Positions 1-30,303 of a DNA stretch of 30,303 nt are shown in pieces. The notes beneath the pieces are model-generated. The model was given only the letters and a program-made list of their open reading frames with translations, did no database searches and was not told the DNA's origin. The DNA is from a virus. Positions within the stretch are counted from its first letter, which is position 1. Each line of letters starts with the position of its first letter. A program made the translations under genes and the position numbers. The stretch spans positions 1 to 30,303 of the IMG/VR virus record IMGVR_UViG_3300026201_000150, one strand, 5' to 3'.

Positions 1-2
1 AT

Positions 3-203
3 AAATTTATATGGTATGGTGATCCTAATCCAGATAATATAATTTGGGATTTTAAAAATGAAACTCTCAGGTTAATTGATATTGATTCTATTTCTGTAAG
101 TAAGTATATTCCTATATCATATGTTAATGTGGCTTTAATACAACAACTAGAACATGTATACATGACAAATTTTATTGAAGGTTCTGACAGTAATAAAAGA
201 TGA
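3..203 (+). CDS. C-terminal fragment of a kinase-like (APH/choline-kinase fold) protein, 5' truncated
   Basis: The reading frame is open from the left edge and ends in TGA at 201-203, giving 66 residues. It contains YGDPNPDNIIWD followed by LRLIDIDS. This resembles the catalytic-loop HxDxxxxN and the metal-binding IDxD motifs of aminoglycoside/choline phosphotransferases and related small-molecule kinases, with Tyr where the loop His is usual. The stop overlaps the next start as ATGA (200-203), which indicates translational coupling. The N-lobe is outside the window, so the substrate cannot be judged. A degenerate or pseudo-kinase is possible because of the missing His. Confidence 0.6.
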   Translation, partial: KFIWYGDPNPDNIIWDFKNETLRLIDIDSISVSKYIPISYVNVALIQQLEHVYMTNFIEGSDSNKR

Positions 204-424
204 ATAGAAAAACACTCGAGTTATTACTTATTAACTACACTAATATCAATAAAGGTTTAAAGCCTTGTTCTGAAAAATCTAAGTTCGAAAAATTAATTAA
301 AGAGACTGAAGAGAAATTAAAGTCTACACCGTTAGACGTAGTCTATCCAAATGGGATGACCGCATTAGAGTATGCACATAAATTGGCGGCCGAAGCAAAT
401 GGAAGAAATAACAGTACAAACTAA
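200..424 (+). CDS. Small protein of unknown function (74 aa)
   Basis: I do not recognise this family. The 74-residue product is charged and probably helical, with a Lys/Glu-rich middle (residues about 25-40) and a C-terminal segment containing NGMTALEYAHKLA. Its start forms an ATGA overlap with the upstream kinase-like gene, and its 3' end overlaps the uvsW start region, so it sits in a coupled run of genes. The tight packing on both sides supports a real gene, but nothing in the sequence indicates a role. Confidence 0.6.
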   Translation: MNRKTLELLLINYTNINKGLKPCSEKSKFEKLIKETEEKLKSTPLDVVYPNGMTALEYAHKLAAEANGRNNSTN

Positions 425-1895
425 AGATAATGCCTTTATCTATGTAGATTGTGACGATAAAGGAATCATACAAGAACTAGCAGAATATTTTACATTCTTC
501 GTTCCTGGATATAAATTCATGCCACAGTTTAGAAACAAAATGTGGGATGGTAAAGTAAGACTCCTTAATCTCAGAGATCAGTCTATATACGCCGGTCTAT
601 ACAAATATATTGCAGCATTCGCTGCAGAAAGAAATATAAAACTTACAGTATTACCAAGTGCAAAGCTTGGTTATAATCTACCTAATGTACATGTAAATGT
701 CGATATGTCTTTTATCGACGAATATGTATTACCATTTCCGCCAAGAGATTATCAGTTAGCTGCTGTGAAGCATGCACTCGAGAATAGAAAAGCATTAATG
801 GTATCACCTACAGCCTCGGGTAAATCATATATTATATACCTAATGATGAGATATTTCTTAGATATGAGTTATGATTTAGAGGCTGATAAAGTATTATTGA
901 TTGTACCTACTACATCACTCGTTAAACAAATGGTTGGAGATTTTGCGAAGTACTCTGAGAATGATCCTAACTTTGATGCAAATGAATGTCATGAGATTAT
1001 GGCAGGTTTAGATAAAGGCCATAAGACAAAAAGAATATATGTATCTACTTGGCAGTCTATATACAAAATGCAAAAAGGTTATTTCCAACAATTTGGTATG
1101 GTGATCGGAGATGAAGCACATGGATTTAAAGCTAAATCATTAACAAGCATTCTTACTAAATGCACAGAAGCTGGATATAGGTATGGACTAACAGGTACAT
1201 TAGATGGTACACAAACACATAAGTTAGTTCTTGAAGGTTTATTTGGACCACATAAGAATATCACAACAAGTAAAGAGCTTATCGATCGTGGTGATCTTGC
1301 TAATATATCGATTGATGTATTATTACTTAAACATCCTGACGAGCATTGTAAATTAGTGAATGGCATGAAATACCAAGACGAGGTAGATTGGATTGTTACG
1401 AGTCAGAAGAGAAATAACTTTATAAAGAATTTAGCTGTCGATCTAAAAGGTAACACATTAGTATTATTCCAATATGTAGAGAAGCATGGTGAACCGCTGT
1501 TTAGATTAATAGATGGTGCAACAGATAGTAAGCGCAAAGTGTTTTATGTATCCGGCAAGACCCCTGCAGATACGCGCGAAGAAATTAGATCTATTACTGA
1601 ACAAGAATCTAATGCTATATTAGTCTGTTCATATGGTACATTCTCTACTGGTATAAATATAGTTAACCTACACAATATTATATTTGCAAGTCCAAGTAAG
1701 AGTCAGATACGAGTATTGCAAAGTATTGGTAGAGGATTAAGAAAGAGTACGCTAGATACAACGATATATGACTTAGCGGATGACCTACACTGGAAATCTA
1801 ATAAGAATTATACCTTAAATCATAGCGGTGAAAGGATAAAAATATATTCAAAAGAAAGGTTCAAATTCAAGATACATGAGGTGAAATTATTATAA
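399..1895 (+). CDS. uvsW: UvsW-like RNA-DNA and DNA helicase (recombination/replication)
   Basis: This is a superfamily 2 helicase of the T4 UvsW family, which unwinds branched DNA and R-loops and moves replication from origin-dependent to recombination-dependent initiation. An N-terminal domain (about residues 1-95, with WDGKVRLLN) precedes a RecA-like pair: Walker A SPTASGKSY near residue 137, DEAH near 237, LTGTL near 263, and motif VI QSIGRGLRK near the C terminus. Length (498 aa) matches T4 UvsW (503 aa). I chose ATG 399 because MEEITVQ aligns best with the T4 N terminus. An in-frame ATG at 372 would add nine residues. The start overlaps the previous small gene by 26 nt. Confidence 0.95.
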   Translation: MEEITVQTKDNAFIYVDCDDKGIIQELAEYFTFFVPGYKFMPQFRNKMWDGKVRLLNLRDQSIYAGLYKYIAAFAAERNIKLTVLPSAKLGYNLPNVHVNVDMSFIDEYVLPFPPRDYQLAAVKHALENRKALMVSPTASGKSYIIYLMMRYFLDMSYDLEADKVLLIVPTTSLVKQMVGDFAKYSENDPNFDANECHEIMAGLDKGHKTKRIYVSTWQSIYKMQKGYFQQFGMVIGDEAHGFKAKSLTSILTKCTEAGYRYGLTGTLDGTQTHKLVLEGLFGPHKNITTSKELIDRGDLANISIDVLLLKHPDEHCKLVNGMKYQDEVDWIVTSQKRNNFIKNLAVDLKGNTLVLFQYVEKHGEPLFRLIDGATDSKRKVFYVSGKTPADTREEIRSITEQESNAILVCSYGTFSTGINIVNLHNIIFASPSKSQIRVLQSIGRGLRKSTLDTTIYDLADDLHWKSNKNYTLNHSGERIKIYSKERFKFKIHEVKLL

Positions 1896-1903
1896 ATACA
1901 TAT

Positions 1904-2269
1904 ATGGACAAGAAATTCCCAGACGACATATCGCAATTACCAGTAAGGTTGTATAAACTAGTCAATGGTGAAAACATCATTGCATATACTCATACTATTG
2001 ATGATGAATCAAATGGTTCATTAATCCATGTTGAAGAACCTATGAAAGTGATTACAGAACCGGATAACCATTTTGTTTTAACACCTTGGTTACCGTTCTC
2101 TATGGGGTCATTACATACTATTGAAGATTTTAATGTGTTATTACAGACTGATCTTCAAGATGATATAAAGGCACACTACATGAAGATTGTTTTAGATGAG
2201 ATCCAACATGATAAGGATGTTTTAATAGAACAAACTAAACTCATGAAGGGAAACGCCACTACCCATTAA
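1904..2269 (+). CDS. Sm-like (LSm/SH3-barrel) small phage protein, copy 1
   Basis: This 121-residue protein begins with a strand-rich stretch (PVRLYKLVNGENIIAYT) that resembles the first strands of an Sm-like barrel, followed by an EPM segment, LTPWLPFS, and a helical acidic C terminus. It has the same order of motifs as the 104-residue protein at 23093-23407, so the two look like paralogues. Proteins of this general kind are common in marine T4-like phages without a proven role; RNA binding would be an inference from the fold. It starts 8 nt after the uvsW stop with no clear Shine-Dalgarno sequence. Confidence 0.65.
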   Translation: MDKKFPDDISQLPVRLYKLVNGENIIAYTHTIDDESNGSLIHVEEPMKVITEPDNHFVLTPWLPFSMGSLHTIEDFNVLLQTDLQDDIKAHYMKIVLDEIQHDKDVLIEQTKLMKGNATTH

Positions 2270-2285
2270 TACTGTCTCCCCCCGC

Positions 2286-2299
2286 AGAGAGTACTCTCT
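2286..2299. repeat. Perfect 14-bp palindrome between the Sm-like gene and iscA
   Basis: AGAGAGTACTCTCT is a perfect inverted repeat in the 79-bp gap between 2269 and 2349. As RNA it could fold a 5-bp stem with a 4-nt loop, followed by TTATTATA, which is a poor U-tract for a terminator. It could equally be an operator for a dimeric repressor. The gap also holds a C-run (2278-2283). Function is unproven. Confidence 0.4.
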
Positions 2300-2348
2300 T
2301 ATTATACCATAGAAAAGCGGCTTTGTACATACTTTAGTTAAAATAAAT

Positions 2349-2657
2349 ATGCAAATAACTGATAATGCCACAAGTAAAGTATCCGAGATGATTACCGGAG
2401 ATGAAAGTCTTCGTGTTTATATTTCTGGTGGTGGATGCTCAGGCTTTAACTATGGTTTTAAATTAGATGAGAAAAATATAGATGGTGATTTTATTATTGA
2501 AAAAAATGATGTGCAAGTTCGAGTTGATCCTATGAGCTATCAATATTTAGAAGGCATAACGATCGATTATGTTCAAGATTTAACAGGAGCAAGATTCCAA
2601 ATAAGTAATCCCAACGCAAAAACAACATGCGGTTGTGGATCATCTTTTAGTATTTAA
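2349..2657 (+). CDS. iscA: A-type iron-sulfur cluster carrier (IscA/ErpA/HesB family)
   Basis: This 102-residue protein has the full length and the three invariant cysteines of A-type Fe-S carriers: Cys30 in GGGCSGF and Cys94/Cys96 in the C-terminal TTCGCGSSF. Family members accept [2Fe-2S] or [4Fe-4S] clusters from a scaffold such as IscU and pass them to apo-enzymes in the cytoplasm. An IscU scaffold is encoded later in this window (22707-23096), so the phage carries both scaffold and carrier. There is no strong ribosome site before the ATG. IscA, ErpA and SufA cannot be separated from sequence alone. Confidence 0.93.
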
Positions 2658-2659
2658 GT

Positions 2660-2688
2660 ATGTACATTTAGGCATTATGTGATATAAT
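2660..2688 (+). promoter_or_regulatory. Promoter for gene 55: TATGTAC box + TATAAT
   Basis: ATGTAC (2660-2665) lies 17 nt upstream of TATAAT (2683-2688), within the shared context AAGTATGTACATT and with ATGTG before the -10. GGAGA then precedes the ATG at 2710. It belongs to the promoter family described in the findings. Confidence 0.75.
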
Positions 2689-2709
2689 GCTTATACACAT
2701 GGAGATATT

Positions 2710-3288
2710 ATGACTGAAAAAATTAAACCTAGAGACAAACCCCATTACGTAAATAACCGGCAGTTTTCATATGCTGTAGTTGACTATGTAACCGAGGCAA
2801 ATGCTGCGAAGAAAAGGGGAGATAAAAATCCAATAGTACCAGATTATATTGCAATGTGCTTTATGAAGATCTGTGAAGGTCTATCTCATAAACCAAACTT
2901 TGTACGATACACATATCGAGATGAGATGGTAATGGATGGTGTTGAGAATTGCTTGAAAGCAATATACAATTATAGAATAGATGCTAGCACAAGAACTGGT
3001 AAGCCTAATGCATTTTCATATTTTACACAAATCGCTTACTTTGCTTTTATACGACGTATTGTAAAAGAAAAGAAACAAGCCGATATTAAATTCAAATTTA
3101 TGGAGCAAGCCAATATAGAAGACTTTGTATCTGCTATTGATATGAATAGTCCTATTGACCAATCGTTCCTTGATACTCTTCGTGAAAAAATATCTAAGAT
3201 CAAAGAAGTTGATTCTCAGATCAGTGATTTTGCGAAGGAAGAAAAGGCAAAAGAAAAGAAAGGATTAGAAAAGGTAATGGATGAATAA
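2710..3288 (+). CDS. 55: Late-transcription sigma factor gp55
   Basis: This is the T4 gp55-type sigma factor, which replaces host sigma-70 on RNA polymerase core and recognises late promoters (TATAAATA in T4). The 192 residues align along their length with T4 gp55 (185 aa): YVNNRQFSYAVVDY near the start, IAMCFMKICEGLSHKPNF, then YRDEMVMDGVENCLKAIYNY and AFSYFTQIAYFAFIRRI, which is the sigma region 2-like segment. The last 40 residues are Lys/Glu-rich. The gene has its own TATGTAC/TATAAT promoter, and its end overlaps the next start by 8 nt. Confidence 0.93.
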   Translation: MTEKIKPRDKPHYVNNRQFSYAVVDYVTEANAAKKRGDKNPIVPDYIAMCFMKICEGLSHKPNFVRYTYRDEMVMDGVENCLKAIYNYRIDASTRTGKPNAFSYFTQIAYFAFIRRIVKEKKQADIKFKFMEQANIEDFVSAIDMNSPIDQSFLDTLREKISKIKEVDSQISDFAKEEKAKEKKGLEKVMDE

Positions 3289-4069
3289 AAGATTTTTAAT
3301 CATAGGCTATGGCGTAGTAGGTAAAGCTGTATTTGCAGGTATATCACAAAAATATGCTGTAGAAATATTAGATCCTCCAGCAGGTTATGAATTAGTTCAA
3401 AGAGATTACATATATCCACACTATCATCTTTATGATGGTATTATTATATGTTTACCTACACCACAAGGGCCAATGGGTGAATGTGATGATATGCTAGTAG
3501 AACAATATCACCGTGAGATTCGTAAGCATGCACCAAAGGTTCCTATTCTTATTAAGTCAACTATATCTGTTGAGCTTGCAGAGTTACTCATAGAGGACAA
3601 CTTTCTTACAACAAATCCAGAGTTTTTAACAGAAGCAGATTCGGAAAAAGAATTTCTAAACCAGAAATTTGCTATCTTTGGTGGAGGCCAATGCTTATTT
3701 TGGTGTACAGTATTTCAAGATGCTGGCATAAAAATAAATCATATAAAATTTACTGATATAAGAACAGCGGCTTATGCCAAATACACAATCAATTCATTTC
3801 TTGCCACAAAAGTGATATTCTTTAATGAACTTAAATCTATGTTTGGACAAAATGGATTTTATGAATTAACACAGTTAGTATCTATGGATGAGCGCATTGG
3901 TAAAAGTCATATGATGGTTCCTGGACCAGATGGAAAATATGGATTTGGTGGTATGTGCTTTCCAAAAGATACAAGTGCCTTTGTAAAATCTGGACAAGGC
4001 AAACTTACCTTATTAGAGAAGGCGCGTAAAATTAATCAAGATATAAAGGAAGATAAAAGATGGATATAA
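3281..4069 (+). CDS. UDP-glucose/GDP-mannose dehydrogenase-like enzyme, short form
   Basis: The protein has the N-terminal NAD-binding motif GYGVVG (residues 9-14), PEFLTEAD (113-120), the central AYAKYTINSF (164-173) and the catalytic GFGGMCFPKD (221-230, Cys226) of nucleotide-sugar dehydrogenases, which oxidise UDP-glucose or GDP-mannose to the uronic acid. At 262 aa it is much shorter than usual (about 390-440) and stops soon after the catalytic loop, so the C-terminal sugar-nucleotide-binding domain is absent. It overlaps gp55 by 8 nt, with AAGG six bases before the ATG, and overlaps the epimerase downstream. It forms a sugar cassette inserted between 55 and 47. The exact substrate is unknown. 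Confidence 0.85.
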   Translation: MNKRFLIIGYGVVGKAVFAGISQKYAVEILDPPAGYELVQRDYIYPHYHLYDGIIICLPTPQGPMGECDDMLVEQYHREIRKHAPKVPILIKSTISVELAELLIEDNFLTTNPEFLTEADSEKEFLNQKFAIFGGGQCLFWCTVFQDAGIKINHIKFTDIRTAAYAKYTINSFLATKVIFFNELKSMFGQNGFYELTQLVSMDERIGKSHMMVPGPDGKYGFGGMCFPKDTSAFVKSGQGKLTLLEKARKINQDIKEDKRWI

Positions 4070-4779
4070 TAATAACTGGATCGCGTGGTTATATAGGAAA
4101 ACATTTAAGTAAGTACTTAGAAAATGAAGGACATAAAGTATTTGGTTTTACTGGTGAGATTACTGAGTTTGACTATGCTACTGGCAAATTTGATATGGTT
4201 ATTCATCTTGCTGCATTAACCGGAGTTCGTAGATCTTTAGATTGGCCTGATGAATATTTTGAAACAAATGTAATTGGTACAAGAACTGTATTTGAATTTT
4301 GTAGGAGACGTAATATAAAATGTATGTATGCTTCAAGTTCAAATGCTCATGAATGGTGGACTAATCCATATGCTACAACTAAAAAGATTAATGAAGTGGA
4401 TGGAAAAGATTTTGTAGGTTTTAGACCTCATACAGTTTATCCGGGCAGAACAGATATGATGTATCATAGAATGACAGAAAACCCAGGAACAGTTCAATAT
4501 ATAAATGGATACCATGAAAGAGATTGGACTCATATAGAAGATTTATGTTCTGCTATATGTACATTGATGGAAAACTATGATATAATGGTGGGTAAATGTG
4601 TTGATATTGGAACAGGTGAATCAATCAATTTAAAAGAAGTAGCTGCAAAATTAATGCCATACAGATCACCTGAAATAAGAGCAGATAATCCAACAACAGA
4701 ACGAGTAAAGACATGCGCCAATATTAAAGAATTAACAGAATTAGGATGGGCACCAAAGCATAGAGTAGTATCTAAATGA
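4060..4779 (+). CDS. NAD-dependent sugar-nucleotide epimerase/dehydratase (extended SDR)
   Basis: This is an extended short-chain dehydrogenase with a Rossmann motif GSRGYIG (7-13), the IHLAA segment (48-52), Ser92-94 in place of the catalytic Ser/Thr, and the YxxxK pair Tyr104/Lys108 (YATTK). These enzymes epimerise or dehydrate nucleotide sugars such as UDP-glucuronate or UDP-glucose. At 239 aa it is shorter than most (about 310-330). It overlaps the upstream dehydrogenase by 10 nt and the downstream oxygenase by 4 nt, so the three are probably made together. Acting after a UDP-sugar dehydrogenase is a natural pathway order, but the product is not predictable. Confidence 0.88.
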   Translation: MDIIITGSRGYIGKHLSKYLENEGHKVFGFTGEITEFDYATGKFDMVIHLAALTGVRRSLDWPDEYFETNVIGTRTVFEFCRRRNIKCMYASSSNAHEWWTNPYATTKKINEVDGKDFVGFRPHTVYPGRTDMMYHRMTENPGTVQYINGYHERDWTHIEDLCSAICTLMENYDIMVGKCVDIGTGESINLKEVAAKLMPYRSPEIRADNPTTERVKTCANIKELTELGWAPKHRVVSK

Positions 4780-5333
4780 GATTTAAACAATTTGTTTGGA
4801 CACGTCCAAAAGCAATAGATCCAAAAATATGTGACCATATAATAAAATTAGGTTTATCCCAAGAGAAAAAGAAAGCTGTTACAAAGGATAACTTAGAAAA
4901 TTATAGAGAGTCAGATATTGTGTGGTTATATGATCCATGGATTATGGATTTAGTACATCCATATATACGTGAAGCTAATGAAAAAGCTGGCTGGAATTTA
5001 GAATACGATGAAGTAAAAGCAATTCAATTTACCGAATATAACGAAGGTGGTTATTACGATTGGCATAGGGATTCATTTGAAGAACCATTTAAAGATGGTA
5101 AGATAAGAAAGCTAAGTGTTACTGTGAATCTGAATGATGATTTTGAAGGCGGCGATATGTGGTTTGATAATGAATTAGAATATGGTCAAACAAAACCTAT
5201 GTTAAATAAATTAGGAAGACCGAAAGGTTCTGTTAATGTATTCCCATCTCATGTTTGGCATAAGGTAGATAAAGTGACAAAAGGTACAAGATATAGTTTA
5301 GTTATTTGGTTTAAAGGAGATCCATTTAAATGA
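4776..5333 (+). CDS. 2OG-Fe(II) oxygenase, prolyl-4-hydroxylase-like (copy 1)
   Basis: The 185-residue protein carries the double-stranded beta-helix metal triad of 2-oxoglutarate/Fe(II) dioxygenases: His97 and Asp99 in YYDWHRD, and His162 in SHVWHKV, with Arg172 (GTRYSLV) positioned to bind 2-oxoglutarate. The segment LNDDFEGGDMWF is typical of the P4H-like group in marine T4-like phages. Substrates of these phage enzymes are unknown; protein, sugar and nucleobase hydroxylation are all possible. It overlaps its neighbours on both sides by 4 nt (ATGA), linking it to the sugar cassette upstream and to gp47. Confidence 0.9.
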   Translation: MRFKQFVWTRPKAIDPKICDHIIKLGLSQEKKKAVTKDNLENYRESDIVWLYDPWIMDLVHPYIREANEKAGWNLEYDEVKAIQFTEYNEGGYYDWHRDSFEEPFKDGKIRKLSVTVNLNDDFEGGDMWFDNELEYGQTKPMLNKLGRPKGSVNVFPSHVWHKVDKVTKGTRYSLVIWFKGDPFK

Positions 5334-6394
5334 AGATAGCATTATTAAATGATACACATTGTGGTGTAAGAAATAGTTCAGAAATATTCATAGACTTCCA
5401 AGAGAGATTCTATTCTGAAATATTCTTTCCATTTTGTAAAGATAATGATATAAAACATATTATACATCTAGGTGATTATTATGACCATCGGAAGTTTGTA
5501 AACTTTAAGGCATTGAATGCTAACCGTAGACATTTCCTTGAGCCTATGAAACAGAATGGTATGACTATGGATATTATTCCAGGTAACCATGATGTATTCC
5601 ATAAGAACACAAATGATCTATGTTCTCTTAAAGAACTATTAGGTTATTACACAAGCAATATCAATATCATTATGAAACCATCAACATTAAACTATGATGG
5701 TTGTGATGTACATTTAGTGCCATGGATTAATCCAGAGAATTGGGATCAATCAATGAATTTCTTGGCAAGTAATAAAGGCATTATGATGGGTCATTTAGAG
5801 TTGCAAGGCTTTGAAATGATGAGAGGTATTAAGCAACCTATGGGTCATGGTATGGGTGTAGAACCTTTTGCACACTTTGACCTATGTTTATCTGGACATT
5901 ACCATGCCTCATCTCAACAAGGCAACATCAGATACCTTGGATGCCAAATGGAATTCACATGGGCAGATGCTGGAGATCAGAAATATTTCCATGTATTCGA
6001 TACAGATACAAAAACTGTGGAAGCAATACCTAATCCGCTCACATTATTTGAGAAAATATATTATGATGATACTGACACAGATTACGCAAATTATGATATA
6101 AATACACTTACAGGCAAATTTGTTAAAGTAATTGTTGGGAATAAGTCTAACCCATTCATGTTTGACAAATTTATTGAACGAATATCAGAGCTGAATACAC
6201 ACGATTTAAAGATAGCTGAAAATTTCTCTGAGTTCTTAGGTGAGAATGTTCTTACTAATATAGAAGATGTAGAAAATACAACAGACTTAATGGCAAGTTA
6301 TATTGACGGTGTGAATACGGATCTTGATAAGGAAAAGCTCAAGACCTTAATGAATAGTCTCTATAACGATGCCATAGATATGGAGATACAATAA
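5330..6394 (+). CDS. 47: Recombination endonuclease subunit gp47 (Mre11/SbcD-like)
   Basis: This is the calcineurin-like phosphoesterase subunit of the gp46/47 complex, which resects DNA ends for recombination-dependent replication and degrades host DNA in T4. Visible metal-ligand motifs are NDTH (7-10), GDYYDHR (48-54), GNHD (85-88), GHLE and SGHYH. The length of 354 aa compares with 339 for T4 gp47. Its partner gp46 lies downstream at 7385, separated by three small genes; in T4 only short ORFs intervene. The start overlaps the upstream oxygenase by 4 nt. Confidence 0.95.
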   Translation: MKIALLNDTHCGVRNSSEIFIDFQERFYSEIFFPFCKDNDIKHIIHLGDYYDHRKFVNFKALNANRRHFLEPMKQNGMTMDIIPGNHDVFHKNTNDLCSLKELLGYYTSNINIIMKPSTLNYDGCDVHLVPWINPENWDQSMNFLASNKGIMMGHLELQGFEMMRGIKQPMGHGMGVEPFAHFDLCLSGHYHASSQQGNIRYLGCQMEFTWADAGDQKYFHVFDTDTKTVEAIPNPLTLFEKIYYDDTDTDYANYDINTLTGKFVKVIVGNKSNPFMFDKFIERISELNTHDLKIAENFSEFLGENVLTNIEDVENTTDLMASYIDGVNTDLDKEKLKTLMNSLYNDAIDMEIQ

Positions 6395-6576
6395 TGAAAA
6401 TGAAAAAAGTTTCTAAAAGTAGATGGGCAATGCTAGTATTTGTTCTAGTTTGTCTTTTTGTTATATTTAATGTAGCTGGATGTTCTATGTTGCAGAACCC
6501 ATTTAATGCTTGGGGAGAAGACAAAATCGAAGTTCCAGTTTGTGAAGGAGAAGCATGCGAGGACATAAGGGGATAG
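6394..6576 (+). CDS. Small predicted lipoprotein (60 aa)
   Basis: The product has a basic N terminus (MKMKKVSKSR), a hydrophobic stretch (residues 12-27) and a lipobox VAGC with Cys30, followed by about 30 mostly acidic residues. This is the pattern of a signal-peptidase-II-processed lipoprotein anchored in the inner or outer membrane. Residue 31 is Ser rather than Asp, which slightly favours outer-membrane sorting by the E. coli rule. Its start overlaps the gp47 stop by 1 nt, and its end overlaps the next membrane protein by 22 nt. An envelope role in lysis or superinfection exclusion is possible but unsupported. Confidence 0.75.
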   Translation: MKMKKVSKSRWAMLVFVLVCLFVIFNVAGCSMLQNPFNAWGEDKIEVPVCEGEACEDIRG

Positions 6577-7160
6577 ATCCCGAAGAAAATAGACTGCTAT
6601 GGGCAGTTTACCAGTTTGCCGTATCAGCAATGATAGTCGGCTTTATATTATGGCCAATATGGGCTTGGGCAGAGATCGAAAGAGTATGGACAGATTTCAG
6701 CCCTAAGCCTGAGGTTATAGTATATGACATAGCACCTGAACCAGAAGAAACACCATCGGCAACTCTTACAGCTGTGCAAAATACTATTGTTGAGGCTGAG
6801 ACTGATGAAACTGGTACAGAAAATTTAGACAAAGACAAGTATAGACAATACTTTGAAGATAAGTCTCTTATCCTAATGGTTTTAGGAGGAATAGAATATT
6901 GGAAAATGAATTGTGGTGATCTTTCTGCACAAGGCAAATACTTCATGAAACTTGCCATAAAGAAACATGTCATTGACGAAGAGGAAATGCACATGGATAT
7001 GAGTTTCCAAACAGGGCTATTTGCTGCTCAACTATATAATAGTTGTGACCATTTTTTACAACAAGTAAAAAGTATCGGATTAGACATGATGTTTGTCGTA
7101 GATCCTGGGGTAGTACCTCAACCCGAAGCAATAAATAATATTCAAGATAAAGAGGTATAA
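6555..7160 (+). CDS. Single-pass membrane protein of unknown function (201 aa)
   Basis: I do not recognise a family. There is one strong transmembrane segment at about residues 14-38 (LLWAVYQFAVSAMIVGFILW), then an acidic, Pro/Thr-rich linker (about 50-95) and a folded-looking helical region (about 96-190) with three cysteines or His/Cys pairs. A short N-terminal cytoplasmic tail with the bulk of the protein in the periplasm is one reading. It overlaps the lipoprotein gene by 22 nt and the DUF6356 gene by 1 nt, so these three envelope-type genes form one unit between 47 and 46. Confidence 0.7.
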   Translation: MRGHKGIDPEENRLLWAVYQFAVSAMIVGFILWPIWAWAEIERVWTDFSPKPEVIVYDIAPEPEETPSATLTAVQNTIVEAETDETGTENLDKDKYRQYFEDKSLILMVLGGIEYWKMNCGDLSAQGKYFMKLAIKKHVIDEEEMHMDMSFQTGLFAAQLYNSCDHFLQQVKSIGLDMMFVVDPGVVPQPEAINNIQDKEV

Positions 7161-7360
7161 TGTATAGTAAACAATGTAAACTTCACTTGGAAGAAGTGAA
7201 TATGACACGCTACGAGCATCTAAAACATGCACTCAATATATCGTGGCGATTATTCAAAGCAACCCTAGCTGTATTCATACATGCTTTTGCTCCACGTTGG
7301 TTTAAGAAATATGCTAGTGAAGAGTGTGGTAAAATAGCAGAAGAAAATATGTACAAATGA
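7160..7360 (+). CDS. DUF6356-like small membrane-associated protein
   Basis: This 66-residue protein matches the pattern I associate with DUF6356: YEHLKHALNISWRLF, then a hydrophobic AVFIHAFAPRWFKKYAS. Homologues in bacteria and phages are short and hydrophobic with the IHAF.P..F core; no function is known. GAGG lies five bases before ATG 7160, which overlaps the preceding stop (TAATG). An alternative ATG at 7202, just before the conserved part, also has a purine-rich leader. The last codons (ATG TAC AAA) form part of the promoter box for gene 46. Confidence 0.65.
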   Translation: MYSKQCKLHLEEVNMTRYEHLKHALNISWRLFKATLAVFIHAFAPRWFKKYASEECGKIAEENMYK

Positions 7361-7377
7361 CATTTATATAGTATAAT
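7349..7377 (+). promoter_or_regulatory. Promoter for gene 46: TATGTAC box + TATAAT, predicted leaderless
   Basis: ATGTAC (7349-7354) is 17 nt upstream of TATAAT (7372-7377). The box overlaps the last codons of the DUF6356 gene. The gp46 ATG lies at 7385, only 8 nt after the -10, so a transcript starting at the usual distance would have essentially no leader. Confidence 0.7.
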
Positions 7378-7384
7378 ATAACAC

Positions 7385-9046
7385 ATGATATTATTCAAAG
7401 AACTTACTTACAAAAACTTTCTCTCAACCGGCGCCAACCCAATAACCATACACCTTAACAAAGCAAGATCAACTCTTATTGTTGGTACAAATGGTACAGG
7501 TAAATCTACTATATTGGATGCCATATCCTTTGCTTTATTTAATAAGCCACACCGTAATGTTAAAAGAGGTGGCCTAGTGAATTCAGTAAATGGTAAAGGT
7601 TGTGAGGTTACAATCGAATTTGATACGGCTGGTCACACATGGAAAGTATTACGTGGCATTAAGCCAAATAAGTTTGAAGTCTATCAAGATGGTAACATGA
7701 TAGACCAACAATCAAACGTAAGAGACTATCAAAAATTCTTAGAGCAAAACATTCTAAAGCTTAATCATAAATCATTCCACCAGATTGTCGTTCTCGGTTC
7801 GAGTTCATTTATACCATTTATGCAACTCAAAGCATGGGATAGACGTGATGTTATTGAGGATCTATTAGACATTGGTGTGTTTAGTAAGATGAAGACAGTA
7901 CTAAAAACACGTAATGCTCAAGCAAAAGAATGGGCAAAGAATTCACAAATCGCATTAAATAATCAAAAGGATAAAATAGAGTATCAAAAGAAACATATTA
8001 CTCAATTAGAAGAAATTAATGAAGATGCAAAGAAATCATTTAAGGAAGAGATAAAAGAAACACAAGATAAGATTGATTCTCTAAAAGCTGATTTGGATAA
8101 ATATCCTCTCGGCTTACGCGGTACTCTCAACTCCTTAAGGAAAGTCAGAGAAGGTCTAAATACCGAGAAAGGTAAACACACACATTCTATGAAAGAGCTT
8201 GTAGGCAAAGCAAAATTCTTTGAAGTAAATACTGCTTGCCCAACATGTACTCAAGAGATTAGTACAGATTTAAAAACTTCAATGCTTACAGATGTAAAGG
8301 CACAAGCAAAGCAAACTCAAGAAGATATAGATCTAAACAAAACAAAGTATGATGAGACAATCAAAACATTAGAAAAAGTACAAGATCAAATTACTGAAAT
8401 GTCTAATATCAATTCTAAGATCTCAACACATACAGATAATATGACAAAGCTAGTCAATAAACAAGTGAAAGAAGTTGATATTGATGCACCTGCCAAAGAG
8501 CTTGTGGATATGACCTATGATCTCATCGATATCCAGGACAACCTCACAGAAGCTGAGGATCAGGTATTATATAACAATATTGCCGCTGAGATGCTCAAGG
8601 ATACAGGTATTCGAACGAAAATTATCAGAGAATATTTACCCGCAATGAATGCTCTTATAAACAAATACTTACAGACACTTGACTTCTTTGTTGCGTTTCA
8701 TCTTAATGAAAACTTCGAAGAGACAATCAAATCAAGACATAGAGACGAATTCGTATATGCTAACTTCTCTGAAGGTGAGAAGATGCGTATTGATTTATCA
8801 TTGTTATTTGCATGGAGACAAATAGCAAAGATGAAGAACTCTACAAACACTAACTTACTTATTCTTGACGAAACGTTTGATTCATCTCTTGACGATGAAG
8901 GTACAGACAATCTAATGAAGATCTTAAAGACATTAGAGAAGGGTACAAACACGTTTATTATATCCCACAAACCTGATGTGTTAGAAAGTAAAATGGATCA
9001 AAAGATTCAGTTTATTAAGAGGAACAATTTCTCTACTATACTATAA
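7385..9046 (+). CDS. 46: Recombination endonuclease subunit gp46 (Rad50/SbcC-like ATPase)
   Basis: This is the SMC-like ATPase partner of gp47. In order: Walker A GTNGTGKST (34-42), a coiled coil (about 170-400) interrupted by a zinc hook CPTC (Cys285/Cys288), the ABC signature FSEGEKMR near residue 461, Walker B LLILDETFD near 493-501, and the H-loop ISHKP. At 553 aa it matches T4 gp46 (560). It drives end resection for recombination-dependent replication. A promoter sits directly upstream with almost no room for a leader or a Shine-Dalgarno sequence, so initiation may be on a leaderless message or depend on read-through transcripts. Confidence 0.96.
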   Translation: MILFKELTYKNFLSTGANPITIHLNKARSTLIVGTNGTGKSTILDAISFALFNKPHRNVKRGGLVNSVNGKGCEVTIEFDTAGHTWKVLRGIKPNKFEVYQDGNMIDQQSNVRDYQKFLEQNILKLNHKSFHQIVVLGSSSFIPFMQLKAWDRRDVIEDLLDIGVFSKMKTVLKTRNAQAKEWAKNSQIALNNQKDKIEYQKKHITQLEEINEDAKKSFKEEIKETQDKIDSLKADLDKYPLGLRGTLNSLRKVREGLNTEKGKHTHSMKELVGKAKFFEVNTACPTCTQEISTDLKTSMLTDVKAQAKQTQEDIDLNKTKYDETIKTLEKVQDQITEMSNINSKISTHTDNMTKLVNKQVKEVDIDAPAKELVDMTYDLIDIQDNLTEAEDQVLYNNIAAEMLKDTGIRTKIIREYLPAMNALINKYLQTLDFFVAFHLNENFEETIKSRHRDEFVYANFSEGEKMRIDLSLLFAWRQIAKMKNSTNTNLLILDETFDSSLDDEGTDNLMKILKTLEKGTNTFIISHKPDVLESKMDQKIQFIKRNNFSTIL

Positions 9047-9081
9047 AAAACTTTCATAATATGAATTTGTTTGAAAAATAG

Positions 9082-9111
9082 TTACACGTAGCTGGTGTTT
9101 CGTGTTATAAT
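9082..9111 (+). promoter_or_regulatory. Promoter (TTACAC + TATAAT) before the 58-aa ORF
   Basis: TTACAC (9082-9087) is 18 nt upstream of TATAAT (9106-9111), with CGTGT just before the -10. It lies in the 96-bp gap after gp46. The downstream leader AATAAAAAAGGAC is shared with several other promoters in the window. Confidence 0.65.
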
Positions 9112-9142
9112 ATACCTTGTTAAATAAAAAAGGACATTATAC

Positions 9143-9319
9143 ATGATTACATACACTACCGATATCGATCCAAATATTTCAATTTTTGAACTATTTAAAA
9201 CTTTAAATTTTTTCGCCGCGACTTTAATATCATTAAACGAACAACCAAATTTACCATTACCATCAATAACTATTAAAATTTCCGAGTCAAATCTTAAAAA
9301 ATTTAAAACTCAAATATAA
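9143..9319 (+). CDS. Small ORF, 58 aa, unknown function
   Basis: ATG at 9143 follows a clear ribosome site (AAAAAAGGA, 9126-9134) and a promoter. The frame runs 58 codons to TAA at 9317-9319. The product starts MITYTTDIDPNISIFELFKT, is rich in Phe, Leu, Ile and Asn, and ends in a basic LKKFKTQI. I recognise no family. The first half could be a weak amphipathic helix. Its own promoter and good ribosome site make it a likely real gene, in the position where phages often place small host-takeover proteins; that role is only inference. Confidence 0.6.
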   Translation: MITYTTDIDPNISIFELFKTLNFFAATLISLNEQPNLPLPSITIKISESNLKKFKTQI

Positions 9320-9347
9320 TAAACACACTATTTCTGTGACTATAAAC

Positions 9348-9377
9348 TTACACAAGCGGCTCAATTCATGTTATAAT
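9348..9377 (+). promoter_or_regulatory. Promoter (TTACAC + TATAAT), predicted leaderless start at 9384
   Basis: TTACAC (9348-9353) is 18 nt upstream of TATAAT (9372-9377), with CATGT before the -10. ATG at 9384 is 6 bases beyond the -10 hexamer, the same geometry as at the gp46 and gp43 promoters. Confidence 0.65.
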
Positions 9378-9383
9378 ATACCT

Positions 9384-9542
9384 ATGAGATTGAGAAATAC
9401 ACTATTACAACAGCGGGGTACCGCACCCCGTAATGTCAATGGTATCAATACATTCTCTGGTACACCAATTCGCCGCATCTGGACCAGTAACTTTCCACAC
9501 AAGACTGGTGAAACAGTGTATAATGTACACATAATCAATTAA
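9384..9542 (+). CDS. Possible leaderless small basic protein (52 aa) or structured leader
   Basis: The frame runs from ATG 9384 to TAA at 9540-9542 and encodes a basic 52-residue peptide starting MRLRNTLLQQRG and including GTPIRRIWTS. The frame is open further upstream to an ATG at 9336, but that start lies before the promoter at 9348-9377, so 9384 is more likely. The ORF contains a GC-rich hairpin (9414-9430), and its last third overlaps the repeated promoter element at 9456-9550. It may therefore be untranslated leader or regulatory RNA instead. The peptide GTPxRRIWTS is also encoded by the second element copy after 10708. Confidence 0.35.
   Translation: MRLRNTLLQQRGTAPRNVNGINTFSGTPIRRIWTSNFPHKTGETVYNVHIIN
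9414..9430 (+). other. GC-rich stem-loop in the leader region
   Basis: CGGGGT (9414-9419) and ACCCCG (9425-9430) form a perfect 6-bp stem with a 5-nt loop. It stands out in AT-rich surroundings. No U-run follows, so it is not a standard terminator; it could be a regulatory structure. Confidence 0.45.
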
Positions 9543-9550
9543 AAAAGGAC
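9456..9550 (+). repeat. Promoter-containing element, copy 1 (before the MoxR ATPase)
   Basis: This stretch is closely similar to 10709-10804: a near-identical left block (9456-9488, containing CGCCGCATCTGGACCAGTAA), an ACCAGT...ACTGGT inverted repeat, a TATAAT, GTACACATAA, and AATTAAAAAAGGA. Both copies end at the same distance from their start codon (about 100 nt from the left edge to ATG). Two copies controlling adjacent genes suggests co-regulation. Confidence 0.85.
9495..9524 (+). promoter_or_regulatory. Promoter for the MoxR ATPase gene within element copy 1
   Basis: TATAAT (9519-9524) has CCACAC 18 nt upstream (9495-9500), the position equivalent to TTGTAC in copy 2. Inverted repeat ACCAGT (9483-9488) / ACTGGT (9504-9509) flanks the -35 position, as an operator might. 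Confidence 0.6.
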
Positions 9551-9556
9551 TAAATT

Positions 9557-10708
9557 ATGAATAAAGTGATTGAACAATTAATGACAAAATTTCCAAAAAA
9601 GACTGAATTTACAGCTAAGATGATTAAAGAAGCTGCTATTGCTGTGGGTGAGAATCCTAGATCAGCTTATGTAAATATCAGATATACAAACAATGCACCT
9701 ACGGTACGTCGCGGTGTATATAACTTAGAATCTATGATGCCAAAATCTGCTCGACCAGCCAAAGCTGCTCCTGAAATGGTCAAAGGCGTTGAATCAGTTT
9801 CAAATGACGAAGTCTTTGTTCCTGATTTTGATCCTACTTTTGTTCCATGGGGTAACTTCTCTGAAATTGTAAAAGTACTTAAGTCAGGTATGTTTTATCC
9901 GACTTTTGTATCTGGTTTATCTGGTAATGGTAAGACATTCCAGATCGAACAAGCATGTGCTAAACTTAATCGTGAATATGTACGTGTTCAGATTTCTCCT
10001 GAAACAGACGAAGATGATCTAATCGGTGGTTTTCGTCTGATCAAAGGTGAGACTGTTTTCCAAAAAGGTCCAGTCATCAAAGCTATGGAAGCTGGTGCTG
10101 TCCTTATGATTGACGAGATCGATCGTGGAACAAACAAAATTATGTGTTTACAAGGTGTGCTTGAAGGCAAACCAGTTCTGATCAAAAAGACTGGTGAAGT
10201 TGTTGAGCCTGCCGATGGTTTCAACGTGATTGCGACTGCAAACACAAAAGGTAAAGGTTCAGAGGATGGACGTTACTCAGGAGCAACTATCATTGATGAT
10301 GCTTTCCTAGAGCGTTTCACTATTACTCTTGAGCAGACTTTCCCTACTATGGCAACTGAAGAAAAAATTGTCATGAAGCATATGTCAAAGTTTGAAAAGG
10401 TTGACGAAGAATTTGCTAAGCTACTTGTTGGTTGGGCAGATGCTATTCGTAAGACTTTCTATGATGAAGGTATTGACGAAGTTATTTCAACTCGTCGTTT
10501 GTGCCACATCGTTCAGACTTTCTCTATCTTCGGTAAGAGAGACAAAGCGATTGCTCTTTGTGTAAACCGTTTTGACGATGACACTAAAGAAGCTTTTATA
10601 GATCTTTACGAGAAAGTTGATGCTACTATCAATGAGCCTCAGCTAACAGCTGATGAAGCCGAAGATTCATTCTTTAGTAATCACGCTGATGAGTGGGAGG
10701 ATGAATAA
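9557..10708 (+). CDS. cobS: CobS-like MoxR-type AAA+ ATPase
   Basis: This 383-residue protein is a MoxR/CobS-type AAA+ ATPase. An N-terminal region (1-95) precedes Walker A GLSGNGKT (120-127), Walker B AVLMIDEIDR (181-190), sensor 1 FNVIATANT (222-230) and an arginine-finger-like FLERF (250-254). Marine T4-like phages commonly carry such a gene, usually annotated cobS, a cobaltochelatase subunit of B12 synthesis. MoxR ATPases also act generally as metal-insertion or remodelling chaperones with a VWA partner, and that partner follows directly. Arg is mostly CGT here, unlike the AGA-rich neighbours. True cobalt chelation is not shown. Confidence 0.88.
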   Translation: MNKVIEQLMTKFPKKTEFTAKMIKEAAIAVGENPRSAYVNIRYTNNAPTVRRGVYNLESMMPKSARPAKAAPEMVKGVESVSNDEVFVPDFDPTFVPWGNFSEIVKVLKSGMFYPTFVSGLSGNGKTFQIEQACAKLNREYVRVQISPETDEDDLIGGFRLIKGETVFQKGPVIKAMEAGAVLMIDEIDRGTNKIMCLQGVLEGKPVLIKKTGEVVEPADGFNVIATANTKGKGSEDGRYSGATIIDDAFLERFTITLEQTFPTMATEEKIVMKHMSKFEKVDEEFAKLLVGWADAIRKTFYDEGIDEVISTRRLCHIVQTFSIFGKRDKAIALCVNRFDDDTKEAFIDLYEKVDATINEPQLTADEAEDSFFSNHADEWEDE

Positions 10709-10804
10709 TCTGGCACACCAACTCGCCGCATCTGGACCAGTAAATAGTTGTACAACTGGTCCAAAACGTGATATAATGTACACATAACGAATTAAAAAAG
10801 GAAA
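10709..10804 (+). repeat. Promoter-containing element, copy 2 (before the VWA gene)
   Basis: Second copy of the element at 9456-9550, beginning immediately after the ATPase stop codon. It holds a perfect 9-bp inverted repeat, TGGACCAGT (10733-10741) and ACTGGTCCA (10755-10763), with a 13-nt loop that contains the palindromic -35 region GTTGTACAAC. In copy 1 the arms are shortened to 6 bp. Confidence 0.85.
10748..10777 (+). promoter_or_regulatory. Promoter for the VWA gene within element copy 2
   Basis: TTGTAC (10748-10753) is 18 nt upstream of TATAAT (10772-10777), with ACGTGA before the -10. It is followed by AAAAAAGGA and ATG 10809. The -35 lies in the loop of the inverted repeat. Confidence 0.7.
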
Positions 10805-10808
10805 TATT

Positions 10809-12965
10809 ATGAATTTATCAGCTCAAGAATACCTAGCCAAACTACTTGCCAAAGAGAACTTATCGGTTCAACATGGCAACTATTCTACAGCTAGTTTCGA
10901 TGTTGAGAATAGAGTACTTCGTCTTCCTCTTTGGAAAGACAAAGGTAAAGACGTTTATGATCTTTTAGTTGGTCACGAAGTTGGCCATGCTCTTTATACT
11001 CCAGCTGATGGATGGCACGATTCTGAAAAGAAGATTGGTAAGATTCCACGTGCATATCTTAATATCGTTGAAGACATCCGCATTGAACGTAAGATCATGC
11101 AAACATATCCTGGTATCGTTCGTCGTTTCAAGAATGGTTATAAAGTTCTTTTCGATAGTGATCTTTTTGGCACTAACGAGAGAGATATCAACAAGGCTGG
11201 ACTTATGGACAGACTTAATGTTTCTTCAAAAGGCCGCGGTTATGTTCCAGTTGAATTCTCTAATGAAGAATCTCCATTAGTTAAAGAAGCTATGGAAGTT
11301 GAAACATGGGATGACGTTGTTGCTGTTTGCAAAAAGCTTTATGATTTTATCGAAGATCAAAAAGATCAAGAAGAAGAAAAAGATGAAATTGAAATGGGTA
11401 TGCCAAGTGCTGACGAGGGTGAATCTCCTAAGGACGAAGGTGAAACTCCTATCTCTGGTGATGAGGAAAGCAATGACTCTGGTGAAGGTAATGGTGATTC
11501 TGATGGTGAAGATGAATCTAACGAAGAGCCTACTAGTGCCGAAGTTGCAGATGATAAAGCTCCTGAAGGTCATGAGACTTGGACTGAAGATACTCAAAGA
11601 GAACGCGAAGAAGATTTACTTGAAAAATCTCCTGAGCGTCAATACGAAAGAAGTGGTCAGCCTGAATACTCAAGCGGCATGAGCGATGAGAATATCGAAA
11701 AGATTCTTTACTCTTACGATTATGCTAAATCATTACGTGATGAGTATGTAGAAGATTTGATGGGTGAAAAACTTCGTTATGGTGATGAGAACGCTTATAC
11801 TCACGTAGCTTGTAGAGAAGATTACAATGAGACTAAACTAGTTTACAAGCAACAAGCAAATCTTATGGCGAAAGACTTCGAACGTAAGAAAGCTGCATTT
11901 GAATATTCTCGTGCAACAACTGCTAAGTCTGGTAAACTTGATCCTTTAAAGCTTCATGCTTACAAAACTTCAGAAGATATTTTCTTGACTACTACTCAGT
12001 TAGCTCAAGCAAAGTCACACGGTATCGTAATGTTCCTTGATCTTTCTGGTTCAATGTGTGAGATCATCGAAGATGTTACTGCTCAAGCAATTACTATTGC
12101 TATGTTCTGTCGTCAAGTTAATATTCCTTTCGAGGCATATAACTTTACTTCTACTTCATACTGGAGAGAACGTGGTAAGGGTATTCGTGAGATGGAACAT
12201 AAAGCTGGCGAGTTGCATTCTGACGGTACTAAAGTTGTTGAGATGTTCTCTTCAAAGATGAATAAGAAAACTTTTGACGAAGCTGCTTATGTTTCATTTG
12301 CTATTGCCAAGGCACATAGCTACAATAACAAGCATACTAGCTACCATATATCTGGTCACTATCTTCATGCTCTTGATGCTATGGGTTCAACTCCTCTTAT
12401 CCAAACTGCAATGCTTGCAGCTAAATTGACTAAGGCATTTACACGTAAACATGCAATACAAAACACAAACATTATGTTCCTAACTGACGGATATCCTGAT
12501 GGAATAAATGTTGAACGTGATTCATCTGCTACTGTTATGACTTCACGTGAGACAATGATTAACTTTGAAGGTAAACTGATACGTGGTCAGGGTGGTCGTA
12601 AGATCTATGAGGCTGTTCTTCACAGACTTAAAGAGATAACTGGTGCAACTATTATGGGTTTCCACCTTGCGTATGATGCATCTACTTTCGGACAAGGTTA
12701 TGTTAATGTTGATGAAGACAAAAACTTTCCTGATGTAATCAAATCTTGGAGAAAACTTGGTTTCGGTGCTTGGAAAAATGTTAAAGGTTACGATGACTAT
12801 TTCATTATTAAGATCAATCGTTCAGCAAGGTTTGACTCTGATGTGTTTGAGCCTAAAAAAGCTGACACAATCAATGATCTTAAACGTGAGTTCAAGAAGT
12901 TTGCGAAGACTAAGAAAGGCAACAAGCAATTAGTTTCACGTATTACTGATGCGGTTGCTGCATGA
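10809..12965 (+). CDS. cobT: CobT-like VWA-domain protein with N-terminal HEVGH metallopeptidase-like motif
   Basis: This 718-residue partner of the MoxR ATPase has three parts. The N-terminal domain carries HEVGH (56-60), a zinc-metallopeptidase-like HExxH, followed by LNIVEDIRIERK. A disordered, Asp/Glu/Ser-rich linker spans about 188-270. A C-terminal von Willebrand A domain has the MIDAS motif DLSGSM (near 412-417) and FLTDGYPDG (near 557). This order resembles CobT of the aerobic cobaltochelatase, which pairs with CobS. The HExxH points to a peptidase-related fold, but activity is unproven. CGT codons dominate for Arg, and the stop overlaps the next start by 4 nt. Confidence 0.85.
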   Translation: MNLSAQEYLAKLLAKENLSVQHGNYSTASFDVENRVLRLPLWKDKGKDVYDLLVGHEVGHALYTPADGWHDSEKKIGKIPRAYLNIVEDIRIERKIMQTYPGIVRRFKNGYKVLFDSDLFGTNERDINKAGLMDRLNVSSKGRGYVPVEFSNEESPLVKEAMEVETWDDVVAVCKKLYDFIEDQKDQEEEKDEIEMGMPSADEGESPKDEGETPISGDEESNDSGEGNGDSDGEDESNEEPTSAEVADDKAPEGHETWTEDTQREREEDLLEKSPERQYERSGQPEYSSGMSDENIEKILYSYDYAKSLRDEYVEDLMGEKLRYGDENAYTHVACREDYNETKLVYKQQANLMAKDFERKKAAFEYSRATTAKSGKLDPLKLHAYKTSEDIFLTTTQLAQAKSHGIVMFLDLSGSMCEIIEDVTAQAITIAMFCRQVNIPFEAYNFTSTSYWRERGKGIREMEHKAGELHSDGTKVVEMFSSKMNKKTFDEAAYVSFAIAKAHSYNNKHTSYHISGHYLHALDAMGSTPLIQTAMLAAKLTKAFTRKHAIQNTNIMFLTDGYPDGINVERDSSATVMTSRETMINFEGKLIRGQGGRKIYEAVLHRLKEITGATIMGFHLAYDASTFGQGYVNVDEDKNFPDVIKSWRKLGFGAWKNVKGYDDYFIIKINRSARFDSDVFEPKKADTINDLKREFKKFAKTKKGNKQLVSRITDAVAA

Positions 12966-13654
12966 AGATGAAATTATTTTTAATAGGAACTATTGCTGCT
13001 GGTGTTTTTGCTAACTGGCCGGCAGAAGCTGACTATCAAGAAAATTACTGGTGGAATGGATCTTGGTTTGCCAAGTCCACCAGTGGTATTGAACATATTA
13101 TAACAGACGGAGATCAAGTCACATTTAATTTCCTTACTGACAGATGTCTTGAAGACATTCATAGAGATTGTTATTATAAAAAACTTCGTAGTCAACTCCA
13201 ATCTAAATATGGCGATAAAATGGGTAAGCCAATGATGTATAGATTCTCTGTCAAAAAAGAGAAGTCACATGGAAGTCCTATGAAGATTTGGGAACTTAAA
13301 CCATTTGGTGGTCATACAAATACTGTTCCAACAATTGCAGTAAACACTCATTGGGTTAATATTAAAACTTCAAATGATCATGGAAATAATAATGTAATAT
13401 CTGTTGATTATGATATGCCGGCAGGAGTTTGGAATGATTACGTTATTAAAACTTTACAATCACCAAATGATGACGGATATGTTATAGTAGCATTAAACGG
13501 AAAAGTTATATTTGAGTGGTATGGAAAGACTTCATACGCTCATAGATTTCCTAATCAATTTTGGATAGGTCCATATATTTGTTGTGGGTATCCAGCTAAT
13601 GAACCAAATCACAAATTAGTTTATAAAAATATTACACCTAAGTATGTACATTAA
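12962..13654 (+). CDS. Secreted polysaccharide-lyase-like protein
   Basis: A signal peptide is clear: MKMKLFLIGTIAAGVFANWPAEA, with likely cleavage after Ala23. The mature part (about 207 aa) has features of the concanavalin-like polysaccharide lyase group (alginate/glucuronan/heparin-lyase-like fold): KMGKPMMYRFSVKKE, the WNDYVIKT segment, DGYVIVALNGKVIFEW and FWIGPYICCGYP. Such enzymes cleave uronic-acid polysaccharides by beta-elimination. The gene is joined to the VWA gene by an ATGA overlap, an unexpected place for a secreted enzyme. The KYVH codons at its end carry the next promoter box. A carbohydrate-binding protein without activity is the alternative. Confidence 0.65.
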   Translation: MKMKLFLIGTIAAGVFANWPAEADYQENYWWNGSWFAKSTSGIEHIITDGDQVTFNFLTDRCLEDIHRDCYYKKLRSQLQSKYGDKMGKPMMYRFSVKKEKSHGSPMKIWELKPFGGHTNTVPTIAVNTHWVNIKTSNDHGNNNVISVDYDMPAGVWNDYVIKTLQSPNDDGYVIVALNGKVIFEWYGKTSYAHRFPNQFWIGPYICCGYPANEPNHKLVYKNITPKYVH

Positions 13655-13672
13655 GCCTTTGTGTGATATAAT
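13644..13672 (+). promoter_or_regulatory. Promoter for DUF3310-gene 45 operon: TATGTAC box + TATAAT
   Basis: ATGTAC (13644-13649) is 17 nt upstream of TATAAT (13667-13672), with the extended-10 context TGTGTGA. The box overlaps the end of the lyase-like gene. AATAAAAAAGGAC follows. Confidence 0.75.
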
Positions 13673-13697
13673 AATACCATAATAAAAAAGGACCTAT

Positions 13698-13973
13698 ATG
13701 AAATTTAATGAATTAGAAAACATCCAGGAATTGACAGCGTACGTTGAGAGTACTTACTCTAAACATTATGCTGCTCCGAATGGTGTACAAAGTATGGATC
13801 TAATCTCTGCTTCTGGCTTAGGATTAGATTTTTGTCTTGGCAATGTATTAAAGTATGCGTCAAGATATGGCAAAAAGAACGGAGCAAATCGTGAAGATCT
13901 TATGAAGATCATGCACTATACTCTATTAGCAATTAATGAACATGACTTAAAGGAGTCGAATAATGAAACTTAG
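13698..13973 (+). CDS. DUF3310 family protein
   Basis: The 91-residue protein shows the DUF3310 pattern: HYAAPNGVQSMDLI (from His23), FCLGNVLKYASRYGKK (45-60) and DLMKIMHY (67-74). This small helical family is frequent in phages, often near nucleotide-metabolism or replication genes; its biochemical role is not established. It starts after a good ribosome site (AAAAAAGGA) and overlaps gene 45 by 11 nt, so it leads the clamp operon. Confidence 0.88.
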   Translation: MKFNELENIQELTAYVESTYSKHYAAPNGVQSMDLISASGLGLDFCLGNVLKYASRYGKKNGANREDLMKIMHYTLLAINEHDLKESNNET

Positions 13974-14649
13974 TAATGAAATAAAAGATGTATTGAGTAA
14001 CTTTCAAGGGATCAATAGTAATATTGCTCTTGGTGAAGAAGGCGGATTCATTCGATCAATGTCTACTTCTAAAACACTTATGGCAAAAGCCAATGTAGCA
14101 TTTGAATCACCATATCCATTTGGCATTTATGACTTAGGTGAATTCCTAGCTTGTCTTAATATGTTTGATGATCCTACTCTATCGTTTGATGATGATAAAA
14201 AGTATGTGACAATCACAGATGGTGTTACACAATTTAAATACTACTTCTCTGATATCGACATTCTAACTGTCCCTACAAAAGATATTGCGTTACCATGTAG
14301 CGATATTCAATTTACTCTTACGTTAGACCAGTTAAACCAGCTGCGTAAAGCTTCTGCTACTCTTAAAACAAATCAACTAAGCATTCGTAAAAATGATAGT
14401 GCATCATTTATTGAGTGTATTATTGTTGACAAGCAGAATCCAACTTCAAATCAATTCTCTATGAACATATCTAATTGCAGTATAAATACTTCTGCAGACT
14501 TTGATTTAGTCATAGACATGAATAATTTTAAATTCATCAATGCTGACTCTTATGATTTTGGTATTGATAAGAAGTTAATAGCTTCTGTAATGGCCGGCAA
14601 CACACAATACTGGGTTGCTCTTGATAAAACTACAACATTTAAGGAATAA
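13963..14649 (+). CDS. 45: DNA polymerase sliding clamp gp45
   Basis: This is the trimeric processivity clamp that holds the gp43 polymerase on DNA and, in T4, also activates late transcription through gp55 and gp33. At 228 aa it is the same length as T4 gp45, with a similar start (MKLSNEIKDVLSNFQGINS) and a two-domain beta-rich pattern (YDLGEFLACLNMF in the first half, LVIDMNNFKFINADSYDF and YWVALDKT at the end). It lies in the T4 core order 45-44-62-regA-43. It has AAAGGAG before its ATG and is translated from the DUF3310 promoter. Confidence 0.95.
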   Translation: MKLSNEIKDVLSNFQGINSNIALGEEGGFIRSMSTSKTLMAKANVAFESPYPFGIYDLGEFLACLNMFDDPTLSFDDDKKYVTITDGVTQFKYYFSDIDILTVPTKDIALPCSDIQFTLTLDQLNQLRKASATLKTNQLSIRKNDSASFIECIIVDKQNPTSNQFSMNISNCSINTSADFDLVIDMNNFKFINADSYDFGIDKKLIASVMAGNTQYWVALDKTTTFKE

Positions 14650-14651
14650 TA

Positions 14652-14891
14652 ATGGCAGATAAAAAAACTGAAACAGTTGAAGCTCCTGCGGAGCAACCAA
14701 TTCACACTATTAATCTAGGTGATCTTAATGCTGTAATTCGTATCATTGATGTAGTCACTAAGCGTGGTGCAATCAATGGAGATGAGTTAGCTGATGTTGG
14801 TGCAGTACGTAATAGAATTCAAGAATTCATTACAGCATCTACTCCAGCAGTGGCACAAGCTGAAGTTACTGACGAAACTCCAGCTGAGTAA
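14652..14891 (+). CDS. Small conserved phage protein between genes 45 and 44
   Basis: This 79-residue protein has Glu/Pro/Ala-rich, probably disordered ends and a helical core (about 18-62: INLGDLNAVIRIIDVVTKRG followed by AINGDELADVGAVRNRIQEFI). A core of this type recurs in T4-like cyanophages, where it has no known role. It starts 2 nt after the gp45 stop and its end adjoins the gene 44 promoter. It is likely expressed with the clamp. Confidence 0.7.
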   Translation: MADKKTETVEAPAEQPIHTINLGDLNAVIRIIDVVTKRGAINGDELADVGAVRNRIQEFITASTPAVAQAEVTDETPAE

Positions 14892-14893
14892 GT

Positions 14894-14922
14894 ATGTACT
14901 TTTGACATTTGTGTGGTATAAT
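14894..14922 (+). promoter_or_regulatory. Promoter for gene 44 operon: TATGTAC box + TATAAT
   Basis: ATGTAC (14894-14899) is 17 nt upstream of TATAAT (14917-14922), preceded by TGTGTGG. This copy is nearly identical to the promoter at 13644-13672 across box, -10 and the following AATACCATA. Confidence 0.75.
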
Positions 14923-14954
14923 AATACCATACAAAATTATATTATGAGGTATTC

Positions 14955-15887
14955 GTGAAAGAAGAATTTTTATTCGTAGAAAAGTATAGACCGAAAACCA
15001 TAGAGGATTGTATTCTCCCTCAAGCATTAAAAGATACATTTAAAAAAATAGTTGCTAAGGGAGAACTTCCTAACATGATGTTTACCGGTTCGGCTGGTGT
15101 AGGTAAGACTACAGTAGCCAAAGCCTTATGTAATGAATTAGATCTTGACTATATGATGATTAATGGTTCCGAAGATGGAAACATTGATACGTTACGTGGT
15201 AAGATCAAACAGTTTGCAAGTACTGTATCATTACAAGGTGGATTCAAAGTAGTTATCCTCGACGAGGCTGATTATCTTAATCCGCAATCTACACAACCTG
15301 CTCTTCGTGGTTTCATTGAAGAGTTTAGTAATAACTGTAGATTTATTCTTACTTGCAATTTTAAGAATCGTATTATTGATCCTCTCCATTCGAGATGTTC
15401 TATATATGAATTCAATATAGGTAACAAGGCTGAAATGGCAGAGCAGTTTATGGCTAGGCTAAAGTTTATCCTTGATTCCGAACATATTATACATGATAAT
15501 GCAGTGATTGCAGAACTCATTATGAAATACATACCTGATTGGCGACGCATCATTAATGAGTGTCAAAGATATGGTATGAGTGGTCATATTGATACCGGCA
15601 TTCTTGTTACTCTATCTGAGTCAAGTATTGCTGGATTAATGCAAGACCTCAAGACAAAAAACTTTAAGAAGATGCGTAAGTGGGTTACAGATAACATTGA
15701 CGTAGAATCAGCAAAGTTATTTAGAATGGTTTATGATAATATGTCAAGCTATGTCCAACCACAGAGTATTCCTCAATTGGTTCTCATACTTGCAGATTAT
15801 TCATACAAAGATAGCTTTGTAGCAGATCATGAATTAAACGTAGTGGCATGTATGACTGAGATCATGTCACAAATTCAATTTAAATAG
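14955..15887 (+). CDS. 44: Clamp-loader ATPase subunit gp44
   Basis: This AAA+ clamp-loader large subunit opens and loads gp45 with gp62. Motifs are VEKYRPKTIEDC (8-19), Walker A GSAGVGKTT (45-53), Walker B VVILDEAD (99-106) and the Ser-Arg-Cys arginine finger SRC (146-148). The length of 310 aa compares with 319 in T4. The start is GTG 14955: GAGGT lies five bases upstream and the nearby ATG at 14944 hits a stop at once. It heads a run of coupled genes to regA. Confidence 0.95.
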   Translation: MKEEFLFVEKYRPKTIEDCILPQALKDTFKKIVAKGELPNMMFTGSAGVGKTTVAKALCNELDLDYMMINGSEDGNIDTLRGKIKQFASTVSLQGGFKVVILDEADYLNPQSTQPALRGFIEEFSNNCRFILTCNFKNRIIDPLHSRCSIYEFNIGNKAEMAEQFMARLKFILDSEHIIHDNAVIAELIMKYIPDWRRIINECQRYGMSGHIDTGILVTLSESSIAGLMQDLKTKNFKKMRKWVTDNIDVESAKLFRMVYDNMSSYVQPQSIPQLVLILADYSYKDSFVADHELNVVACMTEIMSQIQFK

Positions 15888-15895
15888 GAGCTTAT

Positions 15896-16033
15896 ATGAT
15901 AGCAATGTTGGCGGACTACGCGACAATTATTTTAATGTTAGCAATGGTAAATGTTGTTTGGCAATTGGAAAAAGCAGCAACAATACTTAAAGCTATGAAC
16001 GCAGTTATATCGGAGCAAATAAAAGATGACTAA
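15896..16033 (+). CDS. Tiny membrane peptide (45 aa)
   Basis: ATG 15896 follows AGGAG with seven-base spacing, and the frame ends in TAA at 16031-16033. The peptide MIAMLADYATIILMLAMVNVV is a single hydrophobic helix (about residues 7-22) followed by a charged amphipathic tail (QLEKAATILKAMNAVISEQ). It overlaps the next gene by 8 nt. The strong ribosome site, tight packing and helix-plus-tail design support a real small membrane protein; function is unknown. Confidence 0.7.
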   Translation: MIAMLADYATIILMLAMVNVVWQLEKAATILKAMNAVISEQIKDD

Positions 16034-16340
16034 ATATTCAAACATAACACCGTACAGAGAAACTAATAATTTCTTTGCATCACCAACTCTTTATGAGAAC
16101 ATAAGAGATTTTTTATTAGATGAAATAATCGAAGTTTGCTTTACTAAAAAGAATGGCGACGAGCGTAAGATGTTATGTACGCTAAAGTCTGAACATATCC
16201 CTGCTTATAATGCACCAATATTAGAAGATGAATCGGGTACTGTAGAGAATAAATCTTATATGAATGTATTCGATGTTGAAAACAATGGATGGAGATCATT
16301 TCTCATTGATAATGTTAAATACATAAAGACTAACCTATGA
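16026..16340 (+). CDS. WYL_2/SH3-barrel-type small protein (DUF2693-like)
   Basis: This 104-residue protein has the pattern KKNGDERKMLCTLKSEHIP (41-59), then VFDVENNGWRSFLIDNVKYI near the C terminus. That matches the small SH3-like barrel family once called DUF2693 (WYL_2), common in T4-like phages, where RNA or protein binding is assumed but unproven. It is coupled on both sides by overlaps (8 nt and 4 nt), between the membrane peptide and the methyltransferase. Confidence 0.7.
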   Translation: MTKYSNITPYRETNNFFASPTLYENIRDFLLDEIIEVCFTKKNGDERKMLCTLKSEHIPAYNAPILEDESGTVENKSYMNVFDVENNGWRSFLIDNVKYIKTNL

Positions 16341-16939
16341 CGAATGAAAATAAAGTAATAGATTTCTTTACTGGTAAACCATACTCTCAAGAGAAATTTG
16401 CCAGACATCCAACCTCTGGATTTGTATTGGCCGATAGAGTTGTTGAAGAGATTACTAAACTTAATGTTAACCCATTAGTTATCGACGCTGGTTGTGGTAT
16501 TAATCCATTCAAAAATATGTTTGATAACATTATTGGATTTGATGCAGCACCATATCCTGAAGCAGACTTCCAAGCAACATTCCATCAAGCGCATCACATA
16601 TTTAATAGAGAATTTGCTGATGTTGTCTTTGCATTAGGATCATGTAACTTCGGTACAATGGAAGAGAATCTATATTATTTTGATTACTTTATGCAATGGC
16701 TAAAACCTGGCGGAATATGTGCAGTAAGAGTTCACATTGACAGAAAACCAGAAGCACATCACGATGGCATAACTTATGTACCATGGACAATAGACACTGC
16801 AGATAAATGTGCACATGAATGGTTTAAGAATTATTTTGATGTAGTAGAGATGCATATTGAAACAATGACTAAACCGCCTTACTCTAAATTAGCAGTATGG
16901 ATATGGAAAAAGAAAAAGCATATTGGAGCATCACGTTGA
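16337..16939 (+). CDS. Class I SAM-dependent methyltransferase-like protein
   Basis: The 200-residue protein has the Rossmann motif I VIDAGCGINPF (48-58), an acidic loop at IIGFDAAPYPEADF (65-78), motif IV-like ADVVFALGSCNFG and a later WLKPGGICAVRVH (motif VI-like). It lacks the DPPY/NPPY motif of amino-DNA methyltransferases and the PC motif of cytosine-C5 enzymes, so a small-molecule or other target is more likely. It is inserted between clamp-loader genes 44 and 62; its TGA overlaps the predicted TTG start of gene 62. Confidence 0.75.
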   Translation: MTNENKVIDFFTGKPYSQEKFARHPTSGFVLADRVVEEITKLNVNPLVIDAGCGINPFKNMFDNIIGFDAAPYPEADFQATFHQAHHIFNREFADVVFALGSCNFGTMEENLYYFDYFMQWLKPGGICAVRVHIDRKPEAHHDGITYVPWTIDTADKCAHEWFKNYFDVVEMHIETMTKPPYSKLAVWIWKKKKHIGASR

Positions 16940-17307
16940 ATCCATTTGCTTTCATAACATCAATATCAAATTCAAAGATTGATATACTTGAGAATGAGAA
17001 AGACTATAATGCCTTTATGGTAAACCGCGGTCTTTCTTATTTTCCTGATACTGTCATATACGCTAATGAAATGAATAAGTTCCACCACCTGGATAGCCGC
17101 CTCCAGTTCGACTTTCTTATAAATATTGTAAGGAAACGAAATCGTTTTTCTAAGTGGAACAAAAATGTAGAAAGTGAGAAGCTACAAATTGTAAAAGAAT
17201 ATTATGGCTATAGTAATGAAAAGGCTCGTGATATACTTCCGCTTTTAAGTAATGAACACTTAAATATTATAAGAGGAAGAATACAGCATGGCGGACAACA
17301 AGGATAG
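16936..17307 (+). CDS. 62: Clamp-loader small subunit gp62 (TTG start)
   Basis: This is the small clamp-loader subunit partnering gp44. The conserved core is FMVNRGLSYFPDTVIYANEMN and FLINIVRKRNRFSKW (about residues 27-75), as in cyanophage gp62; with 123 aa it is shorter than T4 gp62 (187). An ATG at 16897 opens the frame, but the stretch to 16935 merely overlaps the methyltransferase. TTG 16936 has TTGGAG (16923-16928) seven bases upstream, gives the family-like N terminus MNPFAFITSI, and overlaps the upstream TGA as TTGA. I therefore prefer TTG, by context only. Confidence 0.88.
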   Translation: MNPFAFITSISNSKIDILENEKDYNAFMVNRGLSYFPDTVIYANEMNKFHHLDSRLQFDFLINIVRKRNRFSKWNKNVESEKLQIVKEYYGYSNEKARDILPLLSNEHLNIIRGRIQHGGQQG

Positions 17308-17698
17308 TTTAGTCAATTGGTCACCGGAGATGATGCTAGAAGTTAAACTAGCAGAACCCGATGATTTTTTAAAGATCAGAGAAACACTAACACGCATGGG
17401 AGTAGCATCCAAGCGTGACTCTCAATTATTTCAATCATGCCATATCTTGCATAAGCAAGGTAGGTATTTTATAACTCACTTTAAAGAGTTATTCTTATTA
17501 GATGGTAAGCCATCAAACCTAACAGAAAATGACATTCAAAGACGTAATACAATTGTTACACTCATGTCTGACTGGGGATTATTAGAAACTGTTAAACCTA
17601 TTGGAGAAACTGCTCCATTAAATCAAATAAAAATAATATCACATAAAGAAAAAGGCGATTGGGAATTATGCCCCAAGTATAATATTGGAATAAAATAA
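17288..17698 (+). CDS. regA: Translational repressor RegA
   Basis: This is the T4 RegA family, an RNA-binding repressor that blocks ribosome access on many early mRNAs, including its own and those of clamp-loader genes. Residues 17-136 align with T4 RegA (122 aa): LEVKLAEPDDFLKIRETLTR, FQSCHILHKQGRYFITHFKE, RRNTIVTLMSDWGLLE and a C-terminal WELCPKYNIG. The N terminus is about 15 residues longer; internal ATGs at residues 15/16 would give the T4 length but lack a well-spaced ribosome site. It overlaps gp62 by 20 nt and the next gene by 1 nt. Confidence 0.95.
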   Translation: MADNKDSLVNWSPEMMLEVKLAEPDDFLKIRETLTRMGVASKRDSQLFQSCHILHKQGRYFITHFKELFLLDGKPSNLTENDIQRRNTIVTLMSDWGLLETVKPIGETAPLNQIKIISHKEKGDWELCPKYNIGIK

Positions 17699-18504
17699 TG
17701 AAAATGATGACGTATCAATACTCCGACGGAGATATTGATTTACACTATGATTATATATTTGTGCAAAGATGCCCAGAGATATTTGTTAAAGCTCTAAACA
17801 GTATGAATATTGTTAAGAGTATAAACTTTCAAGAATGCTATGAGAAGCACGGAGTCTGCACAATCCAAACACGTTCAGAATCACCCGTAGAAACATATGA
17901 GTTTGACGACTTTGTTGAAGGCATGGATGCTGGCCAAGGTAAAAATTATCAAATCACTTATATAAAAACACCTGATCAAGATATAAAAATAATTAATGCA
18001 AGTATATCTTATGAAACTGAATTGGACCCAGAAATTCCTTTGAGGAAGTATATCCGATCATGGGAACGAGAACAACAAATTAAATTTGCGGACGCTTACC
18101 CTGAATTGGACCCAGATGAAATATTAGATACATTAGGTGTAAATGTACACAAAGCTTGGAAAATTAATTTACCAATTTCATCAAGAATAATTACAAGAGA
18201 TATATACCTTAGTCAAGCATGCGAAGTTTTAGATTTAGTTACTGATGACAATACTGTTCTTGTTGCTGATCTACACTTCGAAGATAATTATTTACCTGAA
18301 GATGTAATGTTAAAACCTAGAGGTTTAATAAATCATGCAAGTAATGTAGATTCATTTAAACTACCACCAGAAAAGGGTGGTGAATGGATAAGTTTACAAA
18401 AAATTATAACTACAGAAAATAGCAATATAGATATATCTAAAGTGATATGTAAAGAACAAGAAGGAGTTCCGTTTGGACATCATCCATTAGAATTTGAAAT
18501 TTAA
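17698..18504 (+). CDS. Unknown protein with a MazG-like sequence patch (268 aa)
   Basis: I do not recognise the family. The protein is acidic, beta-rich at both ends, and contains an odd middle: ELDP occurs twice (from a 16-nt direct repeat at 18017-18032 and 18101-18116). Immediately after the second copy comes LDTLGVNVHKAW, nearly identical in protein and DNA to part of the MazG gene at 26678-27268. There is no signal peptide or membrane segment. The start overlaps the regA stop by 1 nt, and tctA starts 3 nt after its stop, so it sits at the head of the transporter island. Confidence 0.7.
   Translation: MKMMTYQYSDGDIDLHYDYIFVQRCPEIFVKALNSMNIVKSINFQECYEKHGVCTIQTRSESPVETYEFDDFVEGMDAGQGKNYQITYIKTPDQDIKIINASISYETELDPEIPLRKYIRSWEREQQIKFADAYPELDPDEILDTLGVNVHKAWKINLPISSRIITRDIYLSQACEVLDLVTDDNTVLVADLHFEDNYLPEDVMLKPRGLINHASNVDSFKLPPEKGGEWISLQKIITTENSNIDISKVICKEQEGVPFGHHPLEFEI
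18017..18116 (+). repeat. Internal 16-nt direct repeat pair in the unknown gene
   Basis: CTGAATTGGACCCAGA occurs at 18017-18032 and again at 18101-18116, in the same reading frame (ELDP). The copies are 84 nt apart and the second abuts the MazG-like patch. Confidence 0.8.
18123..18159 (+). repeat. 37-nt near-exact repeat, copy A (matches MazG gene)
   Basis: This segment matches 26899-26935 at 36 of 37 positions, the last 29 identical, in the same reading frame. It encodes LDTLGVNVHKAW. Confidence 0.9.
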
Positions 18505-18507
18505 ATT

Positions 18508-19929
18508 ATGATTACACATTTGTTATTAGGGACCATTTTTGGTCTCATTATTGGAATTATACCCGCTGCTGGAGCTACGACAGGTCTTGTCATTCTATTT
18601 GGCTTCATGCATTTATTCTCAGATCCTTATCTTGGTGTTGTCTTTTGTATGGCAGCAGTCGCAGCATCTACTACAGGCGATACATACACTGGAGTTTTAT
18701 TAGGAATTCCTGGTGCAAACTCATCCGCTGCTACAATGGTAGATGGTTATCCATTAGCTAAACAAGGCAAAGCAACATATGCTTTAACTGCAGCAATCAC
18801 AACAAGTACTGTTAATGGTCTCTTATGGGGAACACTTACGTTTGCTTTACTCCCTTGGTATATGAAACTTATGATGATCTTTGGGGTACCTGAACTATGG
18901 GCATTTACTATGTTAGCTCTTGCTTGTGTAGGATTTGTTAGTAATAGATTTTGGGTAAGAAGTATAATTGCAATAATACTCGGTTTATTTTTAGGTATGA
19001 TAGGAGTAGATCCAGTTACAAATGCCGATCGTTGGACATTTGGTTGGGATTACTTAGCAGATGGTATTCAGATTATGCCGATGGTTGCTGGTCTATTTGC
19101 TATACCTGAAATATTAGATGGACTAAAACAGGGTAAAGCTACAACACAACCACACGACACATCAGGACAAACATGGGATGGAATTAAAGCAACATGGAAA
19201 TATAAATGGGATGCATTAAGAGGTGGAGCAATAGGTGCATTTGTAGGATTCTTGCCAGGCATTGGTGGCGGTGTTGCTGATTGGATGGCATACGGTTCAA
19301 CATTAGCTACACATCCTAACGAAGAGTTTGGTAAAGGAAATATACGTGGAGTGATTGGACCAGAAGGATCTAACAATGCTCAAAAAGCAACAAGTATGAT
19401 TCCAACAGTTTTATTCGGAATTCCTGGTGCTTCATTCGCAGCAGTACTCATAGCTTTGTTTATGTATTTAGGATTTGAATTAGGCACAGTTGATTTAGCC
19501 TATGATTTAAGATTTTTTGATAGCCTTACATATGGATTTATGTGGGGTACGGTATTAGTTGCATTTATATGCATAGCTTTAAATAAGTATCTTTGCAGGA
19601 TATCTTATGTACCGTATAAGTATTATTTTCCGTTACTCGTAGGTTTTATTGTATGGGCTTGTACTCAATACACTGGCGGGTGGGAAGATTATGTAATCTT
19701 GCTTATATGTTCTTTTCTGGGTGTCTTTGGAAAAGCGTATAAGTATAGTAGACCTGCCATGTTAATGGCGTTCATTTTGAGCTACAAGGTCGAAACGTTG
19801 ACTCTTCAAATGAGTTCTCTATACACTTGGGAAACTTTGATGACGAGGCCAATATTTTTAGGTTTAATAATATGTATTGTATTATTATTTTGTTTATCAT
19901 TGAAGAAGAATAAATTGGAGTATTCATGA
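18508..19929 (+). CDS. tctA: TctA: large permease subunit of a tripartite tricarboxylate transporter
   Basis: This 473-residue, very hydrophobic protein is a TctA-family permease, the 12-helix membrane subunit of TTT transporters that import citrate, other carboxylates or related small compounds using ion gradients. Family features are the Gly-rich IIGIIPAAGATTGL (14-27), GDTYTGVLLGIPGANSSAAT, a second Gly-rich GFLPGIGGGVADW (near 246) and IPTVLFGIPGASFAAVLI. Length is slightly below the usual ~500. It is followed with a 4-nt overlap by TctC; I find no TctB (the small four-helix subunit). It would act in the host inner membrane. Confidence 0.95.
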   Translation: MITHLLLGTIFGLIIGIIPAAGATTGLVILFGFMHLFSDPYLGVVFCMAAVAASTTGDTYTGVLLGIPGANSSAATMVDGYPLAKQGKATYALTAAITTSTVNGLLWGTLTFALLPWYMKLMMIFGVPELWAFTMLALACVGFVSNRFWVRSIIAIILGLFLGMIGVDPVTNADRWTFGWDYLADGIQIMPMVAGLFAIPEILDGLKQGKATTQPHDTSGQTWDGIKATWKYKWDALRGGAIGAFVGFLPGIGGGVADWMAYGSTLATHPNEEFGKGNIRGVIGPEGSNNAQKATSMIPTVLFGIPGASFAAVLIALFMYLGFELGTVDLAYDLRFFDSLTYGFMWGTVLVAFICIALNKYLCRISYVPYKYYFPLLVGFIVWACTQYTGGWEDYVILLICSFLGVFGKAYKYSRPAMLMAFILSYKVETLTLQMSSLYTWETLMTRPIFLGLIICIVLLFCLSLKKNKLEYS

Positions 19930-20963
19930 AGAAATTATTAGCACTATGCCTAGCGGCATTAACTACAACAGCAATTGCCGACTACACATTTGTTGTGCCA
20001 CAGAAACCTGGCGGTGGAACGAGTGTATGGACACAAATCGTTGCTGATCAACTTGAACCTTTCTTAGGAGAGAAGATAGTTATACTACATCACCCAGGAG
20101 CAAGAGACATTCCTGGATTTAACAAATGGCACAATGAAATGAGAGACGATGACAAAGTTGTTATGGTTTCACACGGTGGTAATGGTGTATCATTTTTACA
20201 AGAGAATGTAGACTATAACTATGGTGATTACGAATCAATTGGGCTTATGAATCTAAATATTATTGCCGGTAAACGTATTGGTGCTGATATGGATTTCCCT
20301 AAATTTGCTTCGGGATCTGGTCAAACACCAGAAGCTTGGGCATTTACACAGTTAATATGTGGTCCAGACAAGACTATGCAAGAATATGCTGCCTGCTTTG
20401 AAGAGCATGTAACGTGGGTAAGCGGTATGTCTGGCGGAGAACGCAGACTTGCGTTTAAACGTGGAGAGTTAACTGGTACAAGAGAGAATCCAGCGGCATA
20501 TAAGAAACACGTGGCTGGAGATGAGAACGCTGAAATGTGGTTTCATCATGGTATACTTCAAGCAGACGGAAGTCATGCCGATGATCCTAACTACCCAGGA
20601 TTTCAATTCGAAATCTTATTTGAAGAGAGATGGGGTGTGGCACCTTCTGGAGAATTCTATGATGCCTATAAGCTTGTGAAGTCATTTCGTGATGGTATGC
20701 AAAAAGCATTATGGGTAAACAAAGGTAATCCAAATGCATTCGAATTACAAAATGCATTAACTAAAATGAGTCAAGATCCTGATGCTGTTGCAGCTATTCA
20801 AAAGAAAGTTGGTCAATATGACTGGCTTATCGGAGAAGCTGGTAATAACCATCGTGATACACTTATGACATTTATTACTGCCGAAGCTTTACAGAATCTT
20901 GTATGGTTTAATACAGAAGCTTTAGGTATAGCAAGTGTATATAAAGAAGGTCTTGTTAAGTAA
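19926..20963 (+). CDS. tctC: TctC-like periplasmic substrate-binding protein (Bug family)
   Basis: The N terminus MKKLLALCLAALTTTAIA is a signal peptide with an AIA cleavage site after residue 18. The mature 327 aa begin with YTFVVPQKPGGGTSVWTQIV, the substrate-loop pattern of Bug/TctC binding proteins, and include MVSHGGNGVSF and YESIGLMNLNIIA, close to the usual size of about 320. TctC delivers carboxylates to TctA in the periplasm. It overlaps tctA by 4 nt, so the two are coupled. Its ligand cannot be read from the sequence. Confidence 0.88.
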   Translation: MKKLLALCLAALTTTAIADYTFVVPQKPGGGTSVWTQIVADQLEPFLGEKIVILHHPGARDIPGFNKWHNEMRDDDKVVMVSHGGNGVSFLQENVDYNYGDYESIGLMNLNIIAGKRIGADMDFPKFASGSGQTPEAWAFTQLICGPDKTMQEYAACFEEHVTWVSGMSGGERRLAFKRGELTGTRENPAAYKKHVAGDENAEMWFHHGILQADGSHADDPNYPGFQFEILFEERWGVAPSGEFYDAYKLVKSFRDGMQKALWVNKGNPNAFELQNALTKMSQDPDAVAAIQKKVGQYDWLIGEAGNNHRDTLMTFITAEALQNLVWFNTEALGIASVYKEGLVK

Positions 20964-21615
20964 TCTTGACAATTTAAAAGAAAGGTCAGAGTATCATTTT
21001 GACCCATTCGATAATAATCCTGCTCATGATACCATACGGTATGTGGGCAGGTTTAATGGTGATTGGAGTAAAGAGTTACAAGAAACAATAGAAAGTAGCA
21101 CAGAAGTTACATGGCGAACTCGTAATCCAAATTCAAACCGTTCTGAACAAGAATTTGAATCAGAAGAATATGATATTAAAAGAGCTGGTGGAGATCCTAA
21201 TCATCCAATAGGAAATATGAATTATGATCTTCTTCCTGTATTCCAGAAAATGGCTGATGCTCTTTATTTAGTTGATGGTGAACGTCCAATACAATCTAGA
21301 GTACATACACAAACACAAGGTCAAGTCTGGTCTTTGCATATAGATAAATTAAATAAATATGCTCCAAAAGATCCGGATAGTGTATTTAGATTTTTTATTA
21401 TGTTAAACGATTGGGAACCAGGACACTTTATACAGTTTGGAAACTATATGCATACAGGTTATAAAGCAGGAGAGATTTATACATTTGATTGGTATAATGT
21501 TCCTCACTGTACAGCTAATGCTGGATTAAGCCCGAGATCTAATTTACTGGTCACTGGAATAGCTACAGAAAAAACATATAAATTACTTGCAAATCCTAAG
21601 GTAATTTCGATATGA
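20935..21615 (+). CDS. 2OG-Fe(II) oxygenase-like (aspartyl/asparaginyl hydroxylase-type), copy 2
   Basis: The 226-residue frame has a cupin-like metal triad: His135/Asp137 in SLHIDK, His191 in VPHCTANAG and Arg201 as a 2-oxoglutarate ligand (SPRSNLL). FRFFIMLNDWEPGHFIQFG and AGEIYTFDW fit the aspartyl-hydroxylase-like branch better than the P4H-like branch. The start is uncertain: GTG 20935 overlaps TctC by 29 nt, and TTG 20953 is an alternative just after AAGAAGG. The substrate is unknown. It sits between the transporter and a sulfotransferase-like gene. Confidence 0.75.
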   Translation: MYIKKVLLSNLDNLKERSEYHFDPFDNNPAHDTIRYVGRFNGDWSKELQETIESSTEVTWRTRNPNSNRSEQEFESEEYDIKRAGGDPNHPIGNMNYDLLPVFQKMADALYLVDGERPIQSRVHTQTQGQVWSLHIDKLNKYAPKDPDSVFRFFIMLNDWEPGHFIQFGNYMHTGYKAGEIYTFDWYNVPHCTANAGLSPRSNLLVTGIATEKTYKLLANPKVISI

Positions 21616-22175
21616 AGAATTGGATTTTTATAACAGGAGCTCCTGGATCACGGTGGAGTGGAGTCGGTCAAGAAGTAAGATTTAATCATCATGCTGATAT
21701 TACCGATTATGTGGCAGAGAAAGAATACAAACATGGGCAATTCAGTGGTCACAAAGGAAATTATTATGGCCCTGGAATGTTAAACGGAACATGGCTAGAT
21801 AAAGAATTAGGTACAAAAGAACAATGGATTGATGAGATTAATAATAGCTTCTCAGGACCAGAAGATCAGGTCAAGGTGCTTATGTCTCATCACTTCGCAT
21901 ATTATCTTGAAGAGATAATGGAAGTATTTCCAGAAAGTCAGATCATTGCGTGTGTACGTGATTGTGATGATTGTATGGAATGGTGGAAGAAAGCTGGTGG
22001 ATGGGATATAACCTATCCTAGTTATGAATGGTATAGAGATGACATTAAGATGAAACATGATATATACTATCAGAATAAAGCTATTCGCCAGTGGGTTCAT
22101 AAATATGATGTAAAAGAAAATCATAATTTAGGCTCACAAAAACATAAAGACCTAAAGGTTTTTGTGTATAAATAA
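21612..22175 (+). CDS. Sulfotransferase-like P-loop protein
   Basis: The 187-residue protein starts MKNWIFITGAPGSRWSGVGQ, a P-loop resembling the 5'-phosphosulfate-binding loop of PAPS-dependent sulfotransferases. Later VFPESQIIACVRDCDDCMEWW resembles the 3'-phosphate-binding region with its RDxxDC pattern. Such enzymes move sulfate to sugars, proteins or small molecules. It overlaps the upstream oxygenase by 4 nt. Its short length and some divergence mean a nucleotide kinase-like protein remains possible. A terminator follows 4 nt after its stop. Confidence 0.65.
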   Translation: MKNWIFITGAPGSRWSGVGQEVRFNHHADITDYVAEKEYKHGQFSGHKGNYYGPGMLNGTWLDKELGTKEQWIDEINNSFSGPEDQVKVLMSHHFAYYLEEIMEVFPESQIIACVRDCDDCMEWWKKAGGWDITYPSYEWYRDDIKMKHDIYYQNKAIRQWVHKYDVKENHNLGSQKHKDLKVFVYK

Positions 22176-22179
22176 GTAT

Positions 22180-22207
22180 GAATATGCCGAAAGGGTATTC
22201 GTTTTTT
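22180..22207 (+). terminator. Rho-independent terminator before hsp20
   Basis: GAATATGCC (22180-22188) pairs with GGGTATTC (22193-22200) around a GAAA tetraloop closed by C-G, with one bulged G and one U-G pair, and GTTTTTT follows at 22201-22207. This is a clear intrinsic terminator ending the transporter/sulfotransferase operon. Confidence 0.85.
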
Positions 22208-22233
22208 AACCTTGCTATATATAGGAGGTCAAT

Positions 22234-22692
22234 ATGACAAACTTAGCATTTACAAACTTCCCAAGGGATACATTCTTGGGATTCGATCAACTCTTTAACA
22301 CATTACAAAATACTACATTCGAGGCCGGTCGTGGTCAAGGATATCCCCCGTATAATGTAATTAAAAGAGATGATGGTCACTTTCTAATTGAAATCGCTGT
22401 TGCAGGATTTAGGAAAGAAGACATTGATTTAACACTTGAGAAAGGTGTTTTAACAATTAGCGGTAAGAAATCTGGTGCTGCAGATACACGAGAGTATGCT
22501 CACCGCGGTATTTCTCAAAGAGCGTTTGAGCGTTCATTTACTTTGGCTGACACACTAAAAGTTGTTGGTGCCGATATTGTAGATGGAATGCTTGTAGTTA
22601 TTTTGGAGAACAATATTCCAGAAGAAGACAAGCCTCAAACTATCAATTTAGGTGACCTGCCGAAATCAGCCAAAAGGTTGTTACTAGGCTAA
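22234..22692 (+). CDS. hsp20: Hsp20 small heat-shock protein
   Basis: This 152-residue protein is an alpha-crystallin-domain chaperone that holds unfolding proteins. The domain spans about 38-130 (YNVIKRDDGHFLIEIAVAGF, KEDIDLTLEKGVLTISGKK, FERSFTLADTLKV), and a C-terminal INL resembles the I-x-I/V oligomerisation motif. Hsp20 is a shared feature of marine T4-like phages and is thought to assist folding or assembly during infection. It has the strongest ribosome site in the region, AGGAGGT four bases before ATG, and stands just after the terminator, so it begins a new transcription unit. Confidence 0.95.
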   Translation: MTNLAFTNFPRDTFLGFDQLFNTLQNTTFEAGRGQGYPPYNVIKRDDGHFLIEIAVAGFRKEDIDLTLEKGVLTISGKKSGAADTREYAHRGISQRAFERSFTLADTLKVVGADIVDGMLVVILENNIPEEDKPQTINLGDLPKSAKRLLLG

Positions 22693-22706
22693 ATACTAAG
22701 GAGCAC

Positions 22707-23096
22707 ATGGCATATTCAGAAAAAGTTTTAGATCATTACAATAATCCACGCAATGTGGGTAAAATGGATATGAAAGACCCAAATGTGGGAACTGGTATGG
22801 TAGGTGCTCCTGCTTGTGGCGATGTTATGAAATTACAAATACGTATAGAAGAAGGTATTGTCACAGATGCAAAATTTAAAACATATGGTTGCGGATCAGC
22901 AATTGCTTCAAGCTCATTATTAACAGAATGGGTGAAAGGTAAAACAATACATCAAGTAGAAGAAATTAAAAATACTGAAATTGTTGAAGAGCTTAATCTG
23001 CCTCCAGTAAAAATCCACTGTAGCGTATTAGCAGAAGATGCTATTAAATCAGCAGTTGCAGACTATATTAATAAACAACCAAGGGAACATAGATGA
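22707..23096 (+). CDS. iscU: IscU iron-sulfur cluster assembly scaffold
   Basis: This 129-residue protein has full IscU length and all key residues: Cys37 and Asp39 in APACGD, Cys62 in YGCGSAI, His104/Cys105 in KIHCSVLA, plus the LPPVK motif (98-102) that HscA recognises to trigger cluster release. IscU builds [2Fe-2S] on its cysteines with sulfur from IscS. With every ligand and the chaperone motif kept, it probably works with the host IscS and HscA/HscB. The window has no IscS. It overlaps the next gene by 4 nt. Confidence 0.95.
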   Translation: MAYSEKVLDHYNNPRNVGKMDMKDPNVGTGMVGAPACGDVMKLQIRIEEGIVTDAKFKTYGCGSAIASSSLLTEWVKGKTIHQVEEIKNTEIVEELNLPPVKIHCSVLAEDAIKSAVADYINKQPREHR

Positions 23097-23407
23097 GTGA
23101 AAGTAAATTGATTAATAGATTAATCCGATTAACATCGGGCGAAGAAATATTATGTGGTATAGGAGATCAAAATGAAAGTACAACAACGGTATTTAACCCA
23201 GTACTTTTAATTCCAGAGCCAGGCGCAACTGGCAGAATCGGATTCATGCCTTACTTAGGTTATAGCGAATTAGCAGATGGTCTCGTTATTAAAGAAGAGC
23301 ACATTATGTTTATTGTTGAACCTGAAGAACCTTTAATGAAAAAATATAAAGACATGATTGATGGTACAATCGAAATCATACAAGCACAACCAGAATTAAT
23401 GCTTTAA
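23093..23407 (+). CDS. Sm-like (LSm/SH3-barrel) small phage protein, copy 2
   Basis: This 104-residue protein has LINRLIRLTSGEEILCGIG, FNPVLLIPEP, GFMPYLGYSE and IKEEHIMFIVEPEEPLMKKY, in the same order as in the protein at 1904-2269. The opening RL-x(4)-GEEIL strand pair suggests an Sm-like barrel. It is coupled to iscU by an ATGA overlap and sits 1 nt before the next oxygenase gene. Function is unknown. Confidence 0.65.
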   Translation: MSESKLINRLIRLTSGEEILCGIGDQNESTTTVFNPVLLIPEPGATGRIGFMPYLGYSELADGLVIKEEHIMFIVEPEEPLMKKYKDMIDGTIEIIQAQPELML

Positions 23408-23408
23408 T

Positions 23409-24050
23409 ATGAATCTTAACATTGAACATTATGTCCATAAGGACATATGGATTAATGATAGCCTTTGTGATGAAATAGTAACCACGTTAAATAAAGAAGA
23501 TACGTGGTTACCATTCCCTAAAGATGTAGTTAATGCATATCCTGATGCACCACGAAAACAAGATGGCATTGCTGGTTCAACATTAAGTATTGACTGGGAA
23601 CAGTTCATAGGTGATCCTGATATTCCTGAACAAGATCGTAATTATGGTTTATGTCATATGCAAAATCAAGATCTATTGCTCACGCTGCGTGAAAGAATGC
23701 AAGCTGGATTAGAGCATTATGTTCATGAGTATTTAGAAGATATAGAATGGTATGATTATTTTAGAGGATTTACTGATCCTAAATTTATGAAATACGAGGA
23801 AACACACGACATGATGGAACACTGCGATCATGTAGGTAATGCTGTAGGTGGTAAAGGTATTCCAACAGTTTCTATTGTTGGCAATTTAGGTGATGACTTC
23901 GAAGGTGGAGCATTAAGATTTTGGGGTACTAAAGATTACTATTTTAAGAAAGGAGAGATTATGTTTTTCCCTAGTAACTTTTTATACCCTCATCGAGTTC
24001 GTAAAGTAACAAAGGGTTTAAGGTATTCTTTTGTAAGTTGGGTTTGGTAA
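23409..24050 (+). CDS. 2OG-Fe(II) oxygenase, prolyl-4-hydroxylase-like (copy 3)
   Basis: The 213-residue protein keeps the dioxygenase triad: His138/Asp140 in MEHCDH, His195 in FLYPHRV, with Arg205 (GLRYSFVSW) as the 2-oxoglutarate ligand. NLGDDFEGGALRFWG and FFPSNF are shared with the oxygenase at 4776-5333, so the two are related P4H-like proteins, but their N-terminal halves differ. The substrate is unknown. It is the last gene before the polymerase promoter and belongs to the hsp20-iscU unit. Confidence 0.9.
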   Translation: MNLNIEHYVHKDIWINDSLCDEIVTTLNKEDTWLPFPKDVVNAYPDAPRKQDGIAGSTLSIDWEQFIGDPDIPEQDRNYGLCHMQNQDLLLTLRERMQAGLEHYVHEYLEDIEWYDYFRGFTDPKFMKYEETHDMMEHCDHVGNAVGGKGIPTVSIVGNLGDDFEGGALRFWGTKDYYFKKGEIMFFPSNFLYPHRVRKVTKGLRYSFVSWVW

Positions 24051-24067
24051 ATTATTAATAAACAAGT

Positions 24068-24097
24068 ATGTACATCTAGCTTGATTCGTGTTATAAT
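24068..24097 (+). promoter_or_regulatory. Promoter for gene 43: TATGTAC box + TATAAT, predicted leaderless
   Basis: ATGTAC (24068-24073) is 18 nt upstream of TATAAT (24092-24097), with TCGTGT before the -10. The gp43 ATG is at 24104, six bases beyond the -10 hexamer, so there is no room for a leader with a ribosome site. Confidence 0.75.
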
Positions 24098-24103
24098 ACA
24101 CCC

Positions 24104-26617
24104 ATGAATCAATCTTTTTACACGTCAGCCTTCCGACACGGGAAGGTCATCAAGTATTTGGGTTACGAGGATGGCAAGAAAGTTTCTTTCACTGTCCCGT
24201 ATCGCCCTACTCTATTCGTTACAAGCAAACAAAACAATCCTCATGATTGGCATGCCTTAGATGGTACGCCAGTAGAACCTATAGTATTTGGTTCTATGGG
24301 TGAAGCTACTGACTTTATTAAGTCTTATGCAGACGTACCTAACTTTAAAATCTATGGCAATACCAACTATGTGTCACAATATCTTAATGATGAATTCCCT
24401 GGTGTAATCAAATGGGATCGTAACACAATCAATGTTACCTCAATCGATATTGAGACAAAGTTCGGTGATGGTTTCCCTGATCCTAAAGAAGCTGATCAAG
24501 AGATTACAGCAATCACAATGAAGAATAACATCGATGATACTTACTACACATTTGGGTGTGGCGAGTATGATGTAGATAATTCTATCATGCAAACCCATTC
24601 CGTGATCTATGTCAAGTGTGCAGACGAGAGAGAACTATTACACAAATTTGTATATCATTGGTCTAAGACTTCCCCTGATATCGTTACAGGTTGGAACTGT
24701 GAATTCTTTGATATACCATATCTCATTAACCGTATAAGACGTATCTTTGACAATGGTCGTGAGAAGTTCTTATCTCCTTGGCGTATGATTGATGAGCGTG
24801 AGACTCATACAGGTTATAATCAAACCGCAGTTAAATATGAAATCAAAGGTGTAGCCATCTTAGATTACATGGCAATATTCAAGAAGTTTGGTTATTCATA
24901 TGGTCCACAAGAATCATACAAGTTAGATCATATTGCAAATGTAGTTCTCGGTGAGAAGAAGCTTGACTTCGGTGAAGCATCTGACCTTAACGAATTACAT
25001 GATACAAACTATCAGAAATTTATTGACTATAACATCAAAGACGTAGAGCTAATCGATCGTATGGAAGACAAGCTTGGTCTTATTAGTCTATGTCTTACTA
25101 TGGCTTACAAAGGTGGTGTGAACTATGAACAGGTTCTCGGCACGGTGGCTATATGGGATTCACTGATCTATCGTGACTTGCATGCTAAACGTGTAGCTGT
25201 ACCACAAAACGAAGAATCATTTAAAGGTGCATATCCTGGCGGTTATGTAAAAGAACCACATATTGGTATGCATGATTGGGTATGTTCATTTGACTTGGCT
25301 TCTCTATATCCGTCAATCATTATGCAATACAATATGTCTCCCGAGACTATCTTACTTGATGATGAGCCTGGTGTAAATGTAGAATCAGTCTTAGCTGGTC
25401 ATATAAAAAATACTAAACCAGGCACGGCATTAGCTGTAAACGGTGTTCGATTTAGAACAGACAAGCCTGGCATTATTCCATCAATTATTCAAGAGATCTA
25501 TAACGATCGTCAAAAATTTAAACAAGCACAACTCAAAGCTGAGCAAGAGCTTGAATTGTGTGGTGTTAAATCAGAGATGTATGCATTAGAAAAACGTATT
25601 GCTATTGCTAAGAACCAACAAATGGCATTAAAAATCCTACTCAACTCTTTGTATGGTGCAATGGGTAATAAGTGGTTTAGATACTTTGACATGCGAATCG
25701 CTGAAGGTATTACACTTACTGGTCAAGCAACTATTCGTTGGGCAGAGAATAATTTGAATGATTACCTTAACAAAACTCTACAAACCAAGAAAGATTATGT
25801 AGTTGCCATTGATACAGACTCTGTCTATGTTTGTCTTAACGAGTTTGTCAAACGTCTTGGTCCAGCCAAACCAGTAGACTTCCTTGACCAAGTATGTTCA
25901 GGTGCATTAGAAGGTGCACTCAGTGAATGTTATGATCGTTTGTTTAAAACCTTAGGTGGTATAGAAAACAAAATGGTTATGGAACGTGAGGTAATTGCTG
26001 ATCGTGGTATATGGACAGCAAAGAAGAGATATATCCTTAATGTGCATGATAATGAAGGTGTTCGTTATACTACACCGAAGCTTAAGATTATGGGCATCGA
26101 GGCAATCAAATCATCTACTCCGGCCATATGTCGTGAAGCATTAAAAGATATATTCCGTAGGATCATGGAAACAGATGAGGCAACCGTACAGGCAGACATA
26201 GCAAACTTTAAAGCAGCATTTAAACAAGCGTCTGCTGAAGAGGTGAGCTTTCCTCGTGGTGTAAACAATCTAAAGAAATGGACTGACAAGGAAAACATTT
26301 ACAAGAAAGGCACACCTATTCATATTCGTGGTGCAATACTACACAACAATCTAATTACTACACAAAAATTAGGTAGAAGTATTCAGCAGATAACTAGTGG
26401 TGACAAGGTCAAGTTTACATATCTTGTCAAGCCAAATCCAATCAAAGAGAATGTGATTGCATTTGTAGATTATCTCCCACGTCAATTTAAACTTGAGAAA
26501 TATATAGATTATAATCTACAATTCGAGAAGACTTTCTTGGGTGCTATCGATCCTGTTTTAGAAGCAATTGGATGGACCAGTGAGCATCAAGTATCACTTG
26601 AAGATTTTTTCGTATAA
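24104..26617 (+). CDS. 43: DNA polymerase gp43 (family B)
   Basis: This is the T4-type replicative polymerase with proofreading. Exonuclease motifs are Exo I SIDIETKFG (113-121), Exo II VTGWNCEFFDIPYL and Exo III YNIKDVELIDRM. Polymerase motifs are A DLASLYPSI (near 396), B KILLNSLYGAMGN (near 509) and C IDTDSVYV (near 569). The length of 837 aa is below T4 gp43 (898) but similar to marine relatives. The C-terminal LEDFFV looks like a clamp-binding tail. T4 gp43 represses its own translation at its mRNA leader; the predicted leaderless start here would leave no such operator. Confidence 0.97.
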   Translation: MNQSFYTSAFRHGKVIKYLGYEDGKKVSFTVPYRPTLFVTSKQNNPHDWHALDGTPVEPIVFGSMGEATDFIKSYADVPNFKIYGNTNYVSQYLNDEFPGVIKWDRNTINVTSIDIETKFGDGFPDPKEADQEITAITMKNNIDDTYYTFGCGEYDVDNSIMQTHSVIYVKCADERELLHKFVYHWSKTSPDIVTGWNCEFFDIPYLINRIRRIFDNGREKFLSPWRMIDERETHTGYNQTAVKYEIKGVAILDYMAIFKKFGYSYGPQESYKLDHIANVVLGEKKLDFGEASDLNELHDTNYQKFIDYNIKDVELIDRMEDKLGLISLCLTMAYKGGVNYEQVLGTVAIWDSLIYRDLHAKRVAVPQNEESFKGAYPGGYVKEPHIGMHDWVCSFDLASLYPSIIMQYNMSPETILLDDEPGVNVESVLAGHIKNTKPGTALAVNGVRFRTDKPGIIPSIIQEIYNDRQKFKQAQLKAEQELELCGVKSEMYALEKRIAIAKNQQMALKILLNSLYGAMGNKWFRYFDMRIAEGITLTGQATIRWAENNLNDYLNKTLQTKKDYVVAIDTDSVYVCLNEFVKRLGPAKPVDFLDQVCSGALEGALSECYDRLFKTLGGIENKMVMEREVIADRGIWTAKKRYILNVHDNEGVRYTTPKLKIMGIEAIKSSTPAICREALKDIFRRIMETDEATVQADIANFKAAFKQASAEEVSFPRGVNNLKKWTDKENIYKKGTPIHIRGAILHNNLITTQKLGRSIQQITSGDKVKFTYLVKPNPIKENVIAFVDYLPRQFKLEKYIDYNLQFEKTFLGAIDPVLEAIGWTSEHQVSLEDFFV

Positions 26618-26621
26618 AAGT

Positions 26622-26650
26622 ATGTACTTTGAACAAAAGTATGGTATAAT
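26622..26650 (+). promoter_or_regulatory. Promoter for mazG: TATGTAC box + TATAAT
   Basis: ATGTAC (26622-26627) is 17 nt upstream of TATAAT (26645-26650). The box begins 5 nt after the gp43 stop. AAAAGGAG then precedes the ATG at 26678. Confidence 0.75.
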
Positions 26651-26677
26651 ATTAATAACAGTTATAAAAGGAGACTT

Positions 26678-27268
26678 ATGTCAGCAGATTGGGTAAACGA
26701 TATAAATCGTATGCAAACAAAATATGGTGTACGCGATTGGATAAAACATGCCACACCATTTCAACTTAAAAAATATTTAGAGTTTCGTTTAAACTTTATT
26801 AAAGAAGAGTATGACGAAACACGTGAAGCATTAATTACTGAAGATAGTGAAGAGATCGTAGATGGTCTTATTGACTTATGTGTTGTAGCTATTGGTACAT
26901 TAGATGCATTAGGTGTAAATGTACACAAAGCTTGGGATGAAGTATATGAAGCCAACATGAATAAAGAAGTTGGTGTAAAAGAATCACGCCCAAATCCATT
27001 AGGCTTACCAGATCTAATCAAGCCTGAAGGTTGGACAGCACCAAGCCATGAAAATAATCATGGTATTATTGGTGATGCATGGTCAGGAGAAGATGCTTTA
27101 GAACATCCACAACCATCGCGTATGGATATTATTGGTCAAAATGGTAATGATGGTTTACATTATACACCAGGACCAGGGCCATTGGATGGCACACAAGCAA
27201 AAATTAATTGGGAAAAAGACTCGGAGTATATAAGATTATATGGGACCCCCGAAGATCCAAAAATCTAA
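26678..27268 (+). CDS. mazG: MazG-like nucleotide pyrophosphohydrolase with a disordered C-terminal tail
   Basis: The first half is an all-alpha NTP pyrophosphohydrolase of the MazG type, with metal motifs EEYDE (43-47) and EEIVD (58-62) plus Asp66, then GTLDALGVNVHKAWDEVYEANMNK, which matches the family ending. Members hydrolyse NTPs or dNTPs to monophosphates; in T4 the related-fold gp56 destroys dCTP. Residues from about 105 to 196 are Gly/Pro/Asn-rich and probably unstructured, an unusual extension. Part of the conserved helix is repeated in the gene at 17698-18504. Exact substrate (dCTP, ppGpp or other) is unknown. Confidence 0.85.
   Translation: MSADWVNDINRMQTKYGVRDWIKHATPFQLKKYLEFRLNFIKEEYDETREALITEDSEEIVDGLIDLCVVAIGTLDALGVNVHKAWDEVYEANMNKEVGVKESRPNPLGLPDLIKPEGWTAPSHENNHGIIGDAWSGEDALEHPQPSRMDIIGQNGNDGLHYTPGPGPLDGTQAKINWEKDSEYIRLYGTPEDPKI
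26899..26935 (+). repeat. 37-nt near-exact repeat, copy B (within mazG)
   Basis: It matches 18123-18159 at 36 of 37 positions in the same frame, encoding LDALGVNVHKAW. Here the segment is part of a normal MazG motif, so this copy is likely the original. Confidence 0.9.
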
Positions 27269-27395
27269 AATAAACTACCGTACATGGTTAGTTTTATATA
27301 AAGGTAAAGATATTGATAAGATTACCTTGGAAGAGCATACTAAGTTTAGTAAAATGTATGCTGCATGGAAGGTAGGTAATATTGAGAAAGTATGA
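27240..27395 (+). CDS. Hidden small ORF, 51 aa, unknown function
   Basis: ATG 27240 opens a frame that overlaps the mazG end by 29 nt, fills the 123-nt gap that would otherwise separate mazG from the next gene, and ends in TGA at 27393-27395 with an ATGA overlap. The peptide begins MGPPKIQKSKINYRTWLVLY and continues with KGKDIDKITLEEHTKF and MYAAWKVG. It is basic, with a beta-strand pair then a helix. There is no strong Shine-Dalgarno sequence. The perfect filling of the gap and the coupled stop support it. Confidence 0.6.
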   Translation: MGPPKIQKSKINYRTWLVLYKGKDIDKITLEEHTKFSKMYAAWKVGNIEKV

Positions 27396-28318
27396 ATTAT
27401 TCCCTTACACTATTTAAAAGTATATTCGATAACAAAACTGAAAAGCGTATGGACTTTAATAAGTACCATCAATTTGAGCGTTTGTTATTTGATCTAGCCC
27501 AGCAGAAGCGTGAAGATAAAAAGTCGGCTCCCCTTATTTCTCCTGCGACATACAAAGAGAATACGACTCGTGCAAATAATAATGTAATCGGTTGGGCTGG
27601 TTGGTGCGCGGTAGATGTAGATGAACATGTATTCGATGGTAATCTTGAGCAAGAATTATTAGATCGTTATGGAAAATGGAATCATGTCGTTTACTCTACT
27701 GCTTCATCAACTCAAGAGCATCCTAAGTTTAGAATAGTATTTCCATTAACAATACATGTACCAAAAGAAAAGATCAAGCATTTTTGGTTTGCTCTGAACA
27801 AAGAATTAGGTGATATTGGTGATCCTCAAACAAAAGATCTATCACGTATGTATTATGTACCTGGAAAATATAAAGGTGCATACAATTTTATATTTAATAA
27901 TTTCAGTGGTGAAGATATGAATCCATATGAGATTATGTCTAAGCACGACTATGTTGAGAAGACAGGATCTTTAATAGATAATCTACCACGAGAAATACGT
28001 AAACAATTATTAGCTCATCGTAAGAATGAAATGACAAATACAAATATCACTTGGAGCAATTATAGAGATTGCCCATTTGTTAATCAGAAGTTAGTAAAAG
28101 AGTATAATCAAATTACTGACACTGGTTGGTACGTAAAGATGTACGCAATCATGGTCTCTATAGCGGGTAACGCAATACGTAAGAAATATCCGATCACCGC
28201 TGCTGAGATTACAACATTATGTAAAGAGATAGATTATGAAAACGGAAACTGGTATAAGACCAGACCATTTGACAAGGAGGCAGATCGTGCCATTGAATTT
28301 GTATACGGAAACGTTTAA
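27392..28318 (+). CDS. PrimPol-like protein of the archaeo-eukaryotic primase superfamily
   Basis: The 308-residue protein has the motif order of AEP-type primase-polymerases: an Asp pair in WCAVDVDEH (75-77), YSTASSTQEHPKFRIVFPL (101-119) and DLSRMYYVPG (149-158), followed by a helical C-terminal domain (about 200-305). AEP enzymes make primers or extend DNA. T4 instead uses the TOPRIM primase gp61 with helicase gp41; neither is in this window, so this may supply or supplement priming. No helicase domain is attached. It overlaps the 51-aa ORF by 4 nt. Family placement rests on motif order only. Confidence 0.65.
   Translation: MNYSLTLFKSIFDNKTEKRMDFNKYHQFERLLFDLAQQKREDKKSAPLISPATYKENTTRANNNVIGWAGWCAVDVDEHVFDGNLEQELLDRYGKWNHVVYSTASSTQEHPKFRIVFPLTIHVPKEKIKHFWFALNKELGDIGDPQTKDLSRMYYVPGKYKGAYNFIFNNFSGEDMNPYEIMSKHDYVEKTGSLIDNLPREIRKQLLAHRKNEMTNTNITWSNYRDCPFVNQKLVKEYNQITDTGWYVKMYAIMVSIAGNAIRKKYPITAAEITTLCKEIDYENGNWYKTRPFDKEADRAIEFVYGNV
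28274..28280 (+). promoter_or_regulatory. Strong ribosome binding site selecting GTG 28287
   Basis: AAGGAGG lies six bases before GTG 28287, inside the end of the PrimPol-like gene. It decides the start of the following gene over the upstream in-frame ATG 28236, which has no such site. Confidence 0.8.
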
Positions 28319-28718
28319 CCAAACGGACATCGATCCGAAAAGATTATACGCTAGGGCCAAAGCTGAATCTGAAAAGATCACTTGGAATCCTAACAATAGA
28401 ACTCGTGAGCAGATATTAATGGATTGCATGATGGGTCAATGTGCAGAATTGTATCTCATAGACAAGTGTGGATACACAGATAATCCTAATGGATTTATGG
28501 ATGTGTTTGATTTAGAAGGACGTGAGATCGAAGTAAAGGTTACACGCGGTGAACACAATATAAAGTTTATGTTAGGTGATCTGTTAGTTCGTAAAATAGA
28601 ATGGGGATACCATGTAGCTGATATAGTTTATTTTTATCTCTATGATCCAAAGTCAGGTGACTACACATTCTGCAGAGAATATAATTTTAATGGTACAGAC
28701 TATGTACTTTCTAACTAA
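28287..28718 (+). CDS. PD-(D/E)XK nuclease-like protein (GTG start)
   Basis: From GTG 28287 the product is 143 aa. GQCAELYLIDKC (Glu54), GFMDVFD (Asp72) and EIEVKVTRG (Glu82-x-Lys84) follow the spacing of a PD-(D/E)XK nuclease core, with a predicted strand-helix pattern after it. This fold includes restriction, recombination and repair nucleases. An ATG at 28236 is in frame but overlaps the upstream gene by 83 nt and lacks a ribosome site. The exact role is unknown; nearness to priming and nucleotide genes suggests DNA processing. Confidence 0.6.
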   Translation: MPLNLYTETFNQTDIDPKRLYARAKAESEKITWNPNNRTREQILMDCMMGQCAELYLIDKCGYTDNPNGFMDVFDLEGREIEVKVTRGEHNIKFMLGDLLVRKIEWGYHVADIVYFYLYDPKSGDYTFCREYNFNGTDYVLSN

Positions 28719-28731
28719 ACTGTGTTATAAT
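28702..28731 (+). promoter_or_regulatory. Promoter for the DUF1599-gene 42 unit: TATGTAC box + TATAAT
   Basis: ATGTAC (28702-28707) is 18 nt upstream of TATAAT (28726-28731), with CTGTGT before the -10. The box overlaps the end of the nuclease-like gene (Tyr-Val codons). GAGGAG then precedes ATG 28758. Confidence 0.75.
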
Positions 28732-28757
28732 ATACACATATCAATCGAGGAGTAAAC

Positions 28758-29105
28758 ATGCAAAAAGAATCAATCATAGTTCTGCAAGAATGTGCAGAGC
28801 TTCAATCTAAAAAGTCAGAAGACTATCAAAACCCAAATTCACAAGTAAAACAAGCAATGCATTATCGTCGTGGTGTAGATTCTATTCATGATACTATGCA
28901 TGGCAAAATGCTTCGTGCTCAGTCTTTACTTGAATCCGGTCAAGCCAATAACTTTGAATCACTCGAAGACACATACAAAGATCTTATTAACTATGCATCA
29001 TTTGCTGTAGCTTATATTCGTGGCAAGATGGAAGGTCAAGATCCAAACCTAGATTATCTCAATAATCCTAAAACAAATACAGTCGATGTTGATACGTCCG
29101 TATAA
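28758..29105 (+). CDS. DUF1599 / nucleotide-modification-associated domain 1 protein
   Basis: The 115-residue protein shows the DUF1599 pattern: KKSEDY (18-23), DTMHGKMLRAQSLL (45-58) and ESLEDTYKDLINYASFAVAY (67-86). This helical domain was named nucleotide modification associated domain 1 because it recurs near phage nucleotide-modification genes; it resembles MazG-type hydrolases in being all-helical with acidic motifs. GAGGAG lies five bases before ATG. It overlaps the hydroxymethylase gene by 20 nt, so the two are coupled, which fits a shared role. Its own reaction is not established. Confidence 0.8.
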   Translation: MQKESIIVLQECAELQSKKSEDYQNPNSQVKQAMHYRRGVDSIHDTMHGKMLRAQSLLESGQANNFESLEDTYKDLINYASFAVAYIRGKMEGQDPNLDYLNNPKTNTVDVDTSV

Positions 29106-29775
29106 AGTCACTGACGTTCGTGACTACTTCATTGGTGCCAAGCAAGGTGGTGGTTACGGTCAGACTATAGATAAGACTGGCGTAAAATGTATTGAATTAA
29201 TCGGTGCATCATTCTTAGCAGATGAACCTGCCATATTTGGTACACCTAATATAGAATACATTAAAAAAGAAATTGACTGGTATGAATCTATGTCTTTAAA
29301 CATTAATGACATATATGGATTCGGTAAAGCTCCACCAGCGGCATGGCAATATGCAGCATCTAAAGGTGGCTTTATACATTCTAACTACGGCTATCTTATT
29401 TGGCATAAAGATAATGGCAATCAATATGATAAAGTTTTAAAAGAATTACAAGAAAATCCAACTAGTCGTAGAGCTCTTATGATTTATCAAAGACCATCTA
29501 TATGGGATGAGTACGATTTAGATGGCTGTTCCGATTTTATATGTACTAATTCAGTTGCATATTATATCCGCCATGGCAGATTAGATTGCTCAGTTTCTAT
29601 GAGATCTAATGATGTAGTATACGGATATAAGAATGATTATGCATGGCAACAGTATGTACTGCATAAGTTAGCAGATGATTTAGATTTAGAAGTAGGTAAT
29701 ATGATATGGCAAGTGCAAAACTTGCATGTTTATGAAAAGCATTTTGATTTAATTAAACCAAAAAATTATGCCTAA
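29086..29775 (+). CDS. 42: Deoxycytidylate hydroxymethylase (gp42 homologue)
   Basis: This thymidylate-synthase-fold protein converts dCMP to 5-hydroxymethyl-dCMP in T4. It aligns with T4 gp42 (246 aa) along its 229 residues: DKTGVKCIELIGASFLADEP, SNYGYLIW, NPTSRRALMIYQRPS, GCSDFICTNSVAYYI and MRSNDVVYGYKNDYAWQQY. Cys153 is the catalytic cysteine. Asp184 in GYKNDYAW corresponds to the Asp that marks dCMP hydroxymethylases, where thymidylate synthases have Asn. I infer that the phage uses modified cytosine. The start overlaps the DUF1599 gene; the first 20 residues are divergent. Confidence 0.9.
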   Translation: MLIRPYKVTDVRDYFIGAKQGGGYGQTIDKTGVKCIELIGASFLADEPAIFGTPNIEYIKKEIDWYESMSLNINDIYGFGKAPPAAWQYAASKGGFIHSNYGYLIWHKDNGNQYDKVLKELQENPTSRRALMIYQRPSIWDEYDLDGCSDFICTNSVAYYIRHGRLDCSVSMRSNDVVYGYKNDYAWQQYVLHKLADDLDLEVGNMIWQVQNLHVYEKHFDLIKPKNYA

Positions 29776-30303
29776 ACAGTGGTTAAATGAGGAAGCACTT
29801 GATGTGCTAGTTAATTATTATTATCCAAGAGCTAAATGGCTTCAGGATAATGTCAATTGGGGTCCATTAGATTACGAAGGACCAGAAGCCAATAAAGAAA
29901 TTAATGATCCTCTTATGCAGAAGATTGACATCTATGATTGTTATACAAGAAATGCTGCTGGCTTTTCAAATGTATTACAAGATTTATTTCTTGGTTCAAA
30001 GACTCCTAAATGGAGATGGCAAAACGAAAGACGTAGAGAGATTAACACATGGAATGATCAGATCACATGGGGTTTATCTGCACAGTTTTTTGTTATGATG
30101 TGTCATCGTATTACAGGTTCTGGTGCATCATTTGAGAATGACCATGGATATCGTAATAATATTATACAATATTGGGGTACACAGTTTGCTAAGGATGGCA
30201 TAAAAGAAATGTGTGAAGATCTAATAAAGCGTAAAGAAGAAGGACCAATCTTTACTTCTATTGGTAACCAGCCACCTGCTCCAAAGAAGGGCACAACAAA
30301 TGT
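29768..30303 (+). CDS. Unknown protein, 3' truncated (at least 178 aa)
   Basis: ATG 29768 overlaps the hydroxymethylase stop by 8 nt and the frame is open to the window edge. I do not recognise it with confidence. It is rich in aromatic residues: LNEEALDVLVNYYYPRAKWL, YTRNAAGFSNVLQDL, NDQITWGLSAQFFVMMCHRI and GASFENDHGYRNNIIQYWG. The HRITGSG.SFEN stretch faintly recalls phage base-hypermodification proteins of the glutamyl/putrescinyl-thymine pyrophosphorylase type, but this is a weak impression. Direct coupling to a dCMP hydroxymethylase makes a nucleotide or base modification role worth testing. Confidence 0.6.
   Translation, partial: MPKQWLNEEALDVLVNYYYPRAKWLQDNVNWGPLDYEGPEANKEINDPLMQKIDIYDCYTRNAAGFSNVLQDLFLGSKTPKWRWQNERRREINTWNDQITWGLSAQFFVMMCHRITGSGASFENDHGYRNNIIQYWGTQFAKDGIKEMCEDLIKRKEEGPIFTSIGNQPPAPKKGTTN

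Follow-up and report, generated by a model that had tools for sequence, protein, structure and literature searches.

A 30,303-bp virus record (the whole stretch of DNA analysed here, hereafter the window) belongs to a T4-like phage and carries, among its replication genes, an adjacent gene pair encoding a TctA permease and a divergent TctC solute-binding protein of the TTT family. We propose, at a probability of about 0.6, that this pair is a mobile phage cassette: a two-gene TTT transporter that works without a TctB of its own and imports a carboxylate during infection.

The replication genes of the window lie on one strand in the order uvsW, gp55, gp47/46, gp45, gp44, gp62, regA, hsp20 and gp43. 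By core genes, the nearest isolates are Phage C48C1 (Kyanoviridae), cyanophages, pelagiphages and Methylophilales phages, at approximately 45–52% identity. The interval from regA to hsp20 comprises a 268-aa ORF, tctA, tctC, a 226-aa ORF and a 187-aa sulfotransferase-like ORF (Table 1). The 268-aa ORF matched neither Pfam nor PHROG, and the 226-aa ORF had no Pfam match; in 41 of 81 loci, drawn from different lineages, a homologue of the sulfotransferase-like ORF is found no more than three genes away from tctAC. An earlier note on this DNA, made from its letters, had placed the pair between regA and gene 43. It had delimited both ORFs correctly and regA does lie on the left, but the right-hand flank is hsp20, with gene 43 several genes further on, and the 268-aa ORF precedes tctA.

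Table 1. Features of the tctAC cassette and its phage flanks, in window coordinates
Feature	Position	Strand	Basis or remark
regA, left phage flank	17288..17698	+	PF01818, E = 2.1e-41; phrog_242
268-aa ORF between regA and tctA	17698..18504	+	8 cluster members (c38/X268), few close relatives only
tctA, TTT-family permease, 473 aa, without C-terminal TctB half	18508..19929	+	PF01970
tctC, TctC/Bug-fold predicted periplasmic solute-binding protein, 345 aa	19926..20963	+	AlphaFold fold, profile
ATGA overlap of tctA stop and tctC start (4 bp)	19926..19929	+	sequence
226-aa ORF 3' of tctC	20935..21615	+	homologues near tctAC in other lineages too
sulfotransferase-like ORF, 187 aa	21612..22175	+	PF13469, E = 2.3e-4, under curated cut-off
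hsp20, right phage flank	22234..22692	+	PF00011; directly after regA in relatives without tctAC (L249)
gene 43, family-B DNA polymerase	24104..26617	+	PF00136 and PF03104; nearest isolate Phage C48C1, 49%

Several other features of the window were recorded. A 12-pair hairpin, TTTGTGTGGTATAATAATACCATACAAA, lies at 14908–14935, just 5' of gp44, and a promoter scan returned fewer sites than were found in shuffled sequence. A methyltransferase-like gene at 16337–16939 has homologues within three genes of tctAC in 65 of 81 loci, again from different lineages, a count based on a broad cluster. Two genes are associated with Fe–S assembly: an IscA-like gene (2349–2657, read from the sequence) and a NifU-like gene (22707–23096, phrog_8429). 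Upstream of the replication genes, the region 9557–12965 encodes an AAA ATPase and then a von Willebrand-type protein, judged CobS/CobT-like by eye; many relatives retain the ATPase, at 59–75% identity.

The tctA product matches PF01970 at 320.4 bits (E = 1.9e-95; curated cut-off 28.9 bits) over profile positions 4–422 of 423, a full-domain match that agrees with its earlier description as a complete-looking TctA. The signature of TctA proteins is a duplicated motif, G-Hy3-G-Hy3-G-Hy2-P-G-Hy-G (PMC5812351). A looser form, G...G...G..P..G, occurs at residues 8 and 239 of the window protein and twice in each of 32 phage TctA proteins (32/32); the first copy reads P-A-A-G in the window and P-G-A-G in many relatives. 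Loss of essential residues, which the earlier note had named as a possible objection, was not seen: the protein keeps 49 of the 58 near-invariant residues (those with 90% or higher conservation across 57 cellular TctA proteins). Its AlphaFold model is nearly all helix (pLDDT 83, pTM 0.85). A Foldseek search of this model against the PDB gave no match under E = 0.001, and no solved structure was a convincing relative by sequence; the fold thus supports the assignment no further than Pfam does.

Identification of the TctC partner required a different route. The tctC product had no match in Pfam, NCBIfam or PHROGs; PF03401, the profile by which the earlier note had proposed to recognize it, matched neither the window protein nor any of the 39 phage TctC members (0/39). 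The AlphaFold model (pLDDT 90.6, pTM 0.87) has as its top 17 PDB matches only TctC/Bug proteins (E = 3.9e-10 to 2e-7), including MatC, TphC, BugD, Bug27, TBP and Rpa4515, and phmmer and the profile both place BugD first. A profile of the phage proteins matches cellular TctC (best E = 4e-27), and several of the cellular proteins found in this way themselves pass the PF03401 cut-off. Together, the fold and these matches identify the product as a divergent TctC, in agreement with the identity first read from the sequence. A putative Sec-type signal peptide, MKKLLALCLAALTTTAIA/D, was assigned by eye, and an N-terminal hydrophobic segment is seen.

The two genes recur together. Within IMG/VR, 425 viral stretches encode this TctA, and this tctC has no fewer than 98 relatives. 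In 79 of the 81 loci holding both genes tctC directly follows tctA, the two are adjacent in 67 of 69 loci of a second, partly overlapping set, and 67 of the 84 loci measured show an overlap of 4 or 8 bp between the end of tctA and the start of tctC; the ATGA overlap in the window may couple their translation. Both genes are intact and under purifying selection, with dN/dS of 0.04–0.15 for tctA and 0.04–0.34 for tctC and no internal stops. Their third-position GC (0.25–0.26) is that of the phage itself. Selection, recurrence in phages and phage flanks, all features of a phage auxiliary metabolic gene, bear out the presence of an intact TctA–TctC pair in a T4-like replication module. The collection of isolate phages contained no close relative of this TctA and no copy of this TctC; the statement that phages rarely carry such transporters therefore holds for these isolates but not for uncultivated phage contigs, where the pair is common.

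Absence from isolates is also what an assembly chimera, or a host fragment miscalled viral, would predict. This explanation is close to negligible, as the regA–(X)–tctA–tctC–...–hsp20 order of the window's lineage recurs on many separate contigs and a close relative, L249 (regA 85% and gp43 77% identical), has no tctAC and approximately 105 bp between regA and hsp20. A chimera of host and phage DNA, raised at the outset as one way to refute the observation, was rejected on the strength of this recurrence and the empty site. The corresponding site in Phage C48C1 holds only two small ORFs. In a scan of regA loci, tctA was found in one of 65 with enough downstream sequence, and that one (L248) is the closest (regA 93%). 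This distribution, with the empty sites in L249 and C48C1, indicates that the cassette is an insertion in one clade. The single genome match in GTDB (L097:1–7878, CAJQJC010000036.1), binned in a Pelagibacter MAG, was considered as a host copy. That reading was rejected, since the contig within the MAG is itself from a phage; this too speaks against a miscalled host fragment. The contig carries tctA, tctC, homologues of the 187-aa and 226-aa ORFs and a methyltransferase, and so a GTDB reference genome contains phage DNA.

Turning to cellular relatives, we searched 385 genomes from the class of the Pelagibacter MAG, 297 from its order and 398 from its phylum. The best matches to phage TctA were permeases of 642–698 aa, scoring 305–353 bits as against 226–300 bits for separate permeases. 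Phage TctA aligns to approximately residues 17–490 of these longer proteins at 33–37% identity, beyond which they extend by a C-terminal tail of approximately 160–180 aa with several TM segments. A profile of the tail matches 12 stand-alone ORFs beside separate TctA genes (E down to 1.3e-24), and individual tails give weak PF07331 matches along the length of that family; from these matches we identify the tail as TctB. TctA–TctB fusions have been described as rare (PMC5812351). Where flanking sequence is available, the fused genes adjoin a long TctC, mostly 353–430 aa. The phage TctC profile matches these proteins mostly at 1e-10 to 1e-27, compared with approximately 1e-4 at best for TctC beside separate TctA, and on a SAR11 contig (L154) it picks out both long TctC proteins and not the TctC of a separate TctABC operon. 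By score, the nearest cellular subfamily of the phage pair is the fused TctA–TctB permease with an adjacent long TctC.

The end of phage TctA coincides with the point at which the fused permeases continue into TctB. The earlier note had remarked on a missing TctB, and neither the tail profile nor PF07331 detected one in the 30-kb window. The tail profile likewise matched no phage ORF in the other loci or in a contig (G002) that spans 146 kb in a lineage whose nearest isolates reach approximately 350–490 kb, and PF07331 matched none of 12 phage records (0/12), which are possibly incomplete. Being closest to the fused type and having no detectable TctB, the phage pair is a relative of that type that lacks TctB. 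A tree of 86 TctA rows gives phage TctA a long branch, is compatible with a position inside or outside the fused clade, and does not reject grouping with separate TctA (AU p = 0.64). A direction of change, with TctB lost from a fused ancestor, may be suggested, and the tree fits "lost" and "never had" alike. As a tentative reading, possible but not one we would favour, a TctA–TctB fusion shed its TctB half to give a working TctB-independent TTT cassette that is now widespread and moving horizontally among phages. If so, TctB is dispensable and several phage lineages share one carboxylate import route.

The missing subunit could instead be borrowed, with the phage supplying a fast-evolving or rate-limiting TctC and TctA and taking TctB, or a whole TctAB, from its host. 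TctA-type permeases occur in 134 of the 297 genomes from the order of the Pelagibacter MAG (the fused kind in approximately 13), and the subunit would thus be available in a potential host. Binning and subfamily hint at SAR11 as that host. No TctB was found in the phage records examined, as borrowing would also predict. We nevertheless consider host complementation unlikely, since TctB is covalently joined to the permease in the nearest subfamily, making a free partner unusual, and the phage's own TctA is under strong constraint. Replacement of TctB by a small membrane protein of the phage or its host is more improbable still. The candidate is DUF6552, a protein of 73–98 aa with approximately three TM segments, encoded within two genes 3' of tctC in 15 of 81 loci (for example L076:4637–4870, L053:4192–4413 and L050:7671–7937) and elsewhere in three further records. 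The window has no copy of it, nor do 8 of 12 records; it often lies distant from tctAC, is shorter than TctB and is not matched by the TctB profile. As most records lack it, DUF6552 was rejected as a general TctB substitute.

The preferred reading, a transporter operating without its own TctB, also includes movement between phages. The 146-kb contig G002 encodes TctA and TctC that are 67–68% identical to those of the window, whereas its gp43 and gp46 are only 25% and 27% identical, respectively, and its gp43 is closest to those of the jumbo phages Phosso and Atu_ph07. As tctAC is more alike than the replication genes in this comparison, the pair appears to have been transferred between phage lineages, although stronger constraint on tctAC could account for part of the gap. 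The neighbours of tctAC in the G002 lineage include genes for an AMP-binding enzyme and a radical SAM protein, together with an ORF that has an SSGTTG motif (L029:7702–8868; L042:8840–9823; cluster c22, e.g. L038:2371–3051), surroundings that suggest a biosynthetic island.

What the cassette carries can be approached mainly through gene context. Phage TctC is 25–28% identical to cellular TctC, and at this distance a ligand cannot be transferred from the cellular proteins. Locus L152 of SAR11 encodes a fused system together with TcuA, an FAD-dependent tricarballylate dehydrogenase (568 bits against a cut-off of 369), two genes of the PrpF family, AcnA and a dehydrogenase of the isocitrate/isopropylmalate type; in locus L154 a fused system lies near another TcuA. 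Our best guess for the SAR11 fused subfamily is a tricarboxylate substrate. For the phage, these SAR11 neighbours are no more than a hint, and the best guess is a tricarballylate- or aconitate-like acid.

In the mechanism that we infer from sequence and predicted structure, TctC would be exported to the periplasm via its signal peptide and bind a small carboxylate, which TctA would carry across the inner membrane, driven by an ion gradient and without TctB; the infected cell would thereby keep or raise organic-acid uptake during phage production, to the benefit of the phage. Retention of the pair under strong selection in hundreds of ocean phage fragments indicates that it probably serves carboxylate import for the phage. 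Some TctC/Bug proteins are sensors, and envelope proteins carried by phages often alter the surface. The pair might accordingly act in something other than feeding, such as sensing, export, effects on membrane energy or exclusion of other phages, and its methyltransferase- and sulfotransferase-like neighbours are not transport genes. We give such roles little weight, because both permease motifs, the residues common to phage and cellular TctC and the strict A–C pairing fit transport.

If import is correct, organic-acid uptake by a substrate-binding-protein transporter joins the tools of phages in at least two very different lineages. No TctB has been characterised so far (PMC13390454); with no known function for TctB, a natural, selected TctA–TctC pair lacking it makes the need for this subunit directly testable.

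Among known systems, the cellular fused TctA–TctB with long TctC of Alphaproteobacteria, including SAR11, is the best sequence match for both phage proteins. Its TctA half aligns end to end with phage TctA, and R174, R179, G180 and E181 are among the invariant residues common to its TctC and that of the phage. It differs in gene order, C–AB in the cell and A–C in the phage, and in its TctB half of approximately 160–180 aa, which the phage lacks. Classical TctABC (Salmonella type, TC 2.A.80) shares with the phage a PF01970 permease, a TctC-fold protein and the signature motifs, but has a TctB, and the phage proteins score lower to separate-gene permeases and their TctC. Structures of Bug proteins, MatC and TphC superpose on phage TctC at TM 0.50–0.57 by query length with 12–14% identity over the aligned fold, the phage protein being longer (345 aa).

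Phage-borne TTT genes, as here, have been noted in passing on marine viral contigs: tctA on SUP05 single-cell viral contigs, in a one-line mention as "protein domain hit only" (PMC4164917), and genes for "tricarboxylate transport" close to norB/nirK on a scaffold from an OMZ myovirus (PMC8115048). Neither report deals with the pairing to TctC, the loss of TctB, selection or spread, and what appears new here, as judged against openly available journal papers, is the pair as a mobile, selected TTT variant without TctB. Viruses carry other uptake genes as well: an Ostreococcus virus has one for an ammonium transporter, and OMZ phages have focA/amtB (PMC8115048). The present cassette would share a role in nutrient uptake, an auxiliary metabolic function, with these genes, which belong to other families and are mostly single subunits. 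The same comparison applies to PstS, which is carried by cyanophages.
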